The notes below the pieces were generated by a model. It saw nothing but the letters and a program-made list of their open reading frames with translations, did not search any database and had not been told where the DNA came from. A program made the translations under genes and the position numbers. 64,000 nt of DNA, from the NCBI RefSeq assembly GCF_000308755.1, contig NZ_BAGF01000030.1, forward strand, positions 62,001-126,000. Reading direction: 5' to 3'. Source of the DNA: Nocardia pneumoniae NBRC 100136 (lineage in GTDB: Bacteria; Actinomycetota; Actinomycetes; Mycobacteriales; Mycobacteriaceae). Of the stretch, positions 1-64,000 are shown one piece after another (position 1 is the stretch's first letter; every line of letters begins with the position of its first letter).

Positions 1-432
1 CTGGACGCGGGCGCCATGGAGACGGTGTTCCCGTGGAAGGAGAAGTGGCGCGGCGACGAGCACGCCACGCTGCAGTCGCTGCGCGGCATCCGCAACGCCG
101 TCATGCTGATCCGCCTGCGCACCGAGGACGCGCAGAAGGCGATCAAGCGCAAGGGCCAGGAGAGCTTCAACTACGGCGACTACTTCGCCTACTCGAAGAT
201 CTGCACCCACCTCGGCTGCCCGACCTCGCTGTTCGAGCAGCAGACCAACCGGATCCTGTGCCCCTGCCACCAGTCGCAGTTCTCCGCGACCGAATGGGGC
301 AAGCCGGTCTTCGGTCCCGCCGCTCGCGCGCTGCCGCAGCTGCCGATCACCGTCAACGCTGAGGGCTTCCTGGTCGCCAACGGCGACTTCATCGAGCCGC
401 TCGGCCCGGCCTACTGGGAGCGCCGTTCATGA
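1..432 (+). CDS. qcrA: Ubiquinol/menaquinol-cytochrome c reductase Rieske iron-sulfur subunit, C-terminal part (5' end outside window)
   Basis: Rieske subunit of the cytochrome bc1 (bcc) complex, which takes electrons from menaquinol at the membrane. The frame is open from base 1, so the N-terminal membrane part lies upstream of the window. Both cluster-binding boxes are visible: CTHLGC and CPCHQSQF, each giving one Cys and one His to the [2Fe-2S] centre. The stop codon overlaps the qcrB start (ATGA), which implies translational coupling and equal output of the two subunits. The order qcrA-qcrB is standard in actinobacteria. The ATG at 16 is internal and is not the true start. Confidence 0.95.
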
Positions 433-2051
433 GTCCTTCTGTCGCAGCCCAAGCCAGCGAGGCGGACGAGCGGTACCGCGCCGCCGCGTTCGTGAAGCGG
501 TCGATCAATAAGGTCTTCCCGACGCATTGGTCGTTCCTGCTCGGTGAGATCGCGCTCTACAGCTTCATCATCCTGCTGCTGTCGGGTGTGTATCTGACCC
601 TGTTCTTCGATCCGTCGATGAGCGAGGTCGTCTACAACGGCGCCTACCAGCCGCTGCGTGGTGTCACCATGTCGCGGGCCTACGAGACGGCGCTCAACAT
701 CTCCTTCGAGGTGCGCGGCGGTCTGTTCGTCCGCCAGGTGCACCACTGGGCGGCGCTGCTGTTCGCGGCGTCGATCATCATCCATCTGTTCCGGATCTTC
801 TTCACCGGCGCGTTCCGCAAGCCGCGTGAGGCGAACTGGGTGATCGGTTCGCTGCTGCTGATCCTGGCGATGTTCGAGGGCTTCTTCGGCTACTCGCTGC
901 CGGATGACCTGCTCTCGGGTACCGGTCTGCGGGCCGCGTTCTCCGGCATCACCATCTCGATTCCGATCATCGGCACGTGGCTGCACTGGCTGATGTTCGG
1001 CGGTGACTTCCCCGGCGACATCATCATTCCGCGCCTGTACATCGCGCACGTGCTGCTGTTCCCCGGGATCATCCTGGCGCTGATCGCGGCGCATGTGGCG
1101 TTGGTGTGGTACCAGAAGCACACTCAGTTCCCCGGCCCGGGCCGCACCGAGAACAACGTGGTGGGCGCCCGCATCGTGCCGGTGTTCGCCGCGGACCAGG
1201 GCGCGTTCTTCGCCTTCACCCTCGGCATCGTCGGCATCATGGGCGGCGTCTTCCAGATCAACCCGATCTGGAACCTGGGCCCGTACAACCCCTCGCAGGT
1301 GTCGGCCGGTTCCCAGCCGGACTTCTACATGATGTGGACCGACGGCATGGCGCGGTTGATGCCGCCGTGGGAGCTGTATCTGGGCCGCTACACCGTGCCC
1401 GCGGTGTTCTGGGTGGCACTGATCATGGGCTTGGTGTTCACGGTGCTGATCGCCTACCCGTGGATCGAGAAGCGCCTCACCGGCGACAAGGCCGCGCACC
1501 ACAACCTGCTGCAACGCCCGCGTGACGTGCCGGTCCGCACCGCGATCGGCGCGATGGCGATCGCGTTCTACGTGGTGCTGACCCTGTCCTGCGTCAACGA
1601 CATCGTCGCGCTGAAGTTCGACATCTCGCTGAACGCGACCACGTGGATCGGCCGCATCGGCCTGCTCGTCGCACCGCCGATCGCGTACTTCCTCACCTAC
1701 CGGTTCTGCATCGGCTTGCAGCGCAGCGACCGCGCGGTGCTCGAGCACGGCATCGAGACCGGTGTGATCAAGCGTCTGCCGCACGGCGAGTACATCGAGG
1801 TGCACCAGCCGCTGGGCCCGGTGGACGAGCACGGTCACCCGATTCCGCTGGCGTATCAGGGCGCTCCGGTCCCGAAGAAGATGAGCAAGCTGGGCGCGGC
1901 AGGCAAGCCGGGCACCGGCAGCTTCCTGCGGCCGGACCCGCAGGAGGAAAGCGACCGCCACTTCGAGATCGAGCACGAGGAAGAGCACAAGCAGCTGAAG
2001 GTGCTGCAGCAGGCTCAAGAGGCGGCGTCGAACGGCAAGCACGGCCACTGA
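429..2051 (+). CDS. qcrB: Cytochrome bc1 complex cytochrome b subunit
   Basis: Membrane-integral di-haem cytochrome b of the bcc complex, holding the quinol oxidation and reduction sites. The 540-aa product fits the long actinobacterial QcrB type. It shows the usual hydrophobic helices, His-containing helix segments such as VHHWAALLF, and an extended charged cytoplasmic tail after the last helix (about residue 440 onward). The start ATG overlaps the qcrA stop by four bases. A strong bidirectional hairpin directly downstream ends the qcr operon. In mycolata this complex forms a supercomplex with the aa3 oxidase; QcrB is the target of imidazopyridine-type inhibitors (known for the family). Confidence 0.97.
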
Positions 2052-2060
2052 CGTCCGCAA

Positions 2061-2100
2061 CACGACGGCCCCGAGTCGAGTCCGGCTCGGGGCCGTCGTG
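2061..2100. terminator. Bidirectional terminator between qcrB and the convergent exonuclease gene
   Basis: Perfect 15-bp inverted repeat (2061-2075 with 2086-2100) around a 10-base loop, ten bases after the qcrB stop. There is no clear U-tract, as is usual for high-GC actinobacteria. It lies between convergent genes and can serve both. Confidence 0.85.
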
Positions 2101-2116
2101 CGTCATGCCGCGGCTG

Positions 2117-2617
2117 TCACAGGCGCGGCGCCGCGCGGCGGGCGGCTTCGATGGCTTCGAATTTGGCCAGGTTGTGCCGGGCGTCGGCGAGCGCGTCGTG
2201 GGCGTCGGGTGGGATCGGCGGCAGCTCGGGACGGCCGTGCGCTTCCCAGTGCTGGCGCAGCTCGTTGGTGTAGCGGGGCAGCGTGTTGGGGAGGTCCACC
2301 ATGGACCCCCAGAGCTGGCACAGCGCCACATGGTCATAGGCGGCGACCCAGGCCCACAGCTCCGGCTGCACGGTCGGCCTGGGCACCAGGAAGGCGTACA
2401 GCTCGTCGCGGATCCGCGCACGGCTGCGCCACAGCGGTGAGGACGGCGGCGGCAGCTGCGGCAACACGAATTTGCGCACCCACGGCCCCGCACGGTCGGG
2501 ATCGAATTCGGTGGACACCGCGTAGTACTCCCGGCCGTCCTCGCAGACGACGCCGATGGAGACCAAATCGATGGTCACACCGTCTTCGATGAATTCGCAG
2601 TCGTAAAAATATCTCAG
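2117..2617 (-). CDS. DEDDh-type 3'-5' exoribonuclease, Rv2179c-like
   Basis: Small RNase of the DEDDh exonuclease fold, about 166 aa. The first catalytic acids are in YDCEF near the N-terminus, and the C-terminal H/D pair is in DAHDALADARHN. The M. tuberculosis orthologue in the same place (next to aroG) is about 168 aa and begins right before RYFYDCEF. That length fits a CTG start at 2617, preceded ten bases upstream by a good GAGGAGAG site (2628-2635). The only upstream ATG (2677) would add 20 residues not found in the family. Members trim 3' overhangs of RNA (family knowledge). The start is the uncertain point; the identity is not. Confidence 0.85.
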   Translation of the reverse strand: MRYFYDCEFIEDGVTIDLVSIGVVCEDGREYYAVSTEFDPDRAGPWVRKFVLPQLPPPSSPLWRSRARIRDELYAFLVPRPTVQPELWAWVAAYDHVALCQLWGSMVDLPNTLPRYTNELRQHWEAHGRPELPPIPPDAHDALADARHNLAKFEAIEAARRAAPRL

Positions 2618-2696
2618 CGAGATCGGTCTCTCCTCGGTTTCCAGGTGCCGTCGCGGCAGGTGACGAGTTCCCAGCAAACCCTATGGTGGCGGCTGA

Positions 2697-4190
<1,494 letters not shown>

Positions 4191-4195
4191 GTGTA

Positions 4196-4274
4196 GGCGC
4201 ACCGTCGCGATTCGGTACGCCGAGATCAGGCAGCCCGAGGAGTGACACGGCGCACCGTCGTCATCCGGTGCGCC
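4196..4274. terminator. Two tandem hairpins between convergent aroG and pknL
   Basis: Two direct-repeat copies, 53 bp apart, of a hairpin with GGCGCACCG as its left arm. The first (4196-4204 with 4213-4221) has one mismatch. The second (4249-4257 with 4266-4274) is a perfect 9-bp stem ending five bases from the pknL stop. They fit a two-sided terminator for the convergent pair; the copy number suggests local duplication. Confidence 0.7.
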
Positions 4275-4278
4275 GAGG

Positions 4279-6276
4279 TCAGGGGAGCGCGACCAGTGAC
4301 ACGGTGCTGCCGGGTTCGACGTTCGCGCCGATAGCGGGCGTCTGCGAAATGATCACCGACGAATCCGACCGGGTGAGCTGGCTGACCTGGACCTGCAAAC
4401 CCATGCTCGCCAGCCGCGTCCTGGCGTCGCCGACGGTGGCGCCGAGCAGGCTCGGCATCTTCAACGCGTTGGAGACCACCAACACGACGCCGTCGCCGGA
4501 CTGAACCGTCGCTCCCGCACCGGGTTCGGTGCCGATGGCGTGGTCGGCCTCGACGCCGCGATCGAACTGACTCCGGTTCTCCCGCACCGTGATTCCGGCC
4601 GCGGTGAGGATCTTCACCGCCTCCGCGGCGGGACGGCCACGCACGTCCGGCACCCGCACGGGCTGAGATCCCTTGCTGCGGAACACTTTCACCTGCGCGC
4701 CGACCGGTAGCACGGTCCCTGGCTTCGGTTCCACCCTGGCGACCGTGCCTTTGGGCGCGGTGCTGGATTCCTCCCCGGCGTCGACCGGCTGCAGCCCGCC
4801 GTCCCGGATCAACTGATTGACCTTCGACACCTGGTCACCGGGCTGGACGTCCGGCACCTTGGGTTTGCCGCTGGAGACCAGCACGGCGACCGTCGACCCC
4901 TTGGTGACCTTGGACCCGGCCGACGGGTCGCTGCCGACCACGCCGCCGACGGGGACGGTGTCGGACGCCTTCTGCCGGACCTCGGTCTGGAACCCGGCCT
5001 CCTGGAGCGTGGCGATCGCCTTGTCGGTGCTCAACCCCGCGGTCGGCGGAACGGGCGAATAGCGGCCGAAACCGAGCCACCAACCGCCGATGCCGACCAG
5101 CAGGGTCAGCACCGCGACGATGGCCACCCACATCCACACGGTGCGCCGGGACCGGTTGAGATCGTTGGCGTAGGGCGAATACGGCGGCGCCGGGTGGGCT
5201 TGGCGAACCATCGGTTGGTCGTAGCCGTCCGAGGCGCCATAGTCGACACGAGGGCGCTGTGCGGTCACCACTTTGGTGTGCTGCACCGATTGCGGTGGGT
5301 GCGGCTCGAACACCGACGCACCGGCGAGACCCTGGCGGCCGTCGCGCTCCGGCGTGACGGCCCGGTAGCTGGCGCTGAGATGTTCGGCGGACTCCTGGGG
5401 CGCGGGCACCCGGTAGGCGGGCAGTTGCAGCGCGGCGGCGATCTGCCGCAGCGCGGCCGCCATCTCGTTCGCGTCCGCGAACCGGTGCGCGGGCTCTCGC
5501 GCGGTGGCCTTTGCGACGAACTCGTCGAACTCCGGCGGCACCCCGGAGATGAAACCGCTCGGGCTCGGCACGTCGTTCTCGATGCGCTGATAGGCCACCG
5601 ACAGCGACGTGTCGCCGGTGAAAGGCACACGTCCGGTGAGCATTTCGAAGATCAGCAACCCGAAGGAGTACACGTCGCTGCGGGAGTCGGCGTTGCCGCT
5701 GGTGACCTGTTCGGGGGAGAGGTAGGCGGCGGTGCCGAGAATGACGCTCGCCGAGGTGGTGTTCGCCGCCGCGACCGCTCGGACCAGGCCGAAATCGGCG
5801 ATCTTCACCTCGCCCGCGTCGGAGATCAGCACGTTCTCCGGCTTGATGTCGCGGTGCACCAGCCCCGCCGTGTGCGCGACGCCGATCGCCGCCAGCACCG
5901 GCTCGGCGACCGCGCGCACCGCGTGCGGCGGCATCGGGCCGCGCTCGCGCAGCAGTTCGCGCAGCGTGCCGCCCTCGACCAGCTCCATGATCAGGAACGG
6001 GTGGTCGCCGTCGACGCCCTGGTCGTACACCGCGACCAGCGACGGATGCTTGAGCTTGGCGACCGCGCGCGCCTCGAACTCGAACCGGGACAGGAACTGC
6101 GGGTCACCGGCGAACTTCGGATCCATCACCTTGATGGCGACCGGCCGGTCCAAGCGGGTGTCGATCCCCCGGAAGACCATCGACATGCCGCCGCGGGCGA
6201 TCGGCGCATCGATCCGATAGCGCCCTTCCAGCATCTGGCCGATCAAGTGACGTCCTCCGGCTTTCGCAAAGCTCAC
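4279..6276 (-). CDS. pknL: PknL-type serine/threonine protein kinase with extracellular PASTA repeats
   Basis: Transmembrane Ser/Thr kinase, 665 aa. The N-terminal kinase domain shows a Gly-rich loop (about 27-37), catalytic Lys49 (VAIKVMD), HRDIKPEN and DFGLVRA. A juxtamembrane linker follows, then one helix near 380-403, then about 260 extracellular residues forming roughly four PASTA repeats that bind muropeptide or lipid II in this family. Position next to aroG and an Rv2175c-like gene identifies the PknL orthologue. M. tuberculosis PknL lacks the PASTA region, so this longer form is notable. The GTG at 6276 is the longest start; an ATG at 6234 directly before the conserved LEGRYRID is possible. 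Confidence 0.9.
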   Translation of the reverse strand: MSFAKAGGRHLIGQMLEGRYRIDAPIARGGMSMVFRGIDTRLDRPVAIKVMDPKFAGDPQFLSRFEFEARAVAKLKHPSLVAVYDQGVDGDHPFLIMELVEGGTLRELLRERGPMPPHAVRAVAEPVLAAIGVAHTAGLVHRDIKPENVLISDAGEVKIADFGLVRAVAAANTTSASVILGTAAYLSPEQVTSGNADSRSDVYSFGLLIFEMLTGRVPFTGDTSLSVAYQRIENDVPSPSGFISGVPPEFDEFVAKATAREPAHRFADANEMAAALRQIAAALQLPAYRVPAPQESAEHLSASYRAVTPERDGRQGLAGASVFEPHPPQSVQHTKVVTAQRPRVDYGASDGYDQPMVRQAHPAPPYSPYANDLNRSRRTVWMWVAIVAVLTLLVGIGGWWLGFGRYSPVPPTAGLSTDKAIATLQEAGFQTEVRQKASDTVPVGGVVGSDPSAGSKVTKGSTVAVLVSSGKPKVPDVQPGDQVSKVNQLIRDGGLQPVDAGEESSTAPKGTVARVEPKPGTVLPVGAQVKVFRSKGSQPVRVPDVRGRPAAEAVKILTAAGITVRENRSQFDRGVEADHAIGTEPGAGATVQSGDGVVLVVSNALKMPSLLGATVGDARTRLASMGLQVQVSQLTRSDSSVIISQTPAIGANVEPGSTVSLVALP

Positions 6277-6383
6277 CCCTCGCGCGATACCTGCGCCAAG
6301 CGATCAGCCGCTCTTTGCGGCCCTCACGATGGTATCGAGTCCCCGCGCACCGGGTGTCTCACGACGTGCGAGGCCAGACGGTC

Positions 6384-6389
6384 TACCGT
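6384..6389 (+). promoter_or_regulatory. -10 element for leaderless Rv2175c-like gene
   Basis: TACCGT ends seven bases before the GTG at 6397 and no ribosome-binding site is present, so the transcript is probably leaderless. It lies in the 120-bp divergent spacer shared with pknL. Confidence 0.45.
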
Positions 6390-6396
6390 TGTGCGC

Positions 6397-6765
6397 GTGA
6401 GTGCATTTCCCTGCAGTGAGGACGTCCTTCCCGAGTCGGTGACCCTGCTGCCGCTGCCGGAGGTGGCCGACCGACTCGGGCTGGTGGTGACCCGGGTGCA
6501 TCAGATGCTGCGCGATCACCAACTGATCGCGGTGCGCAGAAACGGCGTGGCGGGCGTTCCCGAGCGCTTCTTCGACGACACCGGCGCGGTGGTGAAGCCC
6601 CTGCCCGGCCTGATCACGGTGATGCGCGACGCCAGGTACACCGACGAAGAGATCCTGGAATGGATCTTCACCGAGGACGACAGCCTGCCCGGCAAACCCA
6701 TCGACGCCCTGCACGGCCCACTCGCCCGTGAGGTACTGCGCCGAGCGGCGGCGGAGCCGTTTTGA
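6397..6765 (+). CDS. Rv2175c-family DNA-binding protein, likely PknL substrate
   Basis: About 122 aa. The N-terminal winged-helix region (LPLPEVADRLGLVVTRVHQM) is followed by the Rv2175c C-terminal domain (FDDTGAVVKPLPGL; ends ALHGPLAREVLRRA). In M. tuberculosis the orthologue binds DNA and is phosphorylated by PknL; the divergent pairing with pknL is kept here. The GTG at 6397 is chosen over 6391 because of its distance from the -10 element. Compared with the roughly 146-aa M. tuberculosis protein it has a shorter N-terminus and lacks an insertion near the C-terminus. The target sites are unknown. Confidence 0.85.
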   Translation: MSAFPCSEDVLPESVTLLPLPEVADRLGLVVTRVHQMLRDHQLIAVRRNGVAGVPERFFDDTGAVVKPLPGLITVMRDARYTDEEILEWIFTEDDSLPGKPIDALHGPLAREVLRRAAAEPF

Positions 6766-6770
6766 TCTGC

Positions 6771-6839
6771 TGGCTCGCGTCCGAGCGACCGCCGCTGGCA
6801 ACTTCGTCGCTTGCGCGTCGGCCGCTCGGACGCGAGCCA
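6771..6839. terminator. 17-bp perfect inverted repeat after the Rv2175c-like gene
   Basis: Arms 6771-6787 and 6823-6839 are perfect complements (left arm TGGCTCGCGTCCGAGCG) around 35 bases, six bases past the stop. It can act as a terminator, but the right arm is also part of a dispersed repeat found again near 61.1 kb, so it may be a mobile or extragenic element. The rest of the 6840-7052 spacer shows no gene. Confidence 0.55.
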
Positions 6840-6885
6840 CAAGAGGGCCGCGAACGGTCAATGCTCGGTCTCGCTCCGCTCGAAA
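6819..6885 (+). repeat. Dispersed intergenic repeat, copy A
   Basis: This stretch aligns with 61123-61183 over about 60 bases: CGGCC.CTCGGACGCGAGCC, then GGGCCGCGAAC, AATGCTC, and TCTCGCT.CGCTCGAAA. The two copies differ by a few substitutions and a short indel. Both lie in gaps and neither forms a conserved reading frame. Confidence 0.7.
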
Positions 6886-7052
6886 GTGATGGTTGGCCGA
6901 TGTGGTCGCGAGGGCATAAGCGTCCGGGGTCTCGCGACGGCTGGCCGGGGTTGATGGGGGACGCGCGGCAAATGGTTCTGTCGTCGCGGTGCGGGGCCGA
7001 AGGTGATCGGTACCACGGACCGTGGGGTGCGTTTGGGCGGCCGGTTCCTCGG

Positions 7053-8066
7053 TCAGCGCTCTAGTCGGGCGCGGAGGGTGGCGGTGGTGAATTCGGTGGC
7101 CGCTACGCGCAGGCGGTGGTGGCGGGGGACGACGGCGCGGTGGTCGAAGACGGCGTAATCGCTGCGTTCGATGTGGCGCAGGATGTCGGCGTAGAGGGTG
7201 GTCGCGGTGCGGATGGCGGGGCGGACGCGCGGCTCGAGCAGGGCTGTGCCGGGTTCGGCGCGGCGGTAGAGGTCGCGGTTGACCGCGATGAGGTGGGCCA
7301 AGGCGCGGCGGACGCGCGGGTCGGTGCGTCCGGTGCGGCGGCAGTCGAACAGCAGGTCGTCGTCCACGCCGAACGCGGTGAGCGCGTCGGCGGGCAGGTA
7401 GACGCGGTCGCGATCGAGGTCCTCGGCGACATCGCGCAGAAAGTTGGTGAGCTGGAACGCCTCGCCGAGCGCGGCGGCGGCCGGTTCCGCCTCGGCGACC
7501 GGGGCGATCGTGCCGAGTACCGGGAGCAGCTGCAATCCGATCGCCGCCGCGGAGCCGCGCATGTACTCGTGTAGCTCGGCCATGGTGGCGTACCGGTTAC
7601 GGAAACCCGGGGCGCCGGGCACATCCATCCGCATGGAATCCAGGAACGTCCAGAAGTGCCGCGGGTCGATGGCGTAGCGCCGGATGGTGTCGGTGACGGC
7701 GGCCAGGACGAGCGTGCGTGGCCGCGCACCGGCCTCCAGGGTGCGCGGGACAGAGGTCCGCTCATCGATCGGCGGCGTCGCCTCGATGCCCGGTTCCAGC
7801 GCGCCTCTGAGCTCCCGCTCGATCAGGTCGAGTGCGTCCGCCGGTTCGTGACCTGATACGCCTGCTCCGCTCGGCTGACCGGCGTGGTCGACGATGTCGT
7901 CCACCATTCGCGCGAACGCGTACAGCGCGTGCACCGCGGGCCGACGCTCGGGCGACAGCAGCCGGGTGGCCAGGAAGTAGGTGCGGCCGTGGGTGGCGGC
8001 GATCTGGCGGCATTCCCGGTAGGCGAGCGCGAGCAGGGCGTCAGCTGGTAGATGATCGTCGGTCAT
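7053..8066 (-). CDS. crtB: Phytoene synthase
   Basis: Joins two geranylgeranyl diphosphates head to head into phytoene, the first committed carotenoid step. 337 aa of the squalene/phytoene synthase family; both Asp-rich metal-binding segments are visible: DDIVD (after AFARMV) and the second at NFLRDVAEDLDRDRVYLP. The start ATG overlaps the stop of the upstream mannosyltransferase gene (ATGA), so the two are co-translated. It closes an idsA-crtI-mptA-crtB unit, which supplies both substrate (GGPP) and the next enzyme (desaturase). M. tuberculosis keeps idsA2 and mptA here but has no crt genes at this position. Confidence 0.93.
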   Translation of the reverse strand: MTDDHLPADALLALAYRECRQIAATHGRTYFLATRLLSPERRPAVHALYAFARMVDDIVDHAGQPSGAGVSGHEPADALDLIERELRGALEPGIEATPPIDERTSVPRTLEAGARPRTLVLAAVTDTIRRYAIDPRHFWTFLDSMRMDVPGAPGFRNRYATMAELHEYMRGSAAAIGLQLLPVLGTIAPVAEAEPAAAALGEAFQLTNFLRDVAEDLDRDRVYLPADALTAFGVDDDLLFDCRRTGRTDPRVRRALAHLIAVNRDLYRRAEPGTALLEPRVRPAIRTATTLYADILRHIERSDYAVFDHRAVVPRHHRLRVAATEFTTATLRARLER

Positions 8067-9769
8067 GGAGCGGGTGCGGCGGTGACGCTGGTCTGTGCGG
8101 TGCTGGGCGGGCTGGCGCGCAAGCGCAGCGGGTCCACGGTGCGCAGCGACAGCGCCGCCACGACGGAAGCGAAGGTGGCGGCGGCGACGTGCCAGAAGTT
8201 GTACAGGCCGATCGAGCCGTCCGGCTGGAAGACCAGCATCAGCCAGGTACACACGCCCACCAGCGCCATCAGCGTGGTGGTGGACAGCGCGAACCCGGCG
8301 GCCAGCGCCAGCGGCCACGAGTAGTACCAGGGCAGTGCGGCGGGGGAGAGGATGACGATGGCGACGAACGCGATCAGGATGCCCAGCACCGCCTCCCGCT
8401 CGCTGTGCCGGAACTGCCACCACGTCCAGGCCAGCACGGCGACCAGGGCCAGCGCGCACAGCGCGCGGGTCACCTCGAGCACCGACTCCATCCGCAGCGG
8501 GGTCACCCAGGTCACGGCGTGCGCCATGACGGTGGGCAGCGAAAGCCAGTTGATGATCTTCTTCGACCCGGACAGCGCGGTCAGCCAGCCGATGCCGACC
8601 CCGGCGATGGCCGAGGCGGCCACGAACACGGCGGCGAACACGCTGAGGCCGAGACCTGCGATCTTGGCGAACATCAGCGCCGGATGCGGCATGTCCTCGG
8701 TGCGCTCGGCGGCGTCGCCGGGTTGCTCGCTGGCGGGCAGGTGCGCCGGGTCGCGCCCGACTCGCTGCGCTGCGCGGCGCTCGCGTTCGTGCAGCATCCA
8801 GATCCACACCAGGAACGGCAGCGCCACGCCCGCGGTCGCCTTGATGGCCACGCCGATCGCGACCACCACGATGCCCGCCACGTGGTGGCGTTCCAGCACC
8901 AGCGCGATGCCCGCGCACATCAGACCGACCATCAGCATCTCGTTGTGCACGCCGCCGATCAGGTGGATCAGCACCAGCGGGTTGAGCACCGCCAGCCACA
9001 GCGCGACGGTGGGTTTGCCGCCGAGATGCTTGGTCAGGTACGGCACCGCCCACATCATCAGCGCCAGGCCGGGCAGCATGACCAGTCGCATCGCGATGGT
9101 GCCCGCCACCACGTTGTCGCCGGTCACGGCGGTGATCGCGCGTCCGAGCAGCAGGAACACCGGGCCGTAGGGTGCGGTGGTGGTGGTCCAGACCGGGCTC
9201 ACGTTGTCCAGCAGCACACCGGGATTGGCAACCGGCCCGACCTGGTATGGGTCGAAACCGTCGCGCAGCAGCGCGCCCTGCGCCAGGTAGGAGTAGGCGT
9301 CGCGGCTGAACATCGGCACGGCGAACAGCAGCGGGGCGATCCAGATGCCGACGATCGCGCGCAGTTCGTTCAGCGTCACCCCGGCGTCGATCCGGTCGCC
9401 GGTGCCGATGGTGGCGCGCCCGAGCCGGACCCAGGCGGTGACCATCAGCAGCACGCCGATCCAGATGCAGATGGTCGACAGCGCGTAGCCGTGCCCGAAT
9501 CGCAGCCAGGACAGGTGCATGGCCTCCAGCAGCGGGTCGCGCTTGCGGACGCTGCCCGCGCCGAACCCGCCGAAGGTGATCATGATGGCGCCGAAGAATC
9601 CGAGCAGGGCGGCGTGGCCCTCGGGGCTTCGGGCGAAGTCGGCGTAGGCGCGCATCCACCACAGGAAACCACGGGGGGCGGCCGATTCGCGACGTGCGGA
9701 GGGGGGCGATGGGTGGTCGGTGATGCCGGGTGCGGCGGCCTCTGCGGTGCGCGTTTCGGGGGATGCCAT
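8063..9769 (-). CDS. mptA: Alpha-(1->6)-mannopyranosyltransferase A, polyprenol-phosphomannose dependent
   Basis: Multi-pass membrane GT-C glycosyltransferase (about 568 aa from ATG 9769) that elongates the alpha-1,6-mannan backbone of lipomannan/lipoarabinomannan using polyprenyl-phosphomannose. Support: many hydrophobic helices, similarity to the actinobacterial MptA/MptB family, and the same place as Rv2174 between idsA2 and the Rv2175c gene. ATG 9769 is preferred (G-rich site 11 bases upstream); an in-frame start at 9805 is possible. It sits between crtI and crtB, probably in one mRNA, with a 63-bp gap after crtI and a four-base overlap into crtB. Confidence 0.88.
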   Translation of the reverse strand: MASPETRTAEAAAPGITDHPSPPSARRESAAPRGFLWWMRAYADFARSPEGHAALLGFFGAIMITFGGFGAGSVRKRDPLLEAMHLSWLRFGHGYALSTICIWIGVLLMVTAWVRLGRATIGTGDRIDAGVTLNELRAIVGIWIAPLLFAVPMFSRDAYSYLAQGALLRDGFDPYQVGPVANPGVLLDNVSPVWTTTTAPYGPVFLLLGRAITAVTGDNVVAGTIAMRLVMLPGLALMMWAVPYLTKHLGGKPTVALWLAVLNPLVLIHLIGGVHNEMLMVGLMCAGIALVLERHHVAGIVVVAIGVAIKATAGVALPFLVWIWMLHERERRAAQRVGRDPAHLPASEQPGDAAERTEDMPHPALMFAKIAGLGLSVFAAVFVAASAIAGVGIGWLTALSGSKKIINWLSLPTVMAHAVTWVTPLRMESVLEVTRALCALALVAVLAWTWWQFRHSEREAVLGILIAFVAIVILSPAALPWYYSWPLALAAGFALSTTTLMALVGVCTWLMLVFQPDGSIGLYNFWHVAAATFASVVAALSLRTVDPLRLRASPPSTAQTSVTAAPAP

Positions 9770-9832
9770 CTGGTGTCGGTCCCCCCGAATGGTCGGCGGT
9801 CGCAACCGCGAGCGAATAGGTCGGCGCTTAGT

Positions 9833-11416
9833 TTACGGCGTCGCCTCGAACACTATCCGGCTGGTGCGCGGGGTTCCACGCGGCGTGGGCCGGATATGTC
9901 CGGAAATTCGGGTTGCCGCTAGTTTCCCCGACAGCAGTGCGGTCGGCACGCCGACGCCGGGGGTCGTGCCGCAACCCGCGATAACCACGTTGTCGCTGGA
10001 GCGCGGGAAATTGCTCGGCCGAAACGGACCGGTTTGCCGGAAAAGATGCGCCGCGGAGAATGGTGTGCCCGCGAGCATTCCGCGATCGAGCCAGGTCCGC
10101 GGCGTGTCGAGCTGATCGACGGCGAAGTGCTCGGCGATGCCGCGATACCCGCGCGCTTCCAGAACCGTGAGCAGATCGCGCAGGTAGGCCGGTCCCAGCC
10201 GTTGCCAATCCAGCGGCGCCGACACCAGATTCGGGCACGGCGCGAGCACGGAGAACGGTTCGTGCCGTCCGTCGGGCCGGTCGATGAACAGGCTCGGATC
10301 GGTGAGCGCGGGCCGGGTCAGCAGCAGCGACGGGTCGCTCATCAGCGCGCCGCGGCCGCGGCGCGCGGTGATCTCGGCGAACGTGGTGTCCCAGGCGTGC
10401 CCGAACTCGATGGTGTGGTGTGCCTGCACCGGCCACTTCGCGGCGATCGCGGCGGGGACGGTGCCGTGCGCGACGACCGCCGACGGGGAGGCGCGCAGTC
10501 CGCGTCTGGGCCGCACGCCGAAACGGTGCAGCGACCCGAGGTCGGCGGTGAGCACGAGCGCGTCGCAGTCGAAGGAGCGTCCGTCGGCGGTGCGGGCGCG
10601 GCGGGCCCGGCGACCCGCGTAGTCGATTCCGACCACGTCGGCGCCGAGTTCCAGCCTGCCGCCCGCGTCGGTGAACGCCTGCGCCATCGCCGCGGCGATC
10701 GCGCGCATGCCGCCCTCGGGAAAGTAGACACCCAACGAGGTGTCCATGTGCGGGATCGCGCCGTACACGGCGAGCGCCTGGGCCGGTGGCATGCCCGCGT
10801 AGAGGGCCTGGAAGGTGAACAGGCGGGCCAGGCGCGGATCGCGCAGGAACCGGCGCACCCGGGGCCCGAGCCGCCCGAAGCCGCCGAGGCGCACCAATTC
10901 GACCAGCGCGCGGCGCTTTTCGGCGACACGCACCATATCCAGCGGCGAGTCGAAGTTGGTGTCCATGAACTCGGTGAACTCGGCCGCGTAGACGCGGGCC
11001 AGCCAGTCACGCAGACGCCGGTATCCGCGCGCCTCGGCGGGGCCGCAGACCCGCTCGACCTCCGCCGCCATCGCGTCCGGGTCGGCGAACACCCTGATCT
11101 CGGCGCCGTCGGCGAACCGAGCGTGATAGCCGGGCGCCAGCCGGTGGATGCGCAGCGGGGGCACGCAGGTCTCCGGGGAGCGGCCGACGGCGGCGAGCGC
11201 GTCGGTGATCAGCTCGGGCAGCGTCAGCACGGTGGCGCCGGAATCGATGTCGTAGTCCGCGCCACGGTAGCGCCCGACCCGGCCGCCGGGGTGGTCGGCA
11301 CGCTCGAGCAGCGTGACGGTGTGGCCCGCGCCGGTCAGGTACAGCGCGGCCGACAGCCCGGCCAGGCCCGCGCCGACGATCACCACGCGATCGGTCGGTC
11401 CCGCAACGGTTTTCAT
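9833..11416 (-). CDS. crtI: Phytoene desaturase
   Basis: FAD-dependent desaturase turning phytoene into lycopene-type polyenes. 527 aa with the N-terminal dinucleotide-binding fold VVIVGAGLAGLSAALYLTGA followed by GGRVGRYRG, and the C-terminal CrtI signature region (VVIAGCGTTPGVGVPTALLSGK). ATG 11416 has an AGGAGG site eight bases upstream (11425-11430), better than the GTG at 11425, which overlaps that site. It lies 43 bases downstream of idsA. With idsA and crtB it makes a complete minimal route from isoprenoid diphosphates to coloured carotene. Confidence 0.94.
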   Translation of the reverse strand: MKTVAGPTDRVVIVGAGLAGLSAALYLTGAGHTVTLLERADHPGGRVGRYRGADYDIDSGATVLTLPELITDALAAVGRSPETCVPPLRIHRLAPGYHARFADGAEIRVFADPDAMAAEVERVCGPAEARGYRRLRDWLARVYAAEFTEFMDTNFDSPLDMVRVAEKRRALVELVRLGGFGRLGPRVRRFLRDPRLARLFTFQALYAGMPPAQALAVYGAIPHMDTSLGVYFPEGGMRAIAAAMAQAFTDAGGRLELGADVVGIDYAGRRARRARTADGRSFDCDALVLTADLGSLHRFGVRPRRGLRASPSAVVAHGTVPAAIAAKWPVQAHHTIEFGHAWDTTFAEITARRGRGALMSDPSLLLTRPALTDPSLFIDRPDGRHEPFSVLAPCPNLVSAPLDWQRLGPAYLRDLLTVLEARGYRGIAEHFAVDQLDTPRTWLDRGMLAGTPFSAAHLFRQTGPFRPSNFPRSSDNVVIAGCGTTPGVGVPTALLSGKLAATRISGHIRPTPRGTPRTSRIVFEATP

Positions 11417-11459
11417 CTGGCCCACCTCCTCGCCGCGCCGTGCGAAGCCGCCGGGGCGA

Positions 11460-12698
11460 TCACGCGGCGCGCTTGGTCGCGGCCAGCGCCATCGCGCGCA
11501 GCCGTTCCTTCGCCACGGGCGTCGCCGAACTGGCTTCGATGGCGGCCAAACCGCTGTCGGTGAGTTCGGTGATCCGGCGCTCCACCTCGTCGACCGCGCC
11601 GAGCTCGATGAGCAGCGCGCGCAGCCGCTGCACCGCGTCCGCGCTCAGATCGGTGCCGATACTGGTGCGCAGCAGCGCGGCCGCGGCGGGGTCACCGGCG
11701 TCGGCGCGGCGCAGCGCCTCGGCCAGCAGCACGGTGCGCTTGCCTTCGCGCAGGTCGTCGCCGGAGGGCTTGCCGGTCACCGCCGGATCGCCGAACACGC
11801 CGAGCAGGTCGTCGCGCAGCTGGAAGGCGATGCCGATGGCGGTGCCGAACGTGCGGTACGCCTCGATGAGCCCCGGTTCGGCATCCGCGATGGCCGCGCC
11901 CAGGTGCAGCGGGCGTTCGACGGTGTAGGCGGCGGTCTTGTACCGGTTGATCCGCAGCGCGGCCTCCACCGATTCGTCGGCGCCCGCCTCGCCGTTGATG
12001 TCGAGCAGTTGGCCGCCGAGCACCTCGGTGCGCATATCCGCCCACACCGGCGCGAACCTGGCGATGGCCGCGGGCGCGAGACCGGACCGGTGCACCATGT
12101 CATCGGCCCAGGACAGCGCCAGGTCCCCGATCAGGATGGCCACGCTGGTGCCGAAGTGGGCCGCGTCGCCGGTCCAGCCGCGGTCGCGGTGGCGCTGCTC
12201 GAAGTCGACGTGCACGGTGGGGAAGCGGCGGCGGGTGCGCGAGGAGTCGATGATGTCGTCGTGGATCAGCGCGCAGGCCTGGACCAGTTCCAGCGCCGAG
12301 CAGGCGGTGAGCACCGCGGCCGCCTCCGGTCCGTGCGGATCGCCGTCCGCGCCGAGCCAGCCGGTCCACGCGAACGCGGGCCTGGTGCGTTTCCCGCCGC
12401 GCAGCACGAACTGCTCCAGCGCGTCCGCGGCCTCGACGAAGACCGGGCCGAGACGCTCCACGGTGTCGCGACGGGTGGCGAAGAAGCTGGTCAGCGCGTC
12501 TTCCACGGCGGTGACGAAGGCGGGGGTGCCCGGCCGCGGCACGGCGGTCTGCGGCGTTTGGGTACCGGTTCCGGCGGACAGGGGAGCCTCCAAGGTCGTG
12601 CGGATGGTGGACGCACTCCGTTGCGGGGTGCCCGAGCGCTGCGGGTGATTCGCGGCCGAGCGGAATCGGTCGCGCGTGTCGTCCGGCGTGGCGAACAT
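11460..12698 (-). CDS. idsA: Geranylgeranyl diphosphate synthase (IdsA2/CrtE type)
   Basis: Trans-isoprenyl diphosphate synthase supplying C20 diphosphate. 412 aa with a nonconserved N-terminal extension of about 80 residues, then the family core: GGKRTRP, first Asp-rich motif DDIID, and second DDLLGVFGD. ATG 12698 is preceded by GAGGTGG. The same gene order as Rv2173 (idsA2), divergent from the metF-like gene, confirms orthology; coupling to crtI and crtB points to carotenoid supply here. Exact product chain length cannot be read from sequence alone. Confidence 0.9.
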   Translation of the reverse strand: MFATPDDTRDRFRSAANHPQRSGTPQRSASTIRTTLEAPLSAGTGTQTPQTAVPRPGTPAFVTAVEDALTSFFATRRDTVERLGPVFVEAADALEQFVLRGGKRTRPAFAWTGWLGADGDPHGPEAAAVLTACSALELVQACALIHDDIIDSSRTRRRFPTVHVDFEQRHRDRGWTGDAAHFGTSVAILIGDLALSWADDMVHRSGLAPAAIARFAPVWADMRTEVLGGQLLDINGEAGADESVEAALRINRYKTAAYTVERPLHLGAAIADAEPGLIEAYRTFGTAIGIAFQLRDDLLGVFGDPAVTGKPSGDDLREGKRTVLLAEALRRADAGDPAAAALLRTSIGTDLSADAVQRLRALLIELGAVDEVERRITELTDSGLAAIEASSATPVAKERLRAMALAATKRAA

Positions 12699-12764
12699 GC
12701 CACCTCGGTCCGAAGAATACGCGGGCGGTCCGAGCGACCCGACGGCGCTGCCACCGGTCACCCT

Positions 12765-12770
12765 TACACT
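12765..12770 (+). promoter_or_regulatory. -10 element for leaderless metF-like gene
   Basis: TACACT ends six bases before the GTG at 12777 with no ribosome-binding site between, matching the leaderless pattern seen at aroG and at the gene at 6397. It lies in the 78-bp spacer divergent from idsA. Confidence 0.55.
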
Positions 12771-12776
12771 GAACCG

Positions 12777-13778
12777 GTGACTTTCGACAACGTGCGGGGA
12801 AGCTCGACCCCTGGCCAGCCCTCCCGGACGCAACCGAACGTCTCCGCCACACCCTCGGTCGTCCAGAGTCTGCGGGCCCACGCGGGCCGCGTGGTGCCGT
12901 TCTCGGTGGAGTTCAATCCGCCCCGCGACGCCGCGGCCGAGGCGCGGCTGTGGCGCGCCGTGCGGCAGTTCGAGTGCATGCACCCGGCGTTCGTGTCGAT
13001 GACCTACGGCGCGGGCGGCTCCACCCGCGACCGCACCGTGCGCGTCACCGGCCAGCTCGCGCAGGAGACCACACTGCTGCCGGTCGCGCATCTCACCGCG
13101 GTGGAGCACAGCGTCGCCGAGCTGCGCTCGCTGGTCGGCGCGTACGCCGACTCCGGCATCCGCAACATCCTGGTGCTGCGCGGCGACCCGCCGGGCGATC
13201 CGCTCGGCGAGTGGCACAAGCATCCCGAGGGCGTCTCCTACGCCGAGGAGCTGGTGCGCATCGTGCGCGATCTCGGCGATTTCCATGTCGGCGTCGCCTC
13301 GTTCCCGCAGGGCCACCACCGCTCGCCCGACCTGGAGACCGACACCGCGTTTCTGGCCGCGAAACTGCGCGCGGGCGCGGAGTATTCGATCACCCAAATG
13401 TTCTTCGACGTCGAGCACTACCTGCGCCTGCGGGATCGGCTCGCGGTGTTCGACCCGATCGAGGGCGCCAAGCCGATCATCCCGGAGCTGATGCCGATCA
13501 CCTCGCTGCGCACCGTCAAGCGCGCCGAGGAACTGTGCGGCAGGCCGCTGCCCGCCGCCGTCATGGACCGGCTGCGCACGGCGGCGGGCGACGGCCCCGA
13601 GGAGAACGCGGCCGCGGTGCGCGCGGCGGGCATCGAGATCGCCACCGAGATGGCCCAGCGCCTGATCGACGAGGGCGCCCCGTGCCTGCACTTCATCACG
13701 CTCAACTTCGCCAAGGCGACCAGCGAGGTGCTCACCAACCTCGGCTACGGCGTCACCGCCGCACCGATCAGCGCCTGA
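12777..13778 (+). CDS. 5,10-methylenetetrahydrofolate reductase family protein (Rv2172c-like)
   Basis: TIM-barrel protein of the MTHFR family, 333 aa, expected to reduce 5,10-methylene-THF to 5-methyl-THF for methionine synthesis. Visible family features: VPFSVEFNPPRD with the catalytic-position Glu, SMTYGAGGSTRDRT, and LVLRGDPPGD. The GTG at 12777 is chosen from the leaderless -10 and because the upstream frame is unrelated. In M. tuberculosis the orthologue is divergent from idsA2 in the same way. Its place beside a SAM-riboswitch operon may be chance, because the pair idsA2/Rv2172c is old in this clade. Confidence 0.88.
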   Translation: MTFDNVRGSSTPGQPSRTQPNVSATPSVVQSLRAHAGRVVPFSVEFNPPRDAAAEARLWRAVRQFECMHPAFVSMTYGAGGSTRDRTVRVTGQLAQETTLLPVAHLTAVEHSVAELRSLVGAYADSGIRNILVLRGDPPGDPLGEWHKHPEGVSYAEELVRIVRDLGDFHVGVASFPQGHHRSPDLETDTAFLAAKLRAGAEYSITQMFFDVEHYLRLRDRLAVFDPIEGAKPIIPELMPITSLRTVKRAEELCGRPLPAAVMDRLRTAAGDGPEENAAAVRAAGIEIATEMAQRLIDEGAPCLHFITLNFAKATSEVLTNLGYGVTAAPISA

Positions 13779-13903
13779 GCGGCGGAGTCCGCCGCCCTGC
13801 GTCGAGCAGAGCGCGGCATGCCGCCGTTGGATGGGCATGCCGACGCCGATTACTGGCCCGCAAGCGCCTCCGTCGGTGTAGTCGGCGGTGACAATATGTT
13901 TTT

Positions 13904-14070
13904 GTGCGCACCACGGTCGGCGTGCCCGCTGAGTTGATGCGGGCGGCCAAGATCGCCGCCACCGAGCGCGGCGTCAGCCTGAAAGAGCGGCCGACCTGGC
14001 CACACTCGATCGCAAGCTCGCGGCGCGCTATCCATCCGTTCGCGTCCGGACTCCAGGTGTATCGAACTGA
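13904..14070 (+). pseudogene. vapBC toxin-antitoxin scar (VapB start joined to VapC end)
   Basis: From GTG 13904 the frame reads like the start of a VapB-type antitoxin (RTTVGVPAELMRAAKIAATE, then RGVSLKE). From 13990 a different frame reads like a PIN-domain toxin C-terminus (ADLATLDRKLAARYPSVRV) and stops at 14070. The simplest reading is an internal deletion that removed the end of vapB and most of vapC and left the two frames out of register. Neither part can be functional as a pair. The rest of 13779-13903 shows no gene. Confidence 0.6.
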
Positions 14071-14089
14071 CGCGTCCGGCGGTGGTGTT

Positions 14090-15241
14090 TCAGGCGGCGC
14101 GGGCCGCGCGCAAGCCCCACGCCTCGGCGAGCAGCCGGTGCGATTCCAGCCGGTCGGCGTGCCGATGGGTGATGCTGGTGACCAGCAGTTCGTCGGCGGC
14201 GGTCACCTTTTGCAGCGCGGCGAGCCGCTCCACGACGGTGTCCGGTGCGCCGACGAACTGGGTGGCCAGGCGATCGTCGACCAGGCGGCGCTGCTCCGCG
14301 GTGAGCGGTTCGATGGTCGCCGGGTCCGGGTAGGGGGCCGCGCCCGCGCCGCTGCGGATGCTGTGCACCCAGTGGCCGTAGCTGGCGGCCAGGTGCCGCG
14401 CGGTCGCGTCGTCGTGCGCCACGACCACGTCCGCGGAGATCACCGCGTACGGCTCGGCCAGGATCGCGGAAGGGCGGAACGCCGCCCGGTAGGACTCGAT
14501 CGCGTCCAGGGCGGTGCCGGGCGAGACGTGATACGCCGCGGCGAACGGAAGACCCAGTCGCCCGGCCAGTTCCGCACTCTCGCCCGCGGTGCTGCCGAAC
14601 AGCCACAGTTGCACCTGCGCGCCCTCGCCCGGAACCGCATGGAGCGCAACACCTTCCGGGCTGACGAAGGTGCCGTCCAGCAAGGCCCGCACCTCGTCGA
14701 CCTGCTCGGCGAAGTCCAGCGGCTGCGCCCCGCGCTGCTGTAGCGCGCTGAGCGAGGCGATGAACTTCGACCGGTCCACGATGCGTCCTGGATCGAACGG
14801 CGGCGGAACCACGACACCATCGCGGATCTCGGTGCGGCCGGTCACGGAATCGCCCACGGGTTTGCCGCCTTTGGGCCGTGCCGCTTCCGCGCCGAACTGG
14901 CCGCGGCGATGACCCGAACGGCCGAGACCGAGGTCGAGCCGCCCCGGGTACAGCGCGTCGATCGTGCCGAACGCCTCCACGATCGAGGCCGACGTGTGGT
15001 GGCCGACCTGCACGGCCGCCGAACCCACCCGGATGCGCGTCGTCGCCGCCGCGACCAACCCGATGAGCGTGATCGACGACGAGCTCGCCACCGAGACGAA
15101 GTGGTGTTCGGCCAGCCAGTACCGGTGGTAGCCCCACTGTTCGGCGTGCTGGGCCAGATCGATGGTGTTGCGCACCGCCTGCTGCGGGGTCGAGCCCGCG
15201 CTGACCGGGGAGAGGTCGAGGATCGATAGGGGAACGCTCAT
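14090..15241 (-). CDS. LLM-class flavin-dependent monooxygenase, MsnO8/CmoO-like
   Basis: Luciferase-like TIM-barrel flavoprotein, 383 aa. The start PLSILDLSPVSAGSTPQQA and WGYHRYWLAEHH are typical of the MsnO8 branch, which includes Bacillus YtmO/CmoO of S-alkylcysteine breakdown; GRLDLGLGRSGH is the flavin-phosphate region. It would need FMNH2 from a reductase not seen here. The ATG overlaps the stop of the DUF1684 gene by four bases, and it is the last gene of the SAM-riboswitch-led operon. A role in oxidative C-S cleavage is inferred from family and context; the substrate is unknown. Confidence 0.85.
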   Translation of the reverse strand: MSVPLSILDLSPVSAGSTPQQAVRNTIDLAQHAEQWGYHRYWLAEHHFVSVASSSSITLIGLVAAATTRIRVGSAAVQVGHHTSASIVEAFGTIDALYPGRLDLGLGRSGHRRGQFGAEAARPKGGKPVGDSVTGRTEIRDGVVVPPPFDPGRIVDRSKFIASLSALQQRGAQPLDFAEQVDEVRALLDGTFVSPEGVALHAVPGEGAQVQLWLFGSTAGESAELAGRLGLPFAAAYHVSPGTALDAIESYRAAFRPSAILAEPYAVISADVVVAHDDATARHLAASYGHWVHSIRSGAGAAPYPDPATIEPLTAEQRRLVDDRLATQFVGAPDTVVERLAALQKVTAADELLVTSITHRHADRLESHRLLAEAWGLRAARAA

Positions 15242-16044
15242 GCCACCCGCCCCTGCCGGGGGGCCTGTTCGCCCGCCTCGATGGCCACGCGCAGCCGGTT
15301 CTGCGCGGGCGCCACCGGGCAGGTCGCGAAATCGGTGAACGCGCAGGGCAGATTGGCCGCCCGGTTGAAGTCCAGCACCACCGTGCCGTCCGCGCCGGGT
15401 GCGCCGACCGCGAGCGAGCGCGCCGCGGGGTAGGTGGTGACACCGCTGGTCGCGTCGGTGAACAGCACCCGCAGGTGGTCCGGATCGCCGAACGCGACGA
15501 CGCGTTCGGTCGCCTCGCCGATGCGGAATTCGATGGTGCCGGAGGCGTTGTGGTGGTGTTCGAGGCCGTCGACCACGGCGCCGGTGGTCACGGTGTGCGG
15601 TTCGTCGAACGGCGTGTACCGGCCGTGCACGACCCAGCGCGGGTCCGGCGCGTAGGCCGGGATTCCGGCGAAGCTCCGCAGGCCGGGCGCGGCCGGGTCG
15701 TGCACGCGCACGGCGTAGCGGCCGGTGCGGCGGATCACTTCGAGCACCCGGTTCTCCTGCCGCACCCGCAGTCCCGGCGCGCCTTCGGCGGGCGTGATGA
15801 TCTGCACGCCCGCGATGCCGAGGCCGTCGTACTCCAACCGGTCGGCGGGCTGGGCGGTGATGAACACCTTGTCGTCGGTGACCCACCAGGTGCCAGGCAC
15901 GTCCGGCAGCCGCTCGGGGCGGTCGGTGAGCCAGTGCAGTGCGGTCAGGCTGAGGAAGCCGAGCGGGTCGCGCAACTGGTCCTCGCGCGCGTGGTGCCAG
16001 CGCGCCCACTCGGTCTCGAAAACGCTGGTGATGCTGGTGGTCAT
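15238..16044 (-). CDS. DUF1684-domain protein
   Basis: 268 aa, soluble, no signal peptide or helices. The family hallmark near the C-terminus is clear: LDFNRAANLPCAFTDFATCP with two Cys, then NRLRVAIEAGE. The biochemical function of DUF1684 is not established. ATG 16044 has an AAGGAG site about 12 bases upstream; there is a 76-bp gap to the preceding gene and a four-base overlap with the following monooxygenase gene, so the two are likely made together. The position between transporters and monooxygenases suggests a catalytic step (for example hydrolysis or isomerisation) in the same salvage route, which is inference only. Confidence 0.82.
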   Translation of the reverse strand: MTTSITSVFETEWARWHHAREDQLRDPLGFLSLTALHWLTDRPERLPDVPGTWWVTDDKVFITAQPADRLEYDGLGIAGVQIITPAEGAPGLRVRQENRVLEVIRRTGRYAVRVHDPAAPGLRSFAGIPAYAPDPRWVVHGRYTPFDEPHTVTTGAVVDGLEHHHNASGTIEFRIGEATERVVAFGDPDHLRVLFTDATSGVTTYPAARSLAVGAPGADGTVVLDFNRAANLPCAFTDFATCPVAPAQNRLRVAIEAGEQAPRQGRVA

Positions 16045-16120
16045 GAGGCTGTGGCTCCTTCGGGGTGGTGGTGATCGCGCAGGCCGAGACGGTCACGCGG
16101 GGTGGTTCGGCGGCGCGCCA

Positions 16121-16624
16121 TCAGGCCGTGCCGTCGGCGTCGATCTGCTGACGCAGTGCCGGGTGGACGCCCGCGCCGGCCACGTCGGGCGCCGAGAACA
16201 GCGCCTGCTGCCACAGCTCGGTGCGCCGCCGCGTCAACCGGCCGACGCGGCGATTCCGTTCGGCGCGCCGCGGCGCGGCGGGGTGCACGCGCCCACCGTC
16301 GGGCGTCTCGGCGGTGCGCGGCGCGCGCAGGTGGGTGCGCCACCACCGTGCCGCGCCGGTGTCGGGCTCGGCCGGGATGTCCGGCCCGGGGAACGGTTCG
16401 GCGTCGGAGTCGGCCGGTTTCCGGTGGGAGAAGGCGGAATACACCATCTGGGCGATCCTTTTCGGTGGGTGCCACCACGTGCTCGGCTCGTGGCCGGTGG
16501 TGGGCTCCGGTGTGCGGATACGGGTGGTCGTGGCGGGCGGGGCCGGTTCGGGTCGGCTGCGGCATGGCGCCCGGTGTTCGCGCCGGTTCAGCACCCGGCT
16601 GTGGCGGTAGGTCGGGTTCGGCAT
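16121..16624 (-). CDS. Arg/Pro-rich hypothetical protein in the salvage operon
   Basis: 167 aa, no family recognised. Its ATG overlaps the stop of the upstream ABC ATPase gene (TGATG), and third codon positions are strongly G/C, so it looks translated. Composition is rich in Arg, Pro and Trp (WWHPPKRIAQMVYSAF near residues 50-65; RWWRTHL near 93), with no helices or signal peptide. The C-terminal part (VGRLTRRRTELWQQALFS) could be helical. It may be a small accessory or regulatory protein of the operon. I cannot name a function. Confidence 0.6.
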   Translation of the reverse strand: MPNPTYRHSRVLNRREHRAPCRSRPEPAPPATTTRIRTPEPTTGHEPSTWWHPPKRIAQMVYSAFSHRKPADSDAEPFPGPDIPAEPDTGAARWWRTHLRAPRTAETPDGGRVHPAAPRRAERNRRVGRLTRRRTELWQQALFSAPDVAGAGVHPALRQQIDADGTA

Positions 16625-18237
16625 CAGGAAGCTTCTTTCCCGGCCGGGACGGGGATGGCTGACAGCAGCTCACGCGTGTACTCGTGCCGCGGGTTGTCGA
16701 AAATGTCTGCGGTGCGGCCGCTTTCGACGATCCGGCCGTGGCGCAGCACCGCGACGTGATCGCTGATCCGGCGGACCACCGCCAGATCGTGCGAGATGAA
16801 CAGGTAGCTCAGCGACAGCTCGGCTTGCAGGCGGTCGAGCAGCTCGAGGATCTGCGCCTGCACCGACGCGTCCAGCGCGGAGACCGGTTCGTCGAGCACC
16901 AGCAGCTCGGGATGCAGGGCGAGGGCCCTGGCGATGGCGACGCGCTGGCGTTGTCCGCCGGACAGTTCGGCGGGTCGGCGCTGCGCGAACTCCGCGGGCA
17001 ACGCGACCTGCTCGAGCAATTCGGTCACCCGTTCCCGGCGCGCCGCGCGCGCACCGATCCCGAACGCGCGCAGAGGTTCCTCGATGATCGCGCCCACCCG
17101 CCAGCGCGGGTCCAAGGAGGCGTACGGGTTCTGATACACCACCTGGAAGCGCTTGCGCAGCGCACGCAGTCGCGCGCCGCGCACCTGCGACAACTCCTGG
17201 CCGTCGAAGGTGACTTCGCCGCGGTCGGGTTCGGTGAGCCGCAAGGCGATCCGGGCCGTGGTGGACTTGCCGGAGCCGGACTCCCCGACGAGCGACAGCG
17301 TCTCACCTCGGCCGAGCTCGAATCCGACTCCGGCCACCGCGGTCACCGTGTCGCCGCCCTGCGCACGGAAGGTCTTGTGCACCTCCCGCAGGACCAGCAG
17401 CGGCTTGCCGTCCCTGGGTTCGGCGGCGCGGTAGGCGCCCGGCGGAGCCAGGCTCGGCGAGGCGGCGAGCAGTCGCTTGGTGTACGGATGGCGCGGCGCG
17501 GCGAGCAGCTCGGCGGTCGGACCGCTCTCCACCACCTCGCCGCCGCTGAGCACGACGAGCCGGTCCGCGCGTTCGGCGGCCACGGCCAGATCGTGGGTGA
17601 TCAGCAGCACCGCCGCGCCGCGCGCCGCGATCTGCTCCGCGAGCCGGTCCAGTACCCGTCGCGCGACGGTGGCGTCCAGTGCGCTGGTCGGCTCGTCGGC
17701 GATGACCAGGTCGGGTGCGCAGGCCAGGGCGGCCGCGATCAGCACCCGTTGCCGCTGACCGACGGACAGCTCGTGCGGGTACTGCGCCGCGCGCAGCCGC
17801 GGGCGGTCCAGCCCGGCGTCGGCCAGCAGTTCGATCGCTCGCGCTCGCGCCGCCGTGCGGGCCGCCAGCCCGTGCACGATCAGCGCTTCGGCCACTTGGT
17901 CGCCGACGCGCCGCACCGGGTTCAGCGACAACCCCGGGTCCTGCGGGACGAAACCGATCCTGGCTCCGCGCAGCCGCCGCAGCGCGCGTTCGGACCCGGT
18001 GTCGACCACCGAGCCGTCGAAAATGACGGTTCCGCCGGTGATCTCGGCGTTGGCCCCGAGCAGCCCGATCACGGCTTGGGCGAGTGTGGACTTGCCGGAG
18101 CCGGACTCGCCGACCAGCGCCACCACCTCGCCGCGGGCCACGGTGAGCGAGACACCCGCCAGCGCGGTGACCGGCCCGGAATCGGACCGATAGCGCACCC
18201 GCAGGTCCTCGACACGTAACAGCGGAGCCGGGCTCAT
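16624..18237 (-). CDS. Dipeptide/nickel-type ABC transporter, fused double ATPase
   Basis: 537 aa carrying two full ATP-binding cassettes in one chain, like a DppD-DppF fusion. Each half has a Walker A (GESGSGKST twice), a signature motif (LSVGQRQR in the first, LSGGQRQR in the second), a Walker B (LVIADEPTSALD; LLVLDEPVSALD) and an H-loop. It energises the two permeases encoded directly upstream. The start overlaps the permease stop by four bases. OppD/F-type cassettes serve peptides, nickel or other small solutes; the operon context suggests an organosulfur or peptide-like substrate (inferred). Confidence 0.92.
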   Translation of the reverse strand: MSPAPLLRVEDLRVRYRSDSGPVTALAGVSLTVARGEVVALVGESGSGKSTLAQAVIGLLGANAEITGGTVIFDGSVVDTGSERALRRLRGARIGFVPQDPGLSLNPVRRVGDQVAEALIVHGLAARTAARARAIELLADAGLDRPRLRAAQYPHELSVGQRQRVLIAAALACAPDLVIADEPTSALDATVARRVLDRLAEQIAARGAAVLLITHDLAVAAERADRLVVLSGGEVVESGPTAELLAAPRHPYTKRLLAASPSLAPPGAYRAAEPRDGKPLLVLREVHKTFRAQGGDTVTAVAGVGFELGRGETLSLVGESGSGKSTTARIALRLTEPDRGEVTFDGQELSQVRGARLRALRKRFQVVYQNPYASLDPRWRVGAIIEEPLRAFGIGARAARRERVTELLEQVALPAEFAQRRPAELSGGQRQRVAIARALALHPELLVLDEPVSALDASVQAQILELLDRLQAELSLSYLFISHDLAVVRRISDHVAVLRHGRIVESGRTADIFDNPRHEYTRELLSAIPVPAGKEAS

Positions 18238-19106
18238 GCGTTCTCCCCCTTCGCGATGGCGCGCCCGAGGCGCTGAGCGGCGAGGACGACGGCGATGATG
18301 ACGAAGCCGGGGAGGGTGGTCATCCACCAGGCGGTCGCGAGATAGTTGCGGCCTTCGGAGATCAGCGTGCCCCACTCGGGGGTCGGTGGTTTCGCGCCGT
18401 AGCCCAGGAAGCTCAGCGCCGACACCGCCAGCACCGCCATGCCGAACTCGACCGCGGCCAGCGCCAGCACCGGCTGGTAGGCGTTGGGCAGCACGTGCCT
18501 GGCCAGCACGGTGTACCAGCGGACGCCCGCGGCGTGGGCGGCCTCCACATAGTCCGCCTGGCGCACCCGCAGCACCTCCGAACGCATCACGCGCGCGAAA
18601 TTGGCCACCAGCGAAATACCCACCGCCACGGCCACATTGCGGGTGCCGAAGCCGAGCGCGGTCACCAGCGCCAGCGACAGCAGCAGCGAAGGGACCGACA
18701 GCAGCACGTCGACCAACCGCATGACGATCGCGTCGACCACGCCGCCGATCGCACCGGACAGCAGACCCAGAACCGACCCGGCGACGAGCGCGATGCCGAC
18801 CGCGGCCAGGGTGGCGGTCAGCGAGAGCCCCGCGCCGTGCACCATCCGGGTGTAGAGGTCGCGTCCGAGATTGTCGGTGCCGAACCAGTGTTCGGCGCTG
18901 GGCGCCTGGAACTTCCGCGCGGGGACTCCGGTCAGCGGGTCGCCGCTCGCGAACACCGACGGCGCCAGCGCCCAGCCCACGGCGAGCAGCGCGACGGCGC
19001 CCGCCACCAGCAGTCCGGCATTGCCGCGCAACCATTTCCAGCGCACGGCCGGTCGCCGCAGGCCGGTCAGGACCGCGCCGCGGCGTTCCTCGGTCACGTC
19101 AACCAC
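18234..19106 (-). CDS. ABC transporter permease, DppC type
   Basis: 290 aa membrane subunit with the DppC layout: one N-terminal helix (about 28-48), the conserved HWFGTDNLGRDLYTRMVHGA, then five helices and the EAA loop (VEAAHAAGVRWYTVLARHVLP) that contacts the ATPase. Starts with GTG at 19106; 44 bases separate it from the partner permease gene and the stop overlaps the ATPase start. It works with the gene at 19151-20158 and the lipoprotein at 20161-21780. Confidence 0.92.
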   Translation of the reverse strand: MVDVTEERRGAVLTGLRRPAVRWKWLRGNAGLLVAGAVALLAVGWALAPSVFASGDPLTGVPARKFQAPSAEHWFGTDNLGRDLYTRMVHGAGLSLTATLAAVGIALVAGSVLGLLSGAIGGVVDAIVMRLVDVLLSVPSLLLSLALVTALGFGTRNVAVAVGISLVANFARVMRSEVLRVRQADYVEAAHAAGVRWYTVLARHVLPNAYQPVLALAAVEFGMAVLAVSALSFLGYGAKPPTPEWGTLISEGRNYLATAWWMTTLPGFVIIAVVLAAQRLGRAIAKGENA

Positions 19107-19150
19107 GGGTCGTCACCTCCTCGGCACGCGACGACGGGCGAGGGCAAGTG

Positions 19151-20158
19151 TCAGGCACGGATGATCGCCTCCTCGGCGGCGTCGACGGCGATGTGCTCGG
19201 ACTCGCGGTCCGCGCCGCCGCGCGACCGCGCCGCGATGCGCGGGTCGAGCAGCGGGTAGATCAGGTCGACCGCGAGGTTCACGCTGACGAACACCACCGA
19301 GGTGAGCAGCACGATGCCCTGCACCACCGGGATGTCCTGGGCCAGCACGGCGGTCTGGGTCAGCCGCCCGACGCCCTGGCGGGCGAAGACCGTCTCGACC
19401 ACGACCGATCCGGCCAGCATGTTGCCGACCAGGACGCCCGCGATGGTGAACGCGGGCACGCTGGCCGGGCGCAGCACGTGGGTGCGCTGCACCCACCAGC
19501 GTGACCCGCCCTTGGCCAGCGCCACGTCGACGAACGGCTGACGCCACGTGGTTTCCAGCCCGGCGGTGAGCACCTGCGCGATCACCGCGCCGATCGGCAG
19601 GGCCAGGGTGAGCGCGGGCAGCACCGTCCCGGCGAAACCGTGGCCGCCGAACGCGGGGACCAGCCGCCAGTGGAACGAGAACAGTTGCAGCAACAGCAGT
19701 CCGGTCCAGAAGGTCGGTACCGACACCCCGAGCGACGGCAGCGCGGCCAGGGCGTTGCGCAGCCACGGGCGCCGGGTGTAGGTGGCCGCGAACGCGACCG
19801 AGACCCCGCCGAGAACGGCGAAGAGCAAGGCCGTGCCGGTCAGTGCGAGAGTCCCGGGCAGTGCGTCGCCGATCGCGTCGGTGACCGGCTGGCCCGTGAC
19901 GATGGAGTGTCCGAGATCGCCGCGGAGGGCGTGCCCGAGCGCGGTCCAATACTGATCCCACAGCGGCCGATCCAGCCCGTAGCGGGCTCGCAGCTCGGCG
20001 ATGGCGGCCTGGTCCACCGGCGTGCCCGCGCCGCCGCCGTCGGCCGCGATCGACACCGGGTCGGCGGGCAGCAGGTACAGCACCACGAACGACAGCGTGA
20101 ACGCCGCCCACAGCACCCAGACCGCCTGCACCGCCCGCAGGGCCGGATAGCGCGCCAT
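19151..20158 (-). CDS. ABC transporter permease, DppB type
   Basis: 335 aa membrane subunit: N-terminal helix (VWVLWAAFTLSFVVLYLLP), the DppB hallmark ARYGLDRPLWDQYWTALGHA.LRGDLGHS, and further helices with an EAA-like loop (VDVALAKGGSRWWVQRTHVLRPA). ATG 20158 is chosen because it directly precedes the first helix; the frame stays open upstream, inside the preceding gene. Only two bases lie between it and the substrate-binding gene stop. It pairs with the DppC-type subunit downstream. Confidence 0.9.
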   Translation of the reverse strand: MARYPALRAVQAVWVLWAAFTLSFVVLYLLPADPVSIAADGGGAGTPVDQAAIAELRARYGLDRPLWDQYWTALGHALRGDLGHSIVTGQPVTDAIGDALPGTLALTGTALLFAVLGGVSVAFAATYTRRPWLRNALAALPSLGVSVPTFWTGLLLLQLFSFHWRLVPAFGGHGFAGTVLPALTLALPIGAVIAQVLTAGLETTWRQPFVDVALAKGGSRWWVQRTHVLRPASVPAFTIAGVLVGNMLAGSVVVETVFARQGVGRLTQTAVLAQDIPVVQGIVLLTSVVFVSVNLAVDLIYPLLDPRIAARSRGGADRESEHIAVDAAEEAIIRA

Positions 20159-20160
20159 GG

Positions 20161-21780
20161 CTACCGCCCGCTCAGCCAGGTGTCGAAGAACTGCAGCCGC
20201 GCCGAGGCTTCGAACTTCAGGTCCTGGGTGTTCGCGCCCACTCCGATCGCCTGCGACAGCTCGACCGTGGGAATCCACAGCCCGGCATCGAGGACCTGCT
20301 GCTGCGCGGTGCGGATCAGCGCGTTGCGTGCCGCGGTGTCCACGGTGCTCAGCTGACCGGTCAGCGCATCGTCCAGCGCGGGAATCGGCTCGCGGGCATT
20401 GAGATTGCGGCCGTCGACACCGAACGAGGTGCGCAGGATGTCGCCGTCGGCGCGGGTGCTGTTGTAGTAGGCGGTGTCGAAGTTCTTGGCGTTCTGCCTG
20501 GCCGTGGTCTCCGCGGCCGACACCAGGTCCAGCTTCAGCTCGACCCCGACCTGCCGCAGCTGCTGCTGCACCAGCTCGATGATCGCCTGGTTGCCCGCGA
20601 AGACCTGACTGAACAGCACCGAGAAGGACAGGCGCTCACCGTTCTTGGCGCGGATGCCGTCCGCGCCGGGCACCCAGCCAGCCTGGTCGAGGATGCCGCG
20701 CGCCTTGGCGGGATCGTAGGCCAGGCGCGCCGAGAGATCGGTGTAGCCGGGCGTCTTGCTGGCCAGCGCGCTGGTCGCGGGCTTGAACTGCGGGCCGAGC
20801 ACGGTGTCGACCAGCTGCTTGCGGTCGATGGCGGGCAGCAGCGCCTGGCGCACCGCGGGATCGCGCAGCGGTCCGCGCGTGACGTTCGGCTGGAACCCGA
20901 ACGGCACACCGGGATTGGCGGTGCTGAGCACCCGCCCGCCCCCGGCTTCGATCTGCGGCGCGTCCTGCGGCAGCGCGTCGCTGATCGCGTCCAGCTGCCC
21001 GGAGGCGAGGCTGCCGGTGCGCACGCCGGATTCCGGCACCACGGTGAACTCGATCTTGTCGAGGTAGGCCTCGCCGCGGTGCGCGAACACGGCCGAACCC
21101 CAGTGGTAGCCGGTGCGCTTGGCCAGCGTCACCGCCGCGTCCTGGCGGTAGGCCGCGTAGGTGAACGGCCCGCTGCCGACGTTGTCGCCGAGGCAGCGCT
21201 GCTCGGCGGGCTTGGCCGTGGTGACGTCGGCCAGGATGCCGAGCTGCGTGGTCGAGGACGCCTGCAGGAACTGCGCGTTGGGCTTGCCGAACTCCACCCG
21301 CGCGGTGAGCCGGTCGACGGCGGTGGTGCCGACGTAGTTGGTGAGATAGCTGCTGCCCAGCGGCGCTTTGCCCCACCCTAGCTTGACGACCGAGTCGAAC
21401 GTGTTGCGCACCGAGTCCGCGGTGAGCGGCGTGCCGTCGCTGAAGGTGACGCCGTCGGTGAGATGGAAGGTGAACACCTTCGCGTCCGGGCTGACCTCCC
21501 AGCGCTGCGCCAGCCACGGCTTCAGCTCGCCGGTGGCCGGATCCTGGTCGGTCAGCGAATCGACGATCTGCCTGGCCACGTAGATGGTCTGGTTGGTGCC
21601 CGCCTGCGCCGGATCCGAGCAGGTCGGCGCCTGCGACAGGCCGTAGCGCAGCGTGCCGCCGGGCTGGGGCGGGCCCGCGTCGCCGCCGGGCGCGGCCGAA
21701 TCACTGCCGCAGGCGGCCACCGTGGTGGCCGCGGCAAGCGCGCCTGCCAGCGCGAGGATTCGGTGACGGGATCGGATCAC
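20161..21780 (-). CDS. Dipeptide-type ABC transporter substrate-binding lipoprotein (SBP family 5)
   Basis: 539 aa extracytoplasmic solute receptor. A signal sequence ends in a lipobox (TVAAC, Cys at about 23), so the mature protein is lipid-anchored; the SBP_bac_5 fold follows (GGTLRYGLSQAP ... FTFHLTDGVTFSDGTPLTADSV). The GTG start at 21780 overlaps the stop of the monooxygenase gene (GTGA). This family binds peptides, nickel chelates, glutathione and similar ligands. In this operon a sulfur-containing peptide or conjugate is a reasonable guess, not shown. Confidence 0.9.
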   Translation of the reverse strand: MIRSRHRILALAGALAAATTVAACGSDSAAPGGDAGPPQPGGTLRYGLSQAPTCSDPAQAGTNQTIYVARQIVDSLTDQDPATGELKPWLAQRWEVSPDAKVFTFHLTDGVTFSDGTPLTADSVRNTFDSVVKLGWGKAPLGSSYLTNYVGTTAVDRLTARVEFGKPNAQFLQASSTTQLGILADVTTAKPAEQRCLGDNVGSGPFTYAAYRQDAAVTLAKRTGYHWGSAVFAHRGEAYLDKIEFTVVPESGVRTGSLASGQLDAISDALPQDAPQIEAGGGRVLSTANPGVPFGFQPNVTRGPLRDPAVRQALLPAIDRKQLVDTVLGPQFKPATSALASKTPGYTDLSARLAYDPAKARGILDQAGWVPGADGIRAKNGERLSFSVLFSQVFAGNQAIIELVQQQLRQVGVELKLDLVSAAETTARQNAKNFDTAYYNSTRADGDILRTSFGVDGRNLNAREPIPALDDALTGQLSTVDTAARNALIRTAQQQVLDAGLWIPTVELSQAIGVGANTQDLKFEASARLQFFDTWLSGR

Positions 21781-22883
21781 GGGGCAACTCCAGATACTTC
21801 GGTGTGGGCGAGCTCCTCGCCCGATACGGGATCGGCGACGCCGGTCGCCAACGGTCGGCTGGGAATGCGGCGGCGCAGTTCGGGCGCCACTTCGGCCTGG
21901 AACAGCTCGAGGCCGTCCAGGTACTGCCGTTCGGGGCGTCCGTCGCGTTCGGCGGACAGGTGGATGACTTCGTGACCGAGCCGCTCGTGCTGGCGGCCGA
22001 CCTTGTCGATCACCTGCTCCGGGCTGCCGATCAACGCCGAGCTGCGCGCCACGAAGTCGTCGAGGGTCTCGAACACGACGGGCAGCCCGAGCTTGCGCGC
22101 CAAGGCCAGTCGCGCCTCGAAGATCGGCGCGAAGGCCGCCCGCGCCTCCTGCGAGGTGCGCGCCACCTGGAATCCGGCGGTGCCCGCTCCGACGAGCGCG
22201 TCGGCCGGATCGTTGCCGTGGAACGCCCAGCGTTCCCGGTAGTGGCGCACCAGCTCGGCGTAGGGCTCGATCGGATTGGTGACGTTCGCCGAGAACAGCG
22301 GATCGCCGTGGCGCGCGGCCAGTTCCACCGAATCGCGGCTGGTCGCGCTGCCGTGCCAGATCCGAACCTTCGGTTGCAGCGGCCGCGGCAGCGCCTTGGC
22401 CTCGCGCAGCGGCGGACGGAACCGCCCGGACCAGGTGACGCTGTCGCTGGCCCACAGCGCGCGGAACAGCTCGTAGCCGTCGCGATTGCGATCCCACTGG
22501 TCGTCGGTGGTGACGTGGAACAGCTGCGCCTGCGCGGCGCCGTTGCCCTTGCCGATGATCAGCTCCAGGCGGCCGCCGGAGAGGTTGTCCAGCGTCGAGT
22601 AGTCCTCGAAGGCGCGCACCGGATCCAGCAGGCTCAGCGTGGTCACCGCGGTGAACAGCGTGATCCGTGAGGTCACGGCGGCCAGGTGCGAGAGGATCAC
22701 CGGCGGCGCGGCGGACAGGAACGGGTCCTCGTGCCGCTCGCCGACGGCGAACCCGTCGTAGCCCAGCTCTTCGGCCAGTCGCGCCTGGGCGACGACATCA
22801 CGCAGGCGCTCGCGGGTGCCGGGCAGGCGGCCGGTCCGCGGGTCCGGCACCCGGGTGACGAGGGTGAACAGCAGGAACTTCAT
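21777..22883 (-). CDS. LLM-class flavin-dependent oxidoreductase
   Basis: 368 aa luciferase-like flavoprotein, distinct from the one at 14090. Family features: ARLAEELGYDGFAVGERHEDP near the N-terminus, the TLDNLSGGRLELIIGKGN flavin region, and a C-terminal helical part. The ATG overlaps the GNAT stop by four bases and the stop overlaps the next start. Paired LLM enzymes in a sulfur operon recall CmoJ/CmoO of Bacillus or the SsuD and SfnG desulfonases; which reaction occurs here cannot be read from sequence. Confidence 0.88.
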   Translation of the reverse strand: MKFLLFTLVTRVPDPRTGRLPGTRERLRDVVAQARLAEELGYDGFAVGERHEDPFLSAAPPVILSHLAAVTSRITLFTAVTTLSLLDPVRAFEDYSTLDNLSGGRLELIIGKGNGAAQAQLFHVTTDDQWDRNRDGYELFRALWASDSVTWSGRFRPPLREAKALPRPLQPKVRIWHGSATSRDSVELAARHGDPLFSANVTNPIEPYAELVRHYRERWAFHGNDPADALVGAGTAGFQVARTSQEARAAFAPIFEARLALARKLGLPVVFETLDDFVARSSALIGSPEQVIDKVGRQHERLGHEVIHLSAERDGRPERQYLDGLELFQAEVAPELRRRIPSRPLATGVADPVSGEELAHTEVSGVAP

Positions 22884-23401
22884 GCGGTCGCTCCCAAACT
22901 GGCGGCGGGCAGGTGCTTTTCGAACGGGTGCGGGCCGATCTGCTCCGCGGGCAGGTCCGGGTCGTACAGCGGGAGGTAGCCCGCGGCGAGGTAGAGGCCG
23001 ACCGCTTCGGGCTGGCGCGGTCCGGTGGTCAGGTAGACGCGCCGGTAGCCGCGGCGGGTGATCTCGGCCTCCAGTCGATCGAGCACGAACCGGCCGAGCC
23101 CCTGCCTGCGGTGCTCGCGGGACGTCCAGATCCGTTTCAGCTCAGCGGTCCGCGCGTCGTAGCGCTGAAACGCGCCGCCCGCCACCGCCTCCCCGTCCCG
23201 GGTGACGACCAGCAGGGCGCCGTGCGGCGGCGCGAACGCCGTGGCCGGGTGCTCGCGCAGCGAGGCGTGCACTTCGCCGGGCGTGCGGCCGTACCGGCTG
23301 CTGTATTCCAGCGCGAGTTCGGCCAGCAGGGGCGCTGCCAGCGGGTCGTCCTGGGTCACCCGGTGCACGCGCAGTGTCGCGGTCGAAAGCTGCGGTGTCA
23401 C
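22880..23401 (-). CDS. GNAT-family N-acetyltransferase
   Basis: 173 aa acyl-CoA-dependent acetyltransferase. The acetyl-CoA loop is RQGLGRFV (after IWTSREHR), with the beta-bulge region RVYLTTGPRQPEAVGLYLAAGY downstream. The GTG at 23401 follows the previous stop by four bases; its own stop overlaps the monooxygenase start. In the Bacillus ytm operon a GNAT enzyme (SnaA) acetylates S-alkylcysteines before monooxygenase attack. The same trio of GNAT, amino-acid importer and LLM enzymes occurs here, so that role is proposed; a deacetylase was not found in the window. Confidence 0.88.
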   Translation of the reverse strand: MTPQLSTATLRVHRVTQDDPLAAPLLAELALEYSSRYGRTPGEVHASLREHPATAFAPPHGALLVVTRDGEAVAGGAFQRYDARTAELKRIWTSREHRRQGLGRFVLDRLEAEITRRGYRRVYLTTGPRQPEAVGLYLAAGYLPLYDPDLPAEQIGPHPFEKHLPAASLGATA

Positions 23402-23405
23402 CGGC

Positions 23406-24380
23406 TCACCGCTTCTTCGGCAGGCCGGGCGGGTTGATCCGCGACTCGGTGACCGTCTCGCTCCGCAAACCCCAGCGGTCGATCACCTGCTGATAGCTGC
23501 CGTTCTCGATGGCGTGGGCCAGCGCGTGCTGCACCGCCCGGATCAGCCCGGTGTCCTTCTTGGTGAGCACCGCGATCTCGCCTTGCAGCGCCTCGCCCGC
23601 GCCGGAGAAGGTGGCCACGATCTTGGTCTGCTTCGCGGTTGCCGCGTGGTAGATCGCGGTCGGGTTGGGGCCCAGATAGCCGTCCAGCCGCTGCGAGGCC
23701 AGCGCCAGGTAGTAGTCGGTGGTCTGCTGGAAATAGGCGATGTCGATCGGCGCGAGGCCCTCGGCCCGGTTCTGCTCGTTCCACTTGACCAGCAACTGCT
23801 CCTGGTTGGTGCCGCTGCCGACGCCGATCCGCTTGCCCGCCAAGCTGGTGCGATCCTTGTAGTCCAGCGTGCTCTGGATCGGGATCTCCAGCGCGACGTT
23901 GTCCTTGCGGTAGGTCGCGAAGTCGTACTTCTCCTTGCGCTCCTCGGTGACGGTCACGTTGGAGATGAACGCGTCCACCTCGCCCGAGTCCACCCGCACG
24001 AAGTTCTGCGACCAATCCGCCACCTGCGCGTCGAGTCGCAGGCCGAGGATGTCGGCGATCAGCGAGGCGAAGTCGACTTCGGAGCCGACCACGGTCTTGT
24101 CGTCGGTGGCGTAGAACCGCAGCGGCGGCGCGGCACCGGCCGCGCCGGTCACGATCAGGGTGCCGCGGTCGCGGATCGCCTGCGGCACCTCCGCGGCGAT
24201 GGCGTCGACCTTCGCGGCTCGGACCCGGCCGGACTGGGCGGGGGACAGGTCGAAGGTGATCGACCCGGCGGGCTGCGCGGCGGAGTCCGCCTCGGGTTCG
24301 GCGCAGCCGGTGGCCAGCAGCGCGACCGCGGTCGCGGCGGCGGTGACCAGGGCGGAAAGCTTCATCGGATACCTGTTCAT
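23406..24380 (-). CDS. Amino-acid ABC transporter substrate-binding lipoprotein (SBP family 3)
   Basis: 324 aa receptor with a lipoprotein signal (AVALLATGC, Cys26) and the SBP_bac_3 fold: YATDDKTVVGSEVDFASLIA, GEVDAFISNVTVTEERKEKY, LAGKRIGVGSGTNQEQ. Such receptors bind single amino acids including cystine and S-substituted cysteines. ATG 24380 overlaps the ATPase stop by one base; an ATG five codons later would also keep the signal peptide. With the genes at 24380-26145 it forms a complete three-part importer. Confidence 0.92.
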   Translation of the reverse strand: MNRYPMKLSALVTAAATAVALLATGCAEPEADSAAQPAGSITFDLSPAQSGRVRAAKVDAIAAEVPQAIRDRGTLIVTGAAGAAPPLRFYATDDKTVVGSEVDFASLIADILGLRLDAQVADWSQNFVRVDSGEVDAFISNVTVTEERKEKYDFATYRKDNVALEIPIQSTLDYKDRTSLAGKRIGVGSGTNQEQLLVKWNEQNRAEGLAPIDIAYFQQTTDYYLALASQRLDGYLGPNPTAIYHAATAKQTKIVATFSGAGEALQGEIAVLTKKDTGLIRAVQHALAHAIENGSYQQVIDRWGLRSETVTESRINPPGLPKKR

Positions 24381-25147
24381 CAGCGGACTCGGGAAAGGAA
24401 GGCGCGGGTGCGCGGGTGTTCGGGGTGCTCGAGGACGACCGAGGGCGGGCCCTGCTCGACGATGACGCCCTCGTCGAGGAACACCACGGTGTCGGCGACC
24501 TCGCGAGCGAAACCGATTTCGTGGGTGACGATCACCAGGGCGGTGCCGCCGTGCGCGAGGTCGCGGATCACGTCGAGCACCTCGCCGACCAGCTCCGGGT
24601 CCAGCGCGGAGGTCGGCTCGTCGAACAGGATCACCCGCGGCCGCAGCGCCAGCGCCCTGGCGATCGCCACCCGCTGCTGCTGCCCGCCGGACAGCCTGCG
24701 CGGATAGGCATCGGCGAGGTGTCCGATGCCGACGCGCTCGAGCAGGTCCTTCGCCTCGCGCTCGACGTCGGCGCGGTCGCGTCGCTGCGCGGAAAGCGGT
24801 GCCAGCGTGACGTTGTCGAGCACTGTGAGGTGCGGGAACAGATTGAACTGCTGGAAGACGAACCCGATCCGGGAACGCTGCTTGCGCACCTCCCGGTCCG
24901 GCAGCGCGTGCAGCCGGTTGCGGCGCAGGCGGTATCCGATCAGCTCGCCGTCGATGCGCACGGTGCCCGCGTCCAGCGATTCCAGATGGTTCACCACGCG
25001 CAGCAGGGTCGACTTGCCGGAGCCGGACGGGCCGATCACCGCGACCACCTCGCCGGAGCGGACGGTCAGATCGATACCGCGCAGCACCTCGTGCGGGCCA
25101 TAGGATTTCCGGACGCCGCGAACCTCGACGGCGGGCGTGGCGGTCAT
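24380..25147 (-). CDS. Amino-acid ABC transporter ATP-binding protein
   Basis: 255 aa single cassette of the GlnQ/HisP/TcyC type: Walker A GPSGSGKST, Q-loop VFQQFNLFPHLTVLDNV, signature LSGGQQQR, Walker B RVILFDEPTSALDPE and H-loop VTHEIGFAREVAD. The start overlaps the permease stop by four bases. It energises uptake through the permease encoded upstream. The specificity sits in the lipoprotein, not here. Confidence 0.94.
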   Translation of the reverse strand: MTATPAVEVRGVRKSYGPHEVLRGIDLTVRSGEVVAVIGPSGSGKSTLLRVVNHLESLDAGTVRIDGELIGYRLRRNRLHALPDREVRKQRSRIGFVFQQFNLFPHLTVLDNVTLAPLSAQRRDRADVEREAKDLLERVGIGHLADAYPRRLSGGQQQRVAIARALALRPRVILFDEPTSALDPELVGEVLDVIRDLAHGGTALVIVTHEIGFAREVADTVVFLDEGVIVEQGPPSVVLEHPEHPRTRAFLSRVR

Positions 25148-26145
25148 CGGGTCGCTCCGCGCGGCGCGCCGGAGCCGATCTCGGCGACTTCCCGCAGCTT
25201 CTGCCACGCGCGCCGCAACGGCGACGGCGGCGGAGTGCGGTGCGCGCCTTTGGCGTAGTGGCGCTCGATGTAGTACTGCGCCACCGAGAGCACGGTGGTG
25301 AGCACGATGTACCAGACCGTCGCGACCATCAGCAGCGGCACCACCCGCCCGTTGCGGCCGTAGATCACCTGCACCTGATAGAACAGCTCCGCGATCGCCA
25401 TCACCGACACGATCGAGGTGCCCTTGAACAGGCTGATCACCTCGTTGGTCGCGTTCGGCAGGATCGAGCGCATCGCCTGCGGGGCCACCACGGTGCGGAA
25501 CTGCCGCAGCCGCGGAATCCCCAGCGCGGCGGCCGCTTCCAGCTGGCCCGCGTCGACCGAGATGAACCCGGCGCGGATGATTTCGGCCGAATACGCCGCC
25601 TGGTGCAGGGCCAGCCCGATCACCGCGGCGGTGAAGCCGCTGATCACGCCGTTCACCTCGAAGGTGAACAGCGCCGGGCCGAACGGGATGCCCACCGAGA
25701 GCGTCTGGTACAGGTAGGCGATGTTGAACCAGAACAGCAGCTGCACGATCAACGGGATGGAACGGAACGCCCAGATGTAGACCCACGAGATCACCCGCAG
25801 CACCGGATTGTTCGACAGCCGGGCGACCGCGAGCGCGGTACCGAGCAGGAACCCCAGCGCGGTGCCCCAGACGGTGAGCTCCATGGTCACCCGCAATGCC
25901 GCCAGCACCGATTTCGCCGTGACGTACCGCGCGAACGTCGGCCAGTCCCAGCCGGGATTGGTGGCGAGGCCGTGCGCGAACTGGGCGAGCAGGACCAGAG
26001 CGACGGCGCTCACCACCCATCGCCAGGGGTGGCAGGTCTTGGCCACGGTGGGCGTTGCAACCCCTGCGGTCGCGGCAGCGGGCGTGCCGATCGGGGCCGG
26101 ATCGCCGAGCGGGGCGGCATCGGGTGCCGCGGCGGACGCGGTCAT
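25144..26145 (-). CDS. Amino-acid ABC transporter permease
   Basis: 333 aa membrane subunit of the HisM/GlnP family. About 45 N-terminal Ala/Pro-rich residues precede the first helix, then a His/Glu/Gln/Arg/opine-type permease domain (TMELTVWGTALGFLLGTALA) with the EAA loop QLEAAAALGIPRLRQFRTVV. It is the first full gene of the twelve-gene operon. Its ATG (26145) overlaps the stop of a 34-codon reading frame that begins right behind the riboswitch, so its translation is probably coupled to that leader frame. Confidence 0.92.
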   Translation of the reverse strand: MTASAAAPDAAPLGDPAPIGTPAAATAGVATPTVAKTCHPWRWVVSAVALVLLAQFAHGLATNPGWDWPTFARYVTAKSVLAALRVTMELTVWGTALGFLLGTALAVARLSNNPVLRVISWVYIWAFRSIPLIVQLLFWFNIAYLYQTLSVGIPFGPALFTFEVNGVISGFTAAVIGLALHQAAYSAEIIRAGFISVDAGQLEAAAALGIPRLRQFRTVVAPQAMRSILPNATNEVISLFKGTSIVSVMAIAELFYQVQVIYGRNGRVVPLLMVATVWYIVLTTVLSVAQYYIERHYAKGAHRTPPPSPLRRAWQKLREVAEIGSGAPRGATR

Positions 26146-26246
26146 GCCCGTACCTCTCCGGTGCCCGGTTCCGGCATGACCGCGAACACGGCTGTGTCCA
26201 TTGCCCGCTCGCCGCGCTCACTCCGTGACGGGTCCTCGATGATCAC
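26142..26246 (-). CDS. 34-codon leader reading frame derived from the SERSER repeat
   Basis: GTG 26246 has a GGAGG site seven bases upstream and reads 34 codons to a TGA that overlaps the permease ATG (ATGA). The inner residues RSERGERAMDTAVFAVMPEP match the repeat units before sepF ([19 protein letters not shown]) in protein and in DNA. The original ribosome-binding site therefore serves the repeat frame, and the permease depends on re-initiation. No function for the peptide is claimed; it may simply be a tolerated insertion that preserves translation. Confidence 0.6.
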   Translation of the reverse strand: MIIEDPSRSERGERAMDTAVFAVMPEPGTGEVRA

Positions 26247-26256
26247 TTCGGTTCCT

Positions 26257-26344
26257 CCATCGGTCCCGGCGGAAGCACCCGCACCCGGTGACCGGGGGGT
26301 TGCTGCGACGTCGACGAGCCAGGTCTCTCGGTCGCTCTGGATGG
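26257..26344 (-). promoter_or_regulatory. SAM riboswitch aptamer of the S-box (SAM-I/SAM-IV) clan
   Basis: Read on the minus strand: P1 is CCATC (26344-26340) paired with GATGG (26261-26257). AGAG follows P1; P2 is GCGAC/GTCGC with an inner CGAG/CTCG stem holding ACCTGG; the conserved AGCAACC leads into a G/C-rich P3; GTGCTTCC matches the S-box J3/4 GUGC(UAA)UUCC core. No clear P4 is seen, which fits the SAM-IV or SAM-I/IV variants of actinobacteria. The 3' arm of P1 touches the GGAGG ribosome-binding site, so translational control is likely. The leader upstream to about 26460 holds another G/C stem. Confidence 0.8.
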
Positions 26345-26711
26345 TTGGTGCCGACCCCGCGTCAGCCGATGTCAGGGTCGAGCCGAATCATGATGCCCAG
26401 CAAGCGAACCCCTGGACAAGAGAAGTAATCACCGTGAGCGTAGACCTTGTCGCGCCCGGATTCATCGGATCTTTGTAGTAGCCAGGAATGCGCTGCCGGA
26501 TCGAGCCCGGCGCGTCATCGCGCACCGGCGCGTGGCGCGGGACAGCGGTGGTCCGGTGAGCATACGGCCTTGCCCGTCAAGGGTCGATCAACGCCGTCGA
26601 TCCGATCCGGGCAAACTGGACTGCTCTGAAATTGCTGGGCTCAATCTCAGCTGTTGAGTGCGTTTGCCGGAGTACTGTGCCCCTCGATCGTTCCGCCGAT
26701 GAGGAGGTTTC

Positions 26712-27419
26712 GTGATCATGTTGCGCCGTCTGACCATGTTGTCCGCTGTCGCGACCGGCTCGGTCGCTATCGCGCTCGCCGGACCCGGCGCCGCGCTCGC
26801 GGCCCCGGACGACCCGGCTCCCGCAGTCTCCGACCACACCACGCAGACCGCCGCGCCCGGTGATCTTTGGGGCGTCTACAACTCCGCGGTCAACGCACTC
26901 CGCACGCTCGGCATCGAACCGTTCCTGTACCCGGCCGCCGCGGCGCTGTGCCTCGACAACACGACCCTCGGCCTGGCGCCCGCGGTGGCCGGCTCCATTC
27001 CGGGCCCGTGGCCGAAGAACACCGTGCAGATCCCCGGCCTCGACCTCAACGCCGTCAAGGCGGGGCAGGCCATGTTCACCTTCGTGCCTTACGGGCTCGG
27101 GCCGGACGGTCCGAACACCGCTGGCATGCAGGTCGCCTGGGTCAACCTGAACAATGGGCGCAGCGGCACGGCCACCATGGGGCCGCTGTCGGAGGTCGCC
27201 CGCGCGATGATCCCCGCCGCCGTTCCGCCGGAACTGCGACCCGCCGCGGAGGAGGCGATCCGGGACTTCCTCTTCACGTCGCTGCCGATGGGCGGCGTGC
27301 GCGCGGTCCCGGTCGACACCGGCCGTGGCACCGTGCTCGCCGCGGTGTTCGGCACGGTCCAGAACGGCGCCAAGTCCTGCCACTTCTTGCCGACGGTCGG
27401 ACTCACCACCGTGCCATGA
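26712..27419 (+). CDS. Secreted protein of unknown function
   Basis: 235 aa exported protein with a Sec signal (basic MLRRL, hydrophobic core, cleavage likely after GAALAAP near residue 31). The mature part has two Cys (LCLDN and KSCHF) that may form one disulfide, and motifs FTFVPYGLGPDGP and AWVNLNNGRSGTATMGPL. AGGAGG precedes the GTG at 26712; the ATG at 26718 is the alternative. The family seems typical of mycolata envelopes, but I do not recognise a function. A broken fragment of a paralogue lies at 29540-29645. Confidence 0.85.
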   Translation: MIMLRRLTMLSAVATGSVAIALAGPGAALAAPDDPAPAVSDHTTQTAAPGDLWGVYNSAVNALRTLGIEPFLYPAAAALCLDNTTLGLAPAVAGSIPGPWPKNTVQIPGLDLNAVKAGQAMFTFVPYGLGPDGPNTAGMQVAWVNLNNGRSGTATMGPLSEVARAMIPAAVPPELRPAAEEAIRDFLFTSLPMGGVRAVPVDTGRGTVLAAVFGTVQNGAKSCHFLPTVGLTTVP

Positions 27420-27506
27420 GGTTCGGCCGGTAGCCCTGCCCCGACCATGGCGACGGCTGCCGGGGGCGCGGTCGTGCGGGGAGCGTCGGCAAGTGAACCG
27501 CGAGCG

Positions 27507-28673
27507 CTATTCCAGAGGGCGCCCTTTCCAGCGCACCGTGCCCCGGCGGCGGGCACGGTGCGAACGCGCCCACAGCAGCAGGTACGCGCCCACCGACACC
27601 GGATGCGCCAGGGCGGCAAGGACATCCGTGTAGCGGAGCGGTCCCCCGGTTTCCGTCGAACGGGCCAGCAGCCGACCCGCGACGGCGGCGAGATAGCCGA
27701 GCTGGCCGGTTCGCCGGACCGGGCCGCTGCCGAGCACGGCGGCGGCGGGCGGCAGCCAATAGGCAAGGGCGGCAAGCGCTCCCACCGCGGCTCCGCCCGT
27801 TATCGTGCCGTCGTAGGCCGACCAGAGCCAGCGGGTGTAGCCCGCGTCCAGTTCGCCTGCGCCCCGGTACATCCTGGTCCGCGCGAGCGGTCCCGCCGCC
27901 ACCAAGGCCGTGCGGTGACCGACCCGGCGCAGCGTGCGCGCGATATCGAGATCCTCGGTGACGCTCCCGGCCACCGCGGCGTGGCCGCCCACCGCGCGGT
28001 AGGCGGCGTTGTCGAACACGAGGAATTGGCCGCAGGCCACCGCCGTGGACGGGCGCAGGCTCCGATCGGCGGCGTCGATCGGCAGCGTCGAGGCCCACGA
28101 CCAGCACAGCAGCGGCTGCACCACCGCCTCGGCCGCCGACCCGGCCAGCTGGTGCGGCCACGGCGAGACCAGCGCGACGCCGCTTCTGCGCAGCGCGCCC
28201 ACCGCCGCCGCCAGAGCGGTCGGGGCCAGGCGCACATCGGCGTCCAGGAAGATCAGCACCGGCGTCGCCACACCCTCGGCCAGCCGGACGCAGGCCGCCG
28301 CTTTGCCGGTCCAGCCGGGGTCCGGGTCGGACTCGGTGCGCAGCACGGTGAATCGGGGATCGCCATCGATCGCCGCGCGTGCGGCGGCGGAGGTGTCGTC
28401 GGTGGAGCCGTCGTCGAGGATGCGCACCGCCAGGCGTGGAATCCCCAGCTGGGCGCGCAGATCGGCGATCAGATCCGGTAGCCGGTCGGCCTCGTCGCGC
28501 GCCGGGACGCAGACGGTGACCGGTTCGATCACCGTCGTCGGCGTATTCGCCAACCGCGGCACGGTGAACCGGTTGTATAGCGCGACACCCGCGCCGAGCG
28601 CCGCCAGCGCCGTGGCGCAGGTGGGCAGGACGGAGTTCGCGCGCAACGTTTTCGGCCGATCGGCACTCACCAT
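27507..28673 (-). CDS. Family 2 glycosyltransferase, CruG/CrtQ-like carotenoid glycosyltransferase
   Basis: 388 aa. One N-terminal helix is followed by a GT-A domain: VTVCVPARDEADRLPDLI, acidic motifs LDDGSTDDT and FLDADVR, later EDLDIARTLRRVGH and a TRWLW segment, then C-terminal helices. This layout matches the membrane-bound glycosyltransferases of carotenoid pathways (CruG, CrtQ). Co-orientation with the CruF-like and CrtO-like genes supports a role in adding sugar to a hydroxylated carotenoid. It lies 35 bases after lppM. The sugar and the acceptor are inferred only. Confidence 0.78.
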   Translation of the reverse strand: MVSADRPKTLRANSVLPTCATALAALGAGVALYNRFTVPRLANTPTTVIEPVTVCVPARDEADRLPDLIADLRAQLGIPRLAVRILDDGSTDDTSAAARAAIDGDPRFTVLRTESDPDPGWTGKAAACVRLAEGVATPVLIFLDADVRLAPTALAAAVGALRRSGVALVSPWPHQLAGSAAEAVVQPLLCWSWASTLPIDAADRSLRPSTAVACGQFLVFDNAAYRAVGGHAAVAGSVTEDLDIARTLRRVGHRTALVAAGPLARTRMYRGAGELDAGYTRWLWSAYDGTITGGAAVGALAALAYWLPPAAAVLGSGPVRRTGQLGYLAAVAGRLLARSTETGGPLRYTDVLAALAHPVSVGAYLLLWARSHRARRRGTVRWKGRPLE

Positions 28674-28708
28674 GGGCGCCACGCTATCCCGGGGCACCGA
28701 CGGTCCGC

Positions 28709-29455
28709 TCAGTGATTCTGCGTTACCGAGCGCCACCAGCGGCTCAGGGAGAACCCTTCCGGCGCACCGGGCGGGGCGGGGTTGCGGTCCAGATAGGCCA
28801 GGGCGGCGATGATGGCGGCCACCGCGAGGGTGATGCCGCCGACGATGCCGGCCCAGCCCGCGAACGAGCGGGTGTTCGGGTCGGCGTAGCTGACCTCGGC
28901 CCGGAGCGTGGAGACGTCGCCGGGCGGCAGCTTCCAGGACACCACGTTGTCGCCCTCGCGGCTGCCGTTGGTCTTCGCGACCCGGGCCGGGAACGCGATG
29001 GTGAACTGCACGTCGGAGCCGTGCGGCGGAACGGATTTCAGGTCGACCCGGCCGGCCAGGGTGACCAGGTCGCCGGTGCGCTGGAATTGCAGCTGGAACA
29101 TGCCCTGGGTCTGCTCGGACAGCTGCCCCAGCTGCTGCACCTCGCCGAAGGACAAGTCCTCGAAGAACACCTCGCTGCCCGCGTATCCGTCCTGGGCGTA
29201 CGGCTCCACCCGCACCTTCGCGGCGAGCGATTCGGGCGCCTTCAGCTGCGGACCCTTGTCGTCGGGGCCGGTGGGCACCACGGCGGCGACGATCCGTCCG
29301 GACACCCGGTCGTTGGACGACAGGCCCATCGAAACCTGCACCCGCAGGCAGCTCGCGAGCACCGGGACCAGCAACGCCGCCAGCAGGACGGCCGCCGCGA
29401 CCCGCACGCCGCGGCGTGGGCCGTTGCGCTGCGGGCGATCCGGGGCATCGGACAT
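28709..29455 (-). CDS. lppM: LppM family lipoprotein (DUF3153)
   Basis: Envelope lipoprotein of mycolata. An Arg-rich start, hydrophobic core and lipobox LASC (in VPVLASCLRVQVSMGL) are followed by the DUF3153 body and a C-terminal helix (GGITLAVAAIIAALAYL) before a short cytoplasmic tail. ATG 29455 gives a normal signal length; an in-frame ATG at 29488 would add 11 residues and neither has a clear ribosome-binding site. In M. tuberculosis LppM (Rv2171) affects phagosome handling; the neighbours Rv2170 and idsA2 block are kept here although carotenoid genes have been inserted around it. Confidence 0.88.
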   Translation of the reverse strand: MSDAPDRPQRNGPRRGVRVAAAVLLAALLVPVLASCLRVQVSMGLSSNDRVSGRIVAAVVPTGPDDKGPQLKAPESLAAKVRVEPYAQDGYAGSEVFFEDLSFGEVQQLGQLSEQTQGMFQLQFQRTGDLVTLAGRVDLKSVPPHGSDVQFTIAFPARVAKTNGSREGDNVVSWKLPPGDVSTLRAEVSYADPNTRSFAGWAGIVGGITLAVAAIIAALAYLDRNPAPPGAPEGFSLSRWWRSVTQNH

Positions 29456-29539
29456 CGTGGTGACGGAACTCGGCTGCACGGGTGACATCGTGCCAGGCCA
29501 TCGGTCCGGAATGAAACGCGCCAGTCGTGACGCGCGTCG

Positions 29540-29645
29540 GCCGGACAGCGGCCCGATGGCGGCCGTGTGCCGTCGCGGCCGTGCTCAGGTTCGACCAGGC
29601 GTTCCGCGTGGGTCCGAGCTGTGGGGGCACAAAGGTGAAACATGG
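29540..29645 (-). pseudogene. Fragment of a paralogue of the secreted protein at 26712
   Basis: Minus-strand DNA from 29643 down reads TTCACCTTTGTGCCCCCACA and onward, recalling FTFVPYGLGP, VAWVNLNNGRSGTATMGPL of the intact gene, but with an internal deletion and a frame change. It is about 100 bases of decayed sequence upstream of lppM in the 29456-29714 gap. Nothing else in this gap looks coding. Confidence 0.6.
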
Positions 29646-29714
29646 CATGCCCGCACGGCGGCGCTGAAGGCCAGGCCGGGGACCCACCTGCCGCGGCGAG
29701 CGGGTCGCGCCTGG

Positions 29715-30785
29715 TCAGGGCCGCGCGCGAGCCAGGACAACCAGCAAGGGCGCTCCGAGCACACCCATCCCGACCAGGCCGTAACCCGCGGACGACGGCA
29801 GGCCGAGGAACGCGGCATGGGCCAGCGCCGACCCCAGCCAGGTCCACAGGAACAGCGCGACCGGCACGGCGAGCGCGCTCGCGCGGTCGCTTCGCGGCGT
29901 ACGGACGGGATCGGGCGCCGCGCGTTCCCAGGCCGCCAGCAATCCCGCCATCACGAGTGCGACACCGAACCAACCCAGATAGTTGGTGTACGGAATCTGC
30001 GCCAGCCCGGGCAGGCCGGAGCTGGTGTCGCACCAGGTCCACTGCCCGTCGGCGACCATTTGCGGATCCAGGAACAGATCCCAGCCCACCGCGCCGAGCG
30101 CGGTCAGCGCGATCCGCGACGCCGTGCGTCGCGACACCATCCCGGCCACCACCCACACCGGATACATCCCGCCGGTCCAGGCCAGCGGAACGATCAACGG
30201 CACGTCCAGCAAAGCCGGACCGAGCCGGTCGCTCGCATAGGCATAGCAGCCGAACGGCAGGCCCGTCGCCGTACCGATCACCTCGGCCAGCAGCCCGACG
30301 CCGGAGACGAGCACCAGAAAGCCGACCGCATACCGAATTCCCCTGGTCGCGGTCGCATGCGCCAGCGCGGCACCGGCGGAGAGCAGCACGACCGCGGCCG
30401 TGATCCGGTCGCGCGCGCCGCCCGCGGTGAGCGGATAACCGATCTGCGCGACAACCGTCAGCGCGACGAGGACCACCGGAAAGAGAAATCGCGGCGAACG
30501 GAACCACTGATGCTCGGCGGTTCTTGCGGGATGTTCGCGTGTCGGTTCCGTCCGGCCCGCCGCCGCGCGTGGTGAGTGGTCCGGGTGTGTCATCGTCGGA
30601 GCCAGCGTGGATGTCGGTGCTGGTTCTGCGGGGGATGTCGATTCGGTTCGGTGTGCCGCCGCGCGCGGTGAGTCGTCCAGGTGTGTCATCGTCCGAACCG
30701 CCGTGGATGTCGGTGCTGGTTCTGCGGGGCGTGTCGATTCGGTTCGGTGTGCCGCCGCGCGCGGTGAGTAGTCCGGTTGGGTCAT
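29715..30785 (-). CDS. cruF: CruF-like carotenoid hydratase with repeat-derived N-terminus
   Basis: Multi-pass membrane protein of the DUF422/carotenoid biosynthesis family, which adds water to a lycopene-type end group in bacterioruberin and myxol routes. Core from about residue 90: helices plus PFGCYAYASDRLGP, WTGGMYPVWVV, GWDLFLDPQMV and TNYLGWFG, all typical. ATG 30785 overlaps the stop of the CrtO-like gene (ATGA). The first 64 residues are two copies of a 32-residue repeat (MTQPDYSPRAAAHRTEST...), each beginning with Met, and a third partial copy leads into the core. Translation could thus also start at 30689 or 30593. Confidence 0.8.
   Translation of the reverse strand: MTQPDYSPRAAAHRTESTRPAEPAPTSTAVRTMTHLDDSPRAAAHRTESTSPAEPAPTSTLAPTMTHPDHSPRAAAGRTEPTREHPARTAEHQWFRSPRFLFPVVLVALTVVAQIGYPLTAGGARDRITAAVVLLSAGAALAHATATRGIRYAVGFLVLVSGVGLLAEVIGTATGLPFGCYAYASDRLGPALLDVPLIVPLAWTGGMYPVWVVAGMVSRRTASRIALTALGAVGWDLFLDPQMVADGQWTWCDTSSGLPGLAQIPYTNYLGWFGVALVMAGLLAAWERAAPDPVRTPRSDRASALAVPVALFLWTWLGSALAHAAFLGLPSSAGYGLVGMGVLGAPLLVVLARARP
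30525..30785 (-). repeat. 96-bp tandem repeat spanning the cruF start codon
   Basis: Copies begin at the ATGs at 30785, 30689 and 30593 (period exactly 96 bases); the third copy decays after about 65 bases. The period is a multiple of three, so the frame stays open and each copy restores an ATG followed by TCHPD/TQPDY-like codons and SPRAAA. Differences between copies are single substitutions, so the duplication is recent. Confidence 0.85.
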
Positions 30786-32347
30786 TGTCCGAACCACCGC
30801 GGACGCCAGTACCGACGCAGGTCGCGCAGGGCGAGCCGGGCGGCCGTGCGGCCGCTGGCCCCGGAGACGCCGCCACCGGGATGCGTGGACGCGCCGGTCA
30901 GATACAGGCCCGGCGCGCCGGGTACCCGCTGCCGGGACAGTTCCGGCAGCGGACGCCACAGCATCATCTGGTCCAGCGACATCTCCACGTGCATGACGTT
31001 GCCGCCGACGAGCCCGAGTTCGCGCTCCAGGTCCACCGGCGTCTGCACGTGCCTGCGCAGCACCGCGTCGGCGAAACCGGGTGCGTAGGAGTCGACTTCG
31101 GCGATGATCCGGTCGCCCTCCCGCTGCGCGAGCGCGGCCCAGTCGCGGCCGTCCGCCAGCCGGTACGGATGCCACTGCGCCCACAGCGACAGCTGGTGCT
31201 CACCCGGCGGCGCGATGGTCGGGTCCAGCGCGGAGAAGCTCATCGCCAGCACCACCGGCCGTGGCGGCAGCTCCCCGGCCAGCGCCGCGCCGTGCGCGCG
31301 GCGCAGTTGCGCTCGATCGGACACCAGGAATTGCAGGCCCCGAGCGGAGTCATCGGCCGGGCTGCCCGGGTAGCGGGGCAGGGCCGCGGCGGCGACCCGC
31401 ACCACCATCCCGATACCGGGACCGACCCGGATGCGCCGCCGCCAGTCGTCCAGCCGCGCGGCGTCGAATCCGCCGTCGCGCAGCAGATCCAGCGTGGTCA
31501 GCACGTGCGCGCCCGCGATAACGATGTCGGCGCGCAGTTCTCGGCCCGACGTAGTGTGCACCCGCCAGCCGTCGCCGACGCGCCGCAGGGCGGTCACCGC
31601 GTCGCCCGCGTGCACCACTCCGCCGTCGGATCGCAGCCGCGCCACCAGGGCCTCGGTCAGTGCGCCGCTGCCGCCCACCGCGCGGCCCGGCGGCAACGTG
31701 TGCAGGAGCGCGGCGAAGCCGACCATCGGCGCCGTGCCGGGCTCCGACATCGGCGGCCCGGACTGCGCGCCGAACCAGGCCAGCGACGCTTTCAGCCGTT
31801 CGTCCTCGAAGCAGGTGTCCAGCAATGCGTCTCCGGATTGCAGGAACTCCCGCGACAGCGCGCTTCCGCCGTCGTCCGCGTCAAGCCCCCAGAACGACCG
31901 CACCAACCTGCCCGGCGTCGGCCCGCCACCGAAGGCCCGCATCACGCGAGCGCTGCGCGGCCCCCACACCTGGACGAACCGCCGATACGCCGCCGCGTCC
32001 CGCGGACCGCAGGCCGCCGCGATCGACGCGCACGTCGCGTCCAGGTCGCGGTGGAACACGATGGCCGGGCGGCCGGCATGGGCGGGCGTGAATCCCCATG
32101 GGTCGCAGTCGATGTAGCGCAGCCCGAAGCGGTCGAGCTCCAGCTCCTCGATGATGCCGGTATGGCGGATCATGATGTGCGCCGACGAGCCGCGATCGAC
32201 CCGATGGCCGGGGAAGCGCTCCACCGTCGACACCGCGCCGCCGAGCACGTCGTCGCGTTCGAGCACCTCGACCGCGTGCCCGGCGCGGGCCAGGTAGCAC
32301 GCGGCGACCAGGGCGTTGTGCCCCGAGCCGACGACGACTACCGACAC
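30782..32347 (-). CDS. CrtO/PYROXD2-like FAD-dependent carotenoid oxidoreductase
   Basis: 521 aa flavoprotein of the CrtI/CrtO superfamily. The N-terminal Rossmann motif VVVVGSGHNALVAACYLARA and VLGGAVSTVERFPG are characteristic of the CrtO/PYROXD2 branch, and the C-terminal LYLTGASTHPGGGVSGASGR is the second FAD-binding signature. CrtO enzymes ketolate or desaturate carotenes; the actual step here is unknown. GTG 32347 has GAGGG upstream and lies seven bases after the GNAT stop; the stop overlaps the CruF-like start, so the three genes form one unit. Confidence 0.83.
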   Translation of the reverse strand: MSVVVVGSGHNALVAACYLARAGHAVEVLERDDVLGGAVSTVERFPGHRVDRGSSAHIMIRHTGIIEELELDRFGLRYIDCDPWGFTPAHAGRPAIVFHRDLDATCASIAAACGPRDAAAYRRFVQVWGPRSARVMRAFGGGPTPGRLVRSFWGLDADDGGSALSREFLQSGDALLDTCFEDERLKASLAWFGAQSGPPMSEPGTAPMVGFAALLHTLPPGRAVGGSGALTEALVARLRSDGGVVHAGDAVTALRRVGDGWRVHTTSGRELRADIVIAGAHVLTTLDLLRDGGFDAARLDDWRRRIRVGPGIGMVVRVAAAALPRYPGSPADDSARGLQFLVSDRAQLRRAHGAALAGELPPRPVVLAMSFSALDPTIAPPGEHQLSLWAQWHPYRLADGRDWAALAQREGDRIIAEVDSYAPGFADAVLRRHVQTPVDLERELGLVGGNVMHVEMSLDQMMLWRPLPELSRQRVPGAPGLYLTGASTHPGGGVSGASGRTAARLALRDLRRYWRPRWFGQ

Positions 32348-32354
32348 GTCGCCC

Positions 32355-32966
32355 TCATAGCGGCAGTCGCCTGCCCAGGATCGCGAACGGCCGGTTGTCC
32401 CCGGCGAACACGAAGTTGCGGACCACGTCGGTGAATCCCTCCCTGCGATACAGCCGCCAGGCGCGGTTGTCCTCGCGGTCGACTTCGGGGGTCGACAGCA
32501 GCACGGCGCGCTCGGTGCGGTCGCGCAGCAATCGTTCCAGCAGCGTGGCGCCGATGCCGCGGCCCTGCGCGGTGGGATGCACATGCAGTTCGGTCAGCTC
32601 GAAATAGTCCGAGAGCAGTTCGCGCGCGGAGTGTTCCGGCCAGCCCGAGCGCCGCATTCCGCTGTGCACCTGCTGGTGCCACCACTGGTGGGCGGCGCCG
32701 CGGTAGCCGTAGGCGATCGCGACGATGGGCGCGCTGCGCAGATCGATCCGGCCCGAGTCGTCGGGCACCACGGCGGCGACGGCCTGCCAGCCGGGGCGGG
32801 TGGTGTGCTCGGTCCACATCGGCGCGCGATGGTGCTCGGTGCCGCGCGGATAGTCCATCGCCGCGACGTAGACCGCCAGCGCGTCGTGCAGCCGGGAGCG
32901 CAGCGCCGCCACCGAGAGGTCGACGACGGCGGGTGCGGGTGTGTGATTGGGCTTGACGGCGGTCAT
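32355..32966 (-). CDS. GNAT-family acetyltransferase, Rv2170-like
   Basis: 203 aa acetyltransferase. The acetyl-CoA site is QGRGIGATLLERLL after FELTELHVHP, with DNRAWRLYRREGF typical of the C-terminal fold. It occupies the Rv2170 position between the DUF3040 gene and lppM. Rv2170 has been linked to lysine acetylation of a metabolic enzyme in M. tuberculosis; substrate here unknown. It heads the minus-strand carotenoid unit, and the roughly 170-bp spacer to the divergent HEPN gene should hold both promoters. Confidence 0.87.
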   Translation of the reverse strand: MTAVKPNHTPAPAVVDLSVAALRSRLHDALAVYVAAMDYPRGTEHHRAPMWTEHTTRPGWQAVAAVVPDDSGRIDLRSAPIVAIAYGYRGAAHQWWHQQVHSGMRRSGWPEHSARELLSDYFELTELHVHPTAQGRGIGATLLERLLRDRTERAVLLSTPEVDREDNRAWRLYRREGFTDVVRNFVFAGDNRPFAILGRRLPL

Positions 32967-33134
32967 GGCTCTCGTCGGTCGCGCGGACGCGGAAGTTTGT
33001 CGGTGGGCGTCTCTATATTCAAGCTCAATTCAAACGTTCGAATACCTGTTCGGTCCGAGTGGTGCTGGAATGCGGTGGGGCACGCCCTCTCCAGTGCGGG
33101 CCCGGACCACGGTGCGCGAGGTGGAGGGACGGCG

Positions 33135-33575
33135 ATGTCTGGTCGAGTGGAACACCCGGGGCAGCCCGGCCGGGCCGGCAAGCTGCTGGAGCGGGCGGAC
33201 GGTTTGCTCATGCAAGCGGCGGGGGAACGCGATCCGCGGGAGCGGTTCCGCACCGCCTACCTGGCGGCGCTGCGTGGTGCGGGCGCGGTGCTCGCCCTCA
33301 CGGGCGCCGACGCCGCGCCCCGGGCGCGCTCGCGCAACGCGTGGGTGCTCCTGCAGCGCGCCGCGCCCGAGTTCGTGATGTGGGCCGACTACTTCAGCGC
33401 GCGCTCGGAGATCCGGGCCGCGCTGGAGGCGGGCCTGGACCGGAATGTCGACGACCTCGAGGCCGACGAGTTCGCTTCCCGGGTGGGCGCATTCCTCCAT
33501 GACGTGGAAGATCTCCTCTCGGCGTCGGCTCGGCTGCGACCCGCGCCGGGCTGGACCGGCGGCATGACCGCTTAG
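33135..33575 (+). CDS. SAV_6107-family HEPN domain protein
   Basis: 146 aa helical protein. Residues 15-110 (LLERADGLLMQAAGERDPRE, YLAALRGAGAVLAL, RNAWVLLQRAAPEFVMWADYF) match the SAV_6107 HEPN family of actinobacteria. HEPN domains are often RNases or nucleotide-binding partners, but the R-x4-6-H catalytic motif is not visible, so an RNase role is not claimed. ATG 33135 has a GAGGGA site. It is a conserved neighbour of the mraZ-DUF3040 block, possibly linked to growth or division. Confidence 0.78.
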   Translation: MSGRVEHPGQPGRAGKLLERADGLLMQAAGERDPRERFRTAYLAALRGAGAVLALTGADAAPRARSRNAWVLLQRAAPEFVMWADYFSARSEIRAALEAGLDRNVDDLEADEFASRVGAFLHDVEDLLSASARLRPAPGWTGGMTA

Positions 33576-33625
33576 TTATCGTCGACTAGGTGGTCTGGCC
33601 CTGATCGAACTCGTATCATTGGTGT

Positions 33626-33672
33626 CAGATAGCCGCCAAGGTCGGCTATCTGTCGCCTACCCGGAGGCGACA
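33626..33672 (+). promoter_or_regulatory. Two overlapping perfect stems in the DUF3040 leader
   Basis: CAGATAGCC (33626-33634) pairs with GGCTATCTG (33644-33652), and TGTCGCCT (33651-33658) pairs with AGGCGACA (33665-33672). The stems share two bases, so they compete or stack. A TATCAT box at 33613-33618 would start transcription right at the first stem. Coding begins 28 bases later at 33701. Confidence 0.5.
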
Positions 33673-33700
33673 GCCACGTCCTAGTGCCGGGGGAGGTACC

Positions 33701-34117
33701 GTGCCACTCTCCGAGCACGAGCAGCGCATGCTCGAACAGATCGAGAGCGCTCTCTATGCTGAGGATCCCAAGTTCGCCTCGACCGTCCGCGGCGGACGGC
33801 TTCGTTCGTCCTCGAGTCGTCGCAGACTCCAGGCCGCGGCGTTGTTCGTCCTCGGCCTGTTTCTCCTCGTCGCGGGAATCGCGGCGCCCGTGAAGCCCGG
33901 CGGCTTCCCGATCATCAGCCTGATCGGGTTCATCGTCATGTTCGGTGCGGGTGTGCTTCTGCTGCTCGGCACCTCCAAGAGCGTCGCCAAGAACGACCGG
34001 TCCGGCGGCGACGCCTCCGCGAGCGGCGGTTCGGGCGGACGTGGACGCCAGCGCAAGTCCGGTGGCTTCTCCGAGCGCATGGAGGACCGCTTCCGTAGAC
34101 GGTTCGAGCAGGAATAG
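33701..34117 (+). CDS. DUF3040 membrane protein (Rv2169c-like)
   Basis: 138 aa. The DUF3040 start PLSEHEQRMLEQIESALYAEDP is followed by a basic stretch, two membrane helices (about 45-63 and 70-90) and a Gly/Ser/Arg-rich tail. Conserved directly upstream of mraZ in mycolata; function not established. GTG 33701 has GGGGAGG seven to thirteen bases upstream. A long terminator ends the gene, so it is not cotranscribed with mraZ. Confidence 0.88.
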   Translation: MPLSEHEQRMLEQIESALYAEDPKFASTVRGGRLRSSSSRRRLQAAALFVLGLFLLVAGIAAPVKPGGFPIISLIGFIVMFGAGVLLLLGTSKSVAKNDRSGGDASASGGSGGRGRQRKSGGFSERMEDRFRRRFEQE

Positions 34118-34147
34118 CTCGCCCGTAGCCGGATAACTTCAGTACGG

Positions 34148-34184
34148 ACGGCGACGCCGCACCGCAATGGTGCGGCGTCGCCGT
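34148..34184 (+). terminator. Strong terminator between DUF3040 gene and mraZ
   Basis: Perfect 16-bp stem (34148-34163 with 34169-34184) and a five-base loop, about 30 bases after the stop. It insulates the mraZ promoter region. Confidence 0.85.
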
Positions 34185-34241
34185 CTCGTGCGTGCGGAAC
34201 ACAGTTGTGTGGATGATCTTCGGGCGGGACTTCCCGCTTCC

Positions 34242-34269
34242 CCCACACCTCCCCACAAACTTCCCCCAC
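34242..34269 (-). promoter_or_regulatory. Distal inverted MraZ-like boxes
   Basis: On the minus strand, GTGGGG-N4-GTGGGG is present (CCCAC cores at 34242-34246 and 34252-34256, period 10), with a third CCCAC at 34265-34269 off by three. This is the same box and spacing as the operator at 34454-34479, in the opposite direction and about 210 bp upstream. Confidence 0.45.
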
Positions 34270-34447
34270 CACGCCCCCCGCGGCGGTCCTCGTCCGGTCC
34301 ATCAGGGCGTTTGCTGGGTGTTTTCGGATGTTTGTCCCAGGGGGCCGCGCGTGTCGGCAGAACTCGCGAAAAGTTCTCCACGCCGGTGATAGCTGGGATG
34401 ACCTGCGGAATCGTCTGGGTCGGGAGCCAGATCACCGCCTGTTTCGA

Positions 34448-34479
34448 TTGAAAGTGGGGGAAAGTGGGGTAATGTGGAG
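34448..34479 (+). promoter_or_regulatory. mraZ promoter with MraZ operator boxes
   Basis: TTGAAA (34448-34453) and TAATGT (34470-34475) are 16 bases apart, a good sigma-A promoter. Three MraZ boxes, GTGGGG (34454), GTGGGG (34464) and GTGGAG (34474), have a period of ten bases and fill the spacer and -10. MraZ proteins bind such TGGGN repeats and repress their own operon, so autorepression by blocking the promoter is expected. Confidence 0.85.
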
Positions 34480-34532
34480 CGCGCAGTACGGAAGGGCCGA
34501 CCATCGAGGTGATCGACTAGGGAGGTATCGAG

Positions 34533-34964
34533 ATGTTTCTCGGTACCTACACACCTCGCTTGGACGACAAAGGGCGACTCACGTTGCCTGCGAAGTTTCG
34601 AGACGATCTGGCGGGAGGGTTGATGGTCACGAAGGGTCAGGACCACAGCCTTGCCGTGTACCCGAAGGAAGAGTTCACCGCGCTCGCCCGGCGGGCCGCG
34701 GCCGCGTCTCGAAGCAACCCGCAGGCTCGGGCGTTCGTCCGGGCCCTCGCGGCCGGAACGGACGAGCAGCGTCCGGACGCGCAGGGCCGGATCGTGTTGT
34801 CGGCCGACCACCGTCGCTACGCCAACCTGAAACGGGATTGCGTGGTGATCGGCTCGGTCGACTTCCTGGAGATATGGGACAAGCAGGCGTGGGAGTCCTA
34901 CCTCGCCGAGCACGAGGAGGACTTCTCGCAAGCCAGAGACGAGTCGCTGGGCGGAATCTTCTAG
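34533..34964 (+). CDS. mraZ: Transcriptional regulator MraZ
   Basis: 143 aa AbrB-like DNA-binding protein with two SpoVT-AbrB half domains: [20 protein letters not shown] at the start and [17 protein letters not shown] in the second. It forms ring oligomers and controls the dcw operon through TGGGN-type boxes, which are present in its own promoter. An AGGGAGG site lies about nine bases upstream of the ATG. A 200-bp spacer with an 8-bp inverted repeat (34988-34995 with 35048-35055) separates it from rsmH. Confidence 0.96.
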
Positions 34965-35164
34965 CCGCGGGCGAACGAGTGCCGCGCGGTCTCTGCCCGG
35001 ACGCGGACCCTGACGTACTTCCCCGACGCCAGGTGCCGAGGTTCGGTCAGAGACCACGGGGCATTCGTATCCGTATCGAGAGCACTCGGTATCAGAATTC
35101 ACTGTGTAGCAAGGCGACCCGTGTGCGGTGCGCGACGACGCGAGGCAGACTCCGGGAGGTCGAG

Positions 35165-36139
35165 GTGAACCGTGAACAGCGCGGCCCCCGCCATGTTCCG
35201 GTTCTGCTCGAACGGGCCGACGCGTTGCTCGGCCCGGCTCTGTCCGAGCCCGGCGCGGTCTACGTCGACGCCACGCTCGGCCTCGGTGGTCACGCCGAAC
35301 ACTTCCTGCGCACCTACCCGCACATCCGTCTGGTCGGGCTGGACCGCGACACCACCGCCTTGAAACTGGCCCGCGAACGGCTCGAGCCGTTCGCGGACCG
35401 AATCACGTTGGTGCACACCCGCTATGACGGCATCGCCGACGCGCTGACCGAAGCGGGACTGCCCCGCACCGGATCGGTCTCGGCGATTCTGATGGACTTG
35501 GGCGTCTCGTCGATGCAGTTGGACGAGGCCGAGCGCGGCTTCGCCTATTCCGTCGACGCCCCGCTGGACATGCGGATGGATCCGACCAGCGGGCCCACCG
35601 CCGCCGACGTGCTCAACACCTACAGCCACGGCGAGCTGGCCCGGGTGCTGAAAACCTACGGCGAGGAACGCTTCGCGAGCCGGATCGCCGCGGAGGTGGT
35701 CCGGCGTCGCAAGATCAAGCCGTTCACCACCAGCGCCGAACTGGTGGAACTGCTGTACGCCACGATTCCCGCGGCCACCCGCCGCACCGGCGGGCATCCG
35801 GCCAAGCGCACCTTCCAGGCGCTGCGGGTGGAGGTCAACCGAGAGCTCGATTCGCTGCGGGCCGCGCTGCCCGCGGCGCTCGCCGCGCTGCGTGTCGGCG
35901 GCCGCATCGTCGTGATGTCCTACCAATCGCTGGAGGACAAAGTGGTCAAGCAGGAGCTAGCCGCGCACACCACGTCCAGGACTCCGGTGGGCCTTCCGGT
36001 CGAACTGCCGGGCATGGGACCTGAGTTCCGGCTGCTGACTCGTGGCGCGGAGAAAGCGACCGAACAGGAGATAGCGGAGAACCCGCGTGCGGCGCCGGTG
36101 CGGATGCGCGCCGCGGAGCGGATCCAGGAGGCGCGATGA
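35165..36139 (+). CDS. rsmH: 16S rRNA (cytosine1402-N4)-methyltransferase
   Basis: SAM-dependent enzyme that methylates N4 of C1402 in the ribosomal P site. 324 aa: [16 protein letters not shown] motif [36 protein letters not shown] and the C-terminal [11 protein letters not shown] are all family hallmarks. GTG 35165 is chosen because it opens right before the conserved RHVPVL region and has a GGGAGG site. Standard second gene of the dcw cluster. Confidence 0.96.
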
Positions 36140-36167
36140 GGAACCATCGCGCGGAGGAGGGGAACCG

Positions 36168-36953
36168 ATGAGCGTGCGGACACGGACCGTCGAAGCGCCG
36201 GGCCGGGTCGCCCGGCGGGTCCACGATGCCGAGCGGGTGAAATCCGGTGCCGCGCAGCGTGCCTATGCGCGGCGGCGGATGCGTGCCGAGAACGGTTCGG
36301 AGAGCGCCTTTCTGCCCGCCGTGCGGCGCTCGGCGATGGCCGCGCGCATCCCCTTCGTCACGGCGCTCATCGCGCTGCTCGGCTGCGGTCTTGCGCTCAC
36401 CTTGCTGCTGACCACCCGCGCCGCCGAAGACAGCTACCAGCTCGGCGACGCACGGGCCACCAACCGGCGGCTGGCCGACGAGCGCGCCGCGCTGCAGCGC
36501 GAAGTGGAAGCCGCCGATTCGGCCCCCGAACTGGCCGCGCGAGCGCGGGAACTCGGCATGATCCCGGCCAAGGACCCGGCCCGCCTGCTCGTCGGCCCGG
36601 ACGGCTCGGTCACGGTCATCGGCAAGCCGAGCCCGGCCCAGGGCACCCCGGCGCCGCCGCTGAACGCGCCTTCCCCGTCGCGCGCGGCCATGGGCGAACG
36701 GGTGGTCCCGGTCACCACCACGCCTGGCGCCCCGGCGCAGGGGCGTCCGAACACCGGGGCGCAGAACAGCGTTCCGGTGAACGCCGCGCCCACACCGGGG
36801 AACCCCGCACCGGCGTCGCCTTCGCCGGTCGACCCGCCGCAGGCAGGTCCGTCCGCCGAACCTGCCGCGCCACCGGCGGGCACACCGCAGGCAGACGCTG
36901 CTCTGCCGCAGGCACCGCAGCAGCAGGGCGTACCCGGCGGAGTGCCGCGGTGA
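36168..36953 (+). CDS. ftsL: Cell division protein FtsL-like, Pro-rich tail
   Basis: 261 aa bitopic membrane protein: about 60 basic cytoplasmic residues, one helix (61-83), a coiled-coil/leucine-rich stretch (ATNRRLADERAALQREVEAA) and a long Pro/Ala-rich extracytoplasmic tail. This is the mycolata FtsL form (Rv2164c position). It is expected to join FtsQ and FtsB and to activate FtsW/FtsI in the divisome. ATG 36168 has GGAGGAGGGG upstream. The stop overlaps the ftsI GTG. Confidence 0.87.
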   Translation: MSVRTRTVEAPGRVARRVHDAERVKSGAAQRAYARRRMRAENGSESAFLPAVRRSAMAARIPFVTALIALLGCGLALTLLLTTRAAEDSYQLGDARATNRRLADERAALQREVEAADSAPELAARARELGMIPAKDPARLLVGPDGSVTVIGKPSPAQGTPAPPLNAPSPSRAAMGERVVPVTTTPGAPAQGRPNTGAQNSVPVNAAPTPGNPAPASPSPVDPPQAGPSAEPAAPPAGTPQADAALPQAPQQQGVPGGVPR

Positions 36954-38848
36954 CGCATCCGAGGCAAGCGCAGCGCCGCCGCCGCGGCCCCTCCGCCCCC
37001 AGGGCCGCGGGTAGGCCCCGCCAGGCCCCGGTGTCCGTCTCGGACGGTCCGCTCCGGCTGCGCCTCGGCGTCGGACGGGTGGTCATGCTGGTCGCGCTCG
37101 CCGTGGTCGCGCTGCAACTGCTGTGGGTGCAGAGCGTCGCGGCGCCGGGACTGTCGGCGCAGGCGGCCAGCCAGCGCACCACGCATCAGCCGGACCCGGC
37201 GATCCGCGGGCCGATCACCGACCGCAACGGCAAGTCGCTGGCGTTTACCATCGCCGCGAAAGCCTTGACCTTCCAACCGGTCCGGGTTCGCCAGGAACTG
37301 GCGGACGCCAAGGCCAAGAACGACAAGGCGCCCGACCCGGACGAACGGCTGCGCGCCATCGCGCGCACCATCCACGAAAAGGTCGGCAAGGACGCGCCTG
37401 CGGAAGCGGACCTGCTGGCGAAGTTGCGCAGCGACGAGCCGTTCGTGTACTTGGCGCGCAATGTCGATCCGCGTATCGCGGGTGAGATCACCGAACGGTT
37501 CTCCCAGGTCGGCTCGGAGCAGCAGAGCATCCGGGTTTATCCCGGCGGCTCGCTGGCGGCGAACGTCGTCGGCGCCACCGGCTGGGACGGCCACGGCCAG
37601 GTCGGGCTGGAATCGTCGCTGGACTCGGTGCTGGCCGGCACCGACGGGTCGCACACCTACGATCGCGGCTCCGACGGCGCGGTCATCCCCGGCAGCTGGC
37701 GGGACGAACAGCCCGCGGTCAACGGGTCGGCCGTCGAGCTGACGCTGGATTCGGACCTGCAGTACTACGTGCAGCAACAGGTCCAGCAGGCGAAGGACGT
37801 CTCCGGAGCGGGCTCCGCCTCGGCGGTCGTCCTGGACGCCAAGACCGGACAGGTCCTGGCGATGGCCAACGACAACACCTTCAACCCGGCGCTGGGACCG
37901 CAGAAGTGGGCCGGGGCCGATCTGAGCAATCCGTCGGTCACGGACGTGTTCGAACCCGGTTCGGTGAACAAGATCGTCACGGCGGCCGCGGCCATCGAGT
38001 ACGGCTTGACCGATCCCGACGAGGTCGTGCAGGTTCCCAGCGCGATCCAGATGGCGGGGGTCACCGTGCACGACGCGTGGTCACACGATGTCGAGCCGTA
38101 CACCACCACGGGGATCTTCGGCCGATCCTCGAACGTGGGCACGCTCCTGCTGGCACAGCGGGTGGGAGAGAACCGCTTCGCCGACATGGCGCACCGGTTC
38201 GGGCTCGGCCAGCGCACGGGGATCGGCCTGCCGGGGGAGAGCGCTGGACTGATGCCGGACCGCGACCAATGGTCCGGCGGCACGTTCGCGAATCTCCCCA
38301 TCGGGCAAGGTCTTTCGATGACGACCTTGCAGATGGCCAGTATGTACCAGGCGATCGCCAATGACGGTGTCCGCATCCCGCCCCGCATCGTCCGCGCCCA
38401 GATCGCGCCGGACGGCACCCGCACCGAGGAGACCCAGCCGGACGGAGTGCGGGTGGTGAGCCCGCAGACCGCGGTCACATTGCGGACGATGTTCCAGGCG
38501 GTCGTGCAGCGCGACCCGCTGAACGCCAACCAGAACGGCACCGGATGGCCCGCGGCCGTCACGGGCTACCAGGTGGCGGGCAAGACCGGTACCGCGCAGA
38601 AGGTGGACCCGAACTGCCGGTGCTATTCCACGTCGTCGTTCTGGATCACGTTCGCGGGCATGGTTCCCGCGGACAATCCGCGCTACGTGATCGGGCTCAT
38701 GCTCGATGCCCCGGTCCGCAGTTCGGACGGCAGCGGCGGCGGATCGGTGGCTCCGCTGTTCCACAACATCGCCTCCTGGGCGTTGCAGCGGGACCGCGTT
38801 CCGCCGTCGCCGCAACCGTCCCGGCGGTTCGTGCTCCAGGCGGGGTGA
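36950..38848 (+). CDS. ftsI: Septal peptidoglycan transpeptidase FtsI (PBP3/PbpB)
   Basis: 632 aa class B penicillin-binding protein. Basic N-terminus, one helix (about 43-60), dimerisation domain, then the transpeptidase: active-site S338-V-N-K, S393-S-N... region SSN, and KTG at 545-547. It crosslinks septal peptidoglycan with FtsW. GTG 36950 overlaps the ftsL stop (GTGA). The motif SSN at 393-395 and the pair of Cys (NCRCY near 558) resemble mycobacterial PbpB. Confidence 0.95.
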   Translation: MTHPRQAQRRRRGPSAPRAAGRPRQAPVSVSDGPLRLRLGVGRVVMLVALAVVALQLLWVQSVAAPGLSAQAASQRTTHQPDPAIRGPITDRNGKSLAFTIAAKALTFQPVRVRQELADAKAKNDKAPDPDERLRAIARTIHEKVGKDAPAEADLLAKLRSDEPFVYLARNVDPRIAGEITERFSQVGSEQQSIRVYPGGSLAANVVGATGWDGHGQVGLESSLDSVLAGTDGSHTYDRGSDGAVIPGSWRDEQPAVNGSAVELTLDSDLQYYVQQQVQQAKDVSGAGSASAVVLDAKTGQVLAMANDNTFNPALGPQKWAGADLSNPSVTDVFEPGSVNKIVTAAAAIEYGLTDPDEVVQVPSAIQMAGVTVHDAWSHDVEPYTTTGIFGRSSNVGTLLLAQRVGENRFADMAHRFGLGQRTGIGLPGESAGLMPDRDQWSGGTFANLPIGQGLSMTTLQMASMYQAIANDGVRIPPRIVRAQIAPDGTRTEETQPDGVRVVSPQTAVTLRTMFQAVVQRDPLNANQNGTGWPAAVTGYQVAGKTGTAQKVDPNCRCYSTSSFWITFAGMVPADNPRYVIGLMLDAPVRSSDGSGGGSVAPLFHNIASWALQRDRVPPSPQPSRRFVLQAG

Positions 38849-39149
38849 TCCGACCGCTCCCTCGGCGTGCGGCCTGCGTGATCGGTAAGAAGGCATCGGC
38901 ACTGTGCACAGGAAACGGCAGGTGGGCGACGTGTGCGCGACGTCGCGGGGGTCGGCGATCGGCCGTGCCCGGCGCGGTCCGGCTCCGCGGCGTTCGACCG
39001 GCGCGTGGCGTGCTCCGGACCGGGCGAGCGAACCCGTAGGGTGCGGTGGGCGAGGTGCCCGGCTTTGCGGTGGGGCGCATGGTCCCGCTGTGACCGGTCG
39101 CCGGTAACCTGACACGTCGATCGATGCCCTCGAAAGGAGCCTGGTTTCT
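38849..39149 (+). other. 301-bp spacer between ftsI and murE
   Basis: No gene found. A TAACCT box (39105-39110) with no good -35 could give a separate murE promoter, and GAAAGGAG just before the murE GTG is its ribosome-binding site. This is the only sizeable break between ftsL and ftsQ, so murE onward may form its own transcription unit. Confidence 0.4.
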
Positions 39150-40733
39150 GTGCAGTCCGGTCAACCGCGCGCATTGCGGCCAGAGCATTCGCCGTCGACG
39201 CCGCTGGCGTCGCTGGCCGCCGCCATCGGTGCGGCGACGAGCCCCGCGACGGCCGCGCGCGGCGTCTCGGTCACCGGCATCGAGCAGCGTTCGGATGCCG
39301 TGCTGCCCGGCGATCTGTTCGCCGCGCTGCCCGGCGCCCGCTCGCACGGCGCGCGTTTCGCGCGGGACGCCGTAGCGCGCGGCGCGGTCGCGGTGCTGAC
39401 CGACGCGGCGGGTGCGGACCTGGCCGGGTCCCTCGAGGTGCCGGTCTTGATCCGGGAGGACCCGAGGGCGGTACTCGGCGAATTGTCCGCGGCGATCTAC
39501 GGCAATCCGTCCGAGCGGCTGCGCATCGTCGGGATCACCGGAACCTCCGGCAAGACGACGACCTCCTATCTGGTCGAGGCGGGACTGGCCGCCGCGGGAC
39601 TGTCCACCGCGCTGATCGGCACCATCGAGACCAGGATCGGCGGCAGGCGGGTGCCGAGCGCGCTCACCACGCCCGAGGCGCCGCAGTTGCACGCGATGTT
39701 CGCGCTCATGGTCGAGCAAGGCGTGGACGCGGTGGTGATGGAGGTCTCCAGCCACGCGCTGGCGCTGGGCCGGGTGGACGGGGTGCGGTTCGCGGTCGGC
39801 GCGTTCACCAATTTGTCCCAGGACCATCTGGATTTCCACGCCGACTTCGAGGACTACTTCGCCGCGAAACGCAAACTGTTCGAGCCGGATTCGCCTGTCG
39901 CGGCGCGCACCGCCGTGATCTGCGTGGACGACGAGTGGGGACGGCGGCTGGCCGCCGGGCTCGTGCGCCCGGTCACCGTGTCGACCGCCCGCTCGGCCGC
40001 GTGGAGCGTCTCCGGCGCGGTCTCGGCGCACGGCGGCGAGCAGGACTTCATCGCTTCCGGTCCGCACGGGGATGTCGCTGTGCGCCTGCGACTTCCCGGC
40101 CACTACAACATCGCCAACGGCTTGCTCGCCGTCGCCGTGTGCGCGGCCGCGGGGGTCGAGCCGTCGGTCGCCGCGCCCGCGCTGGCCACCGTGGACGTGC
40201 CCGGCCGAATGCAGCGGGTGGAACGCGGACAGGACTTCCTGGCGATCGTCGACTACGCGCACAAGCCGGCCGCGCTGGAATCCGTGATCGCCACGCTGCG
40301 TGGGCATCTCGCGGCGGACACCGGGGGACGGCTCGCGGTGGTCGTCGGCGCGGGCGGCGACCGCGACGCGGCCAAGCGGCCGCTGATGGGCGCGGCGGGC
40401 GCACGGGGGGCCGACCTGCTGATCATCACCGACGACAATCCGCGTACCGAGGACCCGGCGGCGATCCGCGCCGCCATGCGCTCGGGCGCGCTCGAGGTGC
40501 CCGAGGCCGAGCGCGGCGAAGTGCGCGAGATCGGTGATCGGGCGGCGGCGATCGAGGCCGCGGTGGACTGGGCGCGCCCCGGTGACGCCGTGCTGATCGC
40601 GGGCAAGGGACATGAGGCAGGGCAGGAGATCCAGGGCGTGAAGCATCCGTTCGACGACCGCGACGTTCTCGCGGCCGCATTGGAAAGACGCAGTCCGCAA
40701 GGAAACCACGCGGAGGACTTGACGGTTTCATGA
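39150..40733 (+). CDS. murE: UDP-MurNAc-L-Ala-D-Glu:meso-diaminopimelate ligase
   Basis: 527 aa ATP-dependent Mur ligase adding meso-DAP to the peptide stem in the cytoplasm. P-loop [11 protein letters not shown] (128-138), the MurE-specific DDNPRTED motif that selects meso-DAP, and the conserved KGHE near the end are all present. GTG 39150 is preceded by GAAAGGAG. The stop overlaps the murF ATG. meso-DAP specificity fits the chemotype IV wall of Nocardia and relatives. Confidence 0.96.
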
Positions 40734-42268
40734 TCGAGATGACACTGCGGGAGATCGCGGACGTCGTGGGCGGTACGCTGCACGACGTCGCAGACCCGGA
40801 GGTGCGAGTGACCGGCGCGGTCGAATTCGATTCGCGCCGAATCGGTTCCGGCGACCTGTTCCTGGCGCTGCCGGGCGAGCGCGCGGACGGGCACGACTAC
40901 GCCGGTGCGGCCGTCGCCGCGGGCGCGGTGGCGGTGCTGGCGGCGCGGCCGGTAGGCGTGCCCGCCATCGTGGTCACGCCCGACCGCGCTGCCCTGCCGT
41001 CGAATTCGGTTGCCTTGAGCCATGATTCGGACGGCTCCGGCGCCGCCGTGCTCACCGCGCTCGCGGCGCTGGCGCGGGCGAGCGTGTCGCGCCTGGTCGA
41101 CGGCGGGCTGACCGTCGTCGGCGTCACCGGCTCGTCCGGCAAGACCTCGACCAAGGATCTGCTGGCCGCCGTGCTCGCTCCGCTGGGCCCGGTGGTGGCG
41201 CCGCCGGGTTCGTTCAACAACGAACTCGGTCACCCGTGGACCGCGCTGCGCGCCGACGCGACCACCCGTTTCCTCGTGCTCGAGCTGTCCGCGCGCGGTC
41301 CGGGGCATATCGCCGCACTGGCCGAGGTCGCGCCACCGAGCATCGGCGTGGTGCTCAACGTCGGCACCGCGCATCTCGGCGAGTTCGGCAGCCGCGAGGC
41401 CATCGCGAAGACCAAAGGCGAGCTGGTCGAGGCGCTGCCGCCGACCGGGCTGGCCGTGCTCAATGCCGACGACCTCCAGGTCGCCGCCATGGCGGCGCGC
41501 ACGTCCGCGCGGGTGGTGACGGTCGGGCAGGCCGGCGCCGCCGACATCCGCGCCACCGACATCCGCCTCGACGATCAGGCCCGCGCCGCGTTCACCGTGC
41601 ACACGCCCGCGGGCAGCGCCCCGGTGCGACTGGCCGTCCACGGCGAGCACCAGGTCGGCAACGCGCTGTCGGCGATCGCGGTCGCGCTGGAATGCGGCGC
41701 GGATCTGGATACCGCGGTGGCGGCGCTGTCCGGCGCGCGCGCGGCTTCGGCCCGCCGGATGGACGTGCGAACCACCGCCGACGGGATCACCGTCGTCAAC
41801 GACTCCTACAACGCCAACCCGGATTCGGTCCGTGCCGCGCTCAAAGCGTTGGTGAGCATGGCCCGGGCGGGCGAGGCGCCGCGGCGCAGCTGGGCGGTGC
41901 TCGGCGAGATGGCCGAGCTCGGCGAGGAATCGGTCATCGAACACGACGCCATCGGCCGCCTCGCGGTGCGGTTGGACGTCAGCCGCGTAGTCGTCGTCGG
42001 AACCGGGCGGCCCGCCCGCGCGCTGCATCAGGGAGCCGTGATGGAAGGGTCGTGGGGCGAGGAATCGGTGCTGGTACCGGACATCGAGGCGGCGATCGCC
42101 CTGCTCGACGAGGAACTCGCGGCGGGTGACGTGGTGCTGGTCAAGGCATCGAAGTCGGTGGGCCTGTGGGAGGTCGCCGAGCATCTGACCGACCCGGGCG
42201 CCGTGGCCGCACGCCGCGGCCTCCCGGCGAACGGCGGGGTGGGACAGGACACGGAGGCAGCAGGATGA
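40730..42268 (+). CDS. murF: UDP-MurNAc-tripeptide:D-Ala-D-Ala ligase
   Basis: 512 aa Mur ligase that adds D-Ala-D-Ala to complete the UDP-MurNAc-pentapeptide. P-loop [12 protein letters not shown] (about 124-135), [10 protein letters not shown] and [10 protein letters not shown] are family motifs. ATG 40730 overlaps the murE stop by four bases and the stop overlaps mraY, so the three are coupled. Length is typical for mycolata. Confidence 0.96.
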
Positions 42269-43341
42269 GACAGATTCTCTTCGCCGCGGCGATCGCGCTG
42301 ACGGTCTCGATCCTGCTCACCCCGCTGTTGATCCGTTTGTTCGCCAAGCAGGGTTTCGGACAGGAGATCCGGGTCGACGGCCCCGCCAGTCACCAAGCCA
42401 AGCGCGGCACCCCCACCATGGGCGGCGTCGCGATCCTGGTCGGCATGTGGGCCGGGTACCTGGGCTCGCATCTGATCGGCATCGGCTACAACGCCGATGG
42501 ACCCTCGGCGTCGGCGATGCTGGTGCTCGGGCTGGCCACGGCGCTCGGCGCGGTGGGCTTCATCGACGACTTCATCAAGATCCGCAAGCAACGCAACCTG
42601 GGCCTGACCGCGGCGGGCAAGTACCTCGGCCAGCTGTCGGCGGCCGTGCTCTTCGGCGTGCTCGCGTTGCAGTTCAAGGGCGGCAGCGGGCTCACACCGG
42701 CCAGCAGGCACCTGTCCTACGTGCGCGACATCAGCACGGTGACCATGGGCGTGGTCGTCTTCCTGGTGTTCGTGTGCTTCGTGGTGGTCGCCTGGTCCAA
42801 CGCGGTGAACCTCACCGACGGTTTGGACGGGCTGGCCGCTGGATCGATGAGCCTCGTGCTCGGCGGGTACGTGATCATCACCTTCTGGCAGTACTACCAC
42901 GCCTGCGAGACCAAGCCGGAGACCGGTTGCTACAACGTGCGCGATCCGCTGGATCTGGCTCTGGTCTGCGCCGCGGGCGCCGCGGCCTGCGTCGGGTTCC
43001 TCTGGTGGAACGCGGCCCCGGCCAAGATCTTCATGGGTGACACCGGTTCGCTCGCGCTCGGCGGCCTGCTCGCCGGACTGTCCATCACCACCAGGACCGA
43101 GCTGCTGATGATCGTCATCGGCGCGCTGTTCGTCGCCGAGACGGCGTCGGTGGTGCTGCAGGTCGCGGTCTTCCGCACGACCCGCAACCGGCTGTTCAAG
43201 ATGGCGCCGTTCCACCATCACTTCGAGCTCAGCAAATGGGCCGAGACCACGGTGATCATCAGATTCTGGCTGCTGGCCGCGATGGCCTCCGCCGTCGGGC
43301 TCGGGCTGTTCTACAGCGAATACCTCTCCGCGGTCGGGTGA
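42265..43341 (+). CDS. mraY: Phospho-MurNAc-pentapeptide transferase
   Basis: 358 aa membrane enzyme that moves phospho-MurNAc-pentapeptide to undecaprenyl phosphate to form lipid I. About ten helices; catalytic and Mg-binding motifs [16 protein letters not shown] and the HHHFE segment ([12 protein letters not shown]) are intact. ATG 42265 overlaps the murF stop, and its own stop overlaps the murD GTG. Confidence 0.97.
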
Positions 43342-44831
43342 ACGAGATGGTCGAACATTCTCCGCGGGCCCTGCGTTCACCAGGGCCCATGCTCGAATTC
43401 CTGCGCGGCCGGGACGTCCTGGTCGCGGGCTGGGGCGTGTCCGGGCGCTCGCTGGTCGAGCCGCTGCGCGACATCGGCGCGCGTCCGGTGGTCACCGACG
43501 GCGGCGCGGCCGCGCTGGCCGAGGCCGCCGGGCTCGGCCTGGACGTGGCCACCTGCACGGAGCTGGAGTCCGCGGACTGGAGCCGGTTCGCGCTGGTGAT
43601 CACCAGCCCCGGCTGGCGGCCGGACTCGCCGGTGCTGGCCTCCGCGGTGGCCGAGGGCACCCCGGTGTGGGGTGACGTCGAGTTCGCCTGGTGGGTCGAT
43701 CAGGCCAGGATCTACGGCCCGGTCCGCAAATGGCTGGTCATCACCGGCACCAACGGCAAGACCACGACCACGCAGATGACCCACTCGATCCTGCGCGCCG
43801 CGGGTGTCGCCAGCGTCGCCTGCGGCAACATCGGCCTCCCGATCCTGGACGCGTTGCGGCGCAATCCCGGGCCGCAGGTGCTCGCGGTCGAGCTCTCGTC
43901 GTTCCAGCTGCACTGGGCGCCGTCCGTGCGGCCGGAGGCGGGCGTGGTGCTCAACGTGGCCGAGGATCACCTGGATTGGCACGGCGGCTTGGACGCCTAC
44001 GCCGCGGCGAAGGCGCGCGCGCTGGTCGGCCGGGTCGGCGTGGTCGGCTTGGACGATCCTGTCGCGGCTTCGCTCGCCCGCAAGTCCAAGGCCCGCCGGA
44101 CCGTGGGCTTCCGGGTGGGGGTGCCCGCCGACGGCGAACTCGGCGTGGTCGACGGCAAACTGCTCGACCGGGCGTTCACCAAGGCGGCGATCCTGGCCGA
44201 GGTCGCCGACATCAGCCCGCCCGGCCCCGCAGGCGTGGCCGACGCGCTCGCCGCCTCGGCGCTGACCAGGGCGATCGACGTCGCGCCGCAGTTCGTCCGG
44301 GAGGGGTTGATCGAGCACAAGGTCGGCCCGCACCGCGCCGCGTTCGTGCGCGAGCTGGCCGGGGTGGAGTTCATCGATGACTCCAAGGCCACCAACCCGC
44401 ACGCCGCGCGCTCGTCGATCCTCGCGCATCCGCAGGTGATCTGGGTCGCCGGTGGCCAGCTCAAGGGCGCGCACGTCGAGGACCTGATCGAGGAGGTCGC
44501 CGACCGCTTGGTCGCGGCCGTGCTGATCGGCGCCGACGCGCCGGTGATCGCGACCGCGCTGGCGCGACACGCGCCCGAGGTCCCGGTCGTCGAGCTGGTC
44601 TCGGGAGACGATGCAGGGATGGGTGACGAAGCGTCGCGGCACGCCGCGGCCGACGCGGTGATGGCGCGCGCCGTGCGCGCGGCGGCCGGATTCGCCCGTC
44701 CCGGCGACACCGTGCTGCTGGCTCCCGCCGCCGCGTCGCTGGACATGTTCGCCGATTACACGCACCGGGGCCGCAGCTTCGCCGCGGCGGTGCACGCCCT
44801 GGAAGACGGTGACATCGGACGGCGGCTATGA
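43338..44831 (+). CDS. murD: UDP-MurNAc-L-alanine:D-glutamate ligase
   Basis: 497 aa Mur ligase adding D-Glu to UDP-MurNAc-L-Ala. P-loop [12 protein letters not shown] (about 135-146), [20 protein letters not shown] and [11 protein letters not shown] are clear. The GTG at 43338 overlaps the mraY stop and is preferred for coupling; the ATG at 43347 is also possible and would remove three residues. Confidence 0.95.
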
Positions 44832-46267
44832 CGGAAGCGGCGCGGCGCAAGCGCGAGTCGGTCCCTAAATTCTGGGCCTGGCTGGCGCGGCCGCTCGCGT
44901 CGTTCCATCTGGTGGTCACCATCGCCACCCTGCTCACCGTGCTCGGGCTGGTGATGGTGCTGTCGGCCTCCAGCGTCGAGGCGTACGCCGACGGCGGATC
45001 GGCCTACTCGCTGTTCATCCAGCAGGCCATGTTCGCCGTGATCGGTACGGTGCTGTTCTATCTGGCGCTGCGCATTCCCCTGCGCAGGCTGCGGCAGTGG
45101 TCGTTCCCGCTGTTCGCGCTCTCGGTGCTCGCGCTGCTGCTGGTGCTCATTCCCGGCATCGGCTCACAGGTGCAGGGCGCGCGCCGCTGGCTGGTGCTCG
45201 GACCGGTCTCGGTGCAGCCGTCGGAGATCGTGAAGGTGACGCTGGTGGTGTGGGGCGCGCACCTGCTGGCCTCACGCAGAGCCGAGCGTGCGAGCTTGAA
45301 GGACGTCCTGGTTCCGCTGGTGCCCGCGGGTCTGCTGGTGTGCCTGCTCGTCGTGCTGCAACCGAACCTGTCCACCACGATCGCGCTGGGTGTGGTGCTC
45401 GCGGCGCTGCTGTGGTTCGGCGGCCTGCCGGTGCGCCTGTTCGTGACGATCGCGCTGTCCGGTGTGATCGCCGCCGGGGTGCTCGCGCTGTCGGCGGGCT
45501 ATCGCTCCGATCGCATGCGCGCGTTCTTCAACCCCGGCGACGACCCGCAGGGCATCAACTACCAGGCGCGTCAGGCGCTGTACTCGCTGGCCGACGGCGG
45601 CATCTGGGGGCGCGGGCTCGGGCAGAGCCGGGCCAAATGGAGCTACCTGCCCAACTCGCACAACGACTTCATCTTCGCGATCATCGGCGAGGAACTCGGC
45701 TATCTGGGCTGCGCGCTGGTACTCGGCCTGTTCGCGCTGTTCGTCTACACCGGCCTGCGCATCGCGGCCCGCTCGGTGGACCCTTTCCTGCGGCTGCTCA
45801 CCGCCACCGCGACGACCTGGATCACCTCGCAGGCGCTGATCAACATCGGGTACGTCGTCGGCCTGCTCCCGGTGACCGGCCTGCAGCTGCCGCTGGTCTC
45901 CGCGGGTGGATCGTCGCTGGCCATCACGCTGTTCATGTTCGGCATCATCGCGAACGCGGCCAGGCACGAGCCGGAGGCGGTGGCGGCGCTGCACGCCGGA
46001 CAGGACGGTCGCTTCAGTAGGCTGTTGCGGTTGCCCAAACCCGAGGTGTACGCACCGGCACGGGCCGCGGCGCGGCGCGGCCGTGCGCCGAGACCGGCCG
46101 ACCGCGGACCGTCGGCGCTGCCGACGGGCAGGCGCGGGCGGTACGGTAGCGAACCGCCGCGGCGCCGGTCGCCGGAGAGCCGCGGCACCAGTTCGGCGCG
46201 CGCCACCAGGGCATGGGAACCCAGCTATCCGGTCAATCACGCAAGGGAACGAGGAAGATCCAGGTGA
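44828..46267 (+). CDS. ftsW: Septal peptidoglycan glycosyltransferase FtsW
   Basis: 479 aa SEDS-family polymerase with ten helices, which builds septal glycan strands from lipid II together with FtsI. Signature segments: [28 protein letters not shown] and [21 protein letters not shown] cytoplasmic basic tail of about 85 residues (rich in Arg and Pro) extends past the last helix, as in mycobacterial FtsW, where it contacts FtsZ. The ATG overlaps the murD stop by four bases. Confidence 0.95.
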
Positions 46268-47376
46268 TCTCGGTAATCGTCGCGGGCGGCGGCACAGCGG
46301 GCCACATCGAACCGGCACTGGCGGTGGCCGACGCGTTGCGGCGGCTCGACGATTCGATCCGGGTGACGGCGCTGGGCACCGAGCGCGGATTGGAGACCCG
46401 CCTGATTCCCGATCGCGGCTATCCGCTCGAGCTGATCCCGCCGGTTCCGCTGCCGCGCAAGCCCACGACCGATCTGCTGCGGTTACCCGGACGGGTCCGC
46501 GCGTCGGTGGCCGCCACCAGGGCGGTTATCGACGCCGTCGAGGCCGACGTGATCATCGGTTTCGGCGGATACGTGGCGCTGCCCGCGTACTTGGCCGCGG
46601 GTCCTGGCGTGCTGCGTCGTCGGCGCGCGGTTCCGGTGGTGGTGCACGAGGCCAACGCCAAGGCGGGTATCGCGAACGAGGTCGGCGCGCGCCGCGCCGC
46701 CCGCGTGCTGGCCGCCGTTCCGAATTCGGGCTTGCCGAACGCCCAGGTCGTCGGCATTCCGGTGCGCGAGTCGATCACGGGACTGGACCGCGCGGCGCTG
46801 CGCGCCGAGGCACGCGCCCACTTCGGCCTGCCCGCCGAGGGGCCGGTGCTGCTGGTCTTCGGCGGTTCGCAGGGCGCGCGAACCCTGAACGAGGCGATGT
46901 CCGCGGCCGCGCCGCAGCTTGCCGCCGCGGGGATCTCGGTGTTGCACGCGCACGGTCCGAAGAACACGCTCGAGCTGGGTGACGCCGCCGCGTCCGGTGC
47001 CGACGGCGCCCGCTACGTGGCGGTGCCCTACCTCTCCCGGATGGATCTCGCCTACGCCGCCGCCGACGCCGTGGTCTGCCGGTCGGGCGCTATGACCGTC
47101 GCGGAGGTCTCCGCGGTGGGACTGCCCGCGTTCTACGTGCCGCTGCCGCACGGCAACGGGGAGCAGGAGCTCAACGCCCGCCCGGTGGTCGGCCAGGGCG
47201 GTGGCAGAATTGTCCCCGATTCCGAGTTGACGCCGAAGTATGTGATCGATGAGGTGATTCCGCTGCTGATGGACCCCGCACGGCTGATCGAGATGGGCCG
47301 GGCCGCCGCGGGCGCCGGGCACCGCGACGCCGCCGACGAGGTGGCGCGGATCGCGCGGGAGGTGGCGCGCCGGTGA
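46264..47376 (+). CDS. murG: UDP-GlcNAc:lipid I N-acetylglucosaminyltransferase
   Basis: 370 aa GT-B enzyme converting lipid I to lipid II at the inner membrane face. G loops [20 protein letters not shown] and [13 protein letters not shown], and the donor-site [20 protein letters not shown] plus NARPVV, are typical. GTG 46264 overlaps the ftsW stop (GTGA), and an AGGAAG site lies upstream; the frame is open to 46213 but the earlier start would lie deep in ftsW. Confidence 0.96.
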
Positions 47377-48857
47377 ACGAACGGACGGCTCTGCCGCCGG
47401 AGCTGGCGCGCGTGCACATGGTCGGCATCGGCGGGGCCGGAATGTCGGGTATCGCCCGGATTCTGCTCGCCCGCGGTGGTGCTGTGTCGGGGTCGGACGC
47501 CAAGGAGAGCCGCGGTGTGCTCGCGCTGCGGGCGCGGGGCGCGCAGGTGCGGATCGGGCACGACGCGACCGCGCTCGACCTGCTGCCCGGCGGCCCGACC
47601 GCGGTGGTCACCACGTACGCGGCCATTCCGAAGACCAATCCGGAACTGGTCGAGGCCAATCGGCGCGACATCCCGGTGCTGCTGCGCCCCACGGTGCTCG
47701 CCTCGCTGATGCAGGGGCATCGCACCCTGCTCGTTTCCGGCACGCACGGCAAGACCTCGACCACCTCGATGCTCATCGTGTCGTTGCAGCACTGCGGTGT
47801 CGACCCGTCCTTCGCGGTGGGCGGCGAGTTGAACGAGGCGGGCACCAATGCCCACCACGGCACCGGCGACATCTTCGTGGCCGAGGCGGACGAGAGCGAC
47901 GGGTCGCTGCTGCAGTACGAGCCGGACATCGCCGTGGTCACCAACATCGAGTCCGACCACTTGGACTTCTTCGGCTCCGACGAGGCCTACGTGCAGGTCT
48001 TCGACGATTTCGCCGACCGGCTCGCCGCGGGCGGCCTGCTCGTGGTGTGCCTGGACGACCCGGGCTCGCGGGCATTGGCCGAACGGGTCGGCACGCGTTT
48101 GGCGGAGAAGAACGTCCAGGTCCTCGGGTACGGATCCGGCGATCTCGCCGACGCCCCGGTCCCGGTGGGCGCCCGGCTGCACAGCTGGGAGCCGCGTGAC
48201 GTCGGCGGAATCGCGCAGTTCCAGCTCGCCGACGAGGCCGCGCCGCGCGCCGTGCGACTCGCCGTGCCTGGCAGGCACATGGCGCTCAACGCGCTCGGCG
48301 CCCTGCTCGCCGCCCGCGCGACCGGCGCCGACGTCGGCGAGATCATCCAGGGTTTGGAGGGTTTCGGCGGCGTGCACCGCCGCTTCCAGTTCGCCGGACG
48401 GGAGAACGGCGTGCGCGTCTTCGACGACTACGCCCACCACCCGACCGAGGTACGGGCCGTGCTCGGCGCCGCAGCCGAACTGGTCCAGCAGGAGGCCCGC
48501 GACGGCGCCCGGTCCAGGCAGGGGCGGGTCATCGTGGTCTTCCAGCCACACCTCTACAGCCGCACCGCGACCTTCGCGGAGGACTTCGGTGCCGCGCTGA
48601 GCCTGGCCGACGAGGTCGTGGTGCTCGACGTCTACGGCGCGCGGGAGAAGCCGCTGCCCGGCGTGAACGGCGGGCTGGTCGCGCAGGCGGTCACGAAACC
48701 GGTGCACTACCAGCCGGACATGTCCCGGGTGGGCCGTCAGGTCGCGGGTTTGGCGCTGCCGGGCGACGTGGTGATCACCATGGGCGCCGGTGACGTGACG
48801 ATGCTCGGCGGCCAGATTCTCGACGGACTTCGGGCGCGTCCCCAGCACGGACGGTGA
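47373..48857 (+). CDS. murC: UDP-MurNAc:L-alanine ligase
   Basis: 494 aa first Mur ligase of stem peptide assembly. N-terminal [20 protein letters not shown]-loop [13 protein letters not shown] (about 123-135), EADESDGS and [10 protein letters not shown] are all family motifs. GTG 47373 overlaps the murG stop. ddl, often found after murC in other bacteria, is absent here as in other mycolata. Confidence 0.96.
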
Positions 48858-48863
48858 CCCGGC

Positions 48864-49586
48864 GTGCGCGGGGTCGGGTCGGCGCGCGAGGCCGGGCGCC
48901 GCGCGAGTGATCGGTTCGCCGCGGTGGATTGGCGCCGAATTCGGTTGTGGGGCTTGCTGACCGCGTGCGTCCTCGTGGCGGTCGGGGTAGGCGCGTGGTA
49001 CTCGCCGGTGCTGTCGGTGCGTACCGTGCGGATCGAGGGAACGGTAGCGGTGCCCGAGCAGCAGGTGCGCGATCTACTCGAAATCCCGTCCGGCCGCTCC
49101 ATACTGCGCATCGACACCACCGCCATCGCGCGGCGGGTGGTGACCATTCCGAAGGTGCGCATGGCGCGGGTGCAGCGGGTTTTCCCGTCCACGGTTCGGG
49201 TTACGGTCGTCGAGCGCGTCCCGGTGTTGTTCTATGACAGTCCCGAGGGCGCGCATCTGCTCGACGCGGAGGGCGTGGAATTCGCCGTCGAACCCACGCC
49301 GATCGGTGTGCCGAAGTTGATCACCGATCATCCGGGCGGCGCGGATCCGGTGACCGCCGCGGCGGTGTCGGTTCTGGCCGTTGTCCCGCCCGCGCTTGCC
49401 ATTCAGGTGGACGAGGTTGTGGCACGGTCGATTTCGGATATCTCGCTGAATCTCCAGGACGGCCGGACGGTTCTGTGGGGCGGGACGGCCGACGGCGAAC
49501 GGAAGTCGGCGGTGGTGTTGCCGCTGCTGACGCGCCCGGGAACGGTGTTCGATGTTTCGAGTCCCAATCTGGTCACGGTAAAGTGA
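48864..49586 (+). CDS. ftsQ: Cell division protein FtsQ
   Basis: 240 aa bitopic divisome scaffold: cytoplasmic start of about 28 residues, helix (about 31-48), POTRA domain beginning VRTVRIEGTVAVPEQQV, then the FtsQ/DivIB beta domain. It links FtsL/FtsB to FtsW/FtsI. GTG 48864 lies six bases past the murC stop. Shorter cytoplasmic part than in M. tuberculosis. Confidence 0.92.
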   Translation: MRGVGSAREAGRRASDRFAAVDWRRIRLWGLLTACVLVAVGVGAWYSPVLSVRTVRIEGTVAVPEQQVRDLLEIPSGRSILRIDTTAIARRVVTIPKVRMARVQRVFPSTVRVTVVERVPVLFYDSPEGAHLLDAEGVEFAVEPTPIGVPKLITDHPGGADPVTAAAVSVLAVVPPALAIQVDEVVARSISDISLNLQDGRTVLWGGTADGERKSAVVLPLLTRPGTVFDVSSPNLVTVK

Positions 49587-49785
49587 TCCACACCCTTTGC
49601 GCCCAGGGAATTTTCGACGGCCCGGCAGCGGTCGGCGTCGAGGACGGGGCCGGGGGGCAACCGTTCACCATACGACGTGTGGAGCGGCGAGACGAGCGGG
49701 ATCACGCAAGATTCTGGCTCTCGTTTCGGCGCGCCTGCGCGCGTATCGCGGCGGCTGCGAATAGCGTTCCGCACCAGTCGGATAC

Positions 49786-49823
49786 TTGACATAACGCTAA
49801 CCCTATGGTTGAGCTTTAGGGTT
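49786..49823 (+). promoter_or_regulatory. ftsZ promoter region with inverted repeat
   Basis: TTGACA (49786-49791) is a consensus -35; the matching -10 is unclear. AACCCTA (49799-49805) and TAGGGTT (49817-49823) form a perfect 7-bp inverted repeat right where a -10 would lie, a possible operator. The 349-bp ftsQ-ftsZ spacer otherwise shows no gene. Confidence 0.5.
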
Positions 49824-49935
49824 TGCCCGCGCCGCGGTTCGCTCCCTGCAGCGACCCGACCCCCGGACGGGTCGAAAGGCGGCGTGCCGGGAATCCGGAA
49901 ACGACAGGCTTTAGATCGAAGGAAGGCGAGAGCCC

Positions 49936-51180
49936 ATGACGCCCCCGCACAACTACCTTGCGGTGATCAAGGTCGTCGGTATCGGCGGCGGCGGTGTGAA
50001 TGCCGTCAACCGGATGATCGAGCAGGGACTCAAAGGTGTCGAGTTCATCGCGGTCAACACCGACGCCCAAGCGCTGCTGATGAGCGACGCCGACGTCAAG
50101 CTCGACGTCGGTCGGGAGCTGACCCGCGGTCTCGGCGCCGGTGCCGACCCCGAGGTCGGCCGCAAAGCCGCCGAGGACCACAAGGACGAGATCGAAGAGG
50201 TGCTCAAGGGCGCCGACATGGTCTTCGTGACCGCGGGCGAGGGCGGCGGCACCGGCACCGGTGGCGCTCCGGTCGTCGCGCAGATCGCGCGCAAGCTCGG
50301 CGCGCTCACCATCGGCGTGGTCACCCGCCCGTTCTCGTTCGAGGGCAAGCGGCGCGGCAATCAGGCCGAGGTGGGCATCAACCTGTTGCGCGAGTCGTGC
50401 GACACGCTGATCGTCATTCCGAACGACCGGCTGCTGCAGCTCGGCGACGCGGCGGTGAGCCTGATGGACGCGTTCCGTTCCGCCGACGAGGTGCTGCTCA
50501 ACGGTGTGCAGGGCATCACCGACCTGATCACCACCCCCGGTCTGATCAATGTCGACTTCGCCGACGTCAAGAGCGTGATGTCCGGCGCGGGCAGCGCGCT
50601 GATGGGCATCGGTTCGGCGCGCGGCGAGGGCCGCTCGGTGAAGGCGGCCGAGGCGGCGATCAACTCGCCCCTGCTCGAGGCGTCCATGGACGGTGCGCAC
50701 GGGGTGCTGCTGTCCATCGCGGGCGGTTCGGACCTGGGTCTGTTCGAGATCAACGAGGCCGCGTCGCTGGTGCAGGAGGCCGCGCACATCGAGGCCAACA
50801 TCATCTTCGGCACGGTGATCGACGACTCGCTCGGCGACGAGGTCCGCGTCACCGTGATCGCCGCGGGCTTCGACGGCGGCGGCCCGGCCCGGCGCACCTT
50901 CGACGCCGCGAGCCGGGGCACCATCGGTTCGGCACGCTCAGGTGAGATCGGGCATCGAAGCGTGGGCGAGATCTCGGCGCGCGGCACCGACAGCTCGGCG
51001 AGCACGCCGGGCACCAGCACCTCCAGCCGCGGGGCGGTGCCGAGTTACCGGGACACCGAACGGCCGCGCACCGTGGCGGAGCCGACCGGGACGACCACTC
51101 CCCGGTCGTCCGTCACGCCCCAGGGCGACGACGACGATGACGACGACGTGGACGTGCCGTCGTTCATGCGCAGGGGCTGA
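49936..51180 (+). CDS. ftsZ: Cell division GTPase FtsZ
   Basis: 414 aa tubulin-like GTPase that forms the Z-ring. Nucleotide-binding [13 protein letters not shown] (16-28), tubulin signature GGGTGTG (103-109) and the T7-loop region are intact. A variable linker (about 320-395) leads to an acidic run of Asp and the C-terminal peptide [10 protein letters not shown], which in mycolata binds FtsW and SepF. An AAGGAAGG site precedes the ATG. Confidence 0.97.
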
Positions 51181-51277
51181 CCCTGCGGGATCGGTTCCGG
51201 TGCGGGCCGGGACCGAGTCGCCGTCGCGGTGCCGCCGTGCCGTACTACGGCTACCGACAAGCGATTTCAACGGCACA

Positions 51278-51299
51278 GCTGCCGCGCCTCGGCGGCAGC
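51278..51299 (+). terminator. Hairpin after ftsZ
   Basis: GCTGCCGC (51278-51285) pairs with GCGGCAGC (51292-51299) around six bases, about 100 bases past the ftsZ stop. No U-tract. Separates ftsZ from the leaderless pgeF transcript. Confidence 0.5.
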
Positions 51300-51390
51300 G
51301 CGCTCGGCAACCGAGCGGTACGCCGCCCGCGTTTCGGCCTCTACCTGGGCATTCCGTCACCGTTCTCGGACCGCCGTTAGGCTCGTCGCC

Positions 51391-52119
51391 ATGACAGTTG
51401 TGCCGACTACGACCGTTCGACGGGTCACCACGACCAGGGCCGGTGGCTACTCGGTGCCACCCTACGACTCGTTCAATCTCGGCGATCACGTCGGCGACGA
51501 TCCCGTAGCGGTACGGCGCAACCGCGATCGGCTGGCGCAGGGAATCGGCCTGCCGCCCGAGCGCCTGGTCTGGATGGAGCAGATCCACGGCCGCTCGGTC
51601 GAAATCGTCGACGGCCCGCGCGCCGAGCCCGTCCCCGCCACCGACGCTCTCGTGACCACCGTCCCCGGACTCGCGCTGGTCGTGCTGTCCGCCGACTGCG
51701 TGCCGATTCTGCTGTCCGACGACGAGGCGGGCGTGATCGCCGCGGTGCACGCCGGGCGCGTCGGCGCCCGCATCGGCATCGTGCCGCGCGTGCTGGAGGC
51801 CATGGTGTCGGCCGGTGCGCGCCTGGATCGCGTCGGCGCCTTTCTCGGGCCCGCTGCCTCCGGCCGCCAGTACGAGGTCCCCGCCGCGATGCGCGACGAC
51901 GTCGAAGCACATCTGCCGGGAAGCGCGACAACGACCGTCCGTGGCACCCCCGGGCTCGATCTGCGTGCGGGCATCGCCAGGCAGCTGCGCGAGGCCGGTG
52001 TCGCCGGGATCGCCGTCGACCCCCGCTGCACCATCGAGGACCGCACGCTGTTCAGCCATCGCCGCGGCGCGCCGACCGGCCGGATCGCGGGGGTGATCTG
52101 GATGGAGGTCACCGCATGA
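51391..52119 (+). CDS. pgeF: Peptidoglycan editing factor PgeF (YfiH/LACC1 family)
   Basis: 242 aa enzyme of the multicopper-oxidase-like YfiH family. The E. coli member removes L-Ser from misloaded UDP-MurNAc-L-Ser; others act on purine nucleosides. The zinc ligands H-C-H are in WMEQIHGRSV, LSADCVPILL and AAVHAG. ATG 51391 has no ribosome-binding site but TAGGCT (51378-51383) ends seven bases before it, so the mRNA is likely leaderless. Stop overlaps the next gene by four bases. Its place behind ftsZ is conserved in actinobacteria. Confidence 0.9.
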   Translation: MTVVPTTTVRRVTTTRAGGYSVPPYDSFNLGDHVGDDPVAVRRNRDRLAQGIGLPPERLVWMEQIHGRSVEIVDGPRAEPVPATDALVTTVPGLALVVLSADCVPILLSDDEAGVIAAVHAGRVGARIGIVPRVLEAMVSAGARLDRVGAFLGPAASGRQYEVPAAMRDDVEAHLPGSATTTVRGTPGLDLRAGIARQLREAGVAGIAVDPRCTIEDRTLFSHRRGAPTGRIAGVIWMEVTA

Positions 52120-52901
52120 GGGAGCGAACCATCGACGCGGCCGCCGGGGCCGAGACGGCGGCGGCGGGCGAGCCGCTCGCGGCCAGGACCGCCGAGCTGT
52201 CCGCCAACCTGGGCGGGCTGCTGGCGCGGATCGACGCGGCCTGTCGCGCGGCTGGACGCGCACCGGAGGCGGTGCGGCTGCTGCCGGTGACGAAGTTCTT
52301 CCCCGCCTCGGACGTGGCGATCCTGCATCGGCTCGGGCGGCGTGAGTTCGGGGAGTCCAGGGAGCAGGAGGCGTCCGCCAAGGTGGCGGCACTGCGTGAG
52401 CAAGACCTCACCGGCATCCACTGGCACATGATCGGGCGGCTGCAGCGGAACAAAGCGCGGGCCGTGGCCCGGTGGGCGCACACCGTCCACTCGGTCGACA
52501 GCGAACGGCTGGCAACCGCACTGGACGCCGGTGCGCAGGCGGCGCTGGAGGCGGGGGAGCGTACCGAACCGGTCCGGGTGTTGCTCCAGGTGAGCCTGGA
52601 TGACGACCCCGGGCGCGGCGGTGTGGCGGAGGGTGATCTCGCCGCGCTCGCCGAACGGGTCGCGGCCGCGCCGGGATTGTATTTGTCGGGTCTGATGGCG
52701 ATTCCGCCCTTGGGGGCTGAGTGTGATGCGGCATTTGCACGACTTGCGACGTTGCACACTCGATTGCTCGCCGATCATCCGGACGCGCGAGAGCTTTCCG
52801 CGGGAATGTCCGGTGATCTGGAATCCGCGATCGAACACGGTTCGACGGTTGTGCGTGTCGGTACTGCCTTGATGGGTGCGCGCCCGATAACCTCGGCGTA
52901 G
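52116..52901 (+). CDS. PLP homeostasis protein (YggS/PROSC family)
   Basis: 261 aa single-domain alanine-racemase-like barrel that binds pyridoxal phosphate and keeps B6 and amino-acid pools balanced. Lys in LLPVTKFFP is the PLP-binding lysine; WHMIGRLQRNKAR and SAGMSGDLESAIEHGSTVVR are family signatures. Coupled to pgeF through an ATGA overlap, as in most actinobacterial dcw clusters. The last codons read into a spacer with a TATGCT box (52932-52937) that may drive sepF. Confidence 0.93.
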   Translation: MRERTIDAAAGAETAAAGEPLAARTAELSANLGGLLARIDAACRAAGRAPEAVRLLPVTKFFPASDVAILHRLGRREFGESREQEASAKVAALREQDLTGIHWHMIGRLQRNKARAVARWAHTVHSVDSERLATALDAGAQAALEAGERTEPVRVLLQVSLDDDPGRGGVAEGDLAALAERVAAAPGLYLSGLMAIPPLGAECDAAFARLATLHTRLLADHPDARELSAGMSGDLESAIEHGSTVVRVGTALMGARPITSA

Positions 52902-53008
52902 CAAAGAAACCTCATCAGTCACATTCGACACATATGCTGGGAACTGACGAGGGCTGAGCAAGACTTCAACACCCGGCCGCCACCGGGGCCGAAGGAAGGT
53001 CGACCAGA

Positions 53009-53253
53009 ATGAGCGAGCGCAGCGAGCGAGTAATCGACGCAGCCACCATCGTGGTCATGAGCGCGCCTGACAGCGAGGTGCGGTCCGCAGTGAGTGAGCG
53101 CAGCGAGCGAATCATCGACACAGCCACGAGCGTGGTCATGAGCGCTCCGAGCGGCAGCGAGGTGCGGTCCGCAGTGAGTGAGCGCAGCGAGCGAATCATC
53201 GACACAGCCACGAGCGTGGTCATGAGCGCTCCGAGCGGCAGCGAGGTGCGCTC
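53009..53253 (+). repeat. Three tandem copies of the SERSER repeat before sepF
   Basis: Units start at 53009, 53090 and 53174. Units two and three are identical over almost all 84 bases; unit one has a three-base deletion and several changes. Each contains GAGCGCAGCGAGCGA near its start and GTGGTCATGAGCGC in the middle. A diverged single copy on the minus strand at about 26142-26226 precedes the salvage operon. Confidence 0.9.
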
Positions 53254-53257
53254 ATGA
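53009..53257 (+). CDS. 82-codon tandem-repeat leader frame coupled to sepF
   Basis: ATG 53009 has the strong AAGGAAGG site (52992-52999) that would otherwise serve sepF, and reads 82 codons made of three near-identical units ([20 protein letters not shown] and GSEVRSA). The TGA overlaps the sepF ATG (ATGA). The units have lengths 81, 84 and 80-84 bases, so the frame never breaks. The frame is translatable by all signs, but the peptide is unlike any domain I know; it may act only to pass ribosomes to sepF. Confidence 0.6.
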
Positions 53258-54036
53258 GCACGCTGCACAAGTTCAAGGCGTACTTCGGCATGGTTCCGCT
53301 CGAGGATTACGAAGACGACTACGTCGACGATCGCGCCCCCCGGGGTGTGGACGAGCGTGGTGCTCGCCGACCCCGGCCCCGTGACTACTCCGAGCGCGAC
53401 GGCTATGTCGACCGCTACGGCGAGGATCGGTACGGCGCAGACCGTTTCGACGACGTCGACTACCCCGAGCCCGCCTACAAGTCGCCGTACAAGCCGGGAT
53501 ACTCGGTGCCGCGGCGCGACGACTACGCCGACGAGCCCTACGGTGACGACCGCTACGAGGCGCCGCGGCGTCCCACCCGGATCGACTCCGGCCCCTCCGG
53601 CCGGTTCCGGGCGGGCGGGAGCGCGCCGACCCTGCGCGGCGCCACCCGTGGCGCGCTCGCCGTCGATCCCGAGGCCGAGGCGCGCAGGCTGGAGGAGCGC
53701 GTGCGTCCCGAGCCCGCCCCGGTGCGGCGGCCCGGGATCTTCGAGGACGGAGGCCCCTTGTCCAAGATCACGACGCTGCGCCCGCGCGACTACAGCGAGG
53801 CCCGGATCATCGGCGAACGCTTCCGTGAGGGCAACCCGGTGATCATGGACTTGGTGGATCTGAGCAACGCCGACGCCAAGCGGCTGGTCGACTTCGCCGC
53901 CGGTCTGGCCTTCGCCCTGCGCGGATCGTTCGACAAGGTGGCGACGAAAGTGTTCCTGCTCTCACCGGCGGATGTCGACGTATCAGCCGAAGAACGTAGA
54001 CGGATCGCGGAAACCGGCTTCTACAACCAGAAATAA
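53254..54036 (+). CDS. sepF: Cell division protein SepF
   Basis: 260 aa. N-terminal amphipathic start [17 protein letters not shown] (membrane tether), a long Asp/Tyr/Arg-rich linker (about 20-160) and the SepF core at the C-terminus ([19 protein letters not shown] ... [21 protein letters not shown]). In actinobacteria SepF anchors FtsZ to the membrane, replacing FtsA/ZipA. The ATG lies directly behind the tandem repeat, without its own ribosome-binding site. The core and N-terminus are intact, so the protein should work if re-initiation is efficient. Confidence 0.94.
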
Positions 54037-54125
54037 GCTCGTGATCTGGGGGGTGGAGCAGACCGGTCGCACGTCCTGGGGCGCGGTCATTTTGCGCGAC
54101 GCGATTTTTACGGCAGAGTGAAGTC

Positions 54126-54428
54126 GTGGCCTTGTTCGCGGTGCTGTACTTCGTACTGTTCATCTTCTGGCTGTTGCTGATCAGCCGGGTGATCGTCGAG
54201 TTCATCCGTAGCTTTGCCCGAGACTGGCGTCCTACCGGTGTCGTGGTCGTCATCCTCGAGGTGATCTTCACGATCACCGACCCACCGGTGAAACTCCTGA
54301 GGCGGTTGATCCCCCCGGTGTCTCTGGGGGGAATTCGCCTGGATCTGTCGATAATGGTCCTGCTTTTCATCGTGTTCATCCTGATGTCGATCGTGGGCAG
54401 GCTCGGGCAACCGGTAGCTCCGGTGTGA
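54126..54428 (+). CDS. YggT family membrane protein
   Basis: 100 aa with two or more membrane helices: LFAVLYFVLFIFWLLLISRV, a central amphipathic part with PPVKLLRRLIPPVSLGGIRLDLS (the YggT repeat signature) and a second helix LLFIVFILMSIVG. Conserved between sepF and wag31 in most Gram-positives. Function not settled; likely linked to cell-shape or division machinery by position. Starts with GTG at 54126. Confidence 0.9.
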   Translation: MALFAVLYFVLFIFWLLLISRVIVEFIRSFARDWRPTGVVVVILEVIFTITDPPVKLLRRLIPPVSLGGIRLDLSIMVLLFIVFILMSIVGRLGQPVAPV

Positions 54429-54452
54429 CAGAATGGGCCGTGTAGACAGCTT

Positions 54453-54470
54453 GCTAGATCTGCTAGATCT
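54453..54470 (+). repeat. 9-bp tandem direct repeat upstream of wag31
   Basis: GCTAGATCT occurs twice without a gap, 28 bases before the wag31 ATG. Each carries a TAGATC box that could serve as a -10 element; a regulator site is also possible. Ribosome-binding site GAAGGGA lies between it and the ATG. Confidence 0.6.
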
Positions 54471-54497
54471 CCAAAAGACGCGTGAAGGGATCCTTCC

Positions 54498-55352
54498 ATG
54501 CCGCTGACCCCAGCCGATGTGCACAACGTCGCGTTCAGCAAACCGCCGATCGGGAAGCGCGGCTACAACGAGGATGAAGTCGACGCGTTCCTGGATCTCG
54601 TGGAGCAGGAGCTCTCGCGTCTGATCGAGGAGAACGCCGACCTGCGCCAGCGGGTCGCCGAACTCGACGCGGAACTGGCCGACGCCAAGAAGAATCGCGG
54701 CCCCGCCGTGGCGAGCACGGTGAAAGCGCCGGTACCGCAGGCTCCTCCGCCGCAGCCGGAGCCGATCAAGCCGCCGGTCCCGGCCGCGCCGCCTGCGCCG
54801 ATGCCCGCCGCGCCGATGGCCAAGGACGTCAGCGCCGACGCGAATTTGCAGGCCGCCAAGGTGCTCAGCCTCGCCCAGGAGATGGCGGATCGGCTGACCA
54901 GCGACGCGAAGGCCGAAGCGGAGAGTTTGCTGTCGAATGCCAGGGCGAATTCCGAGCGACTGGTCGGCGACGCGCGGACGCGCTCGGAGGCCATGATCGC
55001 CGACGCCCGCCAGAAGTCGGACGCGATGCTGTCGGACGCGCAGACCCGCTCGGACAACCAGTTGCGCCAGGCCAAGGAGAAGGCCGACGCGTTGCAGGCC
55101 GACGCCGAGCGCAAGCACACCGAGATCATGGCGACCATCACCCAGCAGCGCACCGTGCTGGAGAGCCGGATCGAGCAGCTCAAGACGTTCGAGCGGGAAT
55201 ACCGGGTGCGGTTGAAGTCGTACCTGGAGTCGCAGCTCGAGGAGCTGGAGAACCGCGGCTCGGCCGTCCCGGTCGACGGCGGCGAAGCGTTCGCCGACGC
55301 CAACACGGCGAACAACCTCGCGCCCGCCTCGTTCGCCAAGGGCGGCAAGTAG
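54498..55352 (+). CDS. wag31: DivIVA/Wag31 polar growth scaffold
   Basis: 284 aa coiled-coil protein that marks the cell pole and directs apical wall growth in mycolata. N-terminal membrane-binding domain [20 protein letters not shown] and [20 protein letters not shown], a Pro/Ala linker (about 75-110), then a long coiled coil rich in Ala, Glu, Lys and Arg to about residue 255. M. tuberculosis Wag31 is phosphorylated by PknA/PknB; the conserved Thr region near 73 corresponds roughly to SSTVKAP-like residues here (AVASTVKAP). Essential in relatives. Confidence 0.95.
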
Positions 55353-55429
55353 CACGGCGCGCCCCGGCGCAGCGGTCCGTTCACCGCTAGGGGATCGGTC
55401 GAGCCGCCCGGCATGCCTTGGGGGTCATC

Positions 55430-55630
55430 ATGCTCGTCTTGACACTCGCCCTTGCCGCGATCGGTTTCGCCCTGCTCGTGGCCGCGCTCACCACGGGATC
55501 GGTGCTCTGGGCGTGGGGGTGCATCGTGGTCTGCGTCATCGGTGCTGTGCTTTTGCTGGTCAGTGCCCTGTCCATGCGGAGTGCGGATGGTGATGCCCCG
55601 CCGCCTCCTGGTCGTCATGCCAAACGGTGA
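55430..55630 (+). CDS. Small two-helix membrane protein
   Basis: 66 aa: two adjacent hydrophobic helices (LVLTLALAAIGFALLVAALT and VLWAWGCIVVCVIGAVLLLV) and a short polar, Pro-rich tail. ATG 55430 is chosen over the TTG at 55418 because GGGGG lies just upstream of it. Small proteins like this follow wag31 in several mycolata; no function is known. G/C at third positions and the helix pattern support coding. Confidence 0.72.
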   Translation: MLVLTLALAAIGFALLVAALTTGSVLWAWGCIVVCVIGAVLLLVSALSMRSADGDAPPPPGRHAKR

Positions 55631-55689
55631 AGCGGGCCGAGCTCTGACCTGCCTCGCAAAACTGAGTTGACCGCGCTGGCTAGAATCAA

Positions 55690-55906
55690 ACCTGAATACG
55701 GCGTCGATCCGGCTATCACCGGGGAGCCTTCGGAAGAACGGCGGCACGACCCTCGGGCCTGGCGCTCAGTAGAACCGAACGGGTGAGCCCGTCACAGCTC
55801 GCGAATGAGAGGTCCGGCGGTTTGCCGGACAAGCGGGGTGGTACCGCGGTTGCGGCGCACCGGGCGCCGTCATCGTCCCCGTGCCAATCGGACACGGCAC
55901 GAGGAG
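55690..55906 (+). promoter_or_regulatory. T-box riboswitch of ileS (translational, short stem I)
   Basis: T-box core GGGGTGGTACCGCGG (55835-55849) contains TGGT, complementary to the ACCA end of uncharged tRNA-Ile. The specifier ATC (55715-55717) sits in a short stem I (GGCT ... AGCC), the ultrashort type known from actinobacterial ileS leaders, including one from Nocardia farcinica used in structural work. CGTGCC (55880) and GGCAC G (55896) form a stem touching the GAGGAG ribosome-binding site (55901-55906), so control is at translation. A TAGAAT box at 55681 would start the leader. Confidence 0.92.
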
Positions 55907-55917
55907 ACGCATCCGCC

Positions 55918-58900
55918 ATGGCGGACCACACTTCCAGCAACAGCGCGTACCCGCGCGTCGACCTGGGCGTCGGCAACGGGACGTCGTTCCCCGAGATGGA
56001 GCGCCGCGTGCTCGACGCGTGGGCGGCCGCCGACACCTTCCGCACCAGCATCGAAAACCGTTCCGGCGCAGCGGAGTTCGTCTTCTATGACGGCCCGCCC
56101 TTTGCCAACGGTCTGCCGCATTACGGACATTTGCTCACCGGATACGTCAAGGACGTCGTCCCGCGTTTCCAGACCATGCGCGGTAAGCGGGTCGACCGGC
56201 GATTCGGCTGGGACTGTCACGGATTGCCCGCGGAAATCGAAGCCGAAAAGCAGCTCGGTATAACGGACAAATCACAGATCGACGCGATGGGCCTCGCGGA
56301 ATTCAACGCCGCCTGCAAATCGTCGGTACTGCGCTATACCGGGGAATGGCGCGATTACGTGACACGTCAGGCCCGCTGGGTCGACTTCGACAACGACTAC
56401 AAGACCCTGGATACCGACTTCATGGAGTCGGTGATGTGGGCATTCAAGTCGCTCTACGACAAAGGCCTCATCTATCAGGGCTTCCGGGTCCTGCCGTACA
56501 GCTGGTACGAGCAGACCCCGCTGTCGAATCAGGAGACCCGCCTCGACGACGCGTACAAGATGCGCCAGGACCCGGCGGTCACCGTCGACATGGCGCTGCG
56601 GGTGCCGGGCGAGCACCCGCTGCACGACCTCGACGGGGCCAACGCGCTGATCTGGACCACCACGCCGTGGACGCTGCCGTCGAACCTGGCGATCGCGGTG
56701 CATCCCGAGTTCACGTACGTGCACGTGCGCGGCAAGGACGGCAAGCGGTACCTGCTTGCCGCCGAACGCGTCTCGCATTACGCCCGCGAGTTCGGCGAGG
56801 AACCGGAAGTGCTGTCGGAACATCTCGGCGCGGCACTGGCCGGGCTGCGCTACGAGCCGCCGTTCGACTTCTTCGTCGGCCACCCGAACGCGCACCGCGT
56901 ACTGAACGCCGACTACGTCACCACCGACTCCGGAACCGGCGTCGTGCACCTCGCACCGGCATTCGGTGAGGAGGACATGGAGGTCGCGACCGCGCACGGC
57001 ATCGAGCTGGTGCAGCCGCTGGATCCCGGCGGCAAGTTCACCTCGATGGTCCCGCCGTACGAGGGACTGATGGTGTTCGACGCCAACCCGGTGATCATCA
57101 AGGATCTGAAGGCCGCGGGAAAGCTCTTGCGGCACGAGACGATCGAGCACTCCTACCCGCACAGCTGGCGCTCCGGGCAACCGCTGATCTACATGGCCGT
57201 GCCGTCCTGGTTCGTCGCGGTCACCAAGTTCCGCGAACGCATGGTCGAACTGAACAAGCAGATCACCTGGGTGCCCGAGCACATCAGAGACGGCCAGTTC
57301 GGCAAGTGGCTGGAGGGCGCGCGGGACTGGAACATCAGCCGCAACCGCTACTGGGGCAGCCCGATCCCGGTGTGGGTGTCCGACGATCCGGCGTACCCGC
57401 GCGTGGACGTGTACGGCTCGCTGGACGAGCTGGAACGTGACTTCGGCGTGCGCCCGGCCGATCTGCACCGTCCGATGATCGACGAGCTCACCCGGCCGAA
57501 CCCGGACGATCCGACCGGCAAGTCGACCATGCGCCGGGTGCCGGAAGTGCTGGACTGCTGGTTCGAGTCCGGCTCCATGCCGTACGCCCAGGTGCACTAC
57601 CCGTTCGAGAACAAGGAGTGGTTCGACAGCCACTTCCCTGGCGACTTCATCGTCGAGTACAACGGGCAGACCCGCGGCTGGTTCTACACGCTGCACGTGC
57701 TGGCGACCGCTCTGTTCGATTCGCCCGCGTTCAAAACTGTTGCGGCGCACGGTATCGTGCTCGGTGACGACGGCCTGAAGATGAGCAAGTCCAAGGGCAA
57801 CTACCCGGACGTCAACGAGGTGTTCGACCGGGACGGGTCCGACGCCATGCGCTGGTTCCTGATGAGCTCGCCGATCCTGCGCGGCGGCAACCTCATCGTC
57901 ACCGAGCGCGGCATCCGCGAGGGCGTCGGCCACGCGTTGCGGCCCCTGTGGAACGCCTGGACCTTCCTGCAGCTCTACGCGCCGAAGCCGGGGACATGGC
58001 GGACGGACTCGCCGCACGTGCTGGACCGCTACATCCTGGCGAAGCTGGCGCAGACCAGGGACGTCATCACCGAGACGCTGGAGGTCTACGACATCGCGGG
58101 CGCCTGCGAGGAGCTGCGCTCGTTCGCCGACGCGCTGACCAACTGGTATGTGCGCCGGTCGCGGTCGCGGTTCTGGAACGAGGACCGCGACGCGGTGGAC
58201 ACCCTGCACACCGTGCTCGAGGTGGTCACCCGGCTGGCCGCACCGCTGCTGCCGCTGATCACCGAGGTGATCTGGCGCGGGCTGACCGGGGGCGATTCGG
58301 TGCACCTGGCCGATTGGCCGAAGGAGGGCGAGCTGCCGGATGATCCGGAGCTGGTCGCCGCCATGGACGAGGTGCGGGTGGTGTGCTCGACGGTGCTGAG
58401 CCTTCGCAAGGCGCAGAACCTGCGGGTGCGGCTGCCGCTGGCCGAGGTCACCATCGCCGCGGCCGACGCCGAGCGGCTGGCGCCGTTCACCGACATCATC
58501 GCCGACGAGGTCAACGTCAAGAAAGTGGACCTGACCACCGACGTGGACGTGCACGGCCGTTTCGAGCTGGTGGTCAACGCCCGCGCCGCGGGTCCGCGCC
58601 TTGGCAAGGACGTGCAGACGGTGATCAAGGCGGTCAAGGCCGGTCAGTGGTCCGAGGGCGCCGACGGCGTGGTCGAGGCCGCCGGAATCGCGCTGCTGCC
58701 CGAGGAATACACCCAGCGCCTGGTCGCCGCCGAGCCGGAGTCCACCGCCGCGCTGCCCGGCAACGCGGGCCTGGTGGTGCTGAATTCCGTGGTCACCGAG
58801 GAGCTGGAGGCCGAGGGCTGGGCACGCGACCTGATCCGCGACCTCCAGGAGACCAGGAAGTCCTCCGGTCTCGACGTCTCCGACCGCATCAGCGTGGTCC

Positions 58901-59052
58901 TGGAGGTCCCCGCGGACCGGGCCGCGTGGGCCGAAACCCACCGCGACTTGATCGCGGGCGAGATCCTCGCCACCACACTGACCTTCGGGGACGCGGGCCC
59001 GGAGGCCGCCGATCTGGTCGGCGGCGTGCGGGCGAAGGTCACCAAGGTCTGA
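55918..59052 (+). CDS. ileS: Isoleucyl-tRNA synthetase
   Basis: 1044 aa class I synthetase charging tRNA-Ile. HIGH-type motif HYGH (68-71, in [14 protein letters not shown]), editing domain with [23 protein letters not shown] within [14 protein letters not shown], and the anticodon-binding domain after about 700. It belongs to the eukaryote-like (type 2, mupirocin-resistant) branch judging by [12 protein letters not shown] and overall length; that assignment is an inference. ATG 55918 has a GAGGAG site. A G/C hairpin follows the stop. Confidence 0.97.
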
Positions 59053-59071
59053 GCCGCCGGATTCCGAGGGG

Positions 59072-59103
59072 GTCGGGGCGGGGCCGGAAGGTCCCGCCCC
59101 GAC
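59072..59103 (+). terminator. Terminator after ileS
   Basis: Perfect 11-bp stem (59072-59082 with 59093-59103) and a ten-base loop, 20 bases past the ileS stop. Confidence 0.85.
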
Positions 59104-59174
59104 TGCTGTTGGCCGGGGGCTCATGCAAACTGCTTTGATTTCCCCTTTCGCACAGGTCCGAATCGCCTGAAATG

Positions 59175-59190
59175 AGTGATATGGATCACA
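59175..59190 (+). promoter_or_regulatory. Crp/GlxR-like operator upstream of the NlpC/P60 gene
   Basis: AGTGA-N6-TCACA matches the Crp consensus TGTGA-N6-TCACA with one change. Crp of M. tuberculosis controls rpfA, another wall hydrolase gene, so regulation of this hydrolase by cAMP is reasonable. Confidence 0.55.
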
Positions 59191-59219
59191 TGCTGAGAAT
59201 TTGCTGATTTCTCCCATTT

Positions 59220-59440
59220 GACCGAACCCCGGGAGACAATCGGCGATGTTGCTGCTGGTACGGAGGTGACTCCTGGGGCAGCAGTTTCGATTGTGATGTG
59301 CCTACCTGAACTGTGTCGCGTCCGGCGCGTATGCGCCAGGCACGGTCACCTGCCGTGTCCTGTGCTGAGGATGGCTGGTGCCGTGCGTTAGCCAGGGTCG
59401 CCGAACGGCGGCCCCGTCAACCCGGGCTAGGGAAGGGACG
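59220..59440 (+). promoter_or_regulatory. Long structured leader of the NlpC/P60 gene, possible c-di-AMP (ydaO) riboswitch
   Basis: The 393-bp gap after ileS has no gene but its second half contains several G/C stems (for example GCGCGTATGCGC at about 59318) and the string GTCGCCGAACGGCGG, CCCCGTCAACCCGGG, then TAGGG just before the ribosome-binding site. This recalls the 3' core of ydaO riboswitches (CCGAAC, CCCGUCA, CCGGUAGG), which often precede NlpC and Rpf genes in actinobacteria. The match is partial, so the class is tentative. Confidence 0.35.
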
Positions 59441-59445
59441 AGCAC

Positions 59446-59988
59446 GTGCCGAGGAGATCGCTCCGCCGTATCGCACTCGCATTCTCGCTATCGATCATCG
59501 CGACTCTCATGCTCACGGGCACCGCCTGGTGCGACACCGGCAGCGCCTCCGGCATCGAGCTGGGCAATGGAGACGGGTTGGTGTCGGGCCTCAGCCCCGG
59601 CAGTGCCAGCGGCTCGGCCGGGATACCGCTGCCGGTGCCCAGTGCGACCGGACTCTTGGCGCTGGCGGCGGCGACGACGCAGCTCGGCAAGCCCTACGAG
59701 TGGGGCGGCACCGGACCGTCCAGCTGGGACTGCTCGGGTCTGGTGCAGTGGGCGTTCCGGCAGGCCGGGGTGCGCCTTCCGCGCACGACCTGGCAGCAAG
59801 CCAAGGTGGGCACCCCGGTCCCACGGGCCATTCTCATGCCCGGCGACGTGGTGGTGCTGAACCAGGACGGTTCGCACGTCGGCATCTACGCGGGTATGGG
59901 CCAGGTGTTGAATGCCTACGGCTCGGGTGTGCCGGTCGGCTTCACCCCGCTCAGTCAGTTCGACATCTATGCCATTCGCCGCTTCTGA
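59446..59988 (+). CDS. Secreted NlpC/P60 peptidoglycan hydrolase
   Basis: 180 aa exported endopeptidase likely cleaving D-Glu-meso-DAP bonds. Sec signal (RRSLRRIALAFSLSIIATLM; cleavage near ATAWCD), a Ser/Gly-rich linker, then the domain: GKPYEWGGTGPSSWDCSGLV with the catalytic Cys (about 99), and SHVGIYAGMG with the catalytic His; Asn in LNAYG is the likely third polar residue. GTG 59446 has a GGGAAGGGA site. The domain is complete but the protein lacks any wall-binding domain or coiled coil, so it resembles the short Rip-like type. Confidence 0.9.
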   Translation: MPRRSLRRIALAFSLSIIATLMLTGTAWCDTGSASGIELGNGDGLVSGLSPGSASGSAGIPLPVPSATGLLALAAATTQLGKPYEWGGTGPSSWDCSGLVQWAFRQAGVRLPRTTWQQAKVGTPVPRAILMPGDVVVLNQDGSHVGIYAGMGQVLNAYGSGVPVGFTPLSQFDIYAIRRF

Positions 59989-60138
59989 CCGCGCCGCGCT
60001 CGGCGTAGCGGGTGGGCATGGCGAGCCGGTGGGCCGACTCGCGAGCGCACTGCTACACCGAGCGTGGGAAACGCTGGGCCGCGGATCGGCGACGAGAAGC
60101 CCGCGTGCCCTTGGGATCAGCTGGCCTGTGGACGTTCG

Positions 60139-61026
60139 TCAATTGTCGAGATCGTCCGCGAGGGTGCGCAGCAGTGGTCCGTATTGCGGATGCGCGAGCG
60201 CCGAGGCGAATTGCGCGACCAAGTAGTCGGCCGGATTGCCGGTGTCGTACCAGCGGCCGCGGATCACCTGGCCGAAGACCGGATTGTTCGCGGCGTGCAC
60301 GTTGATCGCGTCGGTGAGATACACCTCCCCGGTGCGGTGCTCGTACCACGCTTCGGTCTGGGTGCGCAGCTCCTCGATGATCCCGGGCGTGACCACGTAG
60401 CCGCCGATCGCGGCGAAGGACGACGGCGCGTCCTTCGGCTTCGGCTTCTCCCGCAGCCCGGTGATGCGCAGCAGACCGTTGCCGTGGTCGTCGGCCACCA
60501 CCGGCACGCCGTAGCGCTGCGAGTCGGCCGGGTCCATCGGCATCAGCGCCAGGACGGGCGCTCCGGTGGCCTCGTAGGCATCGATGAGCTGCTGGGCGCG
60601 GGGCACCTCGGCCACGAACACGTCGTCGGGCCACAGCACCAGCATCGGCTCGTCGCCGAGATTGCGGGCGGCGTTGAGCACGGGGGTGCCGTTGCCGTAG
60701 GGGCCGTGCTGGTCGAGGTAGGTGATGTGGCCGAGCCGGGACAGCTCGCCGACCTCCTCGACCGCGTCGGCGAAGGCGGTCTTTCCGTCCGCCCGCAGCT
60801 GGGCGACCAGCGCCGGGTTGGGACGGAAGTGATCCTGGATCAATGATTTTCCGCCGCTGACCACGATGGTGATGTCGGTGATGCCCGAGGCGACCAGCTC
60901 GCGGACCGTGTGCTCGATCACCGGCTTGTCGCCGACCGGCAGCATCTCCTTGGGAATCGCCTTGGTCAGCGGCAGCAGCCGGGAGCCGATACCGGCGGCC
61001 GGGATGACGGCCTTGCGGATGTTCAT
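60139..61026 (-). CDS. galU: UTP-glucose-1-phosphate uridylyltransferase
   Basis: 295 aa nucleotidyltransferase making UDP-glucose for glycans, trehalose and cell-wall galactan precursors. Signature AVIPAAGIGSRLLPLTKAIP and KEMLPV at the N-terminus, LVLWPDDVFV metal site and GEVYLTDAI further on. ATG 61026 is chosen since homologues start with this NIRKAVIPAAG; in-frame ATGs at 61038 and 61050 exist. No ribosome-binding site is seen, so the mRNA may be leaderless. The spacer 59989-60138 holds nothing recognisable. Confidence 0.95.
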   Translation of the reverse strand: MNIRKAVIPAAGIGSRLLPLTKAIPKEMLPVGDKPVIEHTVRELVASGITDITIVVSGGKSLIQDHFRPNPALVAQLRADGKTAFADAVEEVGELSRLGHITYLDQHGPYGNGTPVLNAARNLGDEPMLVLWPDDVFVAEVPRAQQLIDAYEATGAPVLALMPMDPADSQRYGVPVVADDHGNGLLRITGLREKPKPKDAPSSFAAIGGYVVTPGIIEELRTQTEAWYEHRTGEVYLTDAINVHAANNPVFGQVIRGRWYDTGNPADYLVAQFASALAHPQYGPLLRTLADDLDN

Positions 61027-61122
61027 GGGTCCGATCATCACATACTGCATCTAATTGCAGCGCCTGCGGCGCTGCGTGTTCACGGCTGTGCTGGTTCGGC
61101 CGCGACTTCGTCGCGGACGCAG

Positions 61123-61183
61123 CGGCCACTCGGACGCGAGCCGGGCCGCGAACAGATAATGCTCTGTCTCGCTTCGCTCGAAA
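61123..61183 (+). repeat. Dispersed intergenic repeat, copy B
   Basis: Counterpart of 6819-6885. It lacks the long left inverted arm of copy A but keeps CTCGGACGCGAGCC, GGGCCGCGAAC, TAATGCTCTGTCTCGCTTCG and CTCGAAA. The 349-bp gap between galU and the polymerase gene shows nothing else recognisable. Confidence 0.7.
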
Positions 61184-61375
61184 CGACCGATCAGCATACT
61201 GCGCCGTACTTCGCAGCCTGCGTCTGCTCGGCGTGCAGCGTCACCACATGCGAGGACATGTCGGCGGTCGGGCGTACATTGCTGCCGTGCGTACCGAAGG
61301 GGCGACCGTCGCCGGGATCATCGAGCGCGCGATCCGCGTCCGGTCTCGGTCCGGACAACGAATGGCGAAACGCTG

Positions 61376-62761
61376 GTGAGCAGCGAGCATCCGTCCGTAC
61401 TCGCCGACGCGGACAGCACGGCCCGGCGCTGGGTTCTGCACATTGATATGGACGCGTTCTTCGCCTCGGTCGAGCAGCTGACCCGGCCGACGCTGCGCGG
61501 GCGGCCGGTGCTGGTCGGTGGGACCGGCGGGCGCGGCGTGGTGGCCGGAGCCAGTTACGAGGCGCGAGTATTCGGCGCGCGCTCGGCGATGCCGATGCAT
61601 CAGGCGCGCAGGCTGGTCGGCGTCACCGCCGTGGTGGTGCCACCGCGCGGCGCGGTCTACGGGGTGGTCAGCGGACAGGTCTTCGACGTGCTGCGCGGCC
61701 GGATCCCGGTGCTGGAGACGCTGTCGTTCGACGAGGCGTTCGGCGAGCCCGCCGAGCTGGCCGGAGCGACGGTGGCGCGGGTGCACGCGTTCTGCGAAGA
61801 ACTGCGCGCGCTGGTGCGCGAACACACCGGGCTGACCGCGTCGGTGGGCGCGGGCACCGGCAAGCAGCTGGCCAAGATCGCCTCCAATCTGGCCAAACCC
61901 GATGGGGTCCGGGTGATCTCACCGGTCGAGCAACCGCGGCTGCTCGCCGGGCTGCCCGTGCGCAAATTGTGGGGGATCGGCCCGGTCGCGGAGAGCAGGT
62001 TGCGCACGCTCGGCATCGAGACCGTCGGCGCCTTCGCGGCCCTGCCGGAAGCGGAGGCGATATCGATCCTCGGCGGCAGCGTGGGCGCCGCGCTGCACCG
62101 GCTGGCGCGCGGCATCGACGACCGCCCGGTCGCCGAGCGCGCCGAAGCCAAGCAGATCAGCGCCGAGACCACCTATGAAACCGACATCGTCACCCTTGCC
62201 CAGCTGCGTCCGGCCATCGAGGACATGGCCGCGGCGGCGCACCGGCGCCTGATCGGGGACGGGCGCGCCGCCCGCACCGTGGTGCTCAAGCTGAAGAAGT
62301 CGGATATGAGCATCGTCACCCGCTCCTTCACCCTGCCCTACGCGACCGAGGACCTGGCCACCCTCGCCGCCGCCGCGCAGCGCTCGGCGCTGGATCCGCG
62401 CGACCTCGGCCCGATCCGGCTGGTCGGGGTCGGTTACGGCGGTTTGTCCACCGTCCGCCAGGAATCGCTGTTTCCCGAGCTCGATCGCGGCCCGGTCGCC
62501 GAGATCGCCGCGGCGGAACCGGAGCCCGAGCCGGTGCCGCCCGACAACGGCGCAGCGCAGCGCATCCTGCCGGTCCCGGTCTGGTATCCCGGCATGGATG
62601 TGACCCATCCCGATCACGGTCATGGCTGGGTGCAGGGCGCGGGGTCGGGCGTGGTGACCGTTCGCTTCGAAACCCGTTCCACCGGACCGGGTCCCGCGCG
62701 CACCTTCGCGGCCGACGACGCCGCGCTGACCCGCGCCGACCCGCTGGGCAGTCTGCTCTGA
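61376..62761 (+). CDS. dinB: Y-family DNA polymerase IV (DinB)
   Basis: 461 aa translesion polymerase. Catalytic acids in [13 protein letters not shown] (about 22-34) and LSFDEAF (about 117-123); finger and thumb regions follow ([39 protein letters not shown]), then the little-finger domain. It has a C-terminal extension after about 375 ([20 protein letters not shown]) common to actinobacterial DinB/DinX proteins. No clear beta-clamp peptide is seen except QESLFPEL, which fits the QxxLF clamp motif. No LexA box seen upstream. GTG 61376 is used as start. Confidence 0.93.
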
Positions 62762-62956
62762 CGCACCCGTGCTATGGCTCGACATCGCCCGGCCGGACGC
62801 GTACTTTCGCTGCCGACGACATCCGTCAGTCCCGTGTGCATCCGGGCGGCGGTGCCCGGTGCCGGTAGCCTGGGGCCTCGTGCAGCGCCGCCGATTCGGG
62901 TGGCGGTTGCCAAGGTGGAACACGACACGGACCTCTCGAACGCAAAGGACGAGCAG

Positions 62957-63457
62957 TTGAAGCTTCGTAAGACTGGACGCATCGCGATCGCCGGCCTGGC
63001 CATCGTCGCCGCGCTCGGCATGACCGCGTGCGGCAGCGACGACAAGGACAGCAAGCCCGCCGCCAAGACGTCGACCAGCGCCAAGGCGTCGGCGACCCAG
63101 AGCGCGAACCTGCCGCCGGTCCCGACCGTCGCGGAGCTGAACACCGCGCTCTCGCGCGCGCTCGACCCGACGGTTCCGGCCTCGGAGAAGCTGGACAACG
63201 TGCAAGGCGCCGAAGCCGATCCGACGCTGCCGGAGCGGCTGTCCCAGGCCGCGTCCGGCGCCGACGTGAAGATCGAGGTCACCGACGTGACCTCGTTCGG
63301 CGACAGCGTGAACGCCAAGGCCAAGTTCACCCTGAACGGTCAGGAGAACATCGTCGACGTGCCGTTCGTCGCCGACAACGGCAAGTGGAAGATCCAGAAG
63401 GCATGGGCCTGCACCATGCTCACCAACCTCGGCCAGCAGTCGGCGGCCTGCGCGTAA
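62957..63457 (+). CDS. Mtb12/CFP-2-like lipoprotein
   Basis: 166 aa. TTG at 62957 opens a perfect lipoprotein signal (KLRKTGRIAIAGLAIVAALG, lipobox MTAC) with an AAAGGA site 9-10 bases upstream; the GTG at 62915 would add 14 polar residues. After a Ser/Ala/Lys linker the body (PPVPTVAELNTALSRALDPT ... KWKIQKAWACTMLTNLG) resembles the low-molecular-weight antigen Mtb12 of mycobacteria. Two Cys at the C-terminus could form a disulfide. Function unknown; surface-exposed by inference. Confidence 0.85.
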   Translation: MKLRKTGRIAIAGLAIVAALGMTACGSDDKDSKPAAKTSTSAKASATQSANLPPVPTVAELNTALSRALDPTVPASEKLDNVQGAEADPTLPERLSQAASGADVKIEVTDVTSFGDSVNAKAKFTLNGQENIVDVPFVADNGKWKIQKAWACTMLTNLGQQSAACA

Positions 63458-63630
63458 GAGGCTCGGTCGGGCGAAGCCCCGCCGGGCCGAGCGAGCGCGC
63501 GGCAGCCGCTCGGCCCGCATGATCGGTCGGGTCGGTCACCGGAGAGCATCCGGTGGTCGGCCCGTCTTCGCGAATCGCCCCGCGCCACGGTGTATTCGAG
63601 TGGTCGCGGAAGTCGGCGGCTCCCGGGCTG

Positions 63631-63999
63631 TCAGAGCATCCGCAGGATCGCGCACGTCGCGGTGGCGTGTGCGTAGAGGTCGCCGTCCTCGACGCCGACC
63701 AGGCGCGCCTCCGCGCTGGCGGTGGTGGTGCCGACGTGGATCGCGGTGCCCTCGCAGCGCAGTGTCCGGGTGTCGGCGCGCACGGATCGGTGCACGTGGA
63801 TGCCGATCTGAACCGAGGTGGACCGCGTCCCGCCGGGCAATCGCGTCAGCACGGCCGCGCCGAGGGCCGCTTCCAGCAAGGGGGTCACCAAGCCGCCGGT
63901 CAGACCGGCCATCGGGTCGAGCAGTTGATCACCCGGCTCGCCCTCGAACAGCACCGTCCCATCGCCGACCTCCACCAGCCGGAAACCCAGCGCGCTCAT
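63631..63999 (-). CDS. PaaI-type hotdog thioesterase, N-terminus probably beyond the window
   Basis: At least 122 aa of a single hotdog domain: GFRLVEVGDGTVLFEG, LLDPMAGLTGGLVTPLLEAA (the helix with HGG-type position, here TGG) and VQIGIHVHRSVRADT. Such enzymes hydrolyse acyl-CoA thioesters. Homologues have about ten more residues before LGF, so the ATG at 63999 is likely internal and the gene continues past the window edge. The usual His of the HGG motif is Thr here, which may alter activity. The 63458-63630 spacer has only G/C hairpins. Confidence 0.72.
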   Translation of the reverse strand: MSALGFRLVEVGDGTVLFEGEPGDQLLDPMAGLTGGLVTPLLEAALGAAVLTRLPGGTRSTSVQIGIHVHRSVRADTRTLRCEGTAIHVGTTTASAEARLVGVEDGDLYAHATATCAILRML

Positions 64000-64000
64000 G

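Follow-up and report, generated by a model that had tools for sequence, protein, structure and literature searches.

The window, i.e., the whole analyzed stretch of 64,000 nucleotides, contains two loci at which copies of the same repeat of about 80 bp directly precede a gene (Table 1). On the minus strand, a SAM-I riboswitch is followed by the gene of an ABC transporter permease, and on the plus strand three tandem units precede the cell division gene sepF. The 3' strand of riboswitch helix P1 (GATGG) leads directly into a GGAGG motif, and the 3' end of the riboswitch reads GATGGAGG. In the minimum-energy fold of the riboswitch segment P1 pairs with the GG of GGAGG; the folding energy of this segment was ordinary in comparison with shuffled sequences (z 0.31).

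The initial annotation had claimed that the GGAGG at P1 does not serve the permease directly, but a frame of 34 codons. This was confirmed, as a GTG is located 7 nt downstream of the motif, and the frame opened by it is translated to VIIEDPSRSERGERAMDTAVFAVMPEPGTGEVRA. Its TGA and the permease ATG (26145-26143) overlap as ATGA, which was also as claimed. Codons 1-8 (GTG to CGG) lie outside the repeat. The CGG is found at the place where other copies carry ATG or GTG, and thus the window copy has lost the start of its own. The remainder of the frame was said to be built from the same repeat as the units in front of sepF, and the repeat model matched both places, with E-values of 5.0e-15, 2.0e-18 and 2.1e-19 for the three sepF units. 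The model is based on sequence only and was built from 20 copies, including the window copy. The window copy and two sepF units are rows of alignment A1 and all three sepF units are among the source places of the model, and therefore the E-values of these copies are not independent of it.

Table 1. Features of the riboswitch-permease locus and of the sepF locus (positions in the window).
Feature	Position	Strand	Details	Basis
SAM-I riboswitch aptamer (RF00162)	26254..26347	-	50.7 bits, gathering score 44.4	Rfam
GGAGG, Shine-Dalgarno-like	26254..26258	-	7 nt upstream of the GTG of the leader frame	sequence
Leader frame, 34 codons	26142..26246	-	GTG (26246) to TGA (26144-26142)	sequence
Copy of the ~80-bp repeat	26142..26223	-	65.7 bits, E 3.8e-17	repeat model, alignment A1
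GAGG at the conserved place of the repeat	26153..26156	-	7 nt before the permease ATG	sequence
ABC transporter permease, PF00528	25144..26145	-	333 aa, first gene after the riboswitch	ORF and Pfam
AGGAAGG	52993-52999	+	ahead of the ATG of the sepF-repeat frame	sequence
Three repeat units (81 + 84 + 80 bp)	53009..53257 (units 53009-53253)	+	one 82-codon frame ending in ATGA on sepF	
sepF, PF04472	53254..54036	+	260 aa from the ATG at 53254	Pfam

Two further elements were seen in the window. An mraW RNA (RF01746, 63.7 bits) is located at 34971-35076 on the plus strand, and a 96-nt tandem repeat occurs three times at 30540-30827 on the plus strand (70-84% identity to the reference copy), which by eye is unrelated to the repeat of about 80 bp.

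Position, frame and GAGG of the repeat

A search of the 7.59-Mb genome with the repeat model yielded 84 matches at E ≤ 0.001 and 101 at E ≤ 0.1, and most units had a length of 65-84 bp. The motif AGYGAGCGCAGCGAGCGA, with at most one mismatch, was found at 25 places of the genome, versus one for the reversed control. Sixty stretches were fetched around the matches, which cover 96 of the 101; the other five have no fetched locus. Copies that are up to 94% alike (about 93%) sit within unrelated flanks. The repeat resembles a known group, the mycobacterial interspersed repetitive units (MIRUs), which reportedly were described by Supply et al. 1997.

In the MIRU description given in PMC12548453 these are short, apparently mobile repeats at start codons with an internal ORF that is coupled to the gene at -4 nt, and this coupling probably limits the effect on expression. 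A size of 40-100 bp, 41 locations in M. tuberculosis H37Rv, and variable tandem arrays ending at the start codon are described in PMC2734929. A case from PMC4128351 is a 77-nt 5' UTR that consists entirely of a class I MIRU, while the M. marinum orthologue is leaderless. The first MIRU feature, a short repeat of about 40-100 bp at many genomic places, was also found here.

The same was true for the second feature, the location at start codons in the direction of the gene. Among 65 units that are the last of their array, 51 end in DTGA and 14 do not. In 41 of the 51 cases an ORF with a minimum of 100 aa and the best coding score of all six frames begins at the terminal start, versus 643 of 3217 further DTGA sites of this DNA; ten of the 51 failed this test. 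The exact empty sites described below fall on the same start codons. At the other end, 13 of 37 first units are located on the stop codon of a long upstream coding frame, versus 107 of 3282 control sites (own genome). The downstream genes have little in common. Downstream ORFs with a length of 60 aa or more numbered 44; 30 were scanned, and 26 of these contained a Pfam family (E ≤ 1e-5). The families are mutually unrelated (SepF, GlutR, HemD, TruA, RsfS, a lyase, transporters, and others), and the roles include cell division, haem synthesis, tRNA modification, transport, and regulation.

The length of the units follows the reading frame. Sixty-six units of the own genome have a readable end; 45 of them have a length of 3n+2 (44 open), 14 of 3n, five of 3n+1, and two are without a start codon. 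At least two of the five 3n+1 units (the window copy and L070:108842) were so counted only via an internal GTG that had been picked as start; an earlier mod-3 count of the units had been 43/16/5. At the prevailing length of 3n+2, the open mini-frame and the next start have 4 nt in common, and thus 45 of the 66 units have the arrangement of the third MIRU feature, an internal ORF at -4 nt to the gene, from which a coupling is predicted. The 14 units of 3n length are all open and continue in frame into the following unit or gene, and are fusions and not -4 couplings. Lengths of 68, 74, 77, 80, 83, and 86 bp dominate, and other lengths are rare. Among the matches listed for 50 other genomes, 205 full-length matches were measurable, and 199 of these had a length of 3n+2; 65 of the 205 differ from 80 bp in length, and 59 of them are 3n+2 as well. 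These counts take only matches that span model position 1, 2 or 5 to 84, and leave out most of the sepF units in other genomes that are fused in frame. The initial annotation had proposed an element at ATGA-type starts that leaves translation intact, and had argued that copies out of frame or at random positions relative to start codons would speak against it. The positions (41/51 versus 643/3217) and the lengths (199/205 among the matches listed) are in agreement with the proposal, i.e., the repeat was found at ATGA or GTGA starts and is mostly 3n+2 long.

Of 77 unit ends, 65 carry a GAGG exactly 7 nt upstream of the terminal start, versus 18 of 3562 other RTGA sites. When any Shine-Dalgarno-like tetramer at a distance of 4-11 nt was counted, the values were 71 of 77 and 361 of 3562, respectively. 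With a GAGG at this distance, re-initiation need not be the sole route of entry. The former claim that the whole permease operon depends on re-initiation was therefore not upheld, because the window copy also has its GAGG 7 nt before the permease start and initiation there may be partly independent.

The peptide encoded by the repeat is not conserved, and changes did not accumulate preferentially at third codon positions (53/36/26 and 53/74/55). The repeat has two subfamilies, in which the same stretch is read in shifted frames that both close at 3n+2. The avoidance of stop codons was weak in one subfamily (1/12 versus 2.9 expected, P 0.18) and moderate in the other (0/16 versus 3.4 expected, P 0.013); this simulation was run for each subfamily and replaces a mixed-subfamily simulation (1/28 versus 7.0). 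Judged from the letters of the copies, the conserved property is the open frame that meets the start, not the peptide.

Filled and empty sites in related genomes

The initial annotation had called for a comparison of orthologous loci with regard to presence or absence of the repeat, and exact filled and empty sites were found at both sepF and hemA. The sepF start was compared in 33 genomes of the genus, own genome included, leaving out G013 (contig end) as well as G014 and G031 (incomplete). It was filled in 14 genomes and exactly empty in 19. The empty sites contain AGGAAGG, about 6-8 nt, and then ATGAGCACG, and the filled sites contain the identical AGGAAGG, followed by ATGAGCGAGCG (repeat) and then by the sepF ATG. 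The inserts have lengths of 80-245 bp and form an open chain into sepF in all 14 cases, 13 via ATGA and one via TGATG. The fourth MIRU feature, tandem arrays with a variable number of units, was thus also found at sepF in these 14 genomes, with variation between species, not strains.

On a tree of the flanks seven changes between filled and empty are needed at sepF, six of which are forced by well-supported branches; G006, G022, and G025 are well-supported close relatives with an empty site. All 23 sepF units were closest to a sepF unit of another genome, the outside comparison for the other genomes being the units of the own genome only. Since the sepF units are most alike among themselves, one old insertion followed by repeated exact loss is just as likely as repeated insertion.

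The second example is the start of hemA. Twenty-nine loci were read (G025 was unreadable), of which 22 were empty and seven filled. The inserts are 68, 74, 77, 77, 77, 74, and 38 bp long, and all are 3n+2 and open. Even without an insert, the hemA start and a long frame upstream of it overlap as ATGA (own frame best-coding in 27 of 29), and it is within this pre-existing overlap that the repeat is located. The shortest insert, in G021 (L309), is a remnant of the repeat at the start codon that is still 3n+2 and open. The position on start codons, the frame length, the GAGG, and the exact filled and empty sites can be read directly from the aligned loci.

The third example is the permease locus itself. 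An Rfam scan of 16 permease loci (own and 15 relatives) revealed a SAM-I riboswitch in 12, a SAM-IV riboswitch in one, and none in three, and SAM-I was above the gathering score in 11 of the 15 loci of relatives. As in the known SAM-I riboswitches (RF00162) of this arrangement, P1 adjoins the ribosome-binding site, and CCATCC and CGATGGAGGA (P1, GGAGG) are invariant in all 12 aligned SAM-I loci. The difference lies in what the GGAGG faces. In eight of the 12 loci (L157-L160, L162-L165) the permease ATG follows the GGAGG after 7-12 nt, without a repeat, whereas in the own genome, G006, G016, and G007 the GGAGG faces the start of a leader at 7 nt. In G016 and G007 this start is the GTG of a 28-codon leader (peptides VIISAAHGTRWGRRHIDQCKVTSASCRG and VISSAVRSTRWGRRHIDQCKVTAQSCRG), and about 110 nt downstream GAAGGA and the repeat (80 and 71 bp, script-called units) precede the ATGA of the permease. 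G006, the permease of which is 90% identical, has no repeat, and its GTG opens a frame of seven codons that is ATGA-coupled to the permease. In the window genome, GTGATCAT is followed directly by GAGGACCCGTCA and then by the repeat.

The repeat alone did not create the leader, because G006 has the leader start without a repeat. The initial annotation had assumed that the repeat was inserted between the ribosome-binding site of the riboswitch and the permease; this describes the final arrangement correctly, but the loci in G006, G016, and G007 do not agree with it as the order of events. We infer that a deletion in the shared line of the own genome and G006 brought the leader start directly next to the former ribosome-binding region of the permease. 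G006 would then have lost the repeat exactly, and the ATG of the window repeat would have decayed to CGG after the leader GTG had come in frame.

Two observations concern leaders at relatives of this operon. The 28-codon frame directly after the GGAGG in G016 and G007 (L155, L156) is conserved, contains RWGRRHIDQCKVT and two Cys codons, and has the appearance of a sulfur-related leader peptide. In another family, the orthologous permease (L166, about 1112-1350, plus strand) has the SAM-IV riboswitch (104.8 bits), which is followed by a short frame ending in CRRHVDLLRVSSALCLAAL; its type resembles the 28-codon leader.

A proposed start-codon element, its alternatives and its spread

Very probably, the repeat is an element that inserts at start codons and keeps the genes translated via a coupled mini-frame, and the window copy became the body of a riboswitch leader. 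The element would be mobile or once-mobile, without a gene of its own, and would insert at ATGA or GTGA starts. After insertion, the old ribosome-binding site of the gene, or an upstream gene that overlaps the start with its stop codon, would feed the start codon of the element. The mini-frame (3n+2) would be open, its TGA would overlap the ATG of the gene by 4 nt, and the GAGG 7 nt before the ATG would allow the gene to be started by the ribosome that has just terminated or by a newly arriving one. With the start of the element, the open mini-frame, and the GAGG/ATGA the gene would therefore stay translated. Mobility, translation, and coupling are features that we infer from the arrangement of the copies. 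The first base of both element ends was identical at 18 of 22 single sites (Fisher P 0.011), which might suggest a target duplication at insertion sites; subfamily ancestry is a possible alternative cause.

At the window locus, a repeat copy, the deletion deduced from the relatives, and the loss of the own start would together have yielded the main part of a leader frame with its start at the riboswitch GGAGG. SAM would close P1 and part of the GGAGG, i.e., the ribosome-binding site of the leader, and would reach the permease through coupling. Without SAM, ribosomes would translate the 34 codons, stop on the ATGA, and restart on the permease, aided by the GAGG. The extent to which the permease is under riboswitch control would depend on the strength of this GAGG alone.

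Alternatively, the 34-codon frame could be a dedicated regulatory leader peptide, such as an attenuator that reads amino acids, and its likeness to the repeat could be secondary. The well-conserved 28-codon leader with two Cys codons in G016 and G007 indicates that leaders are used at this operon. However, the window frame retains only the start of that leader and the remainder is a repeat common to genes of other functions, the repeat peptides have no codon-position bias in their conservation, and G006 has just seven codons at this place, so a dedicated leader is improbable. It is considerably less probable still that the repeat spreads as a functional block at the level of DNA or RNA (promoter, RNA processing, or binding site) for which translation is irrelevant. 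Its 5' half does have a strong DNA-level conservation across families of the class (alignment A3), but such a function does not predict the frame rule seen in the dominant lengths (68, 74, 77, 80, 83, and 86 bp), the hemA inserts have four different lengths that are all 3n+2, and the sites are start codons on one strand. Mis-called gene starts, with the repeats as ordinary N-terminal extensions, hardly come into consideration, because, although 14 of 66 own units continue without a frame change into the unit or gene that follows, 45 end in TGA on the next start, repeat-free orthologues begin at the same ATG behind their own ribosome-binding site, and the Pfam domain often begins at most 10 residues after that start.

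The repeat works like a MIRU in every tested feature, namely size, start-codon sites, the ORF at -4 nt to the gene, and variable tandem arrays; the likeness is one of behavior. Two differences were observed. The repeat is found in organisms other than the sequenced MIRU hosts, namely in a genus whose genomes have 0 to 107 copies, and it has a conserved GAGG 7 nt before the gene start, which is not mentioned in the relevant passages of PMC12548453, PMC2734929, and PMC4128351. The initial annotation had deduced an element that inserts at ATGA-type starts; elements of this kind are already described as MIRUs in the relevant part of PMC12548453.

Rickettsia palindromic elements also stay translatable after insertion. 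They insert inside reading frames, while the repeat described here is located at start codons.

The distribution of the repeat was analyzed at several levels. Thirty of 34 genomes of the genus (G014 and G031 left out) have matches at E ≤ 0.001, with 0 to 107 per genome. At E ≤ 1e-6, the order had matches in 56 of 249 genomes (15 of 68 genera), and the class had matches in 27 of 296 genomes (13 of 114 sampled genera). In g23, the largest sister genus, nine of 148 genomes have weak matches (best E 7.5e-6). The two controls, Nocardioides kribbensis and an Actinomycetospora MAG, had no matches, and the repeat was not found in plasmid records with one query made of two units. Literature searches on the letters of the repeat, its peptide, or such repeats in Nocardia or Micromonospora yielded nothing relevant.

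On balance, we lean towards the view that MIRUs are one branch of class-wide start-codon elements. These would be portable couplers consisting of a start codon, an open mini-frame, GAGG, and ATGA, with around 100 copies in some actinobacteria, which insert into ATGA overlaps, are exactly lost again, and can be recruited as riboswitch-controlled leaders. The same start that is filled or empty in related species, with differing lengths and the 3n+2 rule kept, is a broad comparative test of the MIRU idea, and the range of such elements extends far beyond the organisms treated in the cited MIRU passages. The start-codon annotation of many genes is affected, e.g., sepF and hemA, and the permease locus would be a natural case of a riboswitch that acts on a gene through a putatively translated mini-frame.

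A last observation concerns three copies of the own genome (L072, L077, L067), which have another shared stretch directly after the last unit (ATGAGCGGTCAGGCC.. and ..CAGGCCCGGAGGCGGCAGCG..). No long ORF begins there, and as the extra stretch is common to the three copies, a composite unit may exist.
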